DNA of 64,000 bases from Synechococcus sp. HK01-R (GTDB taxonomy: Bacteria > Cyanobacteriota > Cyanobacteriia > PCC-6307 > Cyanobiaceae). The stretch covers positions 1 to 64,000 of the forward strand of contig NZ_CP059059.1 of the NCBI RefSeq assembly GCF_014217855.1. Direction: 5' to 3'. Below are positions 1-64,000 of the stretch, in pieces (positions within the stretch are counted from its first letter, which is position 1; the number at the start of each line of letters is the position of its first letter). The notes below the pieces were generated by a model, which did not search any database, was not told the origin of the DNA, and saw nothing but the letters and a program-made list of their open reading frames with translations. The translations under genes and the position numbers were made by a program.

Positions 1-3000
1 CAGATCGATCTCAATGGAGAAAACAACACTGGAACAGGCTATCAGAGCTCATATTCGGTCGGTCAGGTTAGTGCAGTTTCAATTACCGGGTTAGACACTT
101 CTATCTTTGATGTTGATGATGCCAATATAGAATCAGCAGTTATTACCCTGGTTAATGCGCAGGCAGGTGATCAGCTAGTGATAGATAACCTACCTGATGG
201 AATCGAAGCTCGCTTTGTAGAGAGTACTGAGGGATCAATCAGAATTGAACTCACCGGAAGCGCCAGCAAGGCTATCTATGCGCAAGGGCTTCAGTCGATT
301 GGATTCATAAATAGGCTGGAGAACCCAAGCACAATTGCCAGGACACTAGAAATCTCCGTTAATGATGGGGACGAATCCAGCAATACGGCTATCAGTAGCC
401 TGCAGGTCATTGGAATTAACTCCCTGAATGCTCCCTCCACAAAAACGATTGAAGGCAGCGATCTCATATTTGATGTCCAGTTAACTGCAACGCCAGTGAG
501 CGATGTAGATTTTTCACTCTCTATAGGTGATGAGTCGACTGCAATCAGCGGAGTAGACTATAAATCAGTCCCTGCATTCACAAATGGTGTGCGGTGGATG
601 GGCAATGATCCTAAATCGGGAAGGATCACGGTCCCAGCTGGAGTAGAGTCCTTTAATATTGTCTTTACCACAAATGATGATCTTGTAGTAGAAGGGACAG
701 AAACTGTCGTCTTAAAGCTTGCGAGTGTTAGCGCAGTTGGCCAGATAACCGATGGCTCCGGTTCCTTCTTGGCTATCAACAACATCACCGTAAACGAAGG
801 CTCTCCAACAGCTGTTTTTCGAGTAGAAGGCGTTGAAGGACAAGAGCTAAGGCTCAATCTTGAAGGTTACATTGATGACACAGAAGCTGGTCAAGGAGAA
901 TTCAATGCAGGAGCAAAAGCTGCAACCATGACTGGTAATGGCGCAGATCTAGACTCGTTCTTAGAAGTCTATAACGGCCAGACTTGGGAGCCCTATGTGC
1001 CAGGTAGTTTTGTAAGATATCCAACTGGGAGCACAACACTACTGGTAAGGGTAGATCTCAGAAATGATATCGAGTCCGAAGGCCGCGAAGCCTTTAAATT
1101 AATTGCCGAAGCTAAAGCTATTGACCCTATTGCTTCCGATGATGGGAATCTGATCCGAGTTGCAGGTATCGGGATCATCGCAGATGACGGGCGTGGCCCG
1201 TTCTTCAACGAAGCTGGTTCTGAAAACTATGATGTTGTCAGAGATGACGACAGACGCATCAAGATCTCTAGCATTAATATCAATGAAGGTTCGTCGTATG
1301 GAATTTTTACAGTTGCTAATAACGAAGTATCGGATCAAGAGATAAAACTTTCAGTTCAGGATAGCCCCAATAGCGGCTTTGAAACGGGACAAAGAGATTT
1401 AAAACCCGGTGAGAGCTCTGCGTTCAGCCCAGATCAACTTTCGAACAAAGTTCTAGAGTACTGGGACAACGAGAACAATGGATGGGTACAATTTACCCAG
1501 CAAGACTTTGTGCCCATCAAGGGCAACAGTCTCCTCTATGTGAGGCTCGATACCAGCAGCGAGCAGGATGATGTGTTCGAAGGTCAAGTGGGTGAATCGA
1601 GTATCGGCGAGACTTTCAAGCTTGTGGCTACTAACAATAATGGGGAAGAACTAAGTTTTGGCATTGGGCAAATTCTGGATGATGGTACCGGTATTAAATA
1701 TACGGGAGATATCGCGGATGGAAGTCCAGTCACATCAACGAGCGATCTTGATGATGATCTTGACAAGGATGGTATCGCACCCAATGTGGAAGAAATATTA
1801 GCTACTCAAGCATTCTCAGTGGGACAAGGTGGCCAAGCAGGTGACCTGAACAATGACGGCATTCAAGACGCCGAACAAGCAGCAGTTTCAACACTGGCCT
1901 GGATCAAGGCAACAAATCTTGAGCTCGCGAAGACTGGAGAACTCTTAGATGTGAAGCCAATTGTTTCGATTGTGGTCGAAACAAGCGCAGATGCAAATCA
2001 GGTGGAAGAAGCAGGAGCAGCTGACAGCAAATATCAACTGCAGAACGTTAATGTTGTCAGTCAAGAGAGTGAAATATTCAGAGGCAGCAAGCCAACACAG
2101 ACCAAGAATGAACTTGAAACAATCGAGGCAAACTGGGATCCCATCCTCTTTGACATTCAAAAGAAGGAGGATGCCCTAGAACTCGTTGATGCAGATCCAA
2201 CTAGAGAGGGGACTCAAATTATCGTAACGATTGATATCGCCAGAAGCGGCACAAAAGAGGGCGACTTTAATGCTTATCTTAAGTTTGTGTCTGACGACGT
2301 AATTCAAACCGCAATAGACAACAACATTGATCTTAGAGACCTTGATGGAAACCCTATCACGGAGCCAGGATGGATTGACTTTACACGTCGCCAAGACGCG
2401 AGCGGAAACTACACTGGAGATGGCGCCCAGTTTATCGTAGAAGACATAGGCGGGCAGCGCATGATCACCAAGATAAGACTAACCTTTACTGACAACAAGT
2501 TTGGTGATAATGATTTGCTCAATACCGGGGTGAAAGACCCTGGCCTGCCAGTGAGGAGAACCCTACGGATTCAAGATGCACAGGCAGACTCCACCCCAGA
2601 ACCACAACCATCTAGGCCAAATCTTCAAGAGCCAGAAGATGAACCTCTTCCACCGGTAACCCCTGAGGTAACGCCTGACGCACCGGTTTCAGCAGATGCT
2701 CCACCGGTAACGCCTGACGCACCGGTTTCAGCAGATGCTCCCGTCACGCCAACTGAACCAACGCCCTCTAGAGAAATCGAGGCAGAAGAAATTGAAGAAG
2801 AGCCAACCACGGTTCAGAAATTCACCAGTAATGAAGCTCGTAGGCTGACGCCTTTGGTCGCAGTAGCCGAAGTTGAGGAGATAACTCGCCGCACCACGGC
2901 AGCGCAGGAAAACGTTGACGAAAATAATGTTCAAGCAACAAACCTATTCATGGACGTACCCTACGATGAAACCAAGCTAGTTCGGGAACTTGTACTGCAA

Positions 3001-3876
3001 TCGCAAGACACTTTGATAAATTGGGCGGCAAACGCCAGAATTATCGCAGGAGGCAATCGTGGTGAGAGCGTTCTCAACGGTCGCGACACGGTAAAAGGAT
3101 CGACGAACAAAGATCATGGCCCCTCCGAGATCGCGGGCGAAGCTGCGTTAGGCCCTAACAGCAGGCGCCCATCTGTCGCAGGGGCGCTTTCTACATCAGA
3201 GTTGGGCCTTGAACCCAGGCTGGGCAATGGCTTACTGGATACCATCTTGCTCGGCGGTGGAGTGCTCTATGCCTTCAATCGCTTCAATACCAACAAGGTG
3301 ACCAGTTGGGTCAATCAGTTGCTGGCCAAATCACCAAAATATTATGCAGGAGCAGGTCAATATGAAAGGGTGATCACGGTTTTCCTGATGGCATCGGAAA
3401 CAGGGCTGCAACGCTTGATCGCAGCACGGGTAACCGACGAACAAATTGAAATTCTGGCCGAACAGATCCTTCCCATGTCCCTCAGTGCAGCTGCTGCACC
3501 CTCTCAGGCAGATCTAGACCGAGAACTACAGCAGCTGGTGAAGAAGGTCACCGACCAAACCAACTCGTCGCATGACCTTCTCTTGTTTGATCCCAAGCTA
3601 AGGGAAGATCTGCCGATTTACGAATCGCTCGGTAACGATGATCATGAGCTACAGCCGAAAAGTCTGCACGCAATCCTCAACAAACTCAACCCAGACGAGC
3701 TTTCCGATCTACGCCAATGGATCAGCAGGCCCTCTAGCTGCACCATCGACAATCACCCCATTGCAAACCGTCTCAAACAGCGCCAACATCAGCTGAGGAA
3801 GCTCGTCAACCACGACAAGTCCCGCTTGGTATCCATGCTGGAGCTCTGCCTGGCTATGGCCCAGCCCATGGCTTAG
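1..3876 (+). CDS. Giant Calx-beta-like repeat protein, C-terminal part (5' end outside window)
   Basis: The frame is open from base 1, so only the last ~1290 residues are visible. A Calx-beta-like segment (about 430-740) is followed by two related ~150-residue units (about 764-1216 and 1258-1710). Each unit starts with an NEGS motif and ends with an I-x-DDG-x-G motif. Next come Asp-rich loops of EF-hand or thrombospondin-3 type (DLDKDG and DLNNDG, about 1748-1870), a Pro/Ala-rich linker with a 39-bp repeat (2667-2739), and one hydrophobic stretch (LLDTILLGGGVLYAF, about 3235-3280). The protein ends in a ~200-residue helical tail. Such architectures are usual in large Ca-stabilised adhesins or surface proteins exported by type I systems, and a type I exporter lies just downstream on the other strand. 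I see no C-terminal GGxGxD RTX nonapeptides. Substrate status is inferred; the tail domain is not recognised. Confidence 0.8.
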   Translation, partial: QIDLNGENNTGTGYQSSYSVGQVSAVSITGLDTSIFDVDDANIESAVITLVNAQAGDQLVIDNLPDGIEARFVESTEGSIRIELTGSASKAIYAQGLQSIGFINRLENPSTIARTLEISVNDGDESSNTAISSLQVIGINSLNAPSTKTIEGSDLIFDVQLTATPVSDVDFSLSIGDESTAISGVDYKSVPAFTNGVRWMGNDPKSGRITVPAGVESFNIVFTTNDDLVVEGTETVVLKLASVSAVGQITDGSGSFLAINNITVNEGSPTAVFRVEGVEGQELRLNLEGYIDDTEAGQGEFNAGAKAATMTGNGADLDSFLEVYNGQTWEPYVPGSFVRYPTGSTTLLVRVDLRNDIESEGREAFKLIAEAKAIDPIASDDGNLIRVAGIGIIADDGRGPFFNEAGSENYDVVRDDDRRIKISSININEGSSYGIFTVANNEVSDQEIKLSVQDSPNSGFETGQRDLKPGESSAFSPDQLSNKVLEYWDNENNGWVQFTQQDFVPIKGNSLLYVRLDTSSEQDDVFEGQVGESSIGETFKLVATNNNGEELSFGIGQILDDGTGIKYTGDIADGSPVTSTSDLDDDLDKDGIAPNVEEILATQAFSVGQGGQAGDLNNDGIQDAEQAAVSTLAWIKATNLELAKTGELLDVKPIVSIVVETSADANQVEEAGAADSKYQLQNVNVVSQESEIFRGSKPTQTKNELETIEANWDPILFDIQKKEDALELVDADPTREGTQIIVTIDIARSGTKEGDFNAYLKFVSDDVIQTAIDNNIDLRDLDGNPITEPGWIDFTRRQDASGNYTGDGAQFIVEDIGGQRMITKIRLTFTDNKFGDNDLLNTGVKDPGLPVRRTLRIQDAQADSTPEPQPSRPNLQEPEDEPLPPVTPEVTPDAPVSADAPPVTPDAPVSADAPVTPTEPTPSREIEAEEIEEEPTTVQKFTSNEARRLTPLVAVAEVEEITRRTTAAQENVDENNVQATNLFMDVPYDETKLVRELVLQSQDTLINWAANARIIAGGNRGESVLNGRDTVKGSTNKDHGPSEIAGEAALGPNSRRPSVAGALSTSELGLEPRLGNGLLDTILLGGGVLYAFNRFNTNKVTSWVNQLLAKSPKYYAGAGQYERVITVFLMASETGLQRLIAARVTDEQIEILAEQILPMSLSAAAAPSQADLDRELQQLVKKVTDQTNSSHDLLLFDPKLREDLPIYESLGNDDHELQPKSLHAILNKLNPDELSDLRQWISRPSSCTIDNHPIANRLKQRQHQLRKLVNHDKSRLVSMLELCLAMAQPMA
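2667..2739 (+). repeat. Two-copy tandem repeat, 39-bp period, in the Pro/Ala linker
   Basis: A 34-base identical segment occurs at 2667-2700 and again at 2706-2739, a period of 39 bp that encodes VTPDAPVSADAPP. Because the period is a multiple of three, copy-number change would lengthen or shorten the linker without breaking the frame. A degenerate third VTP unit follows near 2742. Confidence 0.85.
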
Positions 3877-3919
3877 GGCGATTGGGACAGGTTCAATTCA
3901 AATCACTAGCTTCGATCGC

Positions 3920-3946
3920 GGCCACCGTAAACAAACGACGGAGGCC
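3920..3946 (+). terminator. Possible hairpin after the giant protein gene
   Basis: GGCCACCG and CGGAGGCC form a stem with one A-A mismatch around an 11-nt loop, 44 bp after the TAG stop. No T-run follows, so it is not a typical rho-independent terminator. It lies between convergent genes and could end either transcript. Confidence 0.25.
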
Positions 3947-4001
3947 ACGATGAGTCTCAGTCAGTAGCAGATCAATTGAGAACCTTTGTGTGACAGCCAG
4001 A

Positions 4002-4286
4002 TCAGTTGGGTGCCTTCCATTCCTCCCACTCAACGTCCTGATCGGCGTCGGCGGGAGGTTGAGCCGAAGGCGGCATACGGCTGAGTGCGTCCTGGGGCCA
4101 ACCCAGGCGCTGAAACACATCCTGTCGTTGTTCTTGTCCCATCGAGGCTAAGGCATTCACAACATCGCGCACTTTCTTCTCGTTGTGCACGAGTGCCATG
4201 AAGAACTCCTGTTCACTGGCCTCCAAGCCTTCAAACCACTGCACAAAGACGCGCACGCGGTCGGCGATCGGTCGGGTGGAAGTCAT
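4002..4286 (-). CDS. Small acidic protein of unknown function at the end of the secretion operon
   Basis: A 94-residue soluble protein with an ATG start, 38 bp downstream of the HlyD gene on the same strand. The N-terminal ~70 residues look helical (FVQWFEGLEASEQEFFMALV), followed by a Pro-rich segment and an acidic, Trp-containing tail (DQDVEWEEW). There is no signal peptide or membrane segment. I do not recognise a family. Its position between exporter and giant substrate suggests a role in secretion, for example as chaperone or regulator, but that is inferred from context only. Confidence 0.6.
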   Translation of the reverse strand: MTSTRPIADRVRVFVQWFEGLEASEQEFFMALVHNEKKVRDVVNALASMGQEQRQDVFQRLGWPQDALSRMPPSAQPPADADQDVEWEEWKAPN

Positions 4287-4324
4287 GGAATGAAATCTCA
4301 GAAGGATTTGGTGGCGGCAAGTGA

Positions 4325-5476
4325 TCAGCCCGCAGGGGAGCGGATCTGGCGCAGCGCATCCAAAGCACGCTGCACCGCATCAGTGAGCAGAGTAATCACA
4401 CGCTTATCACGCACAATCAGATTCACCGACACGGTCTGCCCCGAACTCACCTGGTGCCTTGTACCACTCTTCTCAAGATAGAGTCGATTGAGCGATACAT
4501 AAGCAGGAAAACGAGGCAGGGGATTCTGCTGATCAGGAGGGAGAGAGTCAGTGCCGATGCTTTTTAAGCGACCAGGAATGGCTCCAAACTGAGTAAAGGG
4601 GAAGGCATCAATCCGAATTTGAGCGGCCTGACCAGGTTTCACAAAGCCAACATCGCGGTTCGTGAGAAATACCTTGGCCTCCAGTGTGCCTCGAGGCACA
4701 ACTTTAAGCAAGGTCTCGTTCGCTTGGGCGGCATAACCAGGGCTCGATGGTTTGAGTTCAAACACCATCCCTCCGACTGGGGCCCGCAGCTCTTCGTAAT
4801 CAAGAGACTTGTTCACCTCAAACAGTTGGCGCTCGAGGTCGCTGAGGTTACGCAACGATTCCTGGCGCAGCTTGACAAGCTCTGCCTGGACCTCGCGCAG
4901 ATTCGCTTGCGATTGAGCAATCTCCGAGCGCAACTGCTGGATCTTGTTTTTCTGCTGTAAAGACTGAACCCCCTGGATCCCTCCCTGACGAACCAACGGC
5001 TCAATTTGCGTTAAAATGATTTGTTCAGTCTGAAGAGATGCTTCCAGGCTGCGAGTGCGAGATTCAAGGCTCTGCTCTCGTGCCTCATAGGCCCGCTCCT
5101 GCTCATTAAAGCGCTGGCGCTCCAACCGGAGCTGCTCGAGCAAAGCAGCCTGTCGGGTTTCATTCACCTCGGGGTCAAATTTGAGTAGCGGCTCGCCTGC
5201 TCGAACGGATTGCCCTTCCTTCACATAGATCTCATCGACAACCCCTGGTGCTGGGCTCATAATCGGCCGAGAGGCACCAATCGCTTGCAAGGTGCCGTTT
5301 GCCACAACAACCTCGTCGATCTTGGCGAAGGCCGCATACACAAATCCAAGTGAAGCTGTGCCAATAATCGACCACACCACCGCTTGACTCCATACAGGGG
5401 CGGGCTTAAGCCGCACCTCCTGGTAATCAACCGGGCGAGAATGAAGAGCGGCTTGCGTTCGCTTAAAAAGACCCAT
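4325..5476 (-). CDS. HlyD-family membrane fusion protein (type I secretion adaptor)
   Basis: 383 residues. A short cytoplasmic N-terminus precedes one membrane segment (about residues 30-50). A split biotinyl/lipoyl-like hairpin domain (PAPGVVDEIYVKEGQ, about 75-90, and APVGGMVFEL near 235) flanks a long coiled coil (about 105-215). A beta-barrel/C-terminal membrane-proximal region follows. Adaptors of this family bridge an inner-membrane ABC exporter to a TolC-like outer-membrane channel; no channel gene is in the window. The ATG overlaps the exporter's stop as TGATG, indicating translational coupling. An in-frame TTG one codon upstream is the alternative start. Confidence 0.9.
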   Translation of the reverse strand: MGLFKRTQAALHSRPVDYQEVRLKPAPVWSQAVVWSIIGTASLGFVYAAFAKIDEVVVANGTLQAIGASRPIMSPAPGVVDEIYVKEGQSVRAGEPLLKFDPEVNETRQAALLEQLRLERQRFNEQERAYEAREQSLESRTRSLEASLQTEQIILTQIEPLVRQGGIQGVQSLQQKNKIQQLRSEIAQSQANLREVQAELVKLRQESLRNLSDLERQLFEVNKSLDYEELRAPVGGMVFELKPSSPGYAAQANETLLKVVPRGTLEAKVFLTNRDVGFVKPGQAAQIRIDAFPFTQFGAIPGRLKSIGTDSLPPDQQNPLPRFPAYVSLNRLYLEKSGTRHQVSSGQTVSVNLIVRDKRVITLLTDAVQRALDALRQIRSPAG

Positions 5477-8466
5477 CAAACCAGCGCAGCCTCCTGCTGG
5501 TTGTAGAGCAAAGCATAGCGGCCGTTGCGTGCCATCAACTCATCGTGATTGCCCTGCTCCACGAGAGCACCCTGATCCATAACCAAGATCTGATCGGCAT
5601 GGCGCAAGGCTCCTAGGCGATGCGTGATGAAAAGCACCGTGCTACCGCGGTAGGCCTGCATCAGATTCCGCGTCACCAGCTTCTCCGTTTGCACGTCGAG
5701 AGCACTGGTGGCCTCATCCAAGATCAACAGCCGCGGACGTTTCAGCACCATCCTTGCAATGGCGATGCGCTGGCGTTGCCCACCGCTCAATCCAGCACCC
5801 CGTTCACCCACCGAACTGCTGTAGCCAGCAGGCATGGCCTGGATGAAGTCATGGGCGCAAGCCACCTGGGCAGCGCGGCAAATGTCTTCAAAGGAAGAAT
5901 CAGGGCGGGTTAGCGCCAAATTAGCTAACACCGATCCGTCAAATAGGAGACTATCCTGAGGGACCACACCGATCTGGGCGCGCAGGGAATACAGATCAAC
6001 CTTGCTGATGTCGTAGCCATCAATGCGAATGGTGCCATCAATCGGGTCATATAGCCGCGTGAGCAGCTTCAGCAGGGTGCTCTTACCGCTACCGCTAGTG
6101 CCCACAATCCCGACAAAGGAACCAGCCGGGATCTCGAAATTCACATTCAGTAATTGCAGCGGTCCCTGATTGCCGAAACGGAAATTGACTGACTCGTAAC
6201 GGATATTGCCGTGAACCGGAGGAAGAGGCGGTAACTGCTCGCCGGCTATCTCGATCTCTTCTGGGTGGTCGACGATGTCGGACAGACGCTCCAGCGAAAG
6301 AGAGGTTTCCTGGAAGCTCTGCCAAAGGGTGGCCAGCCGCAGCAGCGGGCTCGTGACGTATCCAGCCAAAATGCGGAAGGCAATCAGCTGACCGAGGGTG
6401 AGCTCGCCTTTGAGCACCAGGGAAGCGCCAATCCAAAGCACCAAGAGACCCGAAAGCTGCTCAAGAAACTTGCTCGCGGAACCAGCCGCCGTGCTGGTCA
6501 GAGTGTTGCGGAAACCAGCCTGAATTTGGCCTCCGTAAAGCTGTTGCCAACGCCAGCGACTGTGCAGCTCCATCCCTTGGCCCTTGACCGTTTCCATGCC
6601 GCTGAGGGTTTCCACCAAATGGCTCTGAACGCGGGCATTCGCTTCAGCCTGTGCACGCAGCTGCGCTCGAATAATCGGCGCTGCAGCTGCCGTGAGGGCA
6701 ACGAAGAAGGGAACCACCGCCAGTGCCCAAAACGTGAGGCTGATGCTGTAGAGCATCATCACGGCGATGTAGATGATCGCGAACAGCGCGTCAAGCATCA
6801 CCGTGAGGGCGGTACCTGTGAGGAAGCGGCGGATTTTCTCGAGCTCATTGATACGGCTGCTCACCTCACCAACGGGCCGGCGAGCGAAATAGCCCAAGGG
6901 GAGGCGCAATAGGTGATCGATAATCGTGGCACCTAAGGTGATATCAATGCGATTGGTGGTGTCGGAAAAGAGATAGGTGCGAAGGGCTCCGAGGACTGCT
7001 TGAGCCACCGCCATCCCAACAAGCAATGTACCAAGCACATTCAGGCTACTGAGATTGCCCTGGGTGATCACCGCATCAATGATCTGCTGAATCAACAGTG
7101 GATTAAGCAACGCAAACAACTGCACAAAGAAACTGGCAATCAACACCAGAATCAAAATGTTGCGGTGCTGCATAAGGGCCGGGAGAAACCAGCCCAGGCC
7201 GAATCGCGCCGTCGGTGAGGACGCGCTTCGTTCCAGCGTCAACACCTGAAGCTTGCCCTGATCACCAAAGCCAATCAGGCTCTCGAGCCCACGGCGCTCT
7301 TGAACCGCGCAAGGATCACTGCAGAGCGCATCCTCGACATCCACCTGCCAGATCACAAGCGGATGTCCCTCCTGCATCACCACCACCGGTGTTGGCAAAC
7401 GTTGCAGCTGGGATTCGCTGACCTCGAGAATGGATGCCCGCAACCCCATCAGTTCGCTCACAGCGGCCAGCTGCAAAAGACCAATTCCTGCCTCTCCCTC
7501 CCGTTGCAATTGATCCGCAAGAATCCGCCGCAACACGTCCTTCCGGAAGGGCAGGTCAAAAAAGCGGGCCAACATCCGCAGGCAGGCCATCGGTTCATCG
7601 ATCGGCCCCTGCCCCGTCACATGGGGAAAGCTGCCGTCGTCGCTGAGGCGTCCATACCAATCTTCGAGGGCATCGGTTTGCGCAGGCACAAGTGCACCTG
7701 GGCTTTCCAGCCACTCCGGCTCGAGCACTTCGTCATCGGGAAGCGAATCGCCACCCACCACCATGACCGCTGGCATGCGGGTTGGCGGCCAGCCGGTTGG
7801 CTGAGCAACCAGGCGCCCCGGCAACTTGCCACGCACAAACAACTCAAGTGGACCCGAGATCTCCGCTCCGGGTTCCAGGCCCTCAAAATTGGTGGAGCTC
7901 ACCAACCAGGTGCCGGCATCGATTCCCAGGCTGTGGCTGCCGGGCGCTAGAAGCTGCACCTGCTGCTCACTGCGAGAGTCGTGCAGTTGATTCGAGGCCC
8001 AGTCGCGCAGGCTTTGGCGGAGCGGCAGGTTGGCGCAACCACTGGCAGCGATCACGGCATAGAGCTCTTCGAGGCTGGGTGACGCCAGAGCCGGGCAGGG
8101 CTGGGGCAAAGCCTCGCAGGCACCCAAGAACGCTCCCGCAGGCATGAGCCACAACTTTGTAGGCAAGGCAGCTTGCAGGGCAAAACCCGTTTCGCCGCGG
8201 AGCAACGCACGCTCACCCACCATGCCAGTGGGCCCAACCCGCTGCAACGTAAACGGTTCCCCGTGTTCGTCCCTGGCCAACAATCTCAGCTGGCCCTTCA
8301 CCACAAGAGCCACCCCTGGTGGCAAGTTGCCATGGTCGTAGAGCTTTTGCCCAGGCCTGAGCTTCAGCGGCCGGAGCGCCTCGGCCAGCTCAGCTTGATG
8401 CTTTGGAGGGAGCTCATTAAAGGGGGGCCAGTCGGCGACAACTCCCAAGGCAATAACAAGGTCCAC
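5476..8466 (-). CDS. Type I secretion ABC transporter with cyclic-nucleotide-binding and degenerate C39 domains
   Basis: 996 residues, GTG start. A cyclic-nucleotide-binding-like beta domain comes first (about 15-125). A C39-like domain lies at about 285-380, where the catalytic Cys position of the usual D-C-G-x-x-C motif is Glu (DEPMAC, near 292), while a His is kept near 369. Six membrane helices follow (about 430-700). The nucleotide-binding domain has Walker A GTSGSGKST (near 788), signature LSGGQRQR (near 895), Walker B LLILDEA (near 914) and an H-loop (ITHRLG, near 947). Loss of the Cys suggests a non-cleaving, HlyB-like docking domain, so the substrate need not carry a double-glycine leader. 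It couples ATP hydrolysis to one-step export with HlyD. Confidence 0.92.
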   Translation of the reverse strand: MDLVIALGVVADWPPFNELPPKHQAELAEALRPLKLRPGQKLYDHGNLPPGVALVVKGQLRLLARDEHGEPFTLQRVGPTGMVGERALLRGETGFALQAALPTKLWLMPAGAFLGACEALPQPCPALASPSLEELYAVIAASGCANLPLRQSLRDWASNQLHDSRSEQQVQLLAPGSHSLGIDAGTWLVSSTNFEGLEPGAEISGPLELFVRGKLPGRLVAQPTGWPPTRMPAVMVVGGDSLPDDEVLEPEWLESPGALVPAQTDALEDWYGRLSDDGSFPHVTGQGPIDEPMACLRMLARFFDLPFRKDVLRRILADQLQREGEAGIGLLQLAAVSELMGLRASILEVSESQLQRLPTPVVVMQEGHPLVIWQVDVEDALCSDPCAVQERRGLESLIGFGDQGKLQVLTLERSASSPTARFGLGWFLPALMQHRNILILVLIASFFVQLFALLNPLLIQQIIDAVITQGNLSSLNVLGTLLVGMAVAQAVLGALRTYLFSDTTNRIDITLGATIIDHLLRLPLGYFARRPVGEVSSRINELEKIRRFLTGTALTVMLDALFAIIYIAVMMLYSISLTFWALAVVPFFVALTAAAAPIIRAQLRAQAEANARVQSHLVETLSGMETVKGQGMELHSRWRWQQLYGGQIQAGFRNTLTSTAAGSASKFLEQLSGLLVLWIGASLVLKGELTLGQLIAFRILAGYVTSPLLRLATLWQSFQETSLSLERLSDIVDHPEEIEIAGEQLPPLPPVHGNIRYESVNFRFGNQGPLQLLNVNFEIPAGSFVGIVGTSGSGKSTLLKLLTRLYDPIDGTIRIDGYDISKVDLYSLRAQIGVVPQDSLLFDGSVLANLALTRPDSSFEDICRAAQVACAHDFIQAMPAGYSSSVGERGAGLSGGQRQRIAIARMVLKRPRLLILDEATSALDVQTEKLVTRNLMQAYRGSTVLFITHRLGALRHADQILVMDQGALVEQGNHDELMARNGRYALLYNQQEAALV

Positions 8467-8518
8467 AGGCTTAGTGAAACCCCTTGCAAATGAGCGAAGC
8501 GATGCTCAAGGACGTCCT

Positions 8519-8547
8519 AGATTAATGGTAGTGATTTTGCTGAACAA
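8519..8547 (-). promoter_or_regulatory. Candidate sigma70-type promoter of the secretion operon
   Basis: Read on the minus strand, TTGTTC (8547-8542) and TAATCT (8524-8519) are separated by exactly 17 bases. Transcription would start near 8512, about 45 nt before the exporter's GTG. Both boxes are only partial consensus matches. It would make the exporter, HlyD and small ORF a unit separate from the parvulin gene. Confidence 0.35.
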
Positions 8548-8596
8548 CACCGGCAAAGGCAAGCCCTGTCCCCAGATCCAGCAATGATGTCGATTG

Positions 8597-9301
8597 CTAA
8601 CAAAGGCTGTGGACCTGGCTCTGCGGTGGCTGCCGCAGGCGTTCTCGCAGGTAGAGATCCCCCTCATCCAGCAAGAGCCTCTCCTGCAACGGAGAATCGA
8701 GTGTGGCCGCTTGGAGGATTTCGAGGCGCACCACAACCCACCAGCCCTCTAGTTGCTTTGGAGGCCAGATCTGCCCAGGTCGACTCACCTGCAGCAGTTT
8801 TGCCAGAGCAGGGTGCAGCTGGCTGAGCGGCACAGGTCCCAACACCCCGCCACTGAGCTTCTCCGGGCCGCCAGAGAACTGAGAGGCTAGCTTCGAGAAG
8901 CTGGCCTCTCCCTCCTTGATCTGGAGATGTAGTTCGGAAGCCAGTTCGCCATCCAGGAGGCGAAGCATGGAGTAAGTCACTCGATCAAACTCAGACTTGC
9001 GCTTCAGAAAAATCGTTTGCAGATCGGCACCCCAGCGCTCACGGCACCACTTCAACCACTGCCAGGAGCGCGCCGCCATGAGATCCAGATCACTATCCAC
9101 CAGGCCGTAGCGGTCCAACCAGGCCTGGCGCGGCTCCAGCTCTTTCAACCCCAACTGACGCTCCAGGTTCTGGCGTAGCAGCAGCAGCCGCTCAGGCTCT
9201 GGCAAAGGGCAATCCCGCAGCAGCTCATCGATGCAGCGCTCACGTTCTACCTGCTCCAGAAGACCCCATCGGGCCAGCTCCCCTCCACTTACATCGCCCA
9301 T
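8597..9301 (-). CDS. Parvulin-like (PpiC/SurA-type) peptidyl-prolyl isomerase
   Basis: 234 residues from the ATG at 9301; a TTG at 9352 would add 17. The N-terminal two thirds are helical and chaperone-like. The C-terminal part has a rotamase-like segment (ASFSKLASQFSGGPEKLSGG, then LGPV). No clear signal peptide is seen, so it may act in the cytoplasm on the unfolded substrate or exporter. It is 130 bp upstream of the exporter on the same strand. Similar isomerases accompany cyanobacterial peptide and protein exporters, so a role in keeping the giant protein exportable is inferred. Catalytic activity cannot be judged. Confidence 0.72.
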   Translation of the reverse strand: MGDVSGGELARWGLLEQVERERCIDELLRDCPLPEPERLLLLRQNLERQLGLKELEPRQAWLDRYGLVDSDLDLMAARSWQWLKWCRERWGADLQTIFLKRKSEFDRVTYSMLRLLDGELASELHLQIKEGEASFSKLASQFSGGPEKLSGGVLGPVPLSQLHPALAKLLQVSRPGQIWPPKQLEGWWVVVRLEILQAATLDSPLQERLLLDEGDLYLRERLRQPPQSQVHSLC

Positions 9302-9405
9302 CGGCGGATTCCCTCCCCACAGCAGCAGAGAAGCTGCCTCAGCACCCAACAATATTGGAGTTTACGCCGAATCGCCGGCAAGAATCGATCAGATCTTGAG
9401 GGCGA

Positions 9406-9849
9406 TCACACCATCTGAAGCTGCAGCAACAGATCCGGTACTGCCGGTTCCGCCTCCCAGCGGCGGCGCGGCAACGCCCGCAAGCGCGCCAGCAGCTCAT
9501 CCACCGAAAAGGGTTTCACCAGATAGTCGTCCACGCCCGCATCGAGCGCTTGAACGCGATCGCTCACATCGTCGTGGCCGGTGAGCATCGGCACGGGCAA
9601 GCTGATCCCGGCATCCCCCATCCGCTGGCACAGCTCAGGCCCGCTGCCATCGGCCAGGTTCCAATCCAGCACCAACAAATCGGGTGGACTGGGCTGGTCG
9701 AGCTGATCCCAAGCACCGGCCGCATCAGCTGCGGTGCTCTCCTGGTAGCTCTCGGCCTACAGCGCCTCCTTCAAACACGTGCGCAGACGCGGCTCATCAT
9801 TCACCAGCATCACCTGGATCGGAGGATCAGAGGCCGTCGTGCTGAGCAC
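9406..9849 (-). pseudogene. Broken OmpR-type response regulator (amber stop, no DNA-binding domain)
   Basis: From a GTG at 9849 the frame reads PIQVMLVNDEPRLRTCLKEAL, minus its last residue, as the start of a receiver domain. It then meets an in-frame TAG around codon 31 and continues in the same frame with ESYQESTAADAAGAW, DLLVLDWNLADGSG, LTGHDDVSDRVQALDAG and DYLVKPFS. The first acidic-pocket residue is Asn (VNDEP rather than VDDEP), while the phosphoacceptor Asp and the conserved Lys remain. After the receiver (ARLRALPRRRW) the frame ends, and I see no winged-helix DNA-binding domain. It is divergent from the PAS/kinase genes, so it was probably their partner. At least three lesions make a functional product unlikely. 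Confidence 0.85.
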
Positions 9850-9938
9850 CCTTCAGAACCAAAGGTTCACCCTAAAAGTAATGGGATGGACTGCAAAAAG
9901 AACCGTTAGACTAGTGCTGGAATTGGTTCTGTGAAACC

Positions 9939-10328
9939 GTGTCCACCGCCTGGACCCCTGGAGCCATCGCTGAGCTCCGTACGAAACTCAACCTGCCCTT
10001 CGTGCGCGCCGATGCCCAGGGCCTGGTGGTGGAGTTCAATCCCCGCTTCAGTGAGGTGTACGGCTGGGACGCAAGCCTGATCGGCCAATCCATCGGCGAA
10101 ATCCTGCCGGCAGAGTTCCGGGAACTCCATCATAGCGGCTTCGCGCGCTTTCAGCTTACCGAAACCTCGAAGGTGGTCAACCACCCCCTCACTCTGGCCA
10201 CGATCTGCAACGACGGCACCGTGATCAGCAGCGAGCACTATATTGTTGCTGAGAAATCCAATGACTCCGTCTGGAGTTTTGCCGCTACGTTGCGCCCCCT
10301 CGAAGGACCCCACGCTCAACCCCAGTAG
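9939..10328 (+). CDS. Single PAS-domain protein
   Basis: 129 residues from a GTG start, consisting of one PAS domain (RADAQGLVVEFNPRFSEVYG, GWDASLIGQSIGEILP, HSGFARFQLTE). It ends in TAG at 10326. The same reading frame then continues without another stop into the histidine kinase. It is therefore either a separate small sensor protein or the N-terminal part of a kinase interrupted by an amber codon. It probably senses a small ligand or redox cue; no cofactor residues are evident. Confidence 0.65.
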   Translation: MSTAWTPGAIAELRTKLNLPFVRADAQGLVVEFNPRFSEVYGWDASLIGQSIGEILPAEFRELHHSGFARFQLTETSKVVNHPLTLATICNDGTVISSEHYIVAEKSNDSVWSFAATLRPLEGPHAQPQ

Positions 10329-10418
10329 GCCTGCGTTTCGCCCCTGACCCCGCATCCCGCTGCAGAGAACCCCGATCCAGGGGCGCTCCTGGATCAACTC
10401 CGCCAGTCACTTGGACTG

Positions 10419-11597
10419 TTGCAGGTTGCCTTTGATGCCTCGGAGCAGCCGATGCTGATTCTCGATGCAGCCAACAAAGTGCGTTGGGGTAACCAAGCAG
10501 CTGCGGATGCCTGGACCAGCGGCCTGCCCATCCTGCTCCCCAGCAAGACTTTGACTGATCTCGTGCAGCTGGCCACACCAGCCGGCCATCCGATCAGCGA
10601 AAACGAACCAGCCCATCCCCTCTCCAGGATGAAACTGGCCAATGGCGATGATCGCTATCTCCTGCTCCAACCAGGCCAGGCCAGCGGCCCGCTTGAAGCC
10701 CATCGGGTCCGCTGGCGGCGGGTCACGGAAGTGCCGGGTGGTTTTGTGTTAATCACCTTTGCCAATCTTGGCCCAGCTGAACGAGCGCTGCTCCAACAGC
10801 AACGGCTCATCAACCAACTAGCTCACGAACTTCGCACCCCATTGGCCATCGTGAATGGTTGCTTGAAGCGCTTATCTCGTAGCACCGATTCCGAAGCACA
10901 GAAGCACAAACAAATCACCACAGCTCACCAGGAAATTCGGCGCATCGATCGCCTCCTCGAGCAACTGAGTTTACTGAGCCAGTTGGATGTCGGCAGCTAC
11001 CGGCCGACGCTCGAAACCCGATCCCTGGGCTCCTTCTTAGAGGGGTGGTCGCGGCAATTGCGGCGGCAGGCGCGCGATCGCGTGAGCTTCAATCTCGACG
11101 ACCTCAATCCCGCGCTGCAACTTCAGCTGGATCAACTGGCCTTCAACCGCATTCTCAACCACCTGCTCGAGAACAGTCTGCGCTTCTGCCCGGCCAAATC
11201 ACCAATCCTCATTACTGGCCATGAGCGGGATAATCAGCTCGAAATCCTGTTTATGGATTGGGGCCCAGGTATTCCCGAAAGCGATCTCGCGACAATCTTC
11301 GATCGTTTCCGGCGCCTTGAAACCATGCGCAGCGTCAGCCACACCGATGGCTCCGGTTTAGGACTGGCGGTGGTGCGCGCGCTCACAGAGGCGATGGACG
11401 GGACTGTATGCATCCTGCCGAATCGCGGTGCCGATGGCCTAAGCCGTGCAGGAACGGTGGTGCAACTCATGCTGCCTGTGCATACCCCTAAGCCCCCAGC
11501 AGGGGCCTCAGGGCAAAATAACCTTGATGCAGCACACCCCTCTCAGAGGGATGAAGCCGGCTTGGATCGGACCGAAGAATCCGGCACAATCAAATAG
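10419..11597 (+). CDS. PAS-containing sensor histidine kinase with no clear start codon (possibly decaying)
   Basis: The readable frame runs from 10329, right after the PAS gene's TAG, to 11597. Kinase-like sequence (ALLDQLRQSLGLLQVAFDAS) begins well before the first usual start, the TTG at 10419. A GTT at 10335 sits where a GTG/ATG would be expected (followed by SPLTP). Domains: PAS-like (QPMLILDAANKVRWGNQAAA), HisKA with H-box LAHELRTPL (near 10820), and HATPase with N, G1 (DWGPGI) and G2 (GSGLGLAV) boxes. No membrane segments, so cytoplasmic. The neighbouring response regulator is broken, so the pathway is probably orphaned. The annotated start is a fallback. Confidence 0.6.
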   Translation: MQVAFDASEQPMLILDAANKVRWGNQAAADAWTSGLPILLPSKTLTDLVQLATPAGHPISENEPAHPLSRMKLANGDDRYLLLQPGQASGPLEAHRVRWRRVTEVPGGFVLITFANLGPAERALLQQQRLINQLAHELRTPLAIVNGCLKRLSRSTDSEAQKHKQITTAHQEIRRIDRLLEQLSLLSQLDVGSYRPTLETRSLGSFLEGWSRQLRRQARDRVSFNLDDLNPALQLQLDQLAFNRILNHLLENSLRFCPAKSPILITGHERDNQLEILFMDWGPGIPESDLATIFDRFRRLETMRSVSHTDGSGLGLAVVRALTEAMDGTVCILPNRGADGLSRAGTVVQLMLPVHTPKPPAGASGQNNLDAAHPSQRDEAGLDRTEESGTIK

Positions 11598-11908
11598 AAC
11601 GAAATCACAGATGCGGCGGCAACCGCTAGAAAAATGTGATCGAGCCAGCCCATCTCAACGCCCATCCCCATCACCGTAATCCAGGTGTTCACAATCACCA
11701 TCACAACCATAAAAACCGCAAAAACAACAGCCAGGGCTTTGAGGACCACCCGCCGTGACTGCCACAAGACGAGCAATACAGGAACGAGCACAACGGTCGA
11801 AACAGCATGCAAAATACGCATGCTGGTTTCAGTGTGAAAGTGCGGTGTCATCGCCGCCCAAAGATTCACTGGCACCATGAAGGCGCAGAGCAGGAGATAA
11901 GCAATCAT
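11543..11908 (-). CDS. Small four-helix membrane protein of a two-component operon
   Basis: 121 residues with four hydrophobic segments (about 1-19, 30-47, 52-74, 86-107) and His/Met-containing stretches near the first loop (TPHFHTETSM). The family is not recognised. Its ATG overlaps the stop of the upstream sensor kinase as ATGA, so it is translationally coupled and probably works with that sensor as accessory subunit or target. Its 3' end overlaps the kinase gene of the opposite strand by 55 bp. Confidence 0.7.
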   Translation of the reverse strand: MIAYLLLCAFMVPVNLWAAMTPHFHTETSMRILHAVSTVVLVPVLLVLWQSRRVVLKALAVVFAVFMVVMVIVNTWITVMGMGVEMGWLDHIFLAVAAASVISFYLIVPDSSVRSKPASSL

Positions 11909-13416
11909 TCCGTTACAGGCAAAGGGATAGGAACACAGGTGGGGAAGGCCAACACAAAGGTAGTGCCGGCTCCAACCTCACTGGTCACGGCGATGCTGCC
12001 ATCCATCGCTTCCACCAGCAACTGCACCACGGAGAGCCCCAGCCCGGAGCCTTGCTGGTCTAGCGCATTGGGAGAACGGTAAAAGCGATCAAAAATCTTA
12101 TCGAGGTCTTCCGCCGGAATACCCACACCTTGATCGATCACAGAAATCAACAGCATTGAACCATCAAGCTTGAGCTCGATCGTGATACAGGAGTCGGGCG
12201 CGGAGTATTTCGCAGCATTCTCAAGCAGGTTGAGCAGCACCTGCTTCAGCCGGTCGCGATTAGCCAGGATACAAACCTTGAATTGATCAGGCATCCCCAG
12301 CTTGATCCGCCTGGAGAGCGACGTTTGAGCCACAGCAGACGTTTCCTGCACCACCTCCATCGCACAGATTTGATCCAGAGAGACAGCCAAACGGCCATTA
12401 TCGGAGCGTGCAAGATCGAGAAGATCTGAAATCATTCTTGTGATTCGAGCTGCTTCTTCTTGGGCGGTTTCGATAGCCTTGCGCTGCTGATCAGTGAGAT
12501 TGTCGCCGCGGCGCAGTGCTCGCTTGAGATAGCCAGAGAGAATCGTGAGCGGAGTGCGTAGTTCGTGGCTTACCGCATCAACAAATTGACGTTGATGATC
12601 CCAAGCATCTGACAAACGATCCAAAACCCGATTGAACGCTTGCGCCAGCTGATCTAACTCAACAGGCGCATCATCGAGCTCGATACGCAATCGGTTGAGA
12701 TTGTCAGCCTTGACCTGATCTGCCATGCTATTCAATTGCAGCAGCGGCCGAACAATTCGAGACACCAGCAAGCCAACCCCAAGCGCAGTTAAACCCAGGA
12801 TTGTACCCCAGACACCAACAAGGAGACCAAAAAAGTTTTTATCGTCCATCACAGCCGCAGTCACGTTCTCGGCCGTCCACACCTTTGAGCCCATCCCGGC
12901 AATCTCGTGTTGGTGCACCACAAATTGCTCATCGCCCAAATTGACCACTTCCGCTTCATAGCCCTCGTTTTTCAGATGATCGGCATCAACACCGTTCGAC
13001 ACCTGGGAGCCGATAACTCTATCCGCGGCCTGGATCAAGGCCTGGGGCACGTCAACCACCTGCGATTTAGCCGTGAACAAAGACCCGTTCTTGTTCTGGA
13101 TCCAGAAGAAGAAGTCAGATCCGCTGTACTCATCCAAACACGGCTGGGCGAGTTCAGGTGTCATCAAGGCATCATGCTGATCAAGACCACCTTGTTCATG
13201 CGCCGACTCAGCCAAGCAGCTCATCATCAACGTGGACATTCTCGTGGCGTGACGGTGATGCTGGTGGATCAGATTGCGATAGTTGAGCCAGATACTGGCA
13301 CTCGAAGCAAAGCTGAAACCAAGAAAAACAGCCGAAAAGGCCGCCAACTGCAAGCGCCCCTGGATCGAGCCGAGCAGACGTGTACGCCATGCACGGCGAG
13401 CAGACTGATCAGCCAC
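11905..13416 (-). CDS. Membrane sensor histidine kinase with HAMP domain
   Basis: 503 residues, GTG start. TM1 (about 20-42), a ~160-residue periplasmic sensor region, TM2 (about 205-228), HAMP, HisKA with H-box SHELRTPLTILSG (near 283), and HATPase with N-box (NLLENAAKY), G1 (DQGVGI) and G2 (GSGLGLSVV). All catalytic boxes look intact. It autophosphorylates on His and most likely phosphorylates the receiver-only regulator encoded immediately upstream, with which it overlaps by 8 nt. The periplasmic domain resembles nothing I can name, so the signal is unknown. Confidence 0.9.
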   Translation of the reverse strand: MADQSARRAWRTRLLGSIQGRLQLAAFSAVFLGFSFASSASIWLNYRNLIHQHHRHATRMSTLMMSCLAESAHEQGGLDQHDALMTPELAQPCLDEYSGSDFFFWIQNKNGSLFTAKSQVVDVPQALIQAADRVIGSQVSNGVDADHLKNEGYEAEVVNLGDEQFVVHQHEIAGMGSKVWTAENVTAAVMDDKNFFGLLVGVWGTILGLTALGVGLLVSRIVRPLLQLNSMADQVKADNLNRLRIELDDAPVELDQLAQAFNRVLDRLSDAWDHQRQFVDAVSHELRTPLTILSGYLKRALRRGDNLTDQQRKAIETAQEEAARITRMISDLLDLARSDNGRLAVSLDQICAMEVVQETSAVAQTSLSRRIKLGMPDQFKVCILANRDRLKQVLLNLLENAAKYSAPDSCITIELKLDGSMLLISVIDQGVGIPAEDLDKIFDRFYRSPNALDQQGSGLGLSVVQLLVEAMDGSIAVTSEVGAGTTFVLAFPTCVPIPLPVTE

Positions 13417-13804
13417 AGTCTCGCTTCACCCTTAAGTACTGATCAACCAGCCCGGGCAGACTGTCAAACAAATCGGGCTTGAGAACATAATCATTGGCCC
13501 CAGATTCGAGCGCTTCCCTACGCTTCGCATCATCACTAAGCGCCGTAACGATCACCACTGCCCCCGAAAAGAGACGCTTTTTTAAATGCTGCAAACACTG
13601 AAGACCATCCATTCCAGGCATCATCAGATCCAACAGGATCAAATCAATCGGCTCTCGATCAACCAGCTCGAGCAGCTCAGCTCCGCTGGCGCACAGGCAC
13701 GGCTTAAAGCCTTCATCGCAGAGCTCATCGTCGAGCAAGGCGCGGATCCTTGGGTCATCATCCACAACCGCCACCGTTGGGCGTTCGCTCGCGGAGTCGC
13801 TCAT
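13409..13804 (-). CDS. Receiver-only (CheY-like) response regulator
   Basis: 131 residues forming a complete receiver with no output domain: acidic pocket VVDDDP (near 14-18), phosphoacceptor Asp59 in LLDLMMPGMDG, Thr87 and Lys109 (YVLKP). It is first in an operon with a membrane kinase and a four-helix membrane protein, with overlaps of 8 and 4 nt. A standalone receiver acts by protein contact or as a phosphotransfer intermediate, so its target must be elsewhere. C-terminal residues (LVDQYLRVKRD) may contact the partner. Confidence 0.88.
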   Translation of the reverse strand: MSDSASERPTVAVVDDDPRIRALLDDELCDEGFKPCLCASGAELLELVDREPIDLILLDLMMPGMDGLQCLQHLKKRLFSGAVVIVTALSDDAKRREALESGANDYVLKPDLFDSLPGLVDQYLRVKRDCG

Positions 13805-13853
13805 CGCTCAGCCGGCTCGTGGCGGGACTATCTCTAACGGCAAATCTAAGTGG

Positions 13854-14511
13854 CTAAAGCGTGCTTTGCACGCGCAGAGCGACCTCTGCGCTCATCGTTG
13901 TGGTGATCAAGGCTCCGGGCCGCTGCTGATGCACCAGGCGCATGGCAGCCCAGCTACCGGTTGGATCCACACAGATCGAGAAGGGAAGCGCAGAAGAAGC
14001 GCCAAGAAGTCGCAAGGGTAAGCAGGCGCTCGCGCTGCAGCGCAGGCTCTGAAGCCACCCGCCAGCGCACGCTGCCTCAGGATCGCCATCGCCGAGATGG
14101 GTCCGCCCTTGGCGGCGTGCAGGATGGCGGCGCGAAGACCTTCCACGCTCACATCGCGGCCGCGGGCCATCAGGGGGCGGAAGGGCTGGGTTTGTTGTTG
14201 TAGGAAGGCCACCCCCGCGGGCGGATACAGGAAATTCGCCAGGGGCACCAAGCCCACGGCCTAGGGCTTGGCCAGGGCCGCACGCAGCTGATCGTCGGGC
14301 CAGCCGGAATTGGCGGCCAGCTGCAGCAATTGGCGATCGCCGATCGTGCCAACAGCCACAAACTGCTGCGGCGCGGCGTAAGGAATCGTCCATCGCTCTG
14401 CGCCACTGGCCAGGCGCAGGGTTTGGGTGGCACAGGGGGCTCCAGCGGTGCCGGGGGCACGATCACTGGGCCGGTGGGTTGCGCCGGTGCGGCCGTTGCG
14501 AGCCTTATCAC
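13854..14511 (-). pseudogene. DUF1400-type (alpha/beta-hydrolase-associated) gene remnant with frameshifts and an amber stop
   Basis: Recognisable DUF1400 sequence is spread over three frames. A GTG at 14511 overlaps the lepA stop as GTGA and encodes a Pro-rich N-terminus. A shift near 14435 leads to CATQTLRLASGAERWTIPYA and QFVAVGTIGDRQLLQLAA. An in-frame TAG at about 14263 interrupts the sequence just after RAALAKP. The same frame then continues AVGLVPLANFLYPPAGVAFL and GLRAAILHAAKGGPISAMAI. Another shift near 14010 restores CVDPTGSWAAMRLVHQQRPG up to the stop at 13854. In the family this region precedes or caps a lipase-like fold; no hydrolase domain is present here. At least three lesions indicate a pseudogene. 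Confidence 0.8.
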
Positions 14512-16316
14512 TGGTTGAGCTTGAGCACAGCCATGAAGGCCTCTTGGGGCACGTCCACCTTGCCCATTGCCTTCATGCGCTTCTTGCCTTTGGCCTGTTT
14601 CTTCAGCAGTTTCTTCTTGCGGGAAATATCACCGCCATAGCACTTGGCCAACACATCCTTACGGATCGCGCTGATGCTGGTGGAGGCAATGATGCGGCTA
14701 CCAATCGAAGCCTGGATGGGGATCTTGAACTGCTGGCGGGGGATCAGTTCCTTCAGTTTTTCCACCAGGGCCTTGCCCACGTTGTAGGCCTTATCGCGGT
14801 GCACAATCGTAGTGAGGGGATCAGCCCGCTCGCCATTGATCAGCACATCCAAGCGCACCAGTTCGTTCTTGCGATAGCCGATCAGTTGGTATTCCATCGA
14901 CGCATAGCCCTGGGTACGCGTCTTCATCTGATCAAAGAAGTCAGTCACCACTTCTGCCAGCGGTAGTTCATAAATAAGCGTCACACGATCGGTGGTGATG
15001 TATTTCATATCGAGATACTCGCCGCGCCGTTCCTGGCACAGGCCCATCAGCGCGCCGTTGTACTCATTCGGCGCATAGATCTCCATCTTCACGTAGGGCT
15101 CTTCAATCGACTCGCGCTTCTGCGGGTCGGGAAGCGTGGCGGGGTTATCCACCATCACGTCCGTTCCGTCAATCATGTTCACCTTGTAGATCACCGACGG
15201 TGCAGTGACGATCAGATCGAGGTCGTACTCCCGCTCCAGCCGCTCCTGCACGATCTCCATGTGCAGCAAGCCCAGGAAGCCACAACGGAACCCGAAGCCC
15301 ATCGCACTGCTGGTTTCCGGTTCGAACTGAAGCGCCGCATCGGAGAGCTGAAGCTTGTTGAGCGCTTCGCGCAGATCCGGATATTGGTCGGCCTCCGTGG
15401 GGAACAGGCCGCAGAACACCATCGGCTTGGCCTCGGTGTAACCAGGCAAGGCCTCGTCTGCCGGAGCATTGAGCAGGGTGATCGTGTCGCCCACGCGGGC
15501 ATCGGCCACAGCCTTGATCGAGGCCGCCAGGTAACCCACCTCACCGGCGTGGAGCTCCTCCACCTTCTTCTGATCCGGCGCCATGATCCCGATCTCATCG
15601 AGCTCATAGGTCTTCTTGCTGGCCATCAGCAGCACCTTGTCTTTGCAGCTGATCCGGCCGCTCATCACCCGGAAATACACAATCACCCCCCGGTAAGGGT
15701 CGTAATAGGAATCAAAGATCAGTGCCTTGGTGGGCTCCTCCACCGCATCCTTCGGCGCTGGCACCCGGTCCACCACCGCTTGCAGAATTTCGGGTACACC
15801 CAACCCTGTTTTGGCCGAGCAGGCAATGGCCTTGCTGCAGTCAAGGCCGATGATCGCCTCCACCTCTGCCTTGATGCGATCGGGGTCGGCACCGGGCAGA
15901 TCGATCTTGTTGAGAACGGGAATGATCTCGAGGTCGTTCTCCAGTGCCAGGTACACATTCGCCAGGGTCTGGGCTTCCACCCCCTGGCTGGCATCCACCA
16001 CCAGCAGCGCCCCTTCACAGGCCTGCAAGGAGCGACTCACCTCATAGGAGAAGTCCACGTGCCCCGGGGTGTCGATCAGGTTGAGCACGTATTGCTCACC
16101 GTCGGCTGCGGTGTAGTTCATCCGCGCCGCCTGAAGCTTGATCGTGATCCCCCGTTCCCGCTCCAGTTCCATGTTGTCGAGGAACTGATCCTGCATGTCG
16201 CGGCTGGCCACCGTGCCCGTGTCCTGCAGCAGCCGATCGGCCAGGGTCGACTTGCCGTGGTCGATGTGAGCAATGATGCAGAAGTTGCGGATCCGTGAGA
16301 CGGGGGCGTCGGTCAT
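14508..16316 (-). CDS. lepA: Elongation factor 4 (LepA) GTPase
   Basis: 602 residues, the usual length. G1 ([15 protein letters not shown]), G3 ([12 protein letters not shown]) and G4 (NKID) motifs are present, followed by EF-G-like domains and the LepA-specific C-terminal domain ending [17 protein letters not shown] and [16 protein letters not shown]. It binds ribosomes and promotes back-translocation or assembly under stress. The stop overlaps a degraded downstream gene. Confidence 0.98.
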
Positions 16317-16364
16317 GCGGTTGGCGGAATCCCGGCTCGGGCTTGTGTCGTCAGTGAAGCGATC

Positions 16365-17855
16365 CTAGGGAGCAGCCACCAGCCCCAGAAGCGCATCACT
16401 GCGCTCCCGGGTGCGGGCTAACAGCGCCGGATCGGCATTGATGTCCTGCCCATAGCTGGGGATCAGTCGCTGCAGGCGTTCATGCCAGGCCGCCGTGGTC
16501 AACTGTTGCGAGAAACAGCGCTCCAGCACCTCCAGCATGATTTTGACGGAGGTGCTGGCCCCCGGTGAGGCCCCCAGCAAGGCCGCCAGGGAACCATCCG
16601 CAGAGGCCACCACTTCGGTGCCCAGCTGCAGGCGCCCGCCCTCGGGCGTGCGTTTGATGATCTGCACCCGCTGGCCAGCCACCGAGAGCGTCCAGTCCTG
16701 GTCGCGGGCTTCAGGCAAGAAGGCGCGTAGGACCTCCATCCGATCGGCCTCGCTCTGGCGCAGCTGATTGATCAGGTACTTCACCAGGGGAAGGTTGTTG
16801 ACTCCCACCTGCAGCATCGGCAGCAGATTGCCAGCCCGCATTGACATCGGCAGATCCAGCAGCGAGCCCGTCTTGAGGAACTTGCTGCTGAAACCCGCAT
16901 AGGGACCAAACAGCAGCGAGCGCTTGCCATCGATCCAGCGCGTATCGAGGTGGGGCACCGACATCGGCGGCGCTCCCACCTTCGCCTTGCCGTACACCTT
17001 GGCGTGGTGGCGCGCCACCAGCGATGGCTCGCCGCACACCAGCCACTGACCACTCACCGGGAAACCGGCATAGGCATGGGCTTCGGGGATGCCGCTGCTC
17101 TGCAGCAGAGGAAGGGCTCCCCCGCCAGCGCCCAGGAAGACAAAGGGGGTCTCCACCTGCCGAGCACCCGAGGGTCCGCGCAGATTCAAGACCCAGTCAC
17201 GATCGGAAGCCACGCCAAGCCTGTGGCCGCGGTTGAGATCGGTAACCGTGGTGCCGAACATCACATCCAGCGCACCAGCGTTTTGCAGAGGAGCCAACAA
17301 GGCCCGGGTGAGGGTTCCGAAATCCACATCCATCCCTCGCTCGATGCGCGTCGCGGCCAGGGGCTGATCGCGCCCGCGCCCTTCCATCACCAGGGGCATC
17401 CAGGCTGCGATCTGCTGCGGATCACTGGTCCACTCCATTGCCCCAAAGGCAGGTAAAGCGCTCAGCTGCCGGTAGCGTTGCTGCAGAAAGGCCACATCCT
17501 CGGCACCCCACACCAGGCTGAGATGGGGCACCCGATGCAGAAACCCCTCTGGCTTCAGCAGGCCCTGTTCAGCAAGCGAGGCCCAAAACTCCAGGCTCGA
17601 TTCGAACGCGGCATTGATCGATAGAGCCTTAGCCGTCGCCACCGTGCCATCAGCCTGCAGCGGGGTGTAATTGAGCTCACAGTTGGCCGCATGGCCGGTG
17701 CCTGCATTGTTCACTGCAGCACTGCTTTCCAGCGCTGGCGCCTCAAGACGCTCCACCAGCAGCAGGCGCAGCTCAGGGTCTAGGGCATGCAACAACGACG
17801 CCAAGGTGGCGCTCATGATTCCCGCGCCCACCAACACAACGTCGTAGCGGTTCAC
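16365..17855 (-). CDS. mqo: Malate:quinone oxidoreductase
   Basis: About 496 residues from a GTG at 17855 ([20 protein letters not shown]); an upstream GTG at 17885 would add ten. The N-terminal FAD-binding motif is VGAGIMS, followed by NNAGTGHAA and conserved Mqo segments ([19 protein letters not shown]). The enzyme is a peripheral membrane flavoprotein that oxidises malate to oxaloacetate and reduces quinone. It stands between lepA and the divergent NifU-type gene and uses a TAG stop, relevant to the amber codons nearby. Confidence 0.95.
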
Positions 17856-17953
17856 AAAAGAGACAAAACGGAGTGTGATGCCCAAAGGCTATGGAGCCGG
17901 TGCCCTTCGCGCCTGCCTACGATCGTGTTCTCTTCCGACTCCGTTCATTTGCC

Positions 17954-18199
17954 ATGAGCACCGAGACCCTGCCGCTCACCAGTGAGAACGTGGAGAAGGT
18001 GCTCGATGAGCTGCGCCCCTTCCTGATGGCCGACGGCGGCAACGTGGAGGTGGTGGAGATCGATGGCCCCGTGGTGAAGGTGCGTCTGCAGGGAGCCTGC
18101 GGCAGCTGCCCCAGCAGCACCATGACCCTGAAGATGGGCATCGAGCGCAAGATGCGTGAAGCGATCCCCGAGGTCAGCGAAGTGGTGCAGGTGCTCTGA
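17954..18199 (+). CDS. NifU C-terminal-domain protein (Nfu-type iron-sulfur scaffold)
   Basis: 81 residues from the ATG at 17954. It consists of a single NifU C-terminal domain ([20 protein letters not shown]) with the CxxC cluster-binding motif in GACGSCPSS. Such proteins assemble [4Fe-4S] clusters and hand them to apoproteins; in cyanobacteria this form serves photosystem I assembly. It is divergent from mqo and its stop overlaps the next gene. Confidence 0.93.
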
Positions 18200-18447
18200 A
18201 CCTGCTTTTCGTTTACGGCAGCCTTCGCGCCAACGGCCCTGCACACCACTTGCTTGGGGGTGCAGCTGCTGAAGCATCTGGGATGCTGCAACCCGGCATC
18301 GGGTCCGTGGATGGGGAGGTGTATCGCGTCAGCGGTGCCCTCTGGCCCCTGCTCGATGCCTGGGAAGAAGCCCCTCAGGTCTATGAGCGGGTCCAACGCC
18401 AGCTCGATGACGGTCGCTGGGTATGGGTGTATCAGAGGCCCGGCTGA
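18196..18447 (+). CDS. Gamma-glutamylcyclotransferase-like protein, apparently CTG-initiated
   Basis: The frame reads CTG then [31 protein letters not shown] and a C-terminal tyrosine-rich end. The YGSLR motif is the substrate loop of GGCT/AIG2-type proteins. The family normally begins M-x-x-LFVYG-(S/T)-L, so the CTG at 18196 sits where the initiator Met should be and overlaps the upstream stop as CTGA. The only other usual start is TTG 18250, which would delete the motif. At 83 residues it is short for the family (~110+), and catalytic Glu placement is uncertain. Confidence 0.6.
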
Positions 18448-19139
18448 GCCGGCGGCGGGCAGGTGCGCGCCTCAAAATTGCAGCTGTAGATCGTTGGTTT
18501 CTGCCAGCTCAGGGGAATCTCGAGAAGGTCCCGGGTACCGGTGAGCCCTTGCATCAAAAACAGCACCGCCGCAAGCACACTGGCGCTCACATGCAGACGC
18601 CGGAGGCGGATGTCGCGCAGGATCTCGGGCCGGGCGCCAAGGGAGAACAGCATCAGTCCAGTGACAGCAACACCAGCCCAGTAGTGCGACTGCCAGAAGG
18701 CTCCATCCAGGGGGTTATCGGATAAACGCCACACCTCCGGCTGGGCGCCGAGCCCCAGCACACCGGCCCAGGTGATCATGGCAAAGACCAGGCGCAACCC
18801 CGGTGCCTTCGAGAACCAGAGCGCCACCAGGCTCACCAGCGTGCCGACCAGCACCAACACCAACTGCATCGCCCGCGGGGTCCCCCCCGCGAACGCCGCC
18901 AGAGGCGCCTTAGTGGCAATCACGACAGTGAGCGCGATCAGCACGATCACCACCACGCCGGCCGACAACCAGCGACCCAGATCACTGTGGTCGCGCCCCA
19001 CCGTGGCGGGGAGTTTCGTCTTCTGCAGGCGCCGCTGCCGGGTCTGCAGCGCCAGGCGAATCACCATGCCAATCAAGGGATAGATCAACACCACCGCCAG
19101 GAACGGATGCAGGATCCAGAGCCAGTCAACGGATGCCAC
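18432..19139 (-). CDS. DUF4079 multi-span membrane protein (copy 1)
   Basis: 235 residues, GTG start, with about six hydrophobic segments, including WILHPFLAVVLIYPLIGMVI at the N-terminus and a WQSHYWAGV motif near residue 165. DUF4079 proteins are cyanobacterial and plastid-related membrane proteins of unknown function with conserved His residues, which suggests haem or quinone contact. A second copy is at 52967-53659. Its 3' end overlaps the convergent gene by 16 bp. Confidence 0.82.
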   Translation of the reverse strand: MASVDWLWILHPFLAVVLIYPLIGMVIRLALQTRQRRLQKTKLPATVGRDHSDLGRWLSAGVVVIVLIALTVVIATKAPLAAFAGGTPRAMQLVLVLVGTLVSLVALWFSKAPGLRLVFAMITWAGVLGLGAQPEVWRLSDNPLDGAFWQSHYWAGVAVTGLMLFSLGARPEILRDIRLRRLHVSASVLAAVLFLMQGLTGTRDLLEIPLSWQKPTIYSCNFEARTCPPPAQPGL

Positions 19140-19163
19140 GCCCGGGACGCAGTTCAGGCCTCC

Positions 19164-20561
19164 TCAGGCTAAGGCGGAATGCACGGGACGCACCCAGCCG
19201 AGCTTGCGCTCCAGCTCCTGAATCATCCGCCCCGCCAGGTCTTTCCCCGTGGCGGTTTCGATGCCCTCCAACCCCGGGCTGGAATTCACCTCCAGCAGCA
19301 GGGGGCCGCGTTCTGAACGGATGATGTCGACACCGGCCACATCGAGGCCCATGGCACGGCAGGCCGCGATCGCCAGACGTCGCTCGTTCTGCAGCACCCG
19401 CACCGCCCGGGCCTTACCGCCCTGGTGCAGGTTGGCGCGATAGTCGCCCAGGGCCGCGGTGCGCTCGATGGCCGCCACCACCTTGCCGCCCATCACAAAA
19501 CAGCGGAGATCCTTGCCGCCGGCTTCCTTGATGAATTCCTGCACCAACAGGTTGGCGTTGATGCTTTTCATCGCATTAATCACGCTCTCGGCTGCCTTCT
19601 GGGTTTCAGCCAGTACCACGCCGCGCCCCTGGGCACCCTCGAGCAACTTCACGATCAGAGGAGCCCCACCCACCATCGTGATCAGATCTTTCGTGTCGAG
19701 CGGGGAACTGGCAAAGCCAGTCACCGGCACATTCAGGCCATGGCGCACAAACAGTTGCGATGCCAGCAGCTTGTCGCGCGAGCAGCTGATCGCTTCCGCC
19801 GTGTTGAGCGTCTGCAGGCCCATGGCCTGGAACTGACGGGTCACCGCGCAGCCATAAAACGTGACGCTCGGGCGGATGCGCGGGATCACCGCATCGAAAC
19901 GCTCCAACACATCGCGGCCCCGGTAATGCATCTCCGGGCTCTGGGCATCGAGGCGCATGTAGCAGTGCTTGATCGCCAGAAACTCCATGCGATGGCCGCG
20001 CTCCTCCCCCGCCTCCATCAAACGGCGATTGCTGTAAAGGTCGGGATCGGTGGCGAGCAGTGCGATGCGTAGCCCCTTGCGCTCCACCCGGTGATGGGCA
20101 TACATCGCCTCCACCTGGGCCTGGTCGTACTGCACCAGGTGATGGCTGCCCTCCGGATCCACCAGCACCCGGCCCACCATCGCTTCACGGCCGAGCAGCA
20201 TCCGGTACCCCATGGCATCACGATTCGTGAGCGTGAGCTCGATCGGCCAGCTCTGATCACCCAGTTGCAGGGTCTCGCGAATCACATAGCGGGCCTCCAC
20301 CAGACCGCTGGTGTTCTTCACCCCGCGCTGCTGGAGCACCGGTGCCTCATGGCGGACCACCACCGATCGATCGTTTTGAAGGGGATGCACCTCAAAACTG
20401 ATCCACTCCTTCCCCTCCCGTTGAAACGGCGTGATGTTGAAGGCATGCAGTGACGAGGTCGCGGCACCGGAATCCACGCGGGCCTTGATCGCCGCTAGCC
20501 CGAGGCCTGGCAGACCGCACCACTCCTCACTACCAACGATCACCTTGGCGTTCATCGCCAT
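19164..20561 (-). CDS. RimK-like ATP-grasp ligase fused to an aspartyl-protease-like (RimB-type) domain
   Basis: 465 residues from the ATG at 20561 (another ATG at 20555, a GTG at 20579). The N-terminal ~150 residues are a retropepsin-like ATP-dependent zinc-protease family domain with DSGA in RVDSGAATSSLHA. The rest is a RimK ATP-grasp ligase (GLNVPVTGFASSP, LLEGAQGRGVVLAETQ, LVQEFIKEAGGKDLRCFV, LLEVNSSPGLEGIE). RimK adds glutamates to ribosomal protein S6 in enterobacteria, and the protease-like partner is thought to trim them. Here both are in one polypeptide, which suggests a reversible tagging enzyme. The substrate in cyanobacteria is unknown. Confidence 0.85.
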   Translation of the reverse strand: MAMNAKVIVGSEEWCGLPGLGLAAIKARVDSGAATSSLHAFNITPFQREGKEWISFEVHPLQNDRSVVVRHEAPVLQQRGVKNTSGLVEARYVIRETLQLGDQSWPIELTLTNRDAMGYRMLLGREAMVGRVLVDPEGSHHLVQYDQAQVEAMYAHHRVERKGLRIALLATDPDLYSNRRLMEAGEERGHRMEFLAIKHCYMRLDAQSPEMHYRGRDVLERFDAVIPRIRPSVTFYGCAVTRQFQAMGLQTLNTAEAISCSRDKLLASQLFVRHGLNVPVTGFASSPLDTKDLITMVGGAPLIVKLLEGAQGRGVVLAETQKAAESVINAMKSINANLLVQEFIKEAGGKDLRCFVMGGKVVAAIERTAALGDYRANLHQGGKARAVRVLQNERRLAIAACRAMGLDVAGVDIIRSERGPLLLEVNSSPGLEGIETATGKDLAGRMIQELERKLGWVRPVHSALA

Positions 20562-20643
20562 CAGTGCGAAACACCTCAATCTGATCCCACTGCCAGGCCG
20601 CTGATCCAGCGATGATCCAGTTCATACGCTGACGCCTGGAGCG

Positions 20644-21822
20644 ATGCGCAACCACTGCCCCGCCCTCGCCAACAAGACCTACTTCAACTACGGCGGCCAG
20701 GGCCCGTTGCCCACACCATCGCTGGAGGCCATCACCAGCTCATGGCAGCAGATTCAAGGACTGGGGCCCTTCACCACCGATGTCTGGCCGTTCATCGGCC
20801 GTGAAGTCAACAGCACCAGGGCCCTGCTGGCCGGACTGTGCGGCGTCGCCCCCCATCGCTTGGCCCTGAGCGAGAACGTCACCAGTGGCTGTGTGCTGCC
20901 GCTCTGGGGCCTGCCCCTGCAGCCTGGAGAGCGCATCCTGATTGGCGACTGTGAGCACCCTGGAGTGGTGGCCGCCTGCCAAGAGCTGGCGCGGCGTCGG
21001 CAACTCCAGGTCGACACCCTGCCGGTGAAACAGCTCCGCGGCGGTGGCGACCAACAGGCGCGAACCGATGCCGACGTGCTCAGTGCCCTCACGGCCAACT
21101 TGCATGCGAACACCCGGCTTGTGGTGCTCTCCCACCTGCTTTGGAACACAGGGCAACGGATGCCGATCGCAGCGGTGGCCATGCAGCTCAGCGAGCATCC
21201 CAGCCATCCCTACCTACTGGTGGATGCGGCCCAGAGCTTTGGGCAGATCCCAGTCGCCGAAGCCGCTGCTGCCTCCGACATCTACGCCTTCACAGGCCAC
21301 AAGTGGGCCTGCGGTCCCGAGGGTCTGGGTGGCGTAGCGCTCTCGGAGCGCGTGCTGGCGGAGGCCAGTCCCACCCTGATCGGTTGGCGGAGTCTCAAGG
21401 ATGAAAGCAGAGCCATCGCCGGAGATCCGGATCCTTTTCACCACGACAGTCGCCGCTTCGAGGTGGCGACGAGCTGCATACCGCTCATGGCAGGCCTCCG
21501 CACCTCGCTGGAACTGCTCGAGCGAGAGGGGAGTGCGGAGCAGCGGTTGGCACGGATTCAGGCGCTAAGCAAAAAGCTCTGGCAGCAACTGACGGCACTG
21601 TCAGGGGTCTCCCCCCTGCTTGAGGGTCCTCCCCCGGCCGGGTTGGTGAGCTTCCAGCTCGCCGGGACCACCCCTCCAGCCACGACCGTTGAAACCCTTG
21701 GCGCCAAAGGGATCTGGATCCGCGATCTGGCCGATCCCACCTGCCTGCGGGCCTGCACCCATGTCGCCACCAGCGAAACCGAGGTCGACCAGCTCATTCA
21801 CCAACTTGGCACCATTTCGTAA
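20644..21822 (+). CDS. Class V aminotransferase-fold cysteine/cystine lyase (C-DES-like)
   Basis: 392 residues, ATG start. N-terminal YFNYGGQGPLPTPSLEAI and SENVTSGCVLPLWGLPLQPG match the C-DES branch of class V PLP enzymes. The PLP lysine lies in FTGHKWACGPEGLGG. C-DES of Synechocystis splits cystine or cysteine and can supply sulfur for Fe-S cluster assembly; there is no obvious NifS active-site Cys loop. A NifU-type scaffold is 2.4 kb upstream. Specificity among cysteine lyase, desulfurase and isopenicillin-epimerase-like enzymes is uncertain. Confidence 0.82.
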   Translation: MRNHCPALANKTYFNYGGQGPLPTPSLEAITSSWQQIQGLGPFTTDVWPFIGREVNSTRALLAGLCGVAPHRLALSENVTSGCVLPLWGLPLQPGERILIGDCEHPGVVAACQELARRRQLQVDTLPVKQLRGGGDQQARTDADVLSALTANLHANTRLVVLSHLLWNTGQRMPIAAVAMQLSEHPSHPYLLVDAAQSFGQIPVAEAAAASDIYAFTGHKWACGPEGLGGVALSERVLAEASPTLIGWRSLKDESRAIAGDPDPFHHDSRRFEVATSCIPLMAGLRTSLELLEREGSAEQRLARIQALSKKLWQQLTALSGVSPLLEGPPPAGLVSFQLAGTTPPATTVETLGAKGIWIRDLADPTCLRACTHVATSETEVDQLIHQLGTIS

Positions 21823-21840
21823 CGCAACTAGCACGCAACC

Positions 21841-22728
21841 GTGTCACATAGCGTTTTCGTGGGCCTTGCGACGCTGCCATCCCTTGTGAATGGTTCAGGC
21901 TTGGATGTGCTGCAGGCGTTTCTCACCCAGCCCCTGCCCTGGCTGGCCCTGCTGCTTGCCCTCAGCGCCGCCTTCCTGATGGGGTTCGCCCGCAGCGGCC
22001 TCGGCACCGGCGGCTTTGTGGTGTCGCCACTGATGGTGTTCGCCCTCGGCCCCAGCGATGGTCTAGCCGTCGTGGCCGTGCTGATGTTGCCGGCGGCGCT
22101 GCTCGGTGTGTGGCAGCACCGCGGCGAAGGCGAGCGACGCCTGTTGCAGCCCCTGGTGCTCGGCATGGTGCTGGGCACGGCCCTGGGCGGACTGGCGCTC
22201 TGGGCTCTGGTGTCGGGCGGCGATCTCAACATCGTCCATCGCCGCATGGAGGTGCTGGTGGCCCTGCTCTTGCTGCTTTATGTGGCCCTGGTGGCGGGCC
22301 GCAACGTCATCGCCCGCGCCGGTGGTGGCGGTGGACCGGCCGGCCCCACCGGCCTGGTGCTGGTGGGATCGGGGGTGGGCATCAGCCAGACCGTGGCCAA
22401 TTCCGGCTCACCGCTGCTCACGGTGTTTTTTCTTCGCCATCAGGTTCCACGCAGTCGCTTCGTGGCAGCACAACTGATCGCACTGCTGGTGCAGAACCTT
22501 CTCAAGTTGATTCCCCTGATCAGCCTCGGCATCCTCCATCTCGGCAACGCCGGCAGTGCCCTGCTGCTGATCCCGGTCACAGTGATCGGCAATCTGAGCG
22601 GCCAGCGCTTTTATCGCGGTGCAAGCGAGCGGTTGTTCTTCCTCTGCTATCAGGTGCTGCTCCTGATCGGCTTTGCCGTGAGCGTGGCCCTGATTGCGGG
22701 ACGCAGCAGGATCCTGGGCCTGCTCTAG
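21841..22728 (+). CDS. TauE/SafE-family sulfite/sulfonate exporter-like membrane protein
   Basis: 295 residues, GTG start, 18 bp after the cysteine lyase, so probably co-transcribed. About eight hydrophobic helices; glycine-rich GFARSGLGTGGFVVSPLMV near residue 45 and a second half-repeat near GVGISQTVANSGSPLLTVFF, as in the two-fold TauE fold. Members export sulfite, sulfoacetate or other anions. Next to a cysteine lyase, export of sulfur species is plausible but inferred. Confidence 0.85.
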   Translation: MSHSVFVGLATLPSLVNGSGLDVLQAFLTQPLPWLALLLALSAAFLMGFARSGLGTGGFVVSPLMVFALGPSDGLAVVAVLMLPAALLGVWQHRGEGERRLLQPLVLGMVLGTALGGLALWALVSGGDLNIVHRRMEVLVALLLLLYVALVAGRNVIARAGGGGGPAGPTGLVLVGSGVGISQTVANSGSPLLTVFFLRHQVPRSRFVAAQLIALLVQNLLKLIPLISLGILHLGNAGSALLLIPVTVIGNLSGQRFYRGASERLFFLCYQVLLLIGFAVSVALIAGRSRILGLL

Positions 22729-22743
22729 GGCTGCGGGCAGCCC
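22728..22743. terminator. Hairpin between convergent tauE-like gene and murE
   Basis: GGGCTG-CGGG-CAGCCC forms a perfect 6-bp stem with a 4-nt loop, starting at the last base of the TAG stop of the plus-strand gene. No T-run follows on either strand, so it may be only a weak bidirectional terminator. Confidence 0.3.
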
Positions 22744-22757
22744 AAAGAATCATCCGA

Positions 22758-24269
22758 TCAACAGCTCAGGCGAGAGCGCAGCGCCTTCTCCGCCTCCTCA
22801 CGGTCATCGAAATGCACTTTCTCAGTGCCCAGGATCTGATAGTCCTCATGCCCTTTTCCAGCAATCAACACCAGATCGCCCGGTGCCGCCGAAGCCACCG
22901 CCCCGGCGATCGCTGCAGCCCGGTCCACCGCCACTACAGGCTCACATCCAACCGGCAGGCCCGCCACCACATCGGTGAGGATCTGCTGGGGGTCCTCGGT
23001 GCGTGGGTTATCGGATGTGACCACAACCCGATCCGCCAGCTGGGCGGCAATCGCCGCCATCTGAGGCCGCTTGCCCCGATCGCGGTCGCCCCCACAGCCG
23101 AACACGCAGACCAAACGCCCCTGCACAAAAGGACGGCAGGCCTCCAGGGCGTTCTTGAGGCCATCAGGGGTATGGGCGTAATCGACCAGCACGGCAGGTA
23201 GCTGATCGGCAGCCGCTAACGGCACCACCACCCGCTCCATGCGCCCCGGCACGCCACGGAAGCTGCTGATGCCCTGCAGCATCATGGGCAAAGGAAGGCC
23301 CTGTTGCTGCAACACACCAACGGCCTGCAACAGGTTCATCAGGTTGAACCGCCCGACCAGCGGCGACTGGAACATCCCCTCTCCCCTCGGTGTCAGCAGG
23401 CGCCCCTCCACACCGCTGGAACGCATCACCAGATCGGTCATGGTCAACTCAACGTCCTGATCGGGTTCGAGGGAACTGCGCCAGCAGCGCTCACCCAAGC
23501 GCTCGGCCAACTGTCGGCCCCAGGGGTCGTCAACGTTCACCACAGCCCGAGCACCCTCATCCAGCAACAGAGGTGCCGCGAACAGGCGCGCCTTGGCCTC
23601 GAAATAGGCCTCCATCGATGGGTGATAGTCGAGGTGGTCCTGGGTGAGGTTGGTGAACACAGCCGCAGCGAAGCGGCACCCGGCTACCCGTTGCTGCTCC
23701 AGGGCGTGGGAGCTCACTTCCATCGCCGCCACCTGGCTGCCACCAGCCACCGCCTCCGCCAACTGGGCCTGAAGACGATCGGCAAAGGCCGTGGTGTGGG
23801 TGGCCGTGATGCTGTGGCCAGGCCAGCGGTTCACCAGGGTGCCGAATAGGGCTGCGGGTCGACCGGCCTCCAGGCTCAAGTGCTCGATCAGATGGGTGGT
23901 GGTGGTCTTGCCGTTCGTGCCCGTCACTCCGATCAAGGTCATGCGGCTGGAGGGGTGCTGCCAGAACGCCGCGGCCAATTCACCGATCCAGGTTGCTACC
24001 GGCTCGGGCACCACCAGCACAGGATCGTTCTCCCCCGGCGGTTGAGCAGCAGCAGCGGCCGGGCCAATCACCGCAGCCACGGCACCATCGGCGAGGGCCT
24101 TAGGCCAGAAACTGCCGCCATCCACCCGAACCCCAGGCAAGCCCAGAAACAGGCTGCCCGCGCCAACACAGCGGGAATCGCAGGTAATCGCCTGAATCGG
24201 CGCATTGGCCAGTGACTCCGGCCAGGTCAGGCCGACAGCTCGCAGGAGCGAATGCAGCGTCTGAGACAT
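22758..24269 (-). CDS. murE: UDP-N-acetylmuramoyl-tripeptide synthetase (MurE)
   Basis: 503 residues, ATG start. ATP-binding P-loop [17 protein letters not shown] and the DNPRTEDP motif, which selects meso-diaminopimelate. Mur ligase middle and C-terminal domains are complete, ending [20 protein letters not shown]. It adds meso-DAP to UDP-MurNAc-L-Ala-D-Glu in the cytoplasm. It lies 27 bp downstream of the glutaredoxin-like gene on the same strand. Confidence 0.97.
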
Positions 24270-24296
24270 CGCCGACCCGAAAACGATGGGGCCGTT

Positions 24297-24617
24297 CTAA
24301 TCCGATCCAAGCGCCTTGGAGCAGGCCCGTTGCAACCAGTTCAACAGGCCCTCGTCACTCAGTCGCGGGGACACCCTCGGTAGCTCCAGCTGTCTCCCGA
24401 TGATGACCAGGGTGAGCACAGGCACCTCCAGGTCGAATCGGGCTCGAAGTTCAGGGGAACAATCCGGAGCATCGATATCCACCACCTTCAACGACAAAGG
24501 AGGTTGCAAGGCGGACAGATCAAGCGCGCGCAAACGCTCCTCCAGCCCCTCGCACAAACAACAGCCCGTGCGGCTGAAGAGGGTCAGTGTTTGGTGCTCA
24601 GTCGGGGACGGGGTCAC
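24297..24617 (-). CDS. Glutaredoxin-like thioredoxin-fold protein
   Basis: 106 residues, GTG start overlapping the end of yidD by 20 nt. [19 protein letters not shown] carries a CxxC in the usual place of a thioredoxin or glutaredoxin active site, and [10 protein letters not shown] supplies the cis-Pro strand (EVPVL). The DUF836/glutaredoxin 2-like group is small and cytoplasmic. The substrate is unknown. Confidence 0.8.
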
Positions 24618-24897
24618 AACCGCAAGGGGTGAAGGGATGGCAGCGGCTGAGCCGGCGCAAGGTCAGCCATCCGCCTCGCCAGGGACCATGGCGCTGGATC
24701 GCCTCCAACCCATAGGCGCTGCAACTGGGAATGAAGCGGCAACGGGGCCCGAGCAACGGCGAGAACCAGCGGCGATAGAAGCCGATCAGGGCCAGCATCA
24801 GGCCAGCAAGGAGTTGGTTGCAGAGGGCTGGAATGCCGCCAGATAGAGTATTCGATTCGTGCATGCGGAGCCGCGGTCTGGGCCTTGTGTCCAGCAT
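24598..24897 (-). CDS. yidD: Membrane protein insertion efficiency factor YidD
   Basis: 99 residues from ATG 24897 (an ATG at 24864 is the alternative). The YidD signature is clear: [20 protein letters not shown] followed by SAYGLEAI and GCDPVPD near the end. The protein assists YidC/Sec insertion of inner-membrane proteins at the membrane surface. It is divergent from rpsD across 41 bp, an arrangement I associate with picocyanobacteria. Confidence 0.93.
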
Positions 24898-24938
24898 GAC
24901 GGTTGAACGGCGCGAATGGTCCCAACAACTCCTTCCCT

Positions 24939-25547
24939 ATGTCTCGATACCGCGGCCCTCGCCTGAGGATCACGCGGCGCTTGGGAGACCTTCCCGGTCT
25001 CACCCGGAAGGCCGCAAAGCGGTCCTATCCCCCCGGTCAGCACGGCCAAGCCCGTCGCAAGCGCTCTGAATACGCGATCCGTCTCGAAGAGAAGCAAAAG
25101 CTTCGCTTCAACTACGGCGTCTCCGAGCGTCAGCTCGTGCGCTACGTGAAGAAAGCGCGCGCCCAGGAGGGTTCCACTGGAACCAACCTGCTGAAACTGC
25201 TCGAGAACCGTCTCGACAATGTCTGCTTCCGCCTCGGCTTCGGCCCCACCGTTCCCGGTGCCCGTCAGCTGGTGAACCATGGGCACGTGACCGTGAACGG
25301 TCGCGTCACCGACATCGCCAGCTATCAGTGCAAGCCCGGCGACGTGATCGCCATCCGCGAGCGCAAGTGCAGCAAGCAACTGGCTGAGGGCAACCTGGAG
25401 TTCCCTGGCCTGGCCAACGTGCCTCCGCACCTGGAGCTCGACAAGCCCAAGCTCAGCGCCAAGGTGGTGGGCCGCTGCGAGCGCGAATGGGTCGCGCTCG
25501 AAATCAACGAACTGCTGGTGGTGGAGTACTACTCCAGAAAGGTCTGA
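24939..25547 (+). CDS. rpsD: 30S ribosomal protein S4
   Basis: 202 residues from ATG 24939 ([20 protein letters not shown]); an upstream in-frame ATG at 24903 gives a non-homologous extension. The N-terminal S4 domain is followed by an S4 RNA-binding domain ([29 protein letters not shown]) and the C-terminal [20 protein letters not shown]4 nucleates 30S assembly on 16S rRNA. A strong terminator follows. Confidence 0.98.
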
Positions 25548-25597
25548 CCTTCAGTTACACCGCATGGCTTTTGGGGCAATCCCGAGAGCCTGGTCAA

Positions 25598-25638
25598 ACT
25601 CTTGCCCACACGATCGATGGCGGGCAGGAGTTTTTTTT
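25598..25638 (+). terminator. Rho-independent terminator of rpsD
   Basis: ACTCTTGCCC (25598-25607) pairs with GGGCAGGAGT (25622-25631) with one T-G wobble, and is followed directly by eight T residues (25631-25638). This is the clearest terminator in the window, 50 bp after the rpsD stop. Confidence 0.85.
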
Positions 25639-25655
25639 GGCCCGATGCAAAGCAG

Positions 25656-25838
25656 TCACTCAGCGATTTTTAAAGACTGCTCCAAATGGTTGACCTGTTG
25701 TTCCAAGGTCGCTTCACGGCGTTGCAACTCGAGTTCTCGCTCATGAGTTTGCTCATCCATCTGCGCGCGACCACCATTCATCATCTCCGAGTAGGTCAGC
25801 GCTCTCGGCTTTCCAGGGAGCGGAGAGGGGTCAACCAT
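25656..25838 (-). CDS. Small coiled-coil protein, unknown function
   Basis: 60 residues from ATG 25838 (TTG 25844 is possible). After a short Pro-containing lead (VDPSPLPGKPRALTYSEMM), the C-terminal half is a charged heptad-like coiled coil (ERELELQRREATLEQQVNHL). No family is recognised. It is isolated between the rpsD terminator and the desaturase and is supported by coding-like composition rather than by context. Confidence 0.5.
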   Translation of the reverse strand: MVDPSPLPGKPRALTYSEMMNGGRAQMDEQTHERELELQRREATLEQQVNHLEQSLKIAE

Positions 25839-26002
25839 TGGCAAAATCCACTAGGGTCAAATCAAATACTGGCGAAACCTCGAAATCTCGCCGCCATACT
25901 GAATTTATTTGTACCACTGCTTCCAGCATTCGGCATCACCACTCCTCAAAAAGCAGACCGAACAACTCGCGTCCATACCACTAATCAACGAAAGCAATCC
26001 CC

Positions 26003-27127
26003 TTGACTAACGCCGCCGCCAAAACCCTGTCGACAACTCCGCTGAGGCGCATTGACTTAAACATCAAGCCATACATGAGCAGCGACGACAGAATTGCCGC
26101 CTGGCAGATCATTAGCACGATCGCCCCCTTGACCTTATGCTGCATTGCGATTGCCAATGTCACTGAAAAGCTAACAATACTATCGCTCATATTAACACCC
26201 ATTCTTTTCATTTTTATCATTCTTTTTTTAAGCAGAAGCTTTTCGCTGATGCATGACTGCGGCCATCACAGCTTGTTCAAGGCCAAGGCCTCCAATCGCG
26301 TTGCCGCTTTCCTTCTCAGCATTATTCACGCTATGCCCCATCACCCTTGGTCAAGGGGTCACGCATTTCACCACAAACACAATGGCAACTGGAATCGATA
26401 CAGAGGTCCATCGGCTTTAACGACGCTCCGCGAATACGAGAACAAGAGCAAACACTCTCAATTTGCTTATAAAATGCTTCGTCACCCCTTAACCCTCTTA
26501 CCTGGGGGCTTTTACTATTTGGTGATCAAGCCAAGAGTTGCATTGCTTCTGGGATTTCTCGAATTGATTGCAAAGGGGGCTATCCATGGGTGCCGTGAAT
26601 CGTCTAGCGGCAAAGCATTTAACCCTTTTACGTTTATCGACAAACACAAATCAAGCTTTTTCTACACCAGAGAGGAGGTTTACGACACGACCGCCAACAC
26701 CATATGCGTCTCATTGGCCTGGTGGTGGATCGGAAGCGCAATCGGACATTGGCACTTTTGGATCCTCTACACCTCAATCATGAGCACCAGCGCAGCAATC
26801 ATGATCGCTGTGTTCTTTGTCCAACACAACTTCCCAGGATCGTATGCGAGTGGCGAAGACAATTGGAGTTACTTCAAAGGCGCTGTCGATGGCTCATCTT
26901 TTTTGATCATGCCTCCTGTTCTCAACTGGTTCACCGCTGATATCGCTTACCACCACGTGCATCACCTCTCCGAAAGAATACCAAACTATCGCTTGCGCAT
27001 GTGCCATCAAGACGAACAGAACAACTTTGACAGCGTTAAGCGACTACGACTTGATCAAGTCTGGGAGTGCTTTTCATTAATCCTTTGGGACAACGAAGCC
27101 CTTCGGCTTGTTTCAACGAAACAATAA
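26003..27127 (+). CDS. Membrane fatty-acid desaturase, compositionally foreign
   Basis: 374 residues from a TTG at 26003 (first ATG is at residue 25). The three His boxes of di-iron desaturases are present: HDCGHH (84-89), HAFHHKH (120-126) and HHVHH (317-321). About four hydrophobic helices lie around them. Spacing fits the acyl-lipid desaturase superfamily, but regiospecificity cannot be assigned; beta-carotene or sphingolipid-type members share the motif. The gene is clearly richer in A+T than its neighbours (many AAA, ATT, TTT codons) and sits between conserved genes, suggesting horizontal acquisition. It would introduce a double bond into membrane lipid acyl chains, often a cold response. 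Confidence 0.85.
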   Translation: MTNAAAKTLSTTPLRRIDLNIKPYMSSDDRIAAWQIISTIAPLTLCCIAIANVTEKLTILSLILTPILFIFIILFLSRSFSLMHDCGHHSLFKAKASNRVAAFLLSIIHAMPHHPWSRGHAFHHKHNGNWNRYRGPSALTTLREYENKSKHSQFAYKMLRHPLTLLPGGFYYLVIKPRVALLLGFLELIAKGAIHGCRESSSGKAFNPFTFIDKHKSSFFYTREEVYDTTANTICVSLAWWWIGSAIGHWHFWILYTSIMSTSAAIMIAVFFVQHNFPGSYASGEDNWSYFKGAVDGSSFLIMPPVLNWFTADIAYHHVHHLSERIPNYRLRMCHQDEQNNFDSVKRLRLDQVWECFSLILWDNEALRLVSTKQ

Positions 27128-27236
27128 TTCCCACATCTTGCGCACATTGCTCCCCGAAGGCGCGAATAGATAAGTCTTGATTTTTGCTGAGAAAAACAAC
27201 AATCTCCTAAACTCAACAGCCGATCGAATCCCCCCC

Positions 27237-28394
27237 TTGCAGCATCCCGCGACCGCACCCGCTGATGCCACCCGGGCCATCCATCACGGTGAGAGCTACG
27301 CGGCCGAGACCGGCACGGTGATGCCGCCGATCTACGCCACCTCAACCTTCGCCCACGGCAACCCTGGCGGGTTCGACTACACCCGCTCGGGGAACCCCAA
27401 CTTCCGCATCCTCGAAGGCGTGCTCGCCTCCATTGAGCAGAGCGCCCACGCCACGGTGTTCGGTTCAGGCGTCAGCGCCATTACCGCCATCGCCTCCACC
27501 CTCAGCCAGGGGGATCTGGTGCTCTGCGAAGAGAACCTCTACGGCTGCACCGTGCGCTTGTTTGAACAGGTGTTCGCCAAATTCGGTGTGCGCACGGAAT
27601 GGGTCGATTTCACTGATTCCCAAGCGCTCACAACGATTGCTGAGCGCCAACCCGCCATGGTCTGGCTGGAGAGCCCTACCAATCCCCTTCTCAAAGTGAT
27701 TGACCTGGAAGCGGTCTGCAGCGCAGCCCGCAGCGCAGGTGTGCCCGTTGTGGTCGACAACACCTTCGCCACAGCCTTGGTGCAGCGCCCTTTACAGCTG
27801 GGTGCCACGCTCTCGCTCACCAGCACCACCAAATACATCAACGGTCACTCCGATGCCTTAGGGGGTGCCGTGTGCACGGATGCCCCTGAATGGCATGGGC
27901 GCATGGTGTTTGCCCAGAAAGCCCTGGGCCTGATGCCATCCCCCTTCGACTGTTGGCTGATTACACGGGGCATCAAAACCCTGCCCCTGCGCCTTCGGCA
28001 TCAGATGGCCAGTGCGGCGACGATCGCTGACCACCTGGCCATGCATCCGGCCGTGAACTGGGTGCGGTATCCCCATCGCAACGATCATCCCCAGCAAGCC
28101 GTGGCGCTCCGTCAGATGCGTGGCGGTGGAGCGATCGTGACCATCGGCATCCGAGCAACCCGTGAGCAGGCCTATGCCGTTTGCAAGGCTCTGCGCTGGT
28201 TCACCATGGCCGAAAGCCTTGGGGGCGTTGAAAGCCTGATCTGCCACCCCGCCACCATGACCCATGCCGCCGTGGCCGCCGACGTGAAGGAGAAGCTCGG
28301 GATCAGTGATGGGCTCGTGCGTCTCTCGATCGGCTGCGAAGATCCAGACGATCTGATCGCCGATCTCGATCAGGCCCTCGCCCTGCTGTCATGA
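27237..28394 (+). CDS. Cys/Met-metabolism PLP enzyme (cystathionine gamma-synthase/lyase family), copy 1
   Basis: 385 residues from TTG 27237; a TTG at 27177 would add a 20-residue A+T-rich leader that looks like flanking sequence of the desaturase island. Family motifs: TRAIHHGESY, PPIYATSTF, YTRSGNPNFRILE, GSGVSAITA and the PLP lysine in TSTTKYINGHSD, with LGGVESLICHPATMTHA near the end. The stop overlaps the next gene as ATGA. Synthase and lyase cannot be separated by eye. It acts in transsulfuration between cysteine, cystathionine and homocysteine. Confidence 0.88.
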   Translation: MQHPATAPADATRAIHHGESYAAETGTVMPPIYATSTFAHGNPGGFDYTRSGNPNFRILEGVLASIEQSAHATVFGSGVSAITAIASTLSQGDLVLCEENLYGCTVRLFEQVFAKFGVRTEWVDFTDSQALTTIAERQPAMVWLESPTNPLLKVIDLEAVCSAARSAGVPVVVDNTFATALVQRPLQLGATLSLTSTTKYINGHSDALGGAVCTDAPEWHGRMVFAQKALGLMPSPFDCWLITRGIKTLPLRLRHQMASAATIADHLAMHPAVNWVRYPHRNDHPQQAVALRQMRGGGAIVTIGIRATREQAYAVCKALRWFTMAESLGGVESLICHPATMTHAAVAADVKEKLGISDGLVRLSIGCEDPDDLIADLDQALALLS

Positions 28395-29938
28395 GCCCCC
28401 GCGATCTGCAGCGCAATCCCTGCTGGCAGGCCGCGGACCTGGGTCATCCGCTTCCCGATGCCACCCATGCCGTGTCGGTGGCATTGCCCCGCTGGAGGGA
28501 TGTGGTGGCCTACGAAGACAATGATCCGAATTGCCGGTCGCAGTTGCGGGCGGTCTATCCCCGTTTCGGCTTCCACCCGCTGGTCTCAGAGCTAGCCAGG
28601 GCTGCCCTGGATGAGAGCGGTGCCCCACCAACCAGCAGCGCCTGGCCCTATCCAACCCTCGCCGCGGCGGAGGCCGCGCTGGCGCACTGCCTCCGCGAGG
28701 CACCCGACGCTCACACAACGATCGCAACAGTGCGCGGACTCGCTTGCCTGATTGCCGACCCTGACAGCACTGCAGCAGCCAAGGCCTTCTGGCAGCACGC
28801 CGGCCTCGGGGCCTCCTCCCGATTGGCGGCCATCGCCCTTGGAAAGGAGAGCGCACCCTCCGACAGCGAAGCCAACGCAGCGCTCCAAGCCGTGATCAGC
28901 CGCCTGTCGCAGATGTATGGCTGCACCGCCGAGAACATCTCGCTGCATCCTTCTGGCATGGCAGCCCAACACGAAGCGCTGCGACTGGTGAACCACCTGC
29001 ATCCAGGCCGCCCCTCTCTCCAGATCGGCTTCCCCTACGTGGATGTGCTCAAACAGCCCCAGGTGCTGTTCAACGGTGCAGAGCTGCTGATAGACAGCAG
29101 CCCCGCCGTGGTTGAGGCCGCCCTAAAGCGACTCAAGCCGGCAGCACTAGTGGTGGAACTCCCCAGCAACCCGCTGCTGCAATGCGTTGACCTGCCAACG
29201 ATCGCCAAGCTCGCCCACGCCCGCGCCATCCCTGTGATCGCTGACGACACGATTGGCTCCGGGCTCAACATCGACGCCCTTCCCCATGCCGACCTGGTGT
29301 TCAGTTCCCTCACCAAGAGCTTTGCCGGTCGGGGGGATGTGCTCGCGGGCAGCCTGATCGTGAGCCCCTACTCCACGTGGAGGCAGACCTTCCTCTCCAA
29401 GCGGTCATCCACTGAGGCTGGCATCCTGGCCGGCCTCGCTGCCGCTGATGCGATCCCCCTCGAGCAAGGCAGCCGCGATCTCAACCAGCGGTTACCCCAG
29501 CTCAATGCCAACACGCTTGCCCTGGCCGAACAACTCAAACAGCACCCGGCAGTGGAACGGGTCTTTCACCCGGCTGACTGCGCGAACTTCACCGCCCTGA
29601 TGCGACCCGATGCCGGGAACATCGCTTCAGCCCCTGGCCATGGCTGTTCCGCCCCTGGCCATGGCTGTTCCGCCCCTGGCCACGGTTGCCTGCTGTCGTT
29701 TGAGCTGAAGGGAGGCACCGAGAAAGCCCAGCGGGTCTACGACGCCCTCTCTGTGTGCAAAGGGCCGAGCCTCGGCACGGCCTTCACGCTCTGTTGCCCC
29801 TACGTGCTGCTCGCCCACTACGAGGAACTGCCCTGGGCTGCATCCTGCGGCGTGCCCTCCCATCTCCTGCGGGTGTCTGTGGGACTGGAGGACCCTGCAG
29901 AACTCTGGCAGCGCTTTAAACAGGCCCTGGAAGCTTGA
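28391..29938 (+). CDS. Cys/Met-metabolism PLP enzyme (cystathionine gamma-synthase-like), long copy 2
   Basis: 515 residues, ATG start overlapping the previous stop. The C-terminal ~370 residues are a Cys/Met PLP fold with PLP lysine in [13 protein letters not shown] and SVGLEDP at the end. The N-terminal ~120 residues ([20 protein letters not shown] onward) are extra relative to ordinary CGS (~380-400). An in-frame 21-bp triplicate (29630-29692) adds Ala-Pro-Gly-His-Gly-Cys-Ser repeats before the last domain. Pairing with copy 1 and cysK suggests cystathionine formation for methionine; the assignment of each reaction is inferred. Confidence 0.85.
29630..29692 (+). repeat. Three tandem 21-bp units inside the long CGS-like gene
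   Basis: Units start at 29630, 29651 and 29672. The first two are identical and the third differs at a few bases. They encode [14 protein letters not shown] and APGHGCL in frame. A Cys- and His-bearing heptapeptide expanding inside a PLP enzyme is unusual, and the perfect identity of two copies implies recent duplication. Confidence 0.92.
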
Positions 29939-30036
29939 AGCCCATCCACTCGGAATCTGAACAGGGGCTTAACAGCCGGCCTCATTCCGCCCTGAACTCC
30001 CTACATTGCCTTGATTGGGTTTCAGCAACTTTCCCC

Positions 30037-31026
30037 ATGTCTCGCGTTTACGCCGATAACAGCCAGGCCATCGGCAACACTCCCCTGGTGCGCCTGAACC
30101 ACGTCACCAAGGGCTGCAAGGCCACCGTGCTCGCCAAGGTTGAAGGCCGCAACCCCGCCTACAGCGTGAAGTGCCGCATCGGCGCAAACATGATCTGGGA
30201 CGCCGAGAAGCGTGGCGTGCTCAGCGAAGGCAAGACCATCGTTGAGCCCACCTCTGGAAACACCGGCATCGCTCTGGCCTTCACGGCGGCAGCCCGCGGC
30301 TACAAGCTCATCCTCACGATGCCTGAGTCGATGTCCATCGAACGGCGTCGGGTGATGGCCGTTCTGGGTGCAGACATCATCCTCACCGAGGCCGCCAAGG
30401 GCATGGGTGGTGCCATTGCCAAGGCCAAGGAGATCGCCGAGAGCGACCCTGGCAAATATTTCATGCCCGGTCAGTTCGAGAACCCCGCCAACCCCGAGAT
30501 TCACGAGAAAACCACTGGTCCAGAAATCTGGAACGACTGCGACGGCGCCATCGACGTGCTCGTGGCCGGCGTCGGCACCGGTGGCACGATCACCGGTGTA
30601 TCGCGCTACATCAAGAATCAGGCTGGCAAGGCGATCGAATCGGTGGCCGTGGAGCCCAGCCACAGCCCTGTGATCACCCAGACCCTGAACGGCGATGAGG
30701 TGAAGCCCGGCCCCCACAAGATTCAGGGCATCGGTGCCGGCTTCATCCCCAAAAACCTCGACCTGTCGGTCGTCGACAAGGTGGAGCAGGTCACCAACGA
30801 AGAGTCCGTTGAGATGGCCCTGCGCCTCGCCAAGGAAGAAGGTCTGCTGGTGGGCATCTCCTGTGGTGCCGCAGCTGCTGCCGCGATCCGCCTGGCCCAG
30901 CAAGATGCCTACGCCGGCAAAACCATCGTCGTGGTGCTGCCCGACCTGGCCGAGCGCTATCTCTCCTCGGTGCTCTTCGCTGATGTGCCCAGCGGGATCA
31001 TCGAACAGCCCGCAGTGACCGCTTGA
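30037..31026 (+). CDS. cysK: Cysteine synthase (O-acetylserine sulfhydrylase)
   Basis: 329 residues from ATG 30037 ([20 protein letters not shown]); an upstream ATG at 29935 overlaps the previous stop but its leader has no homology. PLP lysine in [11 protein letters not shown], substrate loop [14 protein letters not shown]-phosphate loop GTGGTITG, and PLP-stacking region [11 protein letters not shown]. It makes cysteine from O-acetylserine and sulfide in the cytoplasm. It follows two Cys/Met enzymes after 98 bp, which hold a TACATT at 30002 that could be a -10 box of its own promoter. Confidence 0.96.
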
Positions 31027-31044
31027 TCAGCGCCTGAACGCCAC

Positions 31045-32160
31045 TCAGTCTCCGGGGGCTGCTGCCTTCAGCACCGCCTCCGGAGCGATCCACATGGCAT
31101 CGCCATAGGAATAAAAGCGATAACGCTCCCCAATCGCGGCTTCGTAGAGCTTGAGGAGACGCTCGCGACTGATCAGTGCGCTCACCAGCAAGAGCAGTGA
31201 GCTTTTCGGCAAATGGAAGTTGGTGAGCAGCCCCTGCACCACGGCAAAACGAAAGCCCGGCTGAATCACCAGATCCACAGGACCTTTTAAGGGCTGCAGC
31301 TGTCCCCCTGCCGCAGCCGCCGCCCCTTCCAGAGCTCGAACGCTGGTGGTCCCCACAGCAATCACCCGTCCACCCCGTGCTCGGCAAGCCTTCACCGCCT
31401 CCACCAAGTCGGCCGACACCTCGACCCATTCGCTGTGCAGCGTGAGCTCGCTCAGGTCTTCGGTCTCCACAGGCCGAAAGGTGCCCAGGCCCACGTGGAG
31501 CGTCACCGAGGCCAGCGCAATGCCCCGCTCCCGGATCGCTGCCAGCAACGGATCACTGAGATGCAGCCCCGCCGTGGGAGCCGCCACAGCCCCGGGTCGT
31601 GCGGCATAACGAGTCTGGTAACGGGTTTGATCCGCCTCGTCGTGCCGGGTGATGTATGGGGGCAGGGGCACCTCTCCATACCGCTCCAACAGGGCTTCGA
31701 TCGCGATCGCGTCCTCGCAGCCGGCAGGGAATTGCACGATGCGACCGCCACTGGCCTCATCGCTGGCCAGCACCTGCAACGGCAAAGGCTCCTGCTCAAG
31801 ACCCTCGAGCCACACCTGATCGCCAGGACGCAACTTCTTCGCAGGACGGGCCAGACACAGCCAGCGCCCCTCACCCCGCGGCTCTAGCACCAGCAGCTCC
31901 GCCATCCCTCCCCCGGAGCGACGCACCCGCAAGCGGGCCTTCAACACCCGCGTGTCATTCACCACCAGCAGATCACCGGGCTGGAGTTCGTGCTGCCAGT
32001 CCCACACCGTCTGATGACGCACCTGTTCGAGCGGAGCATCGATGGATGGCACCATCAGCAACCGCGCTGCATGCCGCGGCTCCACAGGCGACTGAGCAAT
32101 CCGCTCTTCAGGCAACTGATAGTCGTAGGAACTGAGTTGGAGATCGCGGGGGTCAGACAC
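31045..32160 (-). CDS. queA: S-adenosylmethionine:tRNA ribosyltransferase-isomerase (QueA)
   Basis: About 371 residues from GTG 32160 ([20 protein letters not shown]); a TTG at 32184 would add eight. QueA signatures: [58 protein letters not shown], and [16 protein letters not shown]. It transfers and isomerises the ribosyl of SAM to preQ1-tRNA to form epoxyqueuosine. Convergent with cysK, 18 bp apart. Confidence 0.97.
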
Positions 32161-32189
32161 AGGCACCGGCGCGGCAATGGCCAATCTGC

Positions 32190-34079
32190 CTAAGCGCGGG
32201 CAGGGTCCTGCATCGGCTCCTTCACGTAGTACCTCACGATCGAAAACACCCGACTGCCGTCGGCCGACAGGGCCCGGAACAGGTTCAGGCCTCGCTGATT
32301 CAGCAGTGTCATGTCGAGACGGTCGCGAGGAATCGCCACCGGCATCACAACGGTGGTGGTGCGGTCAGGGTGCTGCTGCTCCTCCTGTTCCACGTAGTCG
32401 CAGAAGGGATCGATCAGTGAACTAAAGGGGCTGTCGAGCAGCTTGAACTCAAGGGAGCCCGTCTGGGTGCCGGCCCAGCGATCCCACTCGGTACTGAGCC
32501 GACCGGGGTCCTCCTCTTCCGCGAGCACCATCACCGCTGTCACCGAGTCGGCAAAGGAGCAGGCATAACGCACGGCCTCAAAGCTCGGCATGGTGAGGCC
32601 TGCAATCCAAACAATGCAGTGATGCCCCGTGGGGGTGCTGCGCTCCGGACAGCAGAGGGGTTCCATGCCGGCTCTTGGTGCGATAGCCGCATACACCTCC
32701 CGATAACGGCGACGGATCATCGCCAGCCCTGCCACGAGCAGGGGAATCGCAATCACAACCGTCCAGGCCCCCTCATCAAACTTGCTCACCACGATCACCA
32801 GCAGCACCAAGAAGGTGGCGAGGGCTCCCAGGGCATTCATCAGCATTCGGCCCTGCCAACCATCACCCCTAAGCCGCCACCAGCGCCGCACCAATCCCAG
32901 CTGCGAGAGAGTAAAAGCCGTGAAAACCCCGAGGGCATAGAGATTCACCGCCACGGTGGTGTCTCCCCTGCAGATCAGGATGATGAGGGCGGTGAAGGCC
33001 AGAAGCACACCGATGCCGTTCTGATAGACCAGCCGGTCTCCCAGCCAGCTCATCTGCCTCGGAAGGCAACGATCATCGGCAAGCATCGCCGCCAGCCGGG
33101 GGAAGCCGGCGAAGGCCGTATTGGCTGCCAGCACGAGAATGAGAAGCGTCGCGATCTGGAGAGCCCAGAACAACACGCTGCCTGCTCCGAACACGCGGAT
33201 GCCGATCTGGGCCAGCACGGTGACCTTGGGATCGGGGGCGATGCCATACATGAATCCCATGCCACTCACCGCGAGGAACATCAGGGAGAGCAACACCCCC
33301 ATCACGAGGAGCGTCTTGCGAGCATTCGCCGGAGCAGGCTCCTTGAACACCTTCACGCCATTCGCAATGGCCTCGATCCCGGTCATGGCGGAACAGCCAG
33401 AGCTGAAAGCCCGCAGAATCAGAAACAGACCGATGGGTTCAAGCGCCTGCACCGACGGGGGCGCATCCGCTGACCAGCCGTGGTGGAACGTGAGGTCCTT
33501 CAGACCCGCGATCGTCAGCAACACCACCATCAACACAAAGGCATAGGTGGGAATCGCGAACACCCGACCGGCCTCCTTCACCCCCCGCAAATTGGCCCAG
33601 CCCACCAGCACCAACAGCAGCAGTGACAGCGACACCTCATGGGGAAGCAGAGATGGCGCCAGAGACGACAGCGCCTGGGTTCCCGCCATCAGGCTCACCG
33701 CCGCCGTGAGCGTGTAATCAATCAGCAAGGCAGCTGCGGCAACGAGGCCCACATTGCGACCGAGATTGTCGCGAGCCACCACGTAAGAACCGCCACCATC
33801 GGGATAAGCGGCGATCGCCTGGCGATAAGAGAGCACCACAATCACGATCAGGGCGATGATTGCCAGGGTGATCGGCACGGACAGCCCGAGGGCAGCACTA
33901 CCGCCGAGGATCAAGACGCCCAGCGCTGCCTCCGTGGCATAAGCCACCGACGAGAGCGCATCGGAGGAGAGGATGGGCAGGGCCTCGAAGTTGGGCAGCC
34001 GCTCACCGACGGCGGCTGCACGGGGTAAAGGTCGACCGAAGAAACGGGACAGAAAACCTGTGGACACGACTAGGACCAT
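32190..34079 (-). CDS. APC-superfamily amino acid permease with a cytoplasmic C-terminal domain
   Basis: About 629 residues from ATG 34079 (a TTG at 34097 is possible). Around twelve membrane helices after [20 protein letters not shown], the helix-1 region of amino-acid-permease-like transporters. The sequence [12 protein letters not shown] matches the second conserved region. A soluble ~140-residue C-terminal region ([35 protein letters not shown]) resembles the regulatory tails of this group. Substrate is not inferable. It lies 29 bp upstream of queA. Confidence 0.87.
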
Positions 34080-34132
34080 TCGGTCCAAGACTGCCAACGT
34101 GGCCCGGATCTGGCAGCTCCTGCCCTGATCGC

Positions 34133-35470
34133 TCAGATCGCGAGGCTTTCCGGCCTGGTCTCGATCAGTTCCGCGAGATCCTTCAGGAAGGCAGCGCCAT
34201 CAGCGCCGTAGATCACGCGGTGGTCGGCCGTGAGGTTCACCTGCATCTGACGCTTCACGGAAATGGAACCGTCTTTGCCCGCCACCACAGTGGGGCGAGA
34301 AGCGGCAACCGCCAGGATCGCGCCGGTGCCAGGGGGAAGAATCGCGTCGAATCGATCGACGCCGAACATGCCCAGATTGGAGAGGGTGAAGGTGCCGGTG
34401 CTGTATTCCTCTGGCTGCAGCTGCTTGCTGCGGGAGCGCTTCACCAGGTCAGCCCACTGACGCGACATCTCATAGAGATCGGTGCGGTCGGCTTGGCGCA
34501 GCACGGGAGTGATCAATCCACCGTCTTCCATGGCCACCGCCACGGCCACATTCACATCAGCGGGATAGGCCATCCCTGCAGCGGTGGTAGCGGCATTCAC
34601 CTGGGGGTGACGGGCCAGGGTCACCGCCACAGCCTTGGCCAGCAGGGCCGTCATCGTGACGCCCTTGGGCTTCACCTGCTTGTAGAAGACGTCGAGCTTG
34701 TCGGTGGTGATGGTGTACCCCACACGGAAGCAGGGAACCGCCAGGCTCGCTTCCATGTTGCGATTCACCGCCGCCTGAAGCGTGTTGAAGGCAACGGTGT
34801 CGCCGGGGGCACCAAAGCTGTTGCCAGCCGGAGCGCTGGGGGCAGCAGCACCGGCACCGGCCACCACAACGGCCGCTGTGGTGCCTTCACCCACCCGCGG
34901 GGGGGTGATTGGACGACCAGCAGCCCGCTCCACATCGTCCGCCTGGATCCGGCCATTGGGTCCACTGCCGCGGAGACCAGCGAGATTCACGCCCATCTGG
35001 GCCGCCAACTTCTTGGCACGAGGACTGGCCACGAGACGACCGTTGCTGGCCACGGGCGCAGGGGCAGCAGCGACCGGTGTCGCGGGTGCCGCAGGAGCGG
35101 GGACAGCAGCAGGTGTGGGTGCTGCGGCAACAGGAGCCGGTGAAGAGGCCGCAGCAGCAGGCTGAGCTGGAGCGGCGGCTGCGCCACCGCCTGATCCTGC
35201 CTTGGCTTGAGCCTCGGCGATCTCGGCCTCGGTCTCCACGATCAAACCGATGGTTTCACCAACAGGAGCGGTGCTCCCAGCTGGCATCAGCACCGCCGCC
35301 AGGTAACCCTCATTGAAGGATTCAACATCCATGTCGGCCTTGTCGGACTCAACCACGAGCACCGACTCTCCCCGTGCCACCTTGTCGCCGGGCTGTTTGA
35401 GCCACTCCACGATCTTGCCCTCCGTCATGGTGGAGCTGAGGGCAGGCATGAAGATGTCGTGGGTCGCCAA
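34133..35470 (-). CDS. pdhC: Pyruvate dehydrogenase E2, dihydrolipoamide acetyltransferase
   Basis: 445 residues, TTG start. One lipoyl domain with the lipoylated Lys in ESDKADMDVESF (near 43), an Ala/Pro-rich swinging linker (about 85-145), a peripheral subunit-binding domain (VASPRAKKLAAQMGVNLAGL), and a catalytic acyltransferase domain ending with the DHRVIYGADGA active-site motif. It transfers acetyl groups to CoA in the PDH core. lipB, needed to lipoylate it, is about 2.6 kb upstream on the same strand. Confidence 0.95.
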   Translation of the reverse strand: MATHDIFMPALSSTMTEGKIVEWLKQPGDKVARGESVLVVESDKADMDVESFNEGYLAAVLMPAGSTAPVGETIGLIVETEAEIAEAQAKAGSGGGAAAAPAQPAAAASSPAPVAAAPTPAAVPAPAAPATPVAAAPAPVASNGRLVASPRAKKLAAQMGVNLAGLRGSGPNGRIQADDVERAAGRPITPPRVGEGTTAAVVVAGAGAAAPSAPAGNSFGAPGDTVAFNTLQAAVNRNMEASLAVPCFRVGYTITTDKLDVFYKQVKPKGVTMTALLAKAVAVTLARHPQVNAATTAAGMAYPADVNVAVAVAMEDGGLITPVLRQADRTDLYEMSRQWADLVKRSRSKQLQPEEYSTGTFTLSNLGMFGVDRFDAILPPGTGAILAVAASRPTVVAGKDGSISVKRQMQVNLTADHRVIYGADGAAFLKDLAELIETRPESLAI

Positions 35471-35538
35471 AACCGTCTCCAGGTGGGCTGAGTAGGGGGA
35501 TTTTACGGGCCGACCAGACAGCTGAGCCCAAGAAGGGA

Positions 35539-35991
35539 TCAGTCCTGTTCGATCGACTCGACCACCCCGTCCCGCACGACGACAGCCACCTGCATCTTGC
35601 TCACGAGGTTGTCGCCCACCTTGAGCTCGCAGAAGCTTTCGATCTGGCCCTGCTCAACGATTTGCTCCATCTCGAGCTCGCGCACCTGAGCCTGCTGCTG
35701 CAGCAGGTTGCGCTTCTGCTCCTCCAGTTCGGCCCGTTTGGCAGCCACCTGTTGCTGCACCTGCGCCACCTGATCCTGCACCCGGGGATCGAGGGGGTTG
35801 GCGCTCTGGCGACGGATCTCGTCCACCACCTGCTGCCCCTCCTGCTCCAGCTGGGCCAGCTGCTGATCGGTGGTGGCAATCCCATTGCTCAACTCGCGCT
35901 CAGCCTCCTCCTTCCAGGCAGGAGTCACGACGGCACGAACGGTGATGGAACGCTTGATCGAGAGGCTAGTGCCGTCTGACATGGGAGCCAT
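35539..35991 (-). CDS. YlqD-family protein
   Basis: 150 residues, ATG start (second ATG at 35982). A beta-rich N-terminus (SLSIKRSITVRAVVTPAWKE) and C-terminus (ELKVGDNLVSKMQVAVVVRD) flank a long Gln-rich coiled coil (about 40-110). This is the cyanobacterial YlqD layout; the family function is unknown. Soluble, with no signal peptide. It lies 68 bp upstream of pdhC on the same strand. Confidence 0.8.
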   Translation of the reverse strand: MAPMSDGTSLSIKRSITVRAVVTPAWKEEAERELSNGIATTDQQLAQLEQEGQQVVDEIRRQSANPLDPRVQDQVAQVQQQVAAKRAELEEQKRNLLQQQAQVRELEMEQIVEQGQIESFCELKVGDNLVSKMQVAVVVRDGVVESIEQD

Positions 35992-36048
35992 GAGGGAGCG
36001 CCAAGCGTCTCAGCCCAACGCCGGAAGGTCAAGACGGATGACCGCCCC

Positions 36049-38073
36049 TCAACGGCCGTAGATGGCCTCGATCGCCGCGCGATCCCTCTGACTGATGCGA
36101 TCGCGGCGCTGCTTCAAGGTTTGGGTGAGCAAGCCATTCTCAATCGAGAACGGTTCCACCAGGGCCACCCCCGCCAACCGCTCATCGGCACGGGATCCGA
36201 CCCGCTGCGCCAGCAATCGATTGAGTTCACCGCGCAGCAGGCGGCGCAGGCTTGCATCACCGGGCCGCCCTCCCAGCTCCTCGCCAAGGGTCAGCCCCTG
36301 ATCGGAGGCCCAAGCCTGCATGGCCTCAACCCTGGGCACCACCATGGCACCAAGCTGACGCTCGTCCTGACCCACCAGCATCACCTGCTCGATCAAGGGG
36401 CTGGCCACCAGCGCCTCCTCCAGGGGGCCTGGCTCGATGTTTTCACCGCTGCTCAGCACGATCGTGTCCTTAGCCCGGCCTGTCAGCACCACCGAGCCAT
36501 CCGGCAACAACATGCCGAGATCACCGGTGTCAAACCAACCATCGGCATCCAGAACTTTGGCGGTGGCCTCTGGTTTGCCGAGATAGCCCTTCATCACCTG
36601 CGGGCCTCGCACCAGCACCAGACCCCGCTGGCGATATCCGAGAGGCTGACGGGTCTCGGGATCCACGATCCGGAATTGCGTCTCCGGCATCGGCAAGCCG
36701 GAACTACCGCGGATGTTGCGCCAGGGGCGACGACAGCTCACCACGGGGCTGGTTTCCGTGAGTCCATAACCCACCAGCAGTTCAATCCCAACAGCCTCAA
36801 AAAAGGCATCCACGTGGGGAGCGATCGCTCCACCGCCGTTGATCGGGTAGCGCAGTTGGCCGCCACTTAACTGAAGGCGCAGCTTTGGCCAGATCAACTG
36901 GGATGCCAAGGCATGGGCCGGCCAGCGGCGTGCCGCCTCAGCAGCGGCGCGCAGTCGATCGCGTTTGCGCTGCGGCTCCAACATCAGATCAAGGCTGCGG
37001 CGCCGGGCCAGTCCATAGGCGCTGCTATTCGCCAGGGCTGCCCGCAGCAGGCGCTGACGGGAAGCGGGGAAGGTTTTCAACACATCTTCAAAGCCCGCCT
37101 GCACGGCCTCCCAGAGCCTCGGCACCGTGACCATCACCACCGGCTTCACCCGAGGCAGATCCTTCTTCAGCTGCTTGATCGTGGTGTAGGTCTGCGAGCA
37201 GGCACAGGAAAAAAAGAAATATTCCGCACTGCGCTCGTAGGCATGCCAGATGGGCAGCACACTCAGCACCGGGTCACTGGCTTCTGGCCTCGCGACACAG
37301 GCAAGGCTGCGCATCTGATGCAGCAGGTTGCCGTGACTGAGGGGCACCCCCTTGGGCTGGCCGGTGGTCCCGCTGGTGTACAGGATCGTTGCGATCGTTG
37401 CGTCCGCGGTGGCACGGTCTCGCCCTGCCTCAGGATCAGGAGCGGTATGCCCTTCGCCCAGGGCAAGGAAGTGATCAAAAGCGAGCACCCCTTCCGCCGC
37501 CTCTCCCTCAAGTTGAAGCACAAAGCGAAGTCGCGCTCGCAACTGGGGCGGGAGGTCAAGGCGCCGCCAGAGGTCGGCGTTCTGAACCACCAAGGCCACC
37601 GCCCCGGAATCCTCAAGGATGTAACGGAGTTCCTCCACTGGTGCGGCAGCGCCGCGCACCGCATCAGTGGCCCCGGCCCGCATCAGCCCCTGATCCGCCA
37701 CCAGCCAGCGGGGGCTGTTCTCCGCAAAGAGCCCCACCACATCGCCGGAGCTGATGCCAAGCGCAGCGAACGCGCTCGCCGCCCGCGCGATTCGTTCGTC
37801 CAACTCGCCGTAACTGAAGCGCTCCGGATGAACAGCATGGGGAGCGTCAACCGCCAGCACCCGGCCGTGATGGTGAGCAAGCCAAGGCCAGATCTGATCC
37901 ACCCGTCCGAGGGCCTGCACATGCTCCTGACGGGCCAGGGCTTGCTGCTCCCGCGCTGTAGGGCTCCAACTGGCTTGAGCGAATGACGACACGGCAAGGA
38001 CCTGGGATTGCCCAGGGCTATCACCCTGGGGCGCCATCGGCAATGGCAACTTGAAGTTCAAGGACTCAGCCAC
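36049..38073 (-). CDS. AMP-forming long-chain acyl-CoA/acyl-ACP synthetase
   Basis: 674 residues from a GTG that overlaps the lipB end by 16 nt; ATG 38037 is an alternative start. Adenylation motif [32 protein letters not shown] and [17 protein letters not shown] are intact. The Aas group of cyanobacteria activates free fatty acids released from membranes for recycling by ligation to ACP. The name aas is likely, but acyl acceptor (CoA or ACP) cannot be read from sequence. Confidence 0.88.
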
Positions 38074-38711
38074 TCGAGGCCAAACCGCGCCGCCAGGGCC
38101 TGGCCCAAGAGGGGCTGCACCTCCTCCACTGTCAAGCCTGGAAGCCAGTCGCTCAGTCGCCCCACCGGACGACCGCTCAACCCGCAGGGCACGACGGCCT
38201 CAAAACCTTCGAGATCACAATTCACGTTGAGTGCGAGCCCGTGCTGGGTGATCCAGCGGCGGCAACCAACCCCAATCGCCGCCACCTTGGCGCCGTCCAA
38301 CCAGACCCCGGTGAGGCCTTCGATCCGCTCACCCTGCAGCTCCAGAAGCTCCAGCACGTCGATCACCACCGCTTCCAACTCACGCAGGTACCAGTGCAGA
38401 TCAGGCTGATGCCTGCGCAGATCAAGCACTGGATAGGCCACAAGCTGACCGGGCGCATGGTGCGTTACCTCCCCTCCCCGATCGATCCGATGCAGGGGCG
38501 CCGGAGGGTGGGAGGGATCAAAGCGCAGATGCTGCTCACTGGCACCACGGCCAAGGGTGTAGCAGAGGGGATGCTGCAGCAACCAAACAGCCTCGGGGTG
38601 GGCCGCTCCCGGCTGCGCCAACAGCTGCTCCTGCCAGGAGCGCTGCCAGTTCCAGGCCTCTGAAAATGACACAGGCGAAGCAGGCTCAAAAAGAAATGCC
38701 GCAGCCTGCAT
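38058..38711 (-). CDS. lipB: Octanoyl-[acyl-carrier-protein]:protein octanoyltransferase (LipB)
   Basis: 217 residues from ATG 38711; a longer start at 38786 would run into the divergent gene. Motifs: [29 protein letters not shown], the conserved Lys in [10 protein letters not shown], and the catalytic Cys in VPCGLSG. It moves octanoyl from ACP onto lipoyl domains, the first step of lipoate synthesis. The E2 of PDH is encoded on the same strand downstream. Confidence 0.95.
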
Positions 38712-38768
38712 TGCCCCCTGGTTTGGCGTCTCTAGGTTGCGGATATCGTCTGGCACCGGAGGGATGCC

Positions 38769-39356
38769 GTGAAGCTGCTGATCCATGGTCGCAATCTCGA
38801 ACTGACCCCTGCTCTGCGCGACTACACCCAGTCAAAGCTGGAGCGGGCGGTGCAGCACTACAACGACATGGTCAAGGAAGCGGATGTGCATCTTTCCGTA
38901 GCCCGCAACCCGAGAGTTCCCCAGCAAACAGCGGAGGTGACCGTCTTCGCCAACGGCACCGTGATTCGCGCCCAGGAACGCAGCGAAAACCTCTACGCCA
39001 GCATTGACCTGGTTGCCAACAAACTCTGCCGACAACTGCGTCGGTTTAAGGAGCGCCACAGCGACCATCACCACAGCCATGGCCATCGCGCCAGCGAGAC
39101 GCCCCCCACCGATGCGGTGACCAGTGAGGCACCCATCGATGGCTCGCTGCTCGACGGCAAGGAGGCCCAACTCCCTGAGCCCGGGGTGCGTCGCAAATAC
39201 TTCGCCATGCCACCGATGCGCATGGAGGAAGCCCGCCATCAGCTCGATCTGATCGATCACGACTTCTACTTCTTTCGTGATGCGGAGAGCGGTGAGCTGC
39301 AGGTGATCTATCGCCGCAACCACGGTGGCTACGGCGTGATTCAGGCTCGGGACTGA
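38769..39356 (+). CDS. hpf: Long-form ribosome hibernation promoting factor (LrtA-type)
   Basis: 195 residues, GTG start ([20 protein letters not shown]). N-terminal S30AE/YfiA domain (1-100), a His-rich linker ([14 protein letters not shown], about 97-112), and the C-terminal dimerisation domain ([37 protein letters not shown]). Cyanobacterial LrtA transcripts are light-repressed and the protein preserves inactive ribosomes. The His cluster in the linker is unusually dense. Confidence 0.95.
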
Positions 39357-39393
39357 TTACGGGCTTCCAGCCCGGCTCCCGCGCCAGGATTCC

Positions 39394-40104
39394 ATGCCAC
39401 CAGTGCCGCTTCCGACCCGCCGGCAGGATCTGCCTGAACTGGCCCCCCTGATCCACCAGGCCCTGCTGGATCCCCACCTGACGCCCGAACAGCTGCAGGA
39501 GGGCTGTGACGCGGCGCGGCAACTTGGGATGGGTGGGCTCTGCACCAGCCTGCGTCATCTGCCAATGCTGCGGGAACGGCTTGGTGCCCCTGGTGCAACC
39601 CGACTGATCGCCACCATTGCCTTCCCCTTCGGTGGCCTCCCTAGCGAGCTGAAGCAGGCGGAAGCGGAATGGGCAGCAGAGCAAGGGGCAGACGCCCTGG
39701 ATGTGGCCCCTGATCTGGCCGCATTAGCGACCGGGGATGGCAATCAGTTCGCAGAGGAGCTTGCCGCCCTGGGCGCGATCGGCCTTCCGATCACGGTGGT
39801 GCTCGACCTGAACCGCCTGGCTGACGATCGGCTGGAACTAGCGGTTGAAGCGGCCCTCGATGCCGGAGTCAGCGCCCTACAGAGTGGCCCTGGCTTCGGG
39901 CCAGGGGTCACACCAGCCCAGATCCAGCGCCTGCGAGGACTCTGCCGCGCGCGCTGCGGGATCAAAGCCGTGGGCGGTATTCAGCAGCTGGAGACCTGTG
40001 CGGCGCTGATCGAAGCCGGTGCAACAGCACTGGGCACAAGCCATGGCCCTCAGTTGCTTCAGGAGCTGCGCCGCCCCTCCTCAGGCGGCTCCCATGGGGA
40101 CTGA
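39394..40104 (+). CDS. DeoC-family protein with the Schiff-base lysine apparently replaced
   Basis: 236 residues with a DeoC-like TIM-barrel sequence: ATRLIATIAFPFGGLP, LDVAPDLAALATGD, TVVLDLNRLAD, and the C-terminal Lys in GIKAVGGIQ. In deoxyribose-phosphate aldolase the Schiff-base Lys lies in VKTSTGF. The aligned segment here is ALQSGPGFGPG, with Gln in its place. The second conserved Lys is kept. By eye this argues against ordinary aldolase activity, so deoC is not assigned as a gene name. Its TGA overlaps recO's ATG by 11 nt. Confidence 0.78.
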   Translation: MPPVPLPTRRQDLPELAPLIHQALLDPHLTPEQLQEGCDAARQLGMGGLCTSLRHLPMLRERLGAPGATRLIATIAFPFGGLPSELKQAEAEWAAEQGADALDVAPDLAALATGDGNQFAEELAALGAIGLPITVVLDLNRLADDRLELAVEAALDAGVSALQSGPGFGPGVTPAQIQRLRGLCRARCGIKAVGGIQQLETCAALIEAGATALGTSHGPQLLQELRRPSSGGSHGD

Positions 40105-40879
40105 GCGACGCCTCGAGGGTTTAGCGCTGAAGGTGGGCCCCCTCGGAGAACACGATCGACTGCTCACCCTGCTGAGTCGGGAATCGGGAGTGATCCGACT
40201 GGCTGTTCCCGGAGCCCGCAGGCCGCGCAGCAGCTTGGCCGCAGCGGTGCCCCTCACCCAACTGGACTTGCAGGTGGTCGGCCAGCGAGGTCTCCCACGG
40301 ATCCGGCAGTTGCGGGTGCAGCACAGCTTCAGCGCCGTCGGACAGCGGCTGGAAACCCTGGCCGGTGCCCAGGCGCTGGCGGAACTTTGCATCGCCCTGG
40401 TGGCCGGTGACGATCCGATGCCAGGACTCCTGGAGATGGTATTGCTGCATCTGGAGCGGCTGGAGCAGTGGAGTCGGCTCTTACCACCCCAACCGAGCCT
40501 CGCCCTGGCCGGCACGGTGCAGGCCTGCGTGCACCTGCTTGCCCTCGGCGGCTATGGGCTGCCGCTTCAAAGCTGCTGCCGCAGTGGCTCCGCCCTGATA
40601 CCACCCATTGGCCAGTGGGACTGGCGCTGCAGCCTTCTGGCGGAGGAAGGCTTTGCCATCGACCGCCAACCGGGGGCCGCGATTCAGCTCAACCCATCGG
40701 AACTGGCCCTCCTGCAGCGACTCCCCAGGGCCGAGCTCCCCCACCGACGCGATGGTGAGCTGATGGGACCAGTCGATGTCTGGCTACGCCTGCTCACGGT
40801 TGTGGAGTGCTGGATCAGGGCCCATCTGCCCCGGCCGGTCCGTTCCCTCGCCATGGTGCGGGAGGCTGGGCGATCATGA
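40094..40879 (+). CDS. recO: DNA repair protein RecO
   Basis: 261 residues from ATG 40094 (MGTERRLEGLALKVGPLGEH), which overlaps the end of the DeoC-like gene. An N-terminal OB fold (DRLLTLLSRESGVIRLAVPG) is followed by a helical region and Cys residues (SCCRSG). RecO loads RecA on SSB-coated gaps with RecR. A longer start at 40019 would lie inside the upstream gene and lacks homology. Confidence 0.92.
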   Translation: MGTERRLEGLALKVGPLGEHDRLLTLLSRESGVIRLAVPGARRPRSSLAAAVPLTQLDLQVVGQRGLPRIRQLRVQHSFSAVGQRLETLAGAQALAELCIALVAGDDPMPGLLEMVLLHLERLEQWSRLLPPQPSLALAGTVQACVHLLALGGYGLPLQSCCRSGSALIPPIGQWDWRCSLLAEEGFAIDRQPGAAIQLNPSELALLQRLPRAELPHRRDGELMGPVDVWLRLLTVVECWIRAHLPRPVRSLAMVREAGRS

Positions 40880-40898
40880 CCCGGTCACGGCAGCCACT

Positions 40899-42278
40899 TT
40901 GAGCGGTCCATCTCTGAACACCCCGGAACCAGCCCTACCGACCGGGGGCAATCCAGAAGGGGGACGTGGTCTGCAGGCCGTTCTCAGGCTTGAGGATTTC
41001 CGCAAACTCTGGATCGGCCAAATCTTCTCCCAGCTGGCCGACAAGTTCTACATCGTGCTGATGGTCTTCTTGATCGATCAGCACCTGCTGCTGACGCAGC
41101 AGCACAACGGGGTCCTGGCGAATGTCGCGTCCGACTACGGCTTCGACATCAGCACCCGCACCCAAGTGATCACGCTGCTGGCCACCGGAATCTTTGTCGC
41201 CAACACCATTCCCGCCATGGTGCTGGGAAGCGTGGCTGGGGTCTGGGTGGACCGCTGGCCCAAGCGTCGGGTGATGGTGGCCTCCAACGGCCTGCGGGCG
41301 CTCCTGGTGTTGCTCACACCGCTCTGTCTGATCCCCGGCCCCCAGATCCTCGGATTGCCCTGGGGCTACTGGGGACTCCTTGGGATGACCTTTCTGGAGT
41401 CAATCCTGACCCAGTTCTTCGCACCGGCGGAACAAGCCGCGATCACGCTGCTGGTGCCAGGAGAACACCTGCTCGCTGCCAACTCGCTGTACCAAACAAC
41501 GAGCATGGGCGCCACGATCGTGGGCTTCGCCCTTGGGGAACCGATCCTTCGCGCCCTCAACCTGGCCTCGGAGCGGCTCGGTATTCCCGGTGGGGAATTC
41601 ACTCTGCTGCCCTTTTGCTACGGCATGGCGGCTCTGAGCCTGCTGGCGATCCGGCGGGATGAGCCCCCCCGAACCAGCTCCGGACGCTCCGTCTGGCAGG
41701 AGATCGGCGAAGGTGTGCAGGTTCTCAGGCACTGTCCGACCGTGCGAAGCGCCATGGTGCATCTGGTGCTGCTCTACAGCCTGCTGGCGGCCCTGTATGT
41801 GCTGGCCCTCCAGCTCGCCGCCCTGATCACCAACCTCGGCCCCTCCGGCTTTGGCACTCTGCTGGCCATGAGTGGCCTGGGCATGGCCGTGGGCGCTGTA
41901 CTGACCGCCCAACTCGGCCATCGCTTCAGCCGCCGCCGCCTGACGGCAGCCGGTCTGGGAACGATCACCTGGTCGCTGCTCCTGCTCAGCCAGTTCAAGG
42001 GCTCCCTGAGCGGGACCCTGGGCCTCTGCGGAATCCTGGGCGTAGGTGCTGCCCTCGTGGCGATTCCAGCCCAGACCACGATTCAGGAGGACACCCCTGA
42101 ACACCAGCGGGGGCGCGTGTTCGGCCTGCAGAACAATCTGATCAACATCGCCCTCAGTCTTCCGCTCGTGCTGGCGGGGACCCTAGTGAGCCGTGTGGGC
42201 CTCTCCCCGGTGCTGGGACTGCTGGCGATCCTCGCTCTGATTGCTGCACTCGTGGAGCGCCCCTGGAAGCGCTGCTAA
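40899..42278 (+). CDS. Major facilitator superfamily transporter
   Basis: About 459 residues; start uncertain (TTG 40899 is favoured; an in-frame start at 40776 would run through recO). About twelve membrane helices beginning FRKLWIGQIFSQLADKFYIV, with the MFS loop motif in VDRWPKRRVMVASNG. It resembles the three-component-type MFS group often labelled drug or lysophospholipid transporters; substrate unknown. It follows recO by about 20 bp and is probably cotranscribed. Confidence 0.85.
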   Translation: MSGPSLNTPEPALPTGGNPEGGRGLQAVLRLEDFRKLWIGQIFSQLADKFYIVLMVFLIDQHLLLTQQHNGVLANVASDYGFDISTRTQVITLLATGIFVANTIPAMVLGSVAGVWVDRWPKRRVMVASNGLRALLVLLTPLCLIPGPQILGLPWGYWGLLGMTFLESILTQFFAPAEQAAITLLVPGEHLLAANSLYQTTSMGATIVGFALGEPILRALNLASERLGIPGGEFTLLPFCYGMAALSLLAIRRDEPPRTSSGRSVWQEIGEGVQVLRHCPTVRSAMVHLVLLYSLLAALYVLALQLAALITNLGPSGFGTLLAMSGLGMAVGAVLTAQLGHRFSRRRLTAAGLGTITWSLLLLSQFKGSLSGTLGLCGILGVGAALVAIPAQTTIQEDTPEHQRGRVFGLQNNLINIALSLPLVLAGTLVSRVGLSPVLGLLAILALIAALVERPWKRC

Positions 42279-42308
42279 CTTTCTTGTTCAGCAGAGGGGA
42301 AGCAGCGG

Positions 42309-43481
42309 GTGGCGCATATCGCCTGGCTGGGCAAGAAATCACCGTTCTGCGGCAACGTCACTTACGGGTTGAGCACCACGGAGGCCCTGAAGGCCCGTGG
42401 CCATCAGACCAGCTTCATCCATTTCGACAACCCGGAGGCCCCGGCCAATCGAACCACCTCGCTGCTGGCGAACGATCCGGACGTCAGCCTGCCGTACCTC
42501 ATCAAATCACAGGTTTACACAATCCCTTCACCAGGGGCTCAAAGGGAATTGCGCGAATCCCTAGAACGGCTTCAGCCCGATCTGGTCCACGCCAGTCTCA
42601 CCCTCTCCCCCCTTGATTTCCGCCTCCCAGACCTCTGCCAGCAACTGGGAGTGCCTCTGGTCGCCACCTTTCACCCACCCTTCGATGCCGGCCTGCGCAA
42701 CCTCACCGCTGGCACGCAACAACTGACCTACCAGCTGTATGCACCGGCCCTGGCCCGCTACGACAGGGTGATCGTGTTCTCCGATCTGCAGGCTGAAGTG
42801 CTGGCCCGACTCGGAGTTCGTGAAGAGCGGCTGGCCGTGATTCCCAATGGCGTCGACCCCCACTGCTGGGCCCCAGGGGATCCCGGCACGGTCAGCCCAG
42901 GGAAGCAAGAGGTGCGCGAACGACTGGGCGACGACCGGATCTTCCTCTACATGGGGCGGATCGCCACCGAAAAGAATGTCGAGGCCCTGCTCAAGGCCTG
43001 GCGCCTGGTCAATCCCCGTGGCTGCCGGTTGGTGGTTGTGGGGGACGGCCCCCTCCGCACCACCCTGCAAAACGCCCATGGCAATGGCAGCGTGACCTGG
43101 TGGGGCTACGAGTCAGACCTCAGCACCCGGGTGGCCTTGATGCAAGCAGCCGAGGTGTTCGTTCTCCCGAGCCTGGTGGAGGGCCTCTCGCTCGCACTGC
43201 TGGAAGCAATGGCTTGCGGTTGTGCCTGCGTGGCCACGGATGCTGGTGCCGATGGGGAAGTGCTCAACGAAGGCGCAGGCATCGTGCTGAGCACCCAGGG
43301 CGTTACCACCCAGCTGCGCACCCTTCTACCAGTGCTACGCGACCAGGAGGTGCTCAGCGCCGAACTGGGCCGACGCGCCCGCGAACGGGTTCTGGAGCGC
43401 TACACCCTCAGCCGCAATATCGAAGCGATCGAAGCCCTGTATGCCGAGCTACTAAGAACCCGCACCAGCCACGCTGCCTGA
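42309..43481 (+). CDS. Family 4 glycosyltransferase (GT-B fold)
   Basis: 390 residues, GTG start. N-terminal acceptor domain (AHIAWLGKKSPFCGNVTYG), linker VIPNGVDPHCW, and a C-terminal donor domain with the E-x7-E motif in EGLSLALLEA (nucleotide-sugar binding). It transfers a sugar from an NDP- or UDP-donor, retaining the anomer. Soluble or peripheral. Probably acts in polysaccharide or glycolipid synthesis; the acceptor is unknown. Confidence 0.85.
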   Translation: MAHIAWLGKKSPFCGNVTYGLSTTEALKARGHQTSFIHFDNPEAPANRTTSLLANDPDVSLPYLIKSQVYTIPSPGAQRELRESLERLQPDLVHASLTLSPLDFRLPDLCQQLGVPLVATFHPPFDAGLRNLTAGTQQLTYQLYAPALARYDRVIVFSDLQAEVLARLGVREERLAVIPNGVDPHCWAPGDPGTVSPGKQEVRERLGDDRIFLYMGRIATEKNVEALLKAWRLVNPRGCRLVVVGDGPLRTTLQNAHGNGSVTWWGYESDLSTRVALMQAAEVFVLPSLVEGLSLALLEAMACGCACVATDAGADGEVLNEGAGIVLSTQGVTTQLRTLLPVLRDQEVLSAELGRRARERVLERYTLSRNIEAIEALYAELLRTRTSHAA

Positions 43482-43486
43482 TGATC

Positions 43487-43502
43487 CGCTGAACCATCAG
43501 CG
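43487..43502. terminator. Perfect inverted repeat between convergent GT4 and proC genes
   Basis: CGCTGA-ACCA-TCAGCG forms a 6-bp stem with a 4-nt loop and includes the proC stop codon. No T-run. It may act as a weak bidirectional terminator. Confidence 0.3.
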
Positions 43503-44315
43503 CAGGTTTCGGCCGTGTTCAGACGCAGCCACAACCGCCTCGATCAATGCGGAGCGAAGACCTGCCTGCTCCAACTTACGGAGAGCGGCCATCGTGGTGC
43601 CACCAGGTGAAGCCACCATGTCTTTGAGCTGACCGGGATGCAGCTCCTGCTCCTTGAGCAAAGCAGCCGTACCGGCCAACGTGCGATGGGCCAGGTGATG
43701 GGAAAGATCGCGGGGCAGGCCTGCGGCGACAGCGCCATCAGCCATCGCCTCCGCCACCATGGCCACATAGGCCGGACCGGACGAGGTGAGAGCTAAGAAC
43801 GCATCCAAAAGCGACTCGCCCAGCTCAAGAACCTCACTGACCGGGGAAAAGAATGCTTTGACCCGCTGCTGATCCTCTGGAGTGAGCCCCTGCCCCCAGG
43901 CCAGACCGGTGAGGCCAGCCCCCACCAAACACGGGGTATTGGGAACCGCGCGAACGCAGCGTCGTCCGGGGAAGGCAGCCTCAAGACGCTCGAGGGTCAC
44001 ACCAGCCAGAACAGAAATCAGAATCGGGGACGTTCCCTCCGGCACAGGCGGTGCAGAAGCCGCAACCCCATCAAGCTGATGAGGTTTGATCGCCAGCAGC
44101 TGGACATTGCACGTCCAAACCGAACGCGCCTCCGGATCCACTGCAGCCAACAGATGCACCCCCTGGGGCAAGGACGCCGCTAAGCGCTGGCAGGTTGACG
44201 CTTGTCCAACAACCGCGATCACGTCGTCGGCCGCGACAACGCCTTGCTCAAGCAGAGGCAGCAGCAGAGCCTGGGCCATCCGACCCAGGCCGATCACCCC
44301 AAAAGAGTCAGGCAC
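43497..44315 (-). CDS. proC: Pyrroline-5-carboxylate reductase
   Basis: 272 residues from GTG 44315 (VPDSFGVIGLGRMAQALLLP); a longer frame to 44408 runs into sepF without homology. Rossmann GLGRMA motif, AVPNTPCLVGAGLTG, LTSSGPAYVAMVAEAM, and SPGGTTMAALRKLE near the end are all conserved. It reduces pyrroline-5-carboxylate to proline with NAD(P)H. It lies 16 bp after sepF. Confidence 0.95.
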   Translation of the reverse strand: MPDSFGVIGLGRMAQALLLPLLEQGVVAADDVIAVVGQASTCQRLAASLPQGVHLLAAVDPEARSVWTCNVQLLAIKPHQLDGVAASAPPVPEGTSPILISVLAGVTLERLEAAFPGRRCVRAVPNTPCLVGAGLTGLAWGQGLTPEDQQRVKAFFSPVSEVLELGESLLDAFLALTSSGPAYVAMVAEAMADGAVAAGLPRDLSHHLAHRTLAGTAALLKEQELHPGQLKDMVASPGGTTMAALRKLEQAGLRSALIEAVVAASEHGRNLR

Positions 44316-44331
44316 AGTGCTGAAGCAGGGC

Positions 44332-44910
44332 TCAAAGAGCAGCGGCAGTCGCACCACCCCAGGCTGGGGCAGGAGCCACGCTGGCCTGAGCGGATGACTG
44401 CTCCACATCTCGGCTCACCACCGTGGGGGAGGAGACCTCTTCGTGGCCGGCGTTGATCACGCTCACGCAGCTTGGAGCGAACAGAAAGATGCTTTCACCG
44501 ACCCGCTCCTGGTGGCCGTCGATGGCAAAGGTGCCCCCTGCCACAAAATCCACCGCACGCTGAGCCTGGTCGGGCTCCATCATCGTGAGGTTGAGAATCA
44601 CGGTTTTGCGTTCGCGCAGCGCCTGAATCGCCTTCGGCATCTCATCAAAGCTGCGGGGCTCCATGAGCATCACCTCAGCCGCCGCAGTGCTGATACCGGG
44701 CATCCCGATCACATTCGAGCTGCCACCGAAGGGGGAGTCGCTGCCGAAGGGATTGTCAGAACCGAGCGGTGCGAGAGCGCCACCGCTGGCATGGGTGGCA
44801 CCGGAATCAGCCTCATGCTCTTCGCCGGTGTCGTAGTCGAGATCGTCATAGTCGCCATCGAGATAGTCATCACCGGCAACAACGGCGCGAAGGCGGGAAA
44901 TCAGCGACAC
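44332..44910 (-). CDS. sepF: Cell division protein SepF
   Basis: 192 residues, GTG start. Amphipathic N-terminal membrane anchor ([17 protein letters not shown]), an acidic/Gly-Ser variable linker with a near-repeat ([14 protein letters not shown]), and the SepF core ([40 protein letters not shown]). It anchors and bundles FtsZ at midcell. Adjacency to pipY is typical of cyanobacteria and Gram-positives. Confidence 0.95.
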
Positions 44911-44966
44911 CTGGAGTCTGCGAAACCTTGACCCTGAATAGCGCTCCGTCGGAGCCGGAGCAAGCG

Positions 44967-45632
44967 TTAAACGGCAGATTGCTGCAAGGGCCGCGCACCG
45001 AACAGAGCCGAACCGAGCCGAACCCAGGTCGCTCCAGCCGTTACTGCGTCCTGCCAGTCACCGCTCATCCCCATGGAGCACTCATCAAGACCCAGGTCAT
45101 CGGCCAACCGCCGGCACTCCTGAAAGAGCGCCAATCGCTCCTGCGAGTCCAGCCCCAGCGGGGCCATCGTCATCAGGCCGGTGATCCGTAGATGGGGAAG
45201 GCCTTGCAGCTCCTCCCAGGCAGCCCGAAGGTCCTCAGGGTCCCAGCCGCCCTTGCTCGGATCTGGGCGCAACTTGACCTGAAGCATCAACTGGGGATGA
45301 CGCTGCTCCTCCTCCGCGATCCTCGAGACCCTCCGGCACAGGGCCAAGGAATCAATCGAGTGAATGACGGGGAACGCCCTCACCACCTGACGCACCTTGT
45401 TGGCCTGCAGACGACCGATGAAATGCCAGCGCAGATCCTGCAGGTCCCCTAAGGCCTCCTGTTTGGGCAGCGCTTCCTGAAGACGGCTTTCTGCAAAGTC
45501 CTGCTGCCCGAGTCCTGCAAGGAAACGGATCGGCTCCGCAGGATGGCCTTTACTGACCGCAAGCAGACGGGCTGAAGGCGGCAAGGCTTCCCCGAGCTCT
45601 GCCCAACGCCTTGAAAGATCCACTTCGATCAT
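44967..45632 (-). CDS. pipY: PLP homeostasis protein PipY (YggS family)
   Basis: 221 residues from ATG 45632 (TTG 45638 possible). PLP-binding Lys in LLAVSKGHP (near 31), [38 protein letters not shown] and the C-terminal [10 protein letters not shown] are conserved YggS motifs. It binds PLP without known catalysis and affects amino/keto acid pools. It is next to pipX, with which it forms an operon in Synechococcus elongatus. Confidence 0.95.
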
Positions 45633-45658
45633 GGTCAAAACAGGCGCAGAGACCGCAC

Positions 45659-45925
45659 TCAGATGAACGTCTGGTCGAACAGCTCCCTCCAGAGCTCCTG
45701 ATCAGCGGCTCCATCGCGTCGGCTGCGCGCCAGGTTGAGCTCAGCGTGGTGGCGGGCATCCTGGTAAGGGATCACCTCAAACTGAGCACCACGGGGCTGC
45801 AGGGTGACAAGGAAGAACATCCGCTGCGCATACAGCGTGGCGTAAATATCACGGCCCTCTCCCGCCGGCGCGACGCGATACAGCATGCCGAAGGTGGGGT
45901 GATTCAGATAGCGCTCGGCGCCCAC
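45659..45925 (-). CDS. pipX: PII-interacting protein X (PipX), NtcA co-activator
   Basis: 88 residues, GTG start. YLNHPTFGMLYRV, DIYATLYAQRMFFLVTL and RLEVIPY-like strands form the Tudor-like domain, followed by helices ending LWRELFDQTFI. In S. elongatus PipX binds either PII (low 2-oxoglutarate) or NtcA (nitrogen limitation) and activates nitrogen genes. It is 26 bp upstream of pipY on the same strand. The family is restricted to cyanobacteria, which supports the taxonomy. Note that the strand written RLEVIPY-like reads QFEVIPY in this sequence. Confidence 0.95.
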   Translation of the reverse strand: MGAERYLNHPTFGMLYRVAPAGEGRDIYATLYAQRMFFLVTLQPRGAQFEVIPYQDARHHAELNLARSRRDGAADQELWRELFDQTFI

Positions 45926-45941
45926 AGATTCAGATCAGGAA

Positions 45942-46856
45942 TCACAGTGCACCGTACTTCCCACGCAAACCAACCATCATCAAGAGGACAATCATTGCCA
46001 AAGAATTGAGAACAGCCGAGGCTGGAGTGGTCTTCGAAGCGACTCGAAAATGCGAAGCCGGGCGCCATTGGCCGCCCCGGGCTAGCAGCGCATCCGCCCC
46101 CTGTTCGGCCCTCAGCAAGATGTTGGCGAGCAAACGCTCTCCAACAGAAAGAACAAGGCCGAAGGACGCCTTGAACCCAAGCCTGCGCAGGTTCACCGCA
46201 CGACTGGCGAGGGCACGCATCAGATTCTGGAGCTCCTCCTGAACCAGCGGAAGGAAGCGCAGCGCGAGCAAGAGCTGAAAACTCAAGCGCTCCACCGGAA
46301 CACCTAAACAGGCCAGAGGGGCGAGCCCCCAGCTCAGCGCCCAGACCAAGTCTTCACTTGGGGTTGTCAGCAGCATCAGATTGACGCTGTGAATGACCGT
46401 GACGATAAGCGTGGCGCTGCTGAGGCCCAGCTCGGCGGAACGCCGATCAATCACAAGCGGACCAAGGCTGAGTGGACCAAGCCGGACAGGGCCCAGCCGC
46501 CAGATGTCCCAAGAGGGCACCTGCAGTGAGAGACCGGGAAGTTCCTGGGGTGAGCGAAGGGGCCAAGAGACAGCGGGATCACCAGTGGGCAGGAACGCAG
46601 CCAGCAGCCCCACGCCACCGCCGAGCAGAGCAAGCAAGAGCAGCGAACGCCACCAGAGCCTTGGCGGCAGACCACTCAGCAGCGTGAGCAGAAGCAGCAG
46701 ACCCAGAAGGGAGAGCCGCCAGATCGGACCGGCCAGCACAGGGGTGAGCAAGAAAAGCAGCACCCAAGCGAACTTGAGGCGTGGATCAATCAGTCGCAGC
46801 CAGCTCTCACGGCCATCCACGTACTGCCCGATGGGGATCTGCCTCAGCCAGTCCAT
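45942..46856 (-). CDS. EcfT/CbiQ-type energy-coupling transmembrane protein
   Basis: 304 residues, ATG start. About six hydrophobic helices, with LRLIDPRLKFAWVLLFLLT at the start and the coupling-helix region (ALASRAVNLRRLGFK with LALRFLPLVQEELQNLMRA). The T component of ECF vitamin or metal transporters couples two ATPases to a substrate-binding S protein. No ATPase or S component is encoded next to it, so its partners are elsewhere. It sits 3 bp after der. Confidence 0.85.
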   Translation of the reverse strand: MDWLRQIPIGQYVDGRESWLRLIDPRLKFAWVLLFLLTPVLAGPIWRLSLLGLLLLLTLLSGLPPRLWWRSLLLLALLGGGVGLLAAFLPTGDPAVSWPLRSPQELPGLSLQVPSWDIWRLGPVRLGPLSLGPLVIDRRSAELGLSSATLIVTVIHSVNLMLLTTPSEDLVWALSWGLAPLACLGVPVERLSFQLLLALRFLPLVQEELQNLMRALASRAVNLRRLGFKASFGLVLSVGERLLANILLRAEQGADALLARGGQWRPASHFRVASKTTPASAVLNSLAMIVLLMMVGLRGKYGAL

Positions 46857-46859
46857 CGT

Positions 46860-48227
46860 TTAGTCCTGACGGTTCTGCTGGCGAGCCAAATCTCGCTCCG
46901 CATCCCGCTGCTGTTTACCCCGCCAGAACAGCTTCAAAGGAGTGCCATCGAAACCAAGCCCTTCGCGGATCTGGCGTTCCACATAGCGACGGTAGGTATC
47001 GCCAAACAGCTTGGGATCATTCACGAACAAGGTGAAGCTCGGTGGACGGCTGGCCACCTGAGTGCCGTAATACAGCCGACCTTGACGACCTCCGCGGGTG
47101 GTCGGTGGACTGCGCCAGCTGAGGGCCTCCTTGAGCACTTCATTGACAACCGAAGTGCTGACCCGGCGCCGATGTTGCTCCACCGCGAGTGCCGCGAGCG
47201 CAAAGATGCTGTCCACCCGTTGGCCAGTCAGAGCGGAGGTGAACAACATCGGCGCCCAATCGAGGAAGTAGAGCTTGGCGCGCAGCTCCTTCTCCATCGC
47301 CGGCATGGTGTGGCTGTCCTTCTCGACCGCATCCCATTTGTTCACCACCACCACACAGGCGCGACCCTCCTCTTCGATTCGACCAGCGAGACGCTGATCC
47401 TGCTCGGTCACACCATCGAGAGCATCGATCACAAGCACGCAGACATCACTGCGTTCAATCGCCTTGAAACTGCGATTGATCCCAAAAAATTCAGGCCCAT
47501 AGTTGACACTGCGCCGGCGGCGAATGCCAGCGGTGTCCACCAGCCGCCAGGGCATGCCCTGGCGCTCAAGCTGGGTATCAATTGTGTCGCGCGTGGTGCC
47601 GCGAATCGGGCTCACGATCGCGCGCTGCTCGCCGCAAATGGAATTAAGCAGACTCGACTTACCCACATTGGGACGACCGACAATCGCCATCTGGATCGGT
47701 TCATCGTCCTCGCCCTCCTCCTCCTTGGGAGGAAGAAAGGTGAGCACCTGATCCAGAAGATCCCCGGTTCCTGCACCATGAATCGCGGAAATCGGGTGGG
47801 GCTCGCCCAGACCCAATCCCCAGAACTCAGCCGCCATGGCCAGCCCCTGATCGGGAGACTCGCACTTGTTGACCGCTAAGAGCGTGGGGCAGCGCTGGGT
47901 ACGCAACCATTCGGCAATCGCCTCATCAGCGGCTGTTACCCCCTGCTGCCCATCCACGATGACGACAGCCACACAGGCCTCGGCCATGGCCAGATTGGCC
48001 TGCTCGCGAATCTCCGGCAGAAACTCACTGTCATCGTCGAAAACGAGACCACCGGTATCAACCACCTTGAATTCACGATCCCCCCAATAGCCGTCCTGAT
48101 AGGTGCGGTCGCGGGTGACTCCGGGCTCGTCATGGACGATCGCCTCGCGCGTGCGGCACAGGCGATTCACCAGCGTCGACTTGCCGACATTGGGACGCCC
48201 GATGATCGCGACAACCGGACGCGCCAA
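46860..48227 (-). CDS. der: Ribosome-assembly GTPase Der (EngA)
   Basis: About 455 residues from a TTG at 48227 ([18 protein letters not shown]); the open frame extends upstream to 48362 without homology. Two tandem GTPase domains each carry GRPNVGKS (second near residue 180), DTGG and DTAG switch motifs, and NKxD. A KH-like C-terminal domain ([11 protein letters not shown]-type end) follows. It acts in 50S subunit maturation. First gene of a minus-strand cluster running through ecfT, pipX, pipY, sepF and proC. Confidence 0.95.
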
Positions 48228-48374
48228 GACAGACAAGGAAAGGGACTTCCTTGACAGTACAGAGGCACCCCTCCAGGCACTCAAGGAGGAGGAATAGGAA
48301 ATCTTCCTAAGAGAGACTAATGAGACCCAGCTGAGACCGCTAGCCCTTGGGCAGTGCAGCAAGCGTCACAAGCC

Positions 48375-48758
48375 ATGCTCGAGCTCATTGCAACCCTCGT
48401 CGTCGACCTCTCCGACCAGCGACTCACCGTCTTGGACCGCAACCAGCAGGTTGTGCGCGTGATTCCCGTCAGCACCGGCAAAGCATCCACACCGACCCCG
48501 ACCGGCGAGGCCTCTGTGCTCACGAAATACCGCTCTGTGACCATGCGAGGGCGGAACTATGTGGCCCCGGGCGTGCCCTACGCCATGTGCATCACCGCCA
48601 ATGAACTGATCTGCATGCACGGAGCCCCCTGGCAGGAAGACGCCGGCCAGGCCTTTGGCGTACCCCGCAGCAATGGCTGCGTGCGCATGCCCACCCATCA
48701 AGCTCGCTGGTTGTTTGAGAACACCCCCAAAGGAACCAAGGTGATCATCCAGGTGTGA
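48375..48758 (+). CDS. Minimal L,D-transpeptidase (YkuD/ErfK family)
   Basis: 127 residues from ATG 48375 (48354 is a possible longer start). Only the catalytic domain is present: LVVDLSDQRLTVLDR, STGKASTPTPTGEASVLTKY, the His in CMHGAPW and the catalytic Cys in RSNGCVRM. No signal peptide or binding domain is visible, which is unusual for an enzyme acting on periplasmic peptidoglycan. It may use an atypical export route. Divergent from der. Confidence 0.87.
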   Translation: MLELIATLVVDLSDQRLTVLDRNQQVVRVIPVSTGKASTPTPTGEASVLTKYRSVTMRGRNYVAPGVPYAMCITANELICMHGAPWQEDAGQAFGVPRSNGCVRMPTHQARWLFENTPKGTKVIIQV

Positions 48759-48781
48759 GCGCGGGGGCCCGCCCAGGGCCT

Positions 48782-49267
48782 TCAGCTCACCGGCGGGTCC
48801 CCGGGATGACCTCGCACCGGATCCTCCGGCGCTGGCAACAACTCCGGCACAGGCCCCTGCTCCGGCAAGGGATCACCCCGCCCCGCCAACCAGGCCAGCA
48901 ACCAGTTGACCGCCGTGGCCCTCCGCGTACGCCGGGGGTAGAGGGCACCGATGCGGTAGCCCTGAAAACCGAGCTGCTGTTTAAGCAGTTGCTTGTGCTC
49001 CGGCGGCACCGAACGGGTGAGCTGCACGGAGGCCGGCCGTGTGGCAATCACCTCCGGAGCCTGGGGGTAGGCCAGCCTCCAGGGCTCAGGAGTCTCAGGT
49101 CCTGCACACCAGGGCTCTCCTGGAGAGCGGGGTTGATAACCAAGCCTCTCCCAGACCAGCGTCGCCACAAAGCGATCGGAGAGGCGGTCCTCCAGGATCC
49201 GCTCCAGCAGAGCCGCGCTGAGCGGCCAAGGTTGCGCCGTCATCAGACCAATCAGACCCGAAGCCAT
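48782..49267 (-). CDS. DUF1823-family protein
   Basis: 161 residues; the likely start is at 49267 or the ATG at 49243 (MTAQPWPLS). Conserved LLERILEDRLSDRFVATLVW, WERLGY and LLKQQLGFQGYRIGALYPRR (without the last residues). DUF1823 is a cyanobacterial and plastid-lineage family of unknown function. The sequence looks soluble, with a Pro-rich tail. Confidence 0.75.
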   Translation of the reverse strand: MASGLIGLMTAQPWPLSAALLERILEDRLSDRFVATLVWERLGYQPRSPGEPWCAGPETPEPWRLAYPQAPEVIATRPASVQLTRSVPPEHKQLLKQQLGFQGYRIGALYPRRTRRATAVNWLLAWLAGRGDPLPEQGPVPELLPAPEDPVRGHPGDPPVS

Positions 49268-49319
49268 CGTTTCACGACAGCAGCTGGCAACTCCTTAATC
49301 CCTCCATTACCTTCGACGG

Positions 49320-49892
49320 ATGTATGTGTTTGACACAAGTCTCGATAGCGCGAGTCGAATCGACTCGGCTCAGTCCACGCACCGCCTGAGCTTCCGCCTG
49401 CCCGACAGCGTGCTTCGCAGAGCCCTCCGGGATCGCCGCCGGTTTCTACAGGGCCCTGACAGCCTGGCCATGCCCTGGGACGCCGATGGTCGGGTGACCT
49501 TCACCTACTCAGTGGCATCAGAGCGGAGTCGTCCGGTCTATTGCGACCGTCGCGATCAGCCCCTGCCAGCTCGGCAGCTGAGTCAGGTGCGAGCTGGATC
49601 TGCCGTGCGTCTCACCCTGAGGCAAGTGCGCAAAGGCGGAGGGCGTCCTGGCACCCGCCTGGAGGTGCTCAAAGTGCAGCTGCTGCATGTTGATGCCCCG
49701 CTACCAGGGGGTCCTGCAGCCCCCCACAGCATCCAGTCGTTTGCTCTGCAGTTGCCGGTGGATCTTGCCCAGGAGGTGGAGCGTCTGGCCCAGGCAGAAG
49801 ACTGGTCCACCACCGCCTGGCTGCGCAATGCCATTGAACAGCAGGTGGCCCGCAGTCGTGCGCGCTTGAGCAACCACGAGAACGCTGCCTGA
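49320..49892 (+). CDS. Conserved-looking protein with a C-terminal ribbon-helix-helix-like segment
   Basis: 190 residues, ATG start. The N-terminal two thirds are Arg-rich and beta-like (LSFRLPDSVLRRALRDRRRF, RLTLRQVRKGGGRPGTRLEV). The last ~40 residues (FALQLPVDLAQEVERLAQAE then STTAWLRNAIEQQVARSRA) have the strand-helix-helix pattern of Arc/CopG DNA-binding proteins. A second strand-like FRLPDSVLRRAL at residues 25-36 mirrors it. No antitoxin partner is adjacent. Family not recognised; a DNA- or RNA-binding role is inferred. Confidence 0.6.
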   Translation: MYVFDTSLDSASRIDSAQSTHRLSFRLPDSVLRRALRDRRRFLQGPDSLAMPWDADGRVTFTYSVASERSRPVYCDRRDQPLPARQLSQVRAGSAVRLTLRQVRKGGGRPGTRLEVLKVQLLHVDAPLPGGPAAPHSIQSFALQLPVDLAQEVERLAQAEDWSTTAWLRNAIEQQVARSRARLSNHENAA

Positions 49893-49923
49893 AGGGCAGG
49901 ATGGAGAGGTAGTTCAGCGATCG

Positions 49924-50961
49924 ATGTCGCTCCCTGCCCCCCCGCGTTTTCAAAGCGACCTCACACTCCCCGGACTCGGTACGCCGCGGCGGCTGCGCTG
50001 CAGGGTTCTGCAATCCCCCCTGGCCGGCGTCAGTGATCGGATCTTTCGAAACCTGGTGCGGCGCTGGGCACCAGATGCACTCCTGTTCACGGAAATGGTC
50101 AACGCCACGAGCCTTGAGCTTGGCCATGGCCGGCGCAAGGTCGAGGAACTGGCCGAGGAATCCGGGCCGATCGGCGTGCAGCTTTTCGATCACCGCCCGC
50201 AGGCCATGGCAGAGGCTGCCCGGCGTGCGGAGGCAGCGGGTGCCTTCCTGATCGACATCAATATGGGTTGCCCGGTGCGAAAAATCGCCCGCAAGGGCGG
50301 CGGCAGCGGCTTAATCCGCGATCAGGATCTGGCTTGTCGGATTGTTGAGACGGTCGCTGCCGCTGTGACCCTGCCGGTGACCGTGAAAACCCGTCTTGGC
50401 TGGTGCGGTGAAGACGGCAGTAGCGCCGCGGCCGTGGCCTGGTGCCGACGGCTGGAAGGCGCTGGTGCTCAGCTGCTCACCCTGCACGGCCGCACACGAG
50501 AACAGGGTTTCAAGGGGCAGGCCGACTGGCTTTCGATCGCAGCGGTGAAACAAAACCTGGCGATTCCGGTCATCGCCAACGGTGATGTGAACAACCCGGA
50601 CGATGCCCTCCGTTGCCTGGAGACCACTGGAGCGGATGGGGTGATGGTGGGGCGCGGCACGATGGGCGCGCCCTGGCTGGTCGGGCAGATCGATGCCGCC
50701 CTGGCTGGTCGGCCGATCCCCACGACTCCTGCCGCGGCCGATCGGCTGGCCATTGCGCGTGAACAGCTGCTGGCCCTTGTGGACTGCCGGGGCGATCACG
50801 GGCTCCTGATCGCTAGGAAACACATGAGCTGGACCTGCACCGGCTTCAGTGGAGCGCCCCAGCTCCGCCACGCCCTGATGCGTGCCCCGACGCCCGCTGA
50901 CGCGATCGCTCTTCTCGATGCCGCAGGCCGGTCGCTGGCAACAGCCCCTCCCGGCTGCTGA
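49924..50961 (+). CDS. dus: tRNA-dihydrouridine synthase
   Basis: 345 residues, ATG start. FMN TIM barrel with LQSPLAGVSDRIFRNLVRRW, active-site Cys in INMGCPVRKIARKGGGSGL, HGRTREQGFKG, and VIANGDVNNPDDALRC plus GRGTMGAPWL. It reduces uridine to dihydrouridine in tRNA D-loops using FMN and NADPH. The Dus subfamily cannot be fixed by eye. It precedes the glycosyltransferase by 6 bp. Confidence 0.95.
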   Translation: MSLPAPPRFQSDLTLPGLGTPRRLRCRVLQSPLAGVSDRIFRNLVRRWAPDALLFTEMVNATSLELGHGRRKVEELAEESGPIGVQLFDHRPQAMAEAARRAEAAGAFLIDINMGCPVRKIARKGGGSGLIRDQDLACRIVETVAAAVTLPVTVKTRLGWCGEDGSSAAAVAWCRRLEGAGAQLLTLHGRTREQGFKGQADWLSIAAVKQNLAIPVIANGDVNNPDDALRCLETTGADGVMVGRGTMGAPWLVGQIDAALAGRPIPTTPAAADRLAIAREQLLALVDCRGDHGLLIARKHMSWTCTGFSGAPQLRHALMRAPTPADAIALLDAAGRSLATAPPGC

Positions 50962-50967
50962 AGCGCC

Positions 50968-52998
50968 GTGAACCTGCTGCCCCTCCTGGTTCTGCTTTGG
51001 CCCCTCTGGCTTCAACGTCGTCCAGAGCAGAGCTCTCCCCTCTGGGCTCGACGCAGTCTGATCCTGCTGATCAGCCTGCTCACAGCCCGTTACCTGGTGT
51101 GGCGACTGAGCGCCAGCCTCAACCTCACCACAGCCCTGAGCACCAGCCTCAGCCTGCTGCTCCTGCTGAGCGAAGGCTGGCTGCTACTCACAGGGCTGGT
51201 GCCCCTATGGCTGGCCTGGCGGTCATTCCCCGACCGCCGCAACGAGGTGGAGGAATGCGAGCAGCGATGGAGAGCCAGTGGCTGGCGACCCTGGGTGGAC
51301 ATCCTTGTACCCACGAAAGGAGAACCACTCGCCGTCCTCGAACGGACCCTTGTGGGTTGCTGCAATCAGACCTACTCCAACAGCACCGTCTGGCTGCTGG
51401 ATGACAGCGGACGCCAAGAGGTTCGGAAGCTCGCTGCTGAACTGGGCTGTCGCTATCTGCATCGCCCCCAGAGAAACGGCGCGAAGGCCGGCAACCTGAA
51501 CCACGGTTTGCACCATTGCAACGGGGAACTCGTGGCCGTGTTCGATGCCGATTTCATTCCACAACGCCACTTTCTCGAACGCTGCATCGGTTTTCTGATG
51601 GAACCGGATGTCGCCCTGGTGCAGACACCGCAGAACTTCATCAATGCCGATCCTGTGATGCGCAATCTGGGAATGGAGCAGCGCCTGCTTCCCGATGAAG
51701 AGAGTTTCTACCGCTGGATCGAACCGGTGCGTGACGGCTGGGACGCCGTGGTCTGCGCCGGCACCTCCTTTCTGGCACGTCGCGCCGCCCTTGATGCTGT
51801 TGGAGGCTTTGTTGAGCAGGCGATGTCGGAGGACTTTGTCACCGGAATCGCCCTGCGACGCAGCGGATGGCGGTTGCTCTACCTGCAGGAAAAGCTGAGT
51901 GCTGGCCTGGCGGCAGAAACGATGGCCGACTTCGTACGCCAGCGACAGCGCTGGGCTGCCGGGACGCTCCAGAGTTTGCGACTAGCGGATGGCCCGCTGG
52001 CGCCAGGACTAGGCCTCGGCCAGCGGATCGCCTACCTCGAGGGAGTGCTGCATTGGTGCAACAACCTGCCCCGACTTGTGCTCATGCTGATGCCCTTGAG
52101 CTACGGGTTGCTCGGAGTGGTGCCAATCCTGCTGACCCCTGAGGCGATCATCTCTCTGCTACTGCCGCTCTGGGCGACGCTGCTTCTGAGCCTGGGCTGG
52201 CTCAATCGCGGCTCAAGGGCCGCCTTCCTGAGCGAACTGACCGGGTGGGTCCTGACGGTGCCGCTCACCCTCACCGTGATCAGCCGCATGCTCGGCCGTT
52301 TCCATGGTTTCCGGGTGACGCCGAAGCATCAACGGCGCGACCGGGGCAGCTGGAGCCTGGGCCTGGTGATGCCGCTGCTGGCGCTGCTACTCCTCAACCT
52401 CATCAACCTGGCGGGCCTCTTAGCTCCAGAGGCAGACCTTGAGGAGTCAACGCCCCAAGGACAGCTCCTGGGCCTGGTGTGGGCCACCCTCAACACCCTG
52501 AGCCTGCTGGTCGCCCTTCGAGCCTGCTGGGATCCCGCCGTCTCCGATCCAGCCCCCTGGCAGCAGCTCTCGCTCTCAGCAGCCCTTGAGGACGCTGGAG
52601 GTCATCACCACCCCTGCCGGATCACAGCGATCAGCGAAAGCGGTGTGGAAGTACAGCTGCCTGGCCGCCCACCACCGATCGTTGCCAGTACCAAGCTTCG
52701 TTGGTCCGATGAGCTGCCAGCCCTCGGAGTCACGCCTTGGGAGCCATCCACCCGCAGGGAACAGGCCGGCCAACTCGCCCTCCACTGGCAGCCGCTCTCG
52801 TCCCATGAACGCCGCAACCTCAGCCGCTGGCTGTTCACCCGTCCTGGCTGCTGGGTGGAGCGCCAGGCCGGCGGGGAATGGATCTCTTTGCTTGTGCTCT
52901 GCCAGCGAATCCTGCCCCCGTGGCGCGGACCGGCTCCATTTCAACGCAGCCTGGTGCCGCAGAGAGTCAGCCCAGCAGCAGATCGCGAGTGCCGGTAA
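50968..52998 (+). CDS. BcsA-like processive family 2 glycosyltransferase with PilZ-like tail
   Basis: 676 residues, GTG start. Two N-terminal and about five C-terminal membrane helices flank a cytoplasmic GT2 domain with LLDDSG, DAD (193-195), MSEDF (near 287) and QRQRW (325-329), the D,D,D,QxxRW set of cellulose-synthase-type enzymes. A C-terminal PilZ-like beta region (HPCRITAISESGVEVQLPG) could bind cyclic di-GMP, but the RxxxR motif is not clear. No BcsB or cellulase lies beside it, so the product may be another beta-glucan or exopolysaccharide. Confidence 0.88.
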   Translation: MNLLPLLVLLWPLWLQRRPEQSSPLWARRSLILLISLLTARYLVWRLSASLNLTTALSTSLSLLLLLSEGWLLLTGLVPLWLAWRSFPDRRNEVEECEQRWRASGWRPWVDILVPTKGEPLAVLERTLVGCCNQTYSNSTVWLLDDSGRQEVRKLAAELGCRYLHRPQRNGAKAGNLNHGLHHCNGELVAVFDADFIPQRHFLERCIGFLMEPDVALVQTPQNFINADPVMRNLGMEQRLLPDEESFYRWIEPVRDGWDAVVCAGTSFLARRAALDAVGGFVEQAMSEDFVTGIALRRSGWRLLYLQEKLSAGLAAETMADFVRQRQRWAAGTLQSLRLADGPLAPGLGLGQRIAYLEGVLHWCNNLPRLVLMLMPLSYGLLGVVPILLTPEAIISLLLPLWATLLLSLGWLNRGSRAAFLSELTGWVLTVPLTLTVISRMLGRFHGFRVTPKHQRRDRGSWSLGLVMPLLALLLLNLINLAGLLAPEADLEESTPQGQLLGLVWATLNTLSLLVALRACWDPAVSDPAPWQQLSLSAALEDAGGHHHPCRITAISESGVEVQLPGRPPPIVASTKLRWSDELPALGVTPWEPSTRREQAGQLALHWQPLSSHERRNLSRWLFTRPGCWVERQAGGEWISLLVLCQRILPPWRGPAPFQRSLVPQRVSPAADRECR

Positions 52999-53659
52999 TC
53001 GCCTGTGTAGCGAGGAGCAGAGCCACCAGCACATTGATCACGACGTGAAGTCGGCGCATCGCATCACGACGTCCGATTTCCTTTTGCAAGGCCACCGAGA
53101 GCAGAAGCATCCCTGCGAGCAACACACCACCCCAGTAATGGGACTGCCAGAAGGCCAGGTGCAATGGGGAATCAGCGAGACGCTCCACCTCCGGCTGAGC
53201 CCCCAGCACCAACAAACCCACCCAGCAGGCGAAGGCCCAGAGCAAACGACGCCCTGTCCGACCTGTGCGCAAGAGCCCCCCATAGGCGGCTGCAACGCCG
53301 ATGGAAGCAAGCAGGATTCCGGCTAAACCCGCTGCACGGTCGGCCGCCGCGGGCATTCCTTCAGCCCAGGCAGACGCCACATCGTGACCGAAGGCAATCA
53401 GCACTGCCAGCACAACAGCCCCCGTCAGCCAACGCCCGTGATCGGCATGCTCGATCGGCACCGTCGGTGGAATCGGATTGATCTGGAGCCGGCGCTCGCG
53501 AGCCAAGATTCCCAGGCGGATCGTCGCCCCCACCACCGGATACACAAACAGAATGATCAGGACGGGATGCAAGAGGGCGAAGCCTTGCATCGGGGTGAGG
53601 GTGGGAAGTGAAAGCTCTGACACCACGGAGCCGATCGCAACCAAGAACTGCACCTTCAC
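52967..53659 (-). CDS. DUF4079 multi-span membrane protein (copy 2)
   Basis: 230 residues, GTG start. It shares with copy 1 (18432-19139) the N-terminal HPVLIILFVYPVVGATIRLG, the GRWLTGAVVLAVLIAFGHDV loop region and a WQSHYWGGV motif, with about six hydrophobic segments. Function is unknown. The 3' end overlaps the convergent glycosyltransferase by 32 bp. Confidence 0.82.
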   Translation of the reverse strand: MKVQFLVAIGSVVSELSLPTLTPMQGFALLHPVLIILFVYPVVGATIRLGILARERRLQINPIPPTVPIEHADHGRWLTGAVVLAVLIAFGHDVASAWAEGMPAAADRAAGLAGILLASIGVAAAYGGLLRTGRTGRRLLWAFACWVGLLVLGAQPEVERLADSPLHLAFWQSHYWGGVLLAGMLLLSVALQKEIGRRDAMRRLHVVINVLVALLLATQAITGTRDLLLG

Positions 53660-53675
53660 CTTTAAGGCAGCACTT

Positions 53676-54449
53676 CTACGGCAGAACCGGCGGACAGGGA
53701 ACGCCCTGCGATCTCTGCCGGATCAGAAGCTGGGAGAAATAAGGCCTTGTCTGGGCTGACACAGCATCGGCCGTGATCACTTGCTGATCGGGCCAGCCGA
53801 CACGCTCAGCAAACAGGGCCTCGGCCAGCAGGCCCTGCTGCTCCAACAGCGGCTGCACCCAGAGCCAACGATGGCCGAGCTTGAGCAGAGCCAACACCAT
53901 CGCCTGCTGGCGCGCCTGCTCGAGTAGGGCGAGTAAATCCTCGGGGCGGTCTGGGCAGGGTCGAATCAGCAGAGCCTCCTGCTGAAAGGCCAGAGGCCAG
54001 GCACCGGCCGCAGCAGCGGCCGCGACCGAGGACACCCCTGGAATCACCTGCAACGGGCATTCCGGATGGTGTTTTTGGAGTGCCAGCAACACATAACTCC
54101 CTGTTGCAAACAGAGAGACATCCCCTTCGCAGAGAAACACCACGCGCTGGCCCGCGGCTACCTCGGCAGCCAATGCATTGGCTGCCGCCAGCCAGGCCGC
54201 CCGCAACGGCTCGGCCTCCCGAACCATCGGAAACACCAAGGGCAGTTGCCGCTGCCCAGTCTCCAAAAAGTGCTCCACGATCGTGAGCGCCATCCCCGAG
54301 GCCGTGAGCGAGGCGACCGGGTAAGCCACAGCATCCGCAGCCCTCAACGCTCGATAGCCGGCAAGGGTGAGAAGGTCCGGATCTCCAGGGCCCACCCCCA
54401 GGAGCACCACTCCTGGAGATGCGGCTGGCCTCTCACTTCGCAGGTCCAC
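53676..54449 (-). CDS. cbiL: Precorrin-2/cobalt-precorrin-2 C20-methyltransferase
   Basis: 257 residues, GTG start. SAM-dependent tetrapyrrole methylase fold: LLGVGPGDPDLLTLAGYRAL, VVFLCEGDVSLFATGSYVLL, VIPGVSSVAAAAAAGAWPL. Length and the ALRAADAVAYPV motif fit CobI/CbiL. It methylates C20 of precorrin-2 or its cobalt form in cobalamin synthesis (pseudocobalamin in Synechococcus). No other cob genes are nearby. Confidence 0.9.
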   Translation of the reverse strand: MDLRSERPAASPGVVLLGVGPGDPDLLTLAGYRALRAADAVAYPVASLTASGMALTIVEHFLETGQRQLPLVFPMVREAEPLRAAWLAAANALAAEVAAGQRVVFLCEGDVSLFATGSYVLLALQKHHPECPLQVIPGVSSVAAAAAAGAWPLAFQQEALLIRPCPDRPEDLLALLEQARQQAMVLALLKLGHRWLWVQPLLEQQGLLAEALFAERVGWPDQQVITADAVSAQTRPYFSQLLIRQRSQGVPCPPVLP

Positions 54450-54579
54450 AGGATTCGAGAAGAGGCAAACGAATCGTCTCGTTCTAGGTCAGCCCGATCA
54501 GTCGTAAAGCAATGGCAGACCAGCTGGTGGTGGCAGCCAGCCCCAGGCAGGATGGATGTCCCAGCAGCTTCCGGGAGTG

Positions 54580-55164
54580 ATGAGTCATCTGCGCATCTTT
54601 CCCGCCCCAAGCCACACCCCCGGCGAGGCTCCAGAGAATCTCGATAAGGACCTCTCGCCCCTGCCCAGCCTGGAAAGCAATGATCCAGGCACGATTCAGG
54701 CAGAACTCCTGGAACGTGGCATCCGTTTCGAGCGCTGGCCAGCACGCCAATCCCTGCCGTCAGGCGCTGACCAGGAGGCGATCCTCAAGGCCTATGCCGA
54801 TGAGGTTGCTGCCGTGCAAAGCAGCGGTGGCTACGGCACGGTCGATGCCATCCGGATGACCCCTGAGCATCCCGATCGGGAAACGCTCCGCTCCAAGTTC
54901 CTGAATGAGCACACCCACGCTGAAGACGAAGTGCGCTTCTTTGTGGAAGGGCAGGGGCTGTTCTGCCTCCATCTGGGCCATGAGGTAGTCCAGGTGCTGT
55001 GCTGCGCCGATGACTGGATCGCCGTTCCTGCCGGCACCAAGCACTGGTTCGATATGGGGTCTGCTCCGTCCTTCTGCGCCATCCGGTTCTTCAATAATCC
55101 AGAGGGCTGGGTCGCCCAATTCACGGGTGACCCAATCGCCAGCCGCTACCCGCTCCTGAACTAA
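54580..55164 (+). CDS. mtnD: Acireductone dioxygenase (ARD)
   Basis: 194 residues from ATG 54580 (an ATG at 54556 is upstream). Cupin fold with metal ligands in NEHTHAEDEVRFFVEG (His-x-His ... Glu) and a later His in AGTKHWFDMG. It oxidises acireductone to the 2-oxo acid precursor of methionine in the methionine salvage pathway, depending on Fe or Ni. No other mtn genes are in the window. The product supports the Met cluster at 27-31 kb only indirectly. Confidence 0.92.
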   Translation: MSHLRIFPAPSHTPGEAPENLDKDLSPLPSLESNDPGTIQAELLERGIRFERWPARQSLPSGADQEAILKAYADEVAAVQSSGGYGTVDAIRMTPEHPDRETLRSKFLNEHTHAEDEVRFFVEGQGLFCLHLGHEVVQVLCCADDWIAVPAGTKHWFDMGSAPSFCAIRFFNNPEGWVAQFTGDPIASRYPLLN

Positions 55165-55171
55165 GGGAGGC

Positions 55172-55429
55172 TCAGGCAGCAAGCAGCAGCCGTGCATCCA
55201 CCGGCGCCCGAAGCCTTTGCAGAACATCACCTCTGGCCCCTGATCCCGTGGCATCAGCCAACAGCAGGGCTGCCTCGAGGTCGGCGCATCGGCTGATCAG
55301 ATCCCGAACCAGCGGATTGGCTTTCAGGCCATCCCACTGCTCCTCTGTCGTGCCGTTACGGAGGGCCTGCAGAGAGTCAGCCACAGCCGCTGCCACGGCT
55401 GTCTTCACCGTCACCGCTGGATCAGCCAT
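55172..55429 (-). CDS. Small helical protein of unknown function
   Basis: 85 residues from ATG 55429 (a longer start at 55471 is possible). All-helical appearance: TVKTAVAAAVADSLQALRNG, WDGLKANPLVRDLISRCADL, EAALLLADATG. Soluble, and convergent with mtnD with 7 bp between the stops. Family not recognised. Confidence 0.55.
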   Translation of the reverse strand: MADPAVTVKTAVAAAVADSLQALRNGTTEEQWDGLKANPLVRDLISRCADLEAALLLADATGSGARGDVLQRLRAPVDARLLLAA

Positions 55430-55489
55430 CACGACACCCGCAAGAACTGGGTCAATTCTAAAACCGACCACAGACAGTGGCGCGTCTCT

Positions 55490-56149
55490 TCAGGCTTCTT
55501 TTGGACTTTGCTTGCGGATTCCAACGGAGTGCATCCGCACATCCTCGGGGCGCTCGAGTTCGCCGGAGAGCGCCTCCACCTCGGCGAGAGCCAACGCTTG
55601 CAACCTTGGAACAATCACGTCCCGCGGCCAGCGCTCCTCGCAGAGCACCCAATAGAGCCCGAAATGGCGTGCCTCGCTTTGCAGCAGCCCCGCATACAGA
55701 TCACGAAGTTCCGGATCCGGGCTGTGCTGCGCCAGTAGAGCCATCCGTTCGTGGCTACGGGCTTCGATCAGACCTGCCACCAGGAAGGAATCCAGCATCC
55801 GCTCCGGCTCACCACGACGCACATGCTTGGCAAGCTGGGCTCCGTAGCCCGGCGATGGCAGCGGCTCGAGGTAGCGACCGCGTGCCTTGAGAAGAGCCAA
55901 CACTTGCTCGAAATGCTCCAGTTCCTCTCGCACCAAAGGGCTGAGCACCTCCCCGAGGCCTGGCTCGCAGAGATAGCGAAACATGAGCTGCACCGCGGAG
56001 CCGGCCGCCTTGCGTTCACAGTGGGCGTGATCGATCAGCACCTCCATCGGGCGGGCGATGGCCTGCTGCACCCAGAGGGCGCTGGTAGGAGCCGCCAGCC
56101 AGCGGATGCTGGCCACTGGCACCGGCGTAACAGCAGCGGCCTCAGCCAC
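55490..56149 (-). CDS. miaE: tRNA-(ms2io6A) hydroxylase (MiaE-type diiron enzyme)
   Basis: About 219 residues from GTG 56149, which overlaps the aroQ stop by 8 nt. Ferritin-like four-helix carboxylate di-iron enzyme: ExxH motifs in [23 protein letters not shown] and [10 protein letters not shown], with an N-terminal [12 protein letters not shown]. It hydroxylates the isopentenyl-type modification at tRNA position 37. The name rests on family similarity. Confidence 0.88.
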
Positions 56150-56591
56150 GGGCAGAGGCAGCCCGCAGGTGCTGCAGAAGGCCATCCAGGGCCAGAACGT
56201 AACTCGCCGCACCAAATCCACTCACCACTCCGACGGCGCGATCTGCCAGATAGGAGTGATGCCGGAATGGCTCCCGGGCATGGGTGTTACTGAGGTGCAG
56301 TTCTACATAGGGAATCTCCACCCCCAACAGCGCATCCCGCAGAGCCACGGAGGTGTGGGTGTAAGCACCGGCATTGATGAGAATGCCATCCATCAGGCCC
56401 ATCGCCTGATGAATTCGCTCCACCAGGGCACCCTCAAAGTTGCTCTGGAAACACTCCAGCTGCACACCTTCGGCCTCGGCCCTCTGGATCAAACGCTGTT
56501 CGATCACGTCCAGGGTCTCAAATCCGTAGAGCCCAGGCTCTCGGCGCCCGAGCAGGTTGAGATTGGGGCCGTTGAGCAGCAGAAGGCGCAT
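56142..56591 (-). CDS. aroQ: Type II 3-dehydroquinate dehydratase
   Basis: 149 residues from ATG 56591 ([20 protein letters not shown]); the frame continues upstream to 56744 through the tRNA region without homology. Catalytic Tyr in [22 protein letters not shown] and [16 protein letters not shown] are conserved. It is the third step of the shikimate pathway. Overlaps miaE. Confidence 0.96.
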
Positions 56592-56671
56592 GGCCCGATG
56601 CGATGCATGTCGAGCTGATCGTATCGAGGGGTGATGGTCCCGCGGGCTGGTAAGTTCTTGCGGTGTGGTTC

Positions 56672-56753
56672 GGGTCGGTGCCCGAGTGGTTAATGGGGGC
56701 GGACTGTAAATCCGCTGGCTCTGCCTACGTTGGTTCAAATCCAACCCGGCCCA
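56672..56753 (+). tRNA. tRNA-Tyr (anticodon GUA)
   Basis: 82 nt including the discriminator A. The acceptor 5' strand GGGTCGG pairs with CCGGCCC (one T-G). Anticodon stem GCGGA/TCCGC holds the loop CTGTAAA with anticodon GTA. The long variable arm typical of bacterial class II tRNA-Tyr is present, and T-arm GTTGG-TTCAAAT-CCAAC follows. CCA is not fully encoded. Confidence 0.97.
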
Positions 56754-56763
56754 CCTTCCACAT

Positions 56764-56835
<72 letters not shown>

Positions 56836-56865
56836 TCCATCCAACGATGGCTCTGCACCAAAGCC

Positions 56866-57738
56866 ATGGTTGATCTCGACACCCTCGCTTGCCTCGATGG
56901 GCTGATCTGGTTGAGAACCGGTCGGGACGTGGCTAGCCGCCTGAGTCTCGACCAATCGTCGGTGAGCCGAAGGCAGCGAACCTGCGCCAGCAACTTCGGG
57001 ATCACTCTTGAAAAGCATGATCAAGAGTGGGTCCTAACTGGTGATCAGACCCTGCTGAACATGGAGCGGGAGGTCCACCAGAGGGCCCGCCTGTCGGGAC
57101 TGCATCCCCTCCGGCTGGAGGCCACCTACTGGACCCTGCCCCTGCTTTGCACACCCGAGCCCTGCGGTTGGATCGCCGGTCTCTCCAATCGGGTGGGCAT
57201 GGGGCCCAACCTATCCCTACTGCGCCAAAGAATCTGCGATGCATGGATCTGCGGCCTGCCGGATCTCCCTGCCGCCGACGACCCCGAACTCTGTGCTGTG
57301 CACCTCTGCACCATGCCGCTGCATCTGCTGGTCAAAGCGGATCACCCACTGCTGAAGGAAGCAGACATCCACTTGAGCGATCTCCAGGCCTTCCCGAGCC
57401 TGGCTCTGCCGGATGGCGCCTATCCCGTGGTCGAACGAGAACTGAAAACGCTCGGCCTCTGGAACACTCCGGTGCCCATGAGCCGTTATCGCCAGGATCG
57501 CTGGGAAGGGCGCAGCGCCAAGGATGTGACCATCGTCTATGGCCACTGTCTCAGCCAGGCAGTCTCCGGTGAGGGGCTCGTTCCACTGCCTTACACACTG
57601 CCCTTTCAATCAGGCGAGACTCTGGTCACACGTCGTGAGCTACGCGACGAACCTGCGATCACGGCGCTGATTCAGAACTTGCGACAACGCCTTCGCCGTC
57701 TGCAGGCACAGTTCCCCGAGCTGAACATTGCGTCCTAA
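56866..57738 (+). CDS. LysR-like transcriptional regulator (divergent)
   Basis: 290 residues from ATG 56866 (frame open from 56794, which overlaps tRNA-Thr). N-terminal helix-turn-helix-like region (LIWLRTGRDVASRLSLDQSS then VSRRQRTCASNFG) and a substrate-binding-like C-terminal half with a LysR-style domain order. Similarity is weak by eye. It is directly upstream of glpK-glpD on the same strand, so control of glycerol genes is plausible but not shown. Confidence 0.65.
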   Translation: MVDLDTLACLDGLIWLRTGRDVASRLSLDQSSVSRRQRTCASNFGITLEKHDQEWVLTGDQTLLNMEREVHQRARLSGLHPLRLEATYWTLPLLCTPEPCGWIAGLSNRVGMGPNLSLLRQRICDAWICGLPDLPAADDPELCAVHLCTMPLHLLVKADHPLLKEADIHLSDLQAFPSLALPDGAYPVVERELKTLGLWNTPVPMSRYRQDRWEGRSAKDVTIVYGHCLSQAVSGEGLVPLPYTLPFQSGETLVTRRELRDEPAITALIQNLRQRLRRLQAQFPELNIAS

Positions 57739-57818
57739 GAAGCCCAGGCAGCGCCAGCCAACAAAGGAAAGGACCGCTTTGCAGCGCTCTGCCTCGGCGC
57801 TAGCACTTGGAAAACGGC

Positions 57819-59342
57819 ATGGCCATGGCAGACAAGCCGCTCCTTCTGGCCCTGGACCAGGGCACCAGCAGCTCCAGGGCCGCTCTCTTTGACTCCGAGG
57901 GCCACCTGATCGCCAGCGCCTCAGCCCCTCTGGCGATCCACTACCCAGCTGATGGCTGGGTGGAGCAGGATCCCAGGCTGATCTGGCAGAGCCAACTCCA
58001 GGCGATGGCCGATCTGGAGAAGGCCCTCAGCCCCGAGCAACGCCAGGCCGTGAGTTGCTGCGGCATCACCAACCAGCGGGAAACCACCGTGCTGTGGCAG
58101 CGCAACGACGGCGCCCCCTGCGGACCAGCCCTCGTCTGGCAGGACGGCCGCACCGCCGACCTATGCCGGCAATGGAAACAGCAGGGACTGGAGACAGAGT
58201 GGCGCCAACGCACCGGCCTGCTGCTCGATCCTTACTTCAGCGCCAGCAAGATCCGTTGGCTGATGCTGCATGAGGCGGCCGCCAATGCGGCAGCGTCTCG
58301 CGATGACCTGTGCTTCGGCACCGTGGAGAGCTGGTTGCTCTGGCACCTGAGCGGGGGCACGCGGCACTGCTCCGATATGAGCAATGCCAGCCGCACTTTG
58401 CTGATGGATCTGGAGCAGCGGCAGTGGGTGGACGCCTTCTGTGAGCAAGCCAGTCTGCCCCTTTCCGCGTTACCGGAGCTGGTGCCCTGCCGCGGCGACT
58501 TTGGCGCGATCACCAAAGGGCTGCCCTTCGCGGGTGTGCCGATCAAGGCCCTGCTTGGCGATCAACAAGCCGCCACCCTCGGCCAGCTCTGCCTGGATCC
58601 CGGGGAAGCCAAGTGCACCTACGGCACCGGCGCCTTTCTTGTCGTGAACACCGGCTCAGTGATCCGCCGCTCGAATGCCGGCCTACTCACCACGCTGGGC
58701 TGGACCGATGCCGATGGCACTCCCACCTATTGCCTGGAGGGAAGCCTCTTCAATGCCGGCACCGTCGTGCAATGGCTGCGCGACGGCCTAGGGATCATCG
58801 ATAGCACCGAAGCAATCAATGCGCTGGCTGCCCAGGTGGACTCCGCCGCCGGCGTGATGCTGGTTCCAGCCTTCACCGGCTGGGGCACCCCCCATTGGGA
58901 CCCGGAAGCCAGGGGGCTGCTGATCGGCCTCACCCGAGACAGCGATCGGCGCCATATCGCCAGGGCCGCCCTCGAGGGGATCGCCCTATCGGTGGCCACC
59001 CTGGTGCATCTGGCAGAAACGGCCCTGGGGCAAGGGCTTGGCGAACTAGCCGTCGACGGGGGAGCGGCAGCCTCCGATCCACTTCTTCAGGCGCAGGCCG
59101 ACAGCACGGGCCTGCGGGTGCGCCGACCGGCCAGCCTGGAGAGCACCGCCAGGGGGGTGGCCTTGCTGGCCGGTATGGAGTGCGGTGCCGTGGGGGATCT
59201 TCGAGCCCTGCAGGTGCAGCGCGTGGATGGAGCCAGCGTGTTCATGCCTCAAATCGATGGCCCGCAACGGAACCGCTGGCGTGAGCGTTGGGATGACGCC
59301 GTGCGCCGCAGCCTGCACTGGAGCCAAGGAGGCCAGGCATGA
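57819..59342 (+). CDS. glpK: Glycerol kinase
   Basis: 507 residues from ATG 57819 (also TTG 57807 and ATG 57825). FGGY-kinase motifs: LLALDQGTSSSRAALFD, CCGITNQRETTVLW, YGTGAFLVVNTG and VDGGAAASDPLLQAQAD. It makes glycerol 3-phosphate from glycerol and ATP. The stop overlaps glpD as ATGA, so the pair is one translational unit. Confidence 0.95.
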   Translation: MAMADKPLLLALDQGTSSSRAALFDSEGHLIASASAPLAIHYPADGWVEQDPRLIWQSQLQAMADLEKALSPEQRQAVSCCGITNQRETTVLWQRNDGAPCGPALVWQDGRTADLCRQWKQQGLETEWRQRTGLLLDPYFSASKIRWLMLHEAAANAAASRDDLCFGTVESWLLWHLSGGTRHCSDMSNASRTLLMDLEQRQWVDAFCEQASLPLSALPELVPCRGDFGAITKGLPFAGVPIKALLGDQQAATLGQLCLDPGEAKCTYGTGAFLVVNTGSVIRRSNAGLLTTLGWTDADGTPTYCLEGSLFNAGTVVQWLRDGLGIIDSTEAINALAAQVDSAAGVMLVPAFTGWGTPHWDPEARGLLIGLTRDSDRRHIARAALEGIALSVATLVHLAETALGQGLGELAVDGGAAASDPLLQAQADSTGLRVRRPASLESTARGVALLAGMECGAVGDLRALQVQRVDGASVFMPQIDGPQRNRWRERWDDAVRRSLHWSQGGQA

Positions 59343-60913
59343 ACCAGTTGTTCGACCTTGTCGTGATCGGTGGCGGCGCCAGCGGTGCGAGCGTGGCCTA
59401 TGAGGCCGTACGCCGCGGCCTCAAGGTGGCTCTACTGGAGGCGTCCGATCTCGGCGGTGGCACCAGCTGCCGCAGCACCAAATTGCTTCACGGTGGCGTG
59501 CGCTACCTGGAACTGGCCTTCAAAACAGCTGATCCCGCCCAGCTCCGCCTGGTGCGCGAAGCCTTACTTGAACGGGGCCATTGGTTGCGACAGGCGCCCT
59601 TTCTGGCTCATCGGCTCGAACTCGCCCTGCCCACCAGCAACCGGCTGGGCCAGGCCTACTACCGCGTTGGCCTTGGCCTCTACGACGCCCTTGCGGGGCG
59701 AACTGGCATTGGCTCCAGTCGCTGGCTGTCGTCGCAACAGCTGCGTGAGGCCCTCCCTGGGCTGCAACCAGAGCTGAACGGTGGTGTGGCCTACAGCGAT
59801 GGACAGTTCGACGATGCCCGCCTCAATCTGCTTCTGGCCCTCACTGCCGAACAAGCCGGCGCCGAGATCCGCACCGGCTGCCGAGTCACCCAACTCGAGC
59901 GTGATGGCCAAGGTCGGATCTGCGCTGTCCTCAGCCTGGGGGACGATGGCCGCGAAGAACGCTGGCAGGCCCAGGTGGTGGTGAATGCCACCGGCATCCA
60001 GGCGGATGCCATTCGCCACATGGCCGATCCCGACCTGCCGCCCCGCATGCTCACGAGCCGAGGCGTGCATCTGGTGCTCGAAGCCGATCTCTGCCCGCAG
60101 GGCATCGGCCTGCTGCTACCGGCCACCAATGACGGACGGGTTCTGTTCATGCTGCCGTTCTTCGGCCGCACCCTCGTCGGCACGACCGATACCCCCTGCC
60201 CTCTCGAGCAGGCCCAGACCCCTTCACCTGAAGAACACGCCTATCTGCTGTCGTACGTGCAGCGCTGGTTTCCCTTCCTCAGCGAGCTCAGGATCAGCAG
60301 CAGTTGGGCTGGCGGCCGCCCCCTGTTGCGCCCCGCGGGAGCCAATCGCAGCAGCAGCCGCGTGGTTCGCGAACACGAAGTGGAAACTCTGAGCTGCGGC
60401 TTGGTGAGCGTGATGGGAGGCAAATGGACCACCTGCCGGCCCATGGCTCTCGACACCCTGGCGGCGGTGGAGAAACAGCTTGGGCAGTCGCTTCCCGAGC
60501 CCACTGCCCTGCCTTTGCTCGGTGCTGATGGCAGTCCGGAACGCACCCCGCAGCGCTTGTGCGAGCAACAGCAACAGCTGGAAGAGCTCCTGCCCGACAC
60601 CCCTCTGCGGCAGCGCCAGATCGACCATCTTCAAGCCAGCCATGGACTGGAAGCCCCCAAGCTTCTGGCCGGGTGGCCTGCGGCTGAGCGGCGGCCCCTG
60701 AGCGAAGTGATTCCTCTTTGTCGAGGCGAATTGCGGCACGCGATCGAACGGGAACACGCCCGCACGGTCACCGATGTGCTGGCGCGCCGCTGCCGCCTGG
60801 CCATGGTGGATCAAGCGGACGCCGAGCGCCTGGCGCCTGAGGTGCAGTCATTGCTCGCAGACAGTCGCACCAACGGCAACCTTGCCGAACCCTCCATCGA
60901 CCTCAGGCTCTAA
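59339..60913 (+). CDS. glpD: Quinone-linked glycerol-3-phosphate dehydrogenase
   Basis: 524 residues, ATG start. FAD-binding GGGASGASVAYEA at the N-terminus, CRSTKLLHGGVRYLEL, TDTPCPLEQAQTPSPEEHAY and MGGKWTTCRPMA identify the GlpD family. A C-terminal domain of ~120 residues is complete. A membrane-associated flavoprotein that oxidises G3P to DHAP and passes electrons to quinone. With glpK it moves glycerol into central carbon metabolism. Confidence 0.95.
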   Translation: MNQLFDLVVIGGGASGASVAYEAVRRGLKVALLEASDLGGGTSCRSTKLLHGGVRYLELAFKTADPAQLRLVREALLERGHWLRQAPFLAHRLELALPTSNRLGQAYYRVGLGLYDALAGRTGIGSSRWLSSQQLREALPGLQPELNGGVAYSDGQFDDARLNLLLALTAEQAGAEIRTGCRVTQLERDGQGRICAVLSLGDDGREERWQAQVVVNATGIQADAIRHMADPDLPPRMLTSRGVHLVLEADLCPQGIGLLLPATNDGRVLFMLPFFGRTLVGTTDTPCPLEQAQTPSPEEHAYLLSYVQRWFPFLSELRISSSWAGGRPLLRPAGANRSSSRVVREHEVETLSCGLVSVMGGKWTTCRPMALDTLAAVEKQLGQSLPEPTALPLLGADGSPERTPQRLCEQQQQLEELLPDTPLRQRQIDHLQASHGLEAPKLLAGWPAAERRPLSEVIPLCRGELRHAIEREHARTVTDVLARRCRLAMVDQADAERLAPEVQSLLADSRTNGNLAEPSIDLRL

Positions 60914-60928
60914 AGCACTCAGGCCCGG

Positions 60929-62599
60929 TCACAGGCCCTGCGGTTCGAGATCGTCACGCATCTCTTCCACCTCACCGATCAACCACCAACTGAAGCCGTG
61001 GGCCGGGAGGTAGACGAACCAGTTGGGCCCCGCTTCAGGGAACTCACAGCCCCAGAGCACCTCTCGCGTGCGCTGGCCCAGCCAGCGACTCAGATCCAGC
61101 CGGAAGGAGGCTCCAGCAGCAGAAAGATTGGCTGCGACGAGCACCGTCATCGACTCGCTGCAGCGGCTGTAGGCAATCACCGCAGGGTGGGCGCAGTCGA
61201 GCAGGGTGAAATCACCACTGCGCAAGGCAGGCAACAGCCGTCGGCAGGTGAGCATCCGCCGATGCCAATTCAGCAGAGAACCTGGCAGTTGCTTTTGCAC
61301 CTCCACATTCACCACCCGATAGTCGTACCCAGGAGCGGTGATCGGTGGCAGCACCAGCAGAGGATCCGGAGCGGTGGAAAATCCACCGTTGCGGGCAGGG
61401 GTCCAAGCCATCGGCGTTCGGTTGGGGTCACGATCCCTCAACCCGGGCCAGTCACCCATACCCAGCTCATCGCCGTAGTAGAGGCAAGGCATGCCTGGAA
61501 GGCTGTAGAGGAGTGCGTGCAGCACCCGGTTGGACCCAGGGTCACCATTGAGCAGGGGTGCCAAGCGTCGATTGATTCCCCAGTTGAGCCAATGCCCCTG
61601 CCCTTGATGCAGTCCTGTACGGATCGACTGGATCAGCTCCTCAGGCACCAGGTGTCCATCGCCAAGCCAAAGCTCATCGTGGTTACGCAGAGGCAGGGCC
61701 CAGCGACATCCGGGAACGGCCTGATGGGAGGCCTCGAGACAGAGGCGAAGATCCCGTGTGCTGCCACTGGCGATCGCGGCGAAGAGATGGGCTGTCAGCA
61801 CGAAATTGAACGCCCCATGCAGCTCCTCATCCGCCAGATAGGGCGCCGCCTCATCCACTGGCTGAATCGCCTCAGCCAGTAAAAGCACATCACGGCCATG
61901 CCGCTCCACCCGCTGCCGCAACAGCTTCAAAAAGGCATGGGTCTGGGGTAAGCCCTCACAGCGGGATCCCTCCTGCTCAAAGAGAAAGGGCACGGCATCG
62001 AGCCGGAAGCCATCCACCCCCCGCTCGATCCAAAAGTCCACCACCTCGAGCATCGCCTGCTGCACAAGGGGGTTCTCGTAGTTGAGGTCTGGCTGATGGC
62101 GGAGGAAGCGATGCAGGTAGTACTGCTCAGCCACCGGGTCCCATTCCCAGTTGGAGGCCTCGAAGTGTCGAAACAACACCGGCGCATCGGCGTAGCGCTG
62201 CGGGTCATCACTCCACACGTAGACCTCCCGCTCCGGGCTTCCCTTCGCTGCCCAGCGGGCGCGTTGGAACCAGGGATGCAGCGTGCTGGTGTGATTGAGC
62301 ACCAGGTCGAGGATCACCTTGATCCCCTGGGAATGGGCTGCGGTGAGACAGCGATGGAACGCGGCGAGATCTCCGAGGTCGGGGTGAATCTCCTTGAAAT
62401 CGGTGATGTCGTAACCGCCGTCCTGCAGGGGTGATGGATAGATCGGTGTCAACCAGAGGGCATCCACACCCAACCAACGCAGATAGGGCAGCCGCGATGC
62501 AAGGCCCTGGAGATCACCCGTGCCATCGCCGTTGCCATCGGCGTAGCTACGCACGATCAGCTGATAGATCACAGCACCGCTCCACCAGGGCTGCTCCAT
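60929..62599 (-). CDS. GH13 alpha-amylase-family enzyme, trehalose-synthase-like (TreS)
   Basis: 556 residues, ATG start. WWSGAVIYQLIVRSYADGNG, catalytic nucleophile Asp in DGFRLDAVPF (near 199), acid/base Glu in LLAEAIQPVDE (near 241) and transition-state Asp in RNHDELWLG (near 307). This combination and the length fit maltose/trehalose interconverting TreS rather than amylase. TreS-like enzymes also include sucrose hydrolases and amylosucrases, so the substrate is inferred. Convergent with glpD. Confidence 0.85.
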   Translation of the reverse strand: MEQPWWSGAVIYQLIVRSYADGNGDGTGDLQGLASRLPYLRWLGVDALWLTPIYPSPLQDGGYDITDFKEIHPDLGDLAAFHRCLTAAHSQGIKVILDLVLNHTSTLHPWFQRARWAAKGSPEREVYVWSDDPQRYADAPVLFRHFEASNWEWDPVAEQYYLHRFLRHQPDLNYENPLVQQAMLEVVDFWIERGVDGFRLDAVPFLFEQEGSRCEGLPQTHAFLKLLRQRVERHGRDVLLLAEAIQPVDEAAPYLADEELHGAFNFVLTAHLFAAIASGSTRDLRLCLEASHQAVPGCRWALPLRNHDELWLGDGHLVPEELIQSIRTGLHQGQGHWLNWGINRRLAPLLNGDPGSNRVLHALLYSLPGMPCLYYGDELGMGDWPGLRDRDPNRTPMAWTPARNGGFSTAPDPLLVLPPITAPGYDYRVVNVEVQKQLPGSLLNWHRRMLTCRRLLPALRSGDFTLLDCAHPAVIAYSRCSESMTVLVAANLSAAGASFRLDLSRWLGQRTREVLWGCEFPEAGPNWFVYLPAHGFSWWLIGEVEEMRDDLEPQGL

Positions 62600-62712
62600 G
62601 CCTCATCGCCGTCTCTCCTTCACTGGTGGTAGCGCTGGGGGGAGGCGTCACGCCAGCGCTGCCCACAGAACGGCAAGCAGGTTGCGAGCATGACGGCAGT
62701 CCGTCCCCAGCC

Positions 62713-64000
62713 ATGACCAGCTCAACCGTCCCGGTGAGCCAGGCCCTACCGGATCTGGCAGCCCTGCGCGCCCCAGTGCAGAGGGGCGACACCCGCGCTG
62801 AAGGCTGGCGACGTCGTCAGCTGCAGGCAGTCGCCACTCTGGTGGAGGAGCACGAAGACGAGATTCTTGCCGCCCTGCATCAAGACCTGGGCAAACCGGA
62901 GCTGGAGGGCATGGTCGAGATCCTGGCCCTGCGGCAGGAGCTGAAACTTTGCCGACGCCAGCTGCGCCGCTGGATGCGTCCTCGGCCCGTGCCCGTGCCC
63001 CTTGCGCAACGTCCGGGCAAAGCGGAGGTCATCCGAGAGCCGCTGGGCTGCGTGCTGATCATTGGCCCCTGGAATTATCCCTTCCATCTCACTCTGCAGC
63101 CGCTGATCAGTGCCCTCGCCGCTGGCAACACCGCTGTGGTTAAACCCTCCGAGCAGTCTCCGGCGACCTCATCCCTGATCGCTCGTTTACTTCCCAGCTA
63201 TTTCCCGCAGGACGTGGTGCAGGTGGTGGAGGGTGAAGGGCCTGTCGCCGCCGCCCTCGTTGATCAGGGATACGACCACATCTTCTTCACTGGAAGTGGA
63301 GCCATTGGCGCCAGAGTGCTTGCTGGTGCGGCACCGCACCTCACCCCTGTGACGCTTGAGCTGGGGGGGAAAAGTCCGGCGGTGGTGCTTGAAGGAGCGG
63401 ATCTGAGCGTGACTGCAAGACGGCTGATCTGGGGCAAGGGGCTGAATGCAGGGCAGACCTGCATCGCCCCCGACCATCTCTTGGTTCAAGCGAGCATTCG
63501 AGAGCCGCTACTGGCAGCTCTGGCCCAAGCCCGCCTCGAGCTTTATGGAGAGCAGCCGCTGCAATCCCCTGATCTGGCCCATCTCATCCATGGCCGCCAC
63601 TTCCAACGACTCAATGCGCTGCTGGAGGGGGCTCGGCAGAGCGGACAGGTGCTGATCGGTGGTGAGAGCAACGCGGACACCCTGCGTATGGCACCAACAG
63701 TGATTCAGGTGGATTGCGATGACGATCCCCTGATGGAGGACGAACTCTTCGGCCCCCTGCTGCCCATGATCTGCGTGGACAACCTCGCGGAGGCGATCAC
63801 AAGGATCCGTCGGCAGCCGAAACCGCTGGCGCTGTATCTGTTTGGAGGAGAGGCCCAAGACAGGGCCATGCTGCTTCAGGGCACCAGCTCTGGTGGGGTG
63901 TGTTTTAACGATGTGGTGATGCAGGTGGGTGTTCCCGAACTGCCCTTCGGGGGCGTAGGCGCTAGCGGAATGGGGGCCTATCACGGGGAAGCGGGATTCC
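62713..64000 (+). CDS. Aldehyde dehydrogenase (class 3-like), 3' end outside window
   Basis: ATG 62713; the frame stays open to the window end (about 429 residues seen of an expected ~450-460). Asn of the oxyanion hole in GPWNYPFHL, catalytic Glu in TLELGGKSPAVVL (near 217), and catalytic Cys in NAGQTCIAPDHLL (near 249). The sequence belongs to the short, NAD(P)-flexible fatty-aldehyde type group. It oxidises aldehydes to acids; linkage to fatty aldehyde or glyceraldehyde detoxification is inferred. Divergent from the TreS-like gene, 113 bp apart. Confidence 0.92.
   Translation, partial: MTSSTVPVSQALPDLAALRAPVQRGDTRAEGWRRRQLQAVATLVEEHEDEILAALHQDLGKPELEGMVEILALRQELKLCRRQLRRWMRPRPVPVPLAQRPGKAEVIREPLGCVLIIGPWNYPFHLTLQPLISALAAGNTAVVKPSEQSPATSSLIARLLPSYFPQDVVQVVEGEGPVAAALVDQGYDHIFFTGSGAIGARVLAGAAPHLTPVTLELGGKSPAVVLEGADLSVTARRLIWGKGLNAGQTCIAPDHLLVQASIREPLLAALAQARLELYGEQPLQSPDLAHLIHGRHFQRLNALLEGARQSGQVLIGGESNADTLRMAPTVIQVDCDDDPLMEDELFGPLLPMICVDNLAEAITRIRRQPKPLALYLFGGEAQDRAMLLQGTSSGGVCFNDVVMQVGVPELPFGGVGASGMGAYHGEAGF

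Follow-up and report, generated by a model that had tools for sequence, protein, structure and literature searches.

A DeoC-type protein of picocyanobacteria, encoded next to recO, that lacks the Schiff-base lysine and probably serves another role

The window, by which we mean the whole stretch of 64,000 nucleotides analysed here (positions 1 to 64,000 of contig NZ_CP059059.1 from Synechococcus sp. HK01-R), encodes a homologue of the deoxyribose-phosphate aldolase (DERA) DeoC from which, as read from the alignments, the Schiff-base lysine has certainly been lost. Because this residue is gone, the ordinary DERA reaction has very likely been lost as well, and since the glutamine that replaces it is itself almost perfectly conserved, the picocyanobacterial protein probably has another job next to recO. 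An earlier note on this DNA had proposed that the aldolase activity may be lost or that the protein may have taken another role. The first proposal can be sharpened, in that the loss of the lysine is certain and that of DERA activity likely. The second draws support from the near-invariant Gln, the joint changes in the pocket, a dN/dS ratio of about 0.07 and further lysine losses elsewhere, but the Schiff base may instead have moved to a second lysine, K191.

The gene, its neighbours and its active-site residues

The open reading frame (39394-40104, forward strand) begins with ATG, ends with TGA and is flanked as follows:

38769..39356, forward strand: upstream neighbour, a ribosome hibernation factor of the hpf/lrtA type (PF02482, PF16321, TIGR00741)
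39394..40104, forward strand: DeoC/DERA-fold protein of 236 amino acids without the Schiff-base lysine (TIGR00126, AlphaFold2, VIA)
40094..40879, forward strand: recO (PF11967, PF02565), overlapping the end of deoC (40104) by 11 nt, with the ATG at 40094 as the chosen start codon

The position in front of recO to which the earlier note had pointed is borne out, as the recO frame opens inside the end of deoC. A scan of 38600-41000 for promoters and terminators found nothing. The NCBIfam deoC model TIGR00126 matches the window protein with 100.6 bits (E 7.7e-29) over model positions 1-209 of 211, which establishes homology with DeoC over residues 15-221, and yet the score lies under the equivalog cut-off of 117.3 bits; a Pfam search of the protein gave no match at 1e-3. 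This cut-off is missed by five of 24 genomes, every one of them from the clade that carries the glutamine (hereafter the Q clade), while three more Q-clade genomes score above it (117.6, 118.2 and 137.5 bits).

When aligned by HMMER with solved DERAs (8qps, 1j2w, 1mzh and 6d33, among the matches listed), the LQSGPGF segment of the window protein falls on the (L/I/V)KTSTGF motif, and MAFFT alignment with E. coli DeoC gives the same placement. The Lys-to-Gln exchange that had been read from ALQSGPGF against VKTSTGF is thereby confirmed by two alignment methods and by a CAG codon at 39880-39882. The residues of interest are the following:

39454..39459, forward strand: His21-Gln22, equivalent to E. 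coli Asp16-Leu17; Asp-His in the lysine-bearing sisters (row alignment)
39700..39702, forward strand: Asp103, equivalent to E. coli Asp102 (MAFFT); an acid, Asp or Glu, in 74/74 clade rows
39793..39807, forward strand: stretch with Thr134 and Asp138, equivalent to E. coli Lys137 and Glu141, both exchanged in the clade (row alignment)
39880..39882, forward strand: Gln163, equivalent to E. coli DeoC Lys167, codon CAG, at the end of strand beta-6 (HMMER, MAFFT, AlphaFold2)
39889..39891, forward strand: Pro166, equivalent to E. coli Thr170; Asn in 55/60 rows and Pro in the window's row only
39964..39966, forward strand: Lys191, equivalent to E. coli Lys201, on strand beta-7, one of two lysines (MAFFT); Lys in 72/74 clade rows

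The window protein hence retains D102 and K201 of DERA (as D103 and K191), but has Gln163 in place of K167, and H21, T134, D138 and P166 where the lysine-bearing rows have D16, K137, E141 and T170. The glycines G171, G204 and G205, which we take to be the phosphate binders of E. coli DERA, are present as G167, G194 and G195.

Two trivial explanations for Gln163 were rejected. No lysine can be aligned to this position because K87 and K191 are the only lysines of the protein and each fits a conserved column of its own, K87 the row-invariant Lys column after the FP(F)G motif and K191 that of K201; an alternative alignment with a Lys at 163, which would have overturned the earlier note's reading, consequently fails. 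A sequencing error or chance exchange at residue 163 does not account for Gln in 73 of the 74 clade rows, in which the codon is CAA in 51 rows, CAG in 22 and ATA in one.

The AlphaFold2 model, built with 96 sequences, is a barrel with a mean pLDDT of 94.8 in which the sixth strand (161-163) terminates at Q163 and the seventh (189-193) includes K191. It has the TIM-barrel DERA fold: VIA superimposes it on 6d33_E with Z 33.7 and an rmsd of 1.4 over 213 aligned residues, and DERAs top both structure searches, the best 50 Foldseek and best 48 VIA rows being DERAs or proteins engineered from DERAs. One might then ask whether the enzyme simply works as an ordinary DERA without K167, a reading to which the surviving TIGR00126 match of 100.6 bits and the retention of D102 and K201 would lend themselves. 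We regard this as extremely unlikely, given that K167 is the Schiff-base residue on strand 6 of the E. coli enzyme (PMC4725968, as far as its accessible text goes) and that K167, together with K201, is kept in 19 of 19 non-cyanobacterial DeoC controls. These comprise seven DERAs from viral contigs, which are distant (22-29% identical), and 12 plasmid copies chosen from 30 of 242 matching records.

At an E value of 0.001, each of 24 genomes has exactly one deoC match; no second DERA was found, the matches under the cut-off reaching at most 18.9 bits, and neither do lysine-less genomes outside the clade have a second copy over the cut-off. The only PF01791 match in the window genome, at 306342-307130, reads as a fructose-bisphosphate aldolase of the DhnA/FbaB type and is not matched by the deoC model, so that it was rejected as a second DERA. 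The 24 cyanobacterial genomes, the window genome included, likewise gave no thymidine-phosphorylase C-domain (PYNP_C) and no deoB over the cut-off, with weak partial deoB matches of 18-24 bits in 14 of them, while PYNP_C and over-cut-off deoB were recovered in 9 and 6, respectively, of 14 control genomes. Since the lysine-bearing cyanobacteria among the 24 are without PYNP_C and over-cut-off deoB as well, even the intact cyanobacterial DeoC is apparently not part of the classical deo pathway.

Distribution and phylogeny of the lysine loss

A homologue is present in 108 of 119 relative genomes. Our first set of aligned sequences (rows), drawn from all 108 genomes plus 17 named loci, divides into the Q group, with 60 rows (59 Gln, 1 Ile), 16 picocyanobacterial rows that bear the lysine, 40 rows from other lysine-bearing cyanobacteria, and five other rows without the lysine; the truncated L036, L052 and L082 and the very divergent L127, from the same genome as L200, were left out of the 60-row group. 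Where names are available, the Q group consists of Synechococcus, Prochlorococcus and metagenome-assembled genomes (MAGs) of both, and the named lysine-bearing picocyanobacteria are a Cyanobium, two Synechococcaceae MAGs, Synechococcus sp. HJ21 and one 'Cyanobacteria bacterium'. Where we speak of marine, Cyanobium-like or Prochlorococcus-like lineages, the labels are presumed from named relatives and genome size, and the habitats from general knowledge. With the motif columns excluded, the Q group forms a single branch (SH-aLRT 100) in a tree of 119 rows on which the lysine changes three times, and Lys167 is kept in all 16 lysine-bearing sister rows.

A wider search gave matches in 207 of 214 class-level genomes. 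Seventy rows taken from it, 30 automatically and 40 by choice and with some genomes repeated from the first sample, have Lys (67), Gln (2) or Met (1) at position 167, and 15 further picocyanobacterial loci have Gln (14) or Lys (1). The survey of picocyanobacterial homologues that had been proposed along with the original observation thus amounts to 74 rows from the window's clade, 71 of them distinct in sequence (L021/L037, L044/L062 and L022/L045 are repeated genomes among the loci), with Gln163 in 73.

In a FastTree phylogeny of 204 cyanobacterial rows (123 K, 76 Q, 4 M, 1 I), from which L127, L081, L076, L129 and the three fragments L036, L052 and L082 were left out, lysine changes to another residue four times: in the picocyanobacterial clade, in family f4 (Met, four rows), in family f11 (Gln, two rows) and in genus g105 (Gln). 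Support for the four lysine-less groups is 97-100. The tree comes with long-branch warnings, however, and if only its well-supported branches are counted, no more than two changes are forced; four separate losses are thus the best reading of the sequences, not a proof. The case for the window's clade is independent of this count, and our assessment of it is hence unaffected by a drop from four to two forced changes.

The other lysine-less groups differ among themselves. In family f4 (L093, L096, L101 and L160), K167 is replaced by Met and D16, D102, K137, E141, T170 and K201 are all kept. Within genus g105, L174 (G202) and L178 (G171) have Gln at 167 and L177 (G185) has Lys, so that this loss is perhaps recent. 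In L091 (G101) and L099 (G082), D102, K167 and K201 are lost together, to N, Q and H. The losses of the lysine may have had different outcomes. G101, of family f11, encodes a KaiC identical to 1u9i/2gbl over 483 aligned residues; we take these entries to be the KaiC of S. elongatus PCC 7942 and refer to this copy as the S. elongatus type.

The gene order is not particular to lysine-less copies. In the first set, a downstream recO of the same orientation accompanies 59 of the 60 Q rows, 15 of the 16 picocyanobacterial rows with the lysine, all five other lysine-less rows, and 26 of the 40 lysine-bearing outgroup rows from other cyanobacteria, and hpf lies upstream of deoC in every Q-clade (60/60) and every lysine-bearing picocyanobacterial row (16/16). 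A larger count places recO at most 151 nt downstream in 8 of 8 lysine-less rows from outside the picocyanobacteria (11 such rows were counted, of which three are fragments; the remaining eight all have recO downstream), and at most 400 nt downstream in 70 of 107 lysine-bearing ones, none being found in the other 37. As lysine-bearing rows have recO downstream too, the deoC-recO linkage is probably older than the loss of the lysine. No fusion of deoC with recO or hpf occurs among loci L001-L214.

A rebuilt pocket and its possible functions

Within the 74 rows of the clade, Gln163 is found in 73, Lys191 in 72 (it is replaced in L043 and L055) and an acid at 103 in all, and every row is free of stops over residues 18-219. 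Gln163 and Lys191 persist where identity to the window protein has fallen to 27%. The very divergent copies are the nine of genus g18 (L200-L208), one of which was measured at this identity; they come from genomes of 1.6-1.7 Mb and have a QFGDGFG motif with Gln and Lys as in the rest of the clade. Gly167, Gly194 and Thr215 are invariant in a 69-row set. Around these fixed points, the Q clade departs from its sisters, mostly by D16 to H/N, H17 to Q, K137 to T/R/N, E141 to D/N and T170 to N. His21 is found in 47 and Gln22 in 58 of 60 Q rows, where the sisters have Asp (15/16) and His (16/16); Lys at 134 and Glu at 138 are each absent from all 60 Q rows and present in all 16 sisters. As judged from the aligned residues, the pocket was rebuilt in steps, because the basal rows L038, L039 and L056, along with L211-L213 (which share the genus code of L056), retain Asp at 16 and yet have the other changes. 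The lysine-bearing sister L059 (G035) has Glu in place of the K201 equivalent.

Over 53 shared pairs from the clade, the median dN/dS is 0.071 for deoC, 0.036 for hpf and 0.089 for recO, against 0.33, 0.23 and 0.40 in the lysine-bearing sisters. Since all three genes have the higher ratio in the sisters, part of the low deoC value in the clade can be put down to the lineage as a whole. The window's own subclade (the window and L004-L006) counts against uniform constraint: dN of deoC exceeds that of recO there (0.196 vs 0.103 for L004-L005, 0.100 vs 0.014 for L005-L006), and Pro or His stands at 166 where 55 of 60 rows have Asn. This faster change and the broken Asn166 motif may reflect relaxation or further change.

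Could deoC in this clade be a decaying DERA, useless in itself and kept in frame for translational coupling to recO? The overlap of recO with its 3' end, the faster evolution within the window's subclade, and the description of DERA as conserved across cyanobacteria yet non-essential in S. elongatus PCC 7942 (PMC5464585, in the portion available to us) speak for such decay. The retention of Gln163 and Lys191 at 27% identity, a dN/dS of about 0.07, 74 stop-free frames out of 74 and a predicted fold of high confidence make it, in our view, a very improbable explanation.

The near-invariance of K191 fits catalysis as well as binding, and for this reason the main rival to our preferred reading is a relocated Schiff base. 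Lys191 on beta-7 would form the imine with the help of Gln163, Asn166 and Asp/Glu103, and the protein would still be an aldolase, perhaps for another substrate. K191 in 72 and an acid at 103 in 74 of 74 rows are compatible with this, and an engineered KDPG aldolase, K133Q/T161K, is said to be active after a move of its lysine from strand 6 to strand 7. In the E. coli enzyme, strand 6 carries K167 and strand 7 carries K201, but there K201 lowers the pKa of the active lysine (both from the accessible part of PMC4725968), so that a relocated lysine would need a new partner. Moreover, D16, K137 and E141, kept in the lysine-bearing sisters, are mostly gone, and the S. elongatus-type copy is kept despite the loss of both lysines and Asp102. 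We consider a relocated Schiff base unlikely. The portions at hand of two aldolase reviews (PMC2431125, PMC3962226) contain nothing on the engineered lysine move in KDPG aldolase.

Alternatively, a pocket formed by His21, Gln22, Asp/Asn138, Gln163, Asn166 and Lys191 might belong to a different enzyme that acts on a sugar phosphate without a Schiff base, for instance as an isomerase, lyase or hydrolase. Changes of chemistry are frequent among TIM barrels with this phosphate site, and several of the new polar residues are conserved jointly. An invariant new catalytic pair, however, is missing, as His21 is found in 56, Asn166 in 55 and Asn at 138 in 19 of the 69 rows, and the immediate neighbours are hpf and recO. 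A new enzymatic step of this kind strikes us as rather improbable.

Our preferred reading, which we judge to have about an even chance of being correct, is that of a former DERA that now binds a sugar phosphate non-covalently and functions as a partner or sensor. In the ancestor of one picocyanobacterial clade (Synechococcus, Prochlorococcus), a class I DERA would have exchanged K167 for Gln and ceased to perform its ordinary reaction. Its barrel survives, and so do the acid at 102, the second lysine (K201, here K191) and the glycine loops by which DERAs hold the phosphate. The Gln is now strongly selected for in a pocket that has been rebuilt and carries less charge; a phosphorylated ligand, presumably pentose-like, could be bound there without covalent catalysis. 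The protein would thereby act as a ligand-dependent partner or sensor co-produced with HPF and RecO, a functional tie to RecO being conjectural. Two observations incline us to non-covalent binding. Around K167 the charged residues have disappeared, yet the phosphate-site glycines, the acid at 103, K191 and the new Gln have stayed; and the S. elongatus type still carries, at the same locus, a copy with the triple loss. A second role may already have been present in lysine-bearing cyanobacteria; this would explain how the lysine could be lost repeatedly without loss of the gene.

Taken further, the recO-adjacent 'deoC' may have a second function throughout the phylum, one that requires the barrel and the phosphate pocket but not the aldol chemistry, with the repeated lysine losses and the picocyanobacterial Gln163/Lys191 pocket as its outcome. 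We advance this extension tentatively and would sooner doubt than assert it, and the same caution applies to its version with four losses, as counted on the best tree in marine-type picocyanobacteria, in the S. elongatus type and in two further groups. If true, the Gln163/Lys191 pocket could, for example, belong to a sensor of sugar phosphates that is linked to RecO-dependent repair or to ribosome hibernation. The proteins annotated as deoxyribose-phosphate aldolase in picocyanobacteria of the Synechococcus/Prochlorococcus clade and in S. elongatus probably do not perform that reaction, and a catalytic lysine lost more than once from a gene that is kept would constitute a natural experiment that hints at a hidden function.

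Comparison with known systems

Our literature search, at the level of titles and abstract openings, with most subscription papers outside its reach, found none on lysine loss in cyanobacterial DeoC. In the text accessible to us, deoC is among the Prochlorococcus transcripts enriched during the opening hours of an extended dark period and is filed under sugar degradation (PMC5974335), and Sll1776 of Synechocystis is treated as a DERA (PMC5053081).

With bona fide DeoC (TIGR00126; E. coli 1jcl, B. halodurans 6d33, and 1mzh), the window protein shares the barrel, the equivalents of D102 and K201 and the glycine phosphate loops; it differs by the absence of K167, the exchange of D16, K137, E141 and T170, and a score below the equivalog cut-off. 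The window genome has neither a thymidine-phosphorylase C-domain nor a deoB over the cut-off. The lysine-bearing cyanobacterial DeoC (e.g., L063) has in common with it the order hpf-deoC-recO in picocyanobacteria, or deoC-recO in 26 of 40 others, and, where tested, a single match per genome as in the Q clade, but it differs in having D16, D102, K137, E141, K167 and K201 in nearly all rows. Closer in one respect is the S. elongatus type (L091, L099), which shares K167Q, recO downstream and the lack of a second copy with the window and yet sits on a separate branch of the tree, has D102N and K201H in addition and keeps K137 and E141. Its model (D102N/K167Q/K201H) is a confident barrel all the same (pLDDT 96.1), and this 'DERA' is probably not a DERA. 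Finally, TgDPA of Toxoplasma (3qyq, 4eiv), which reportedly is inactive on dR5P and misses key catalytic residues, shares its fold with the window model (VIA Z 25). TgDPA is eukaryotic and is not known to be part of an operon. The window protein, for its part, has lost catalytic residues and kept its fold, and would be a pseudoenzyme of the TgDPA kind if it has another function.
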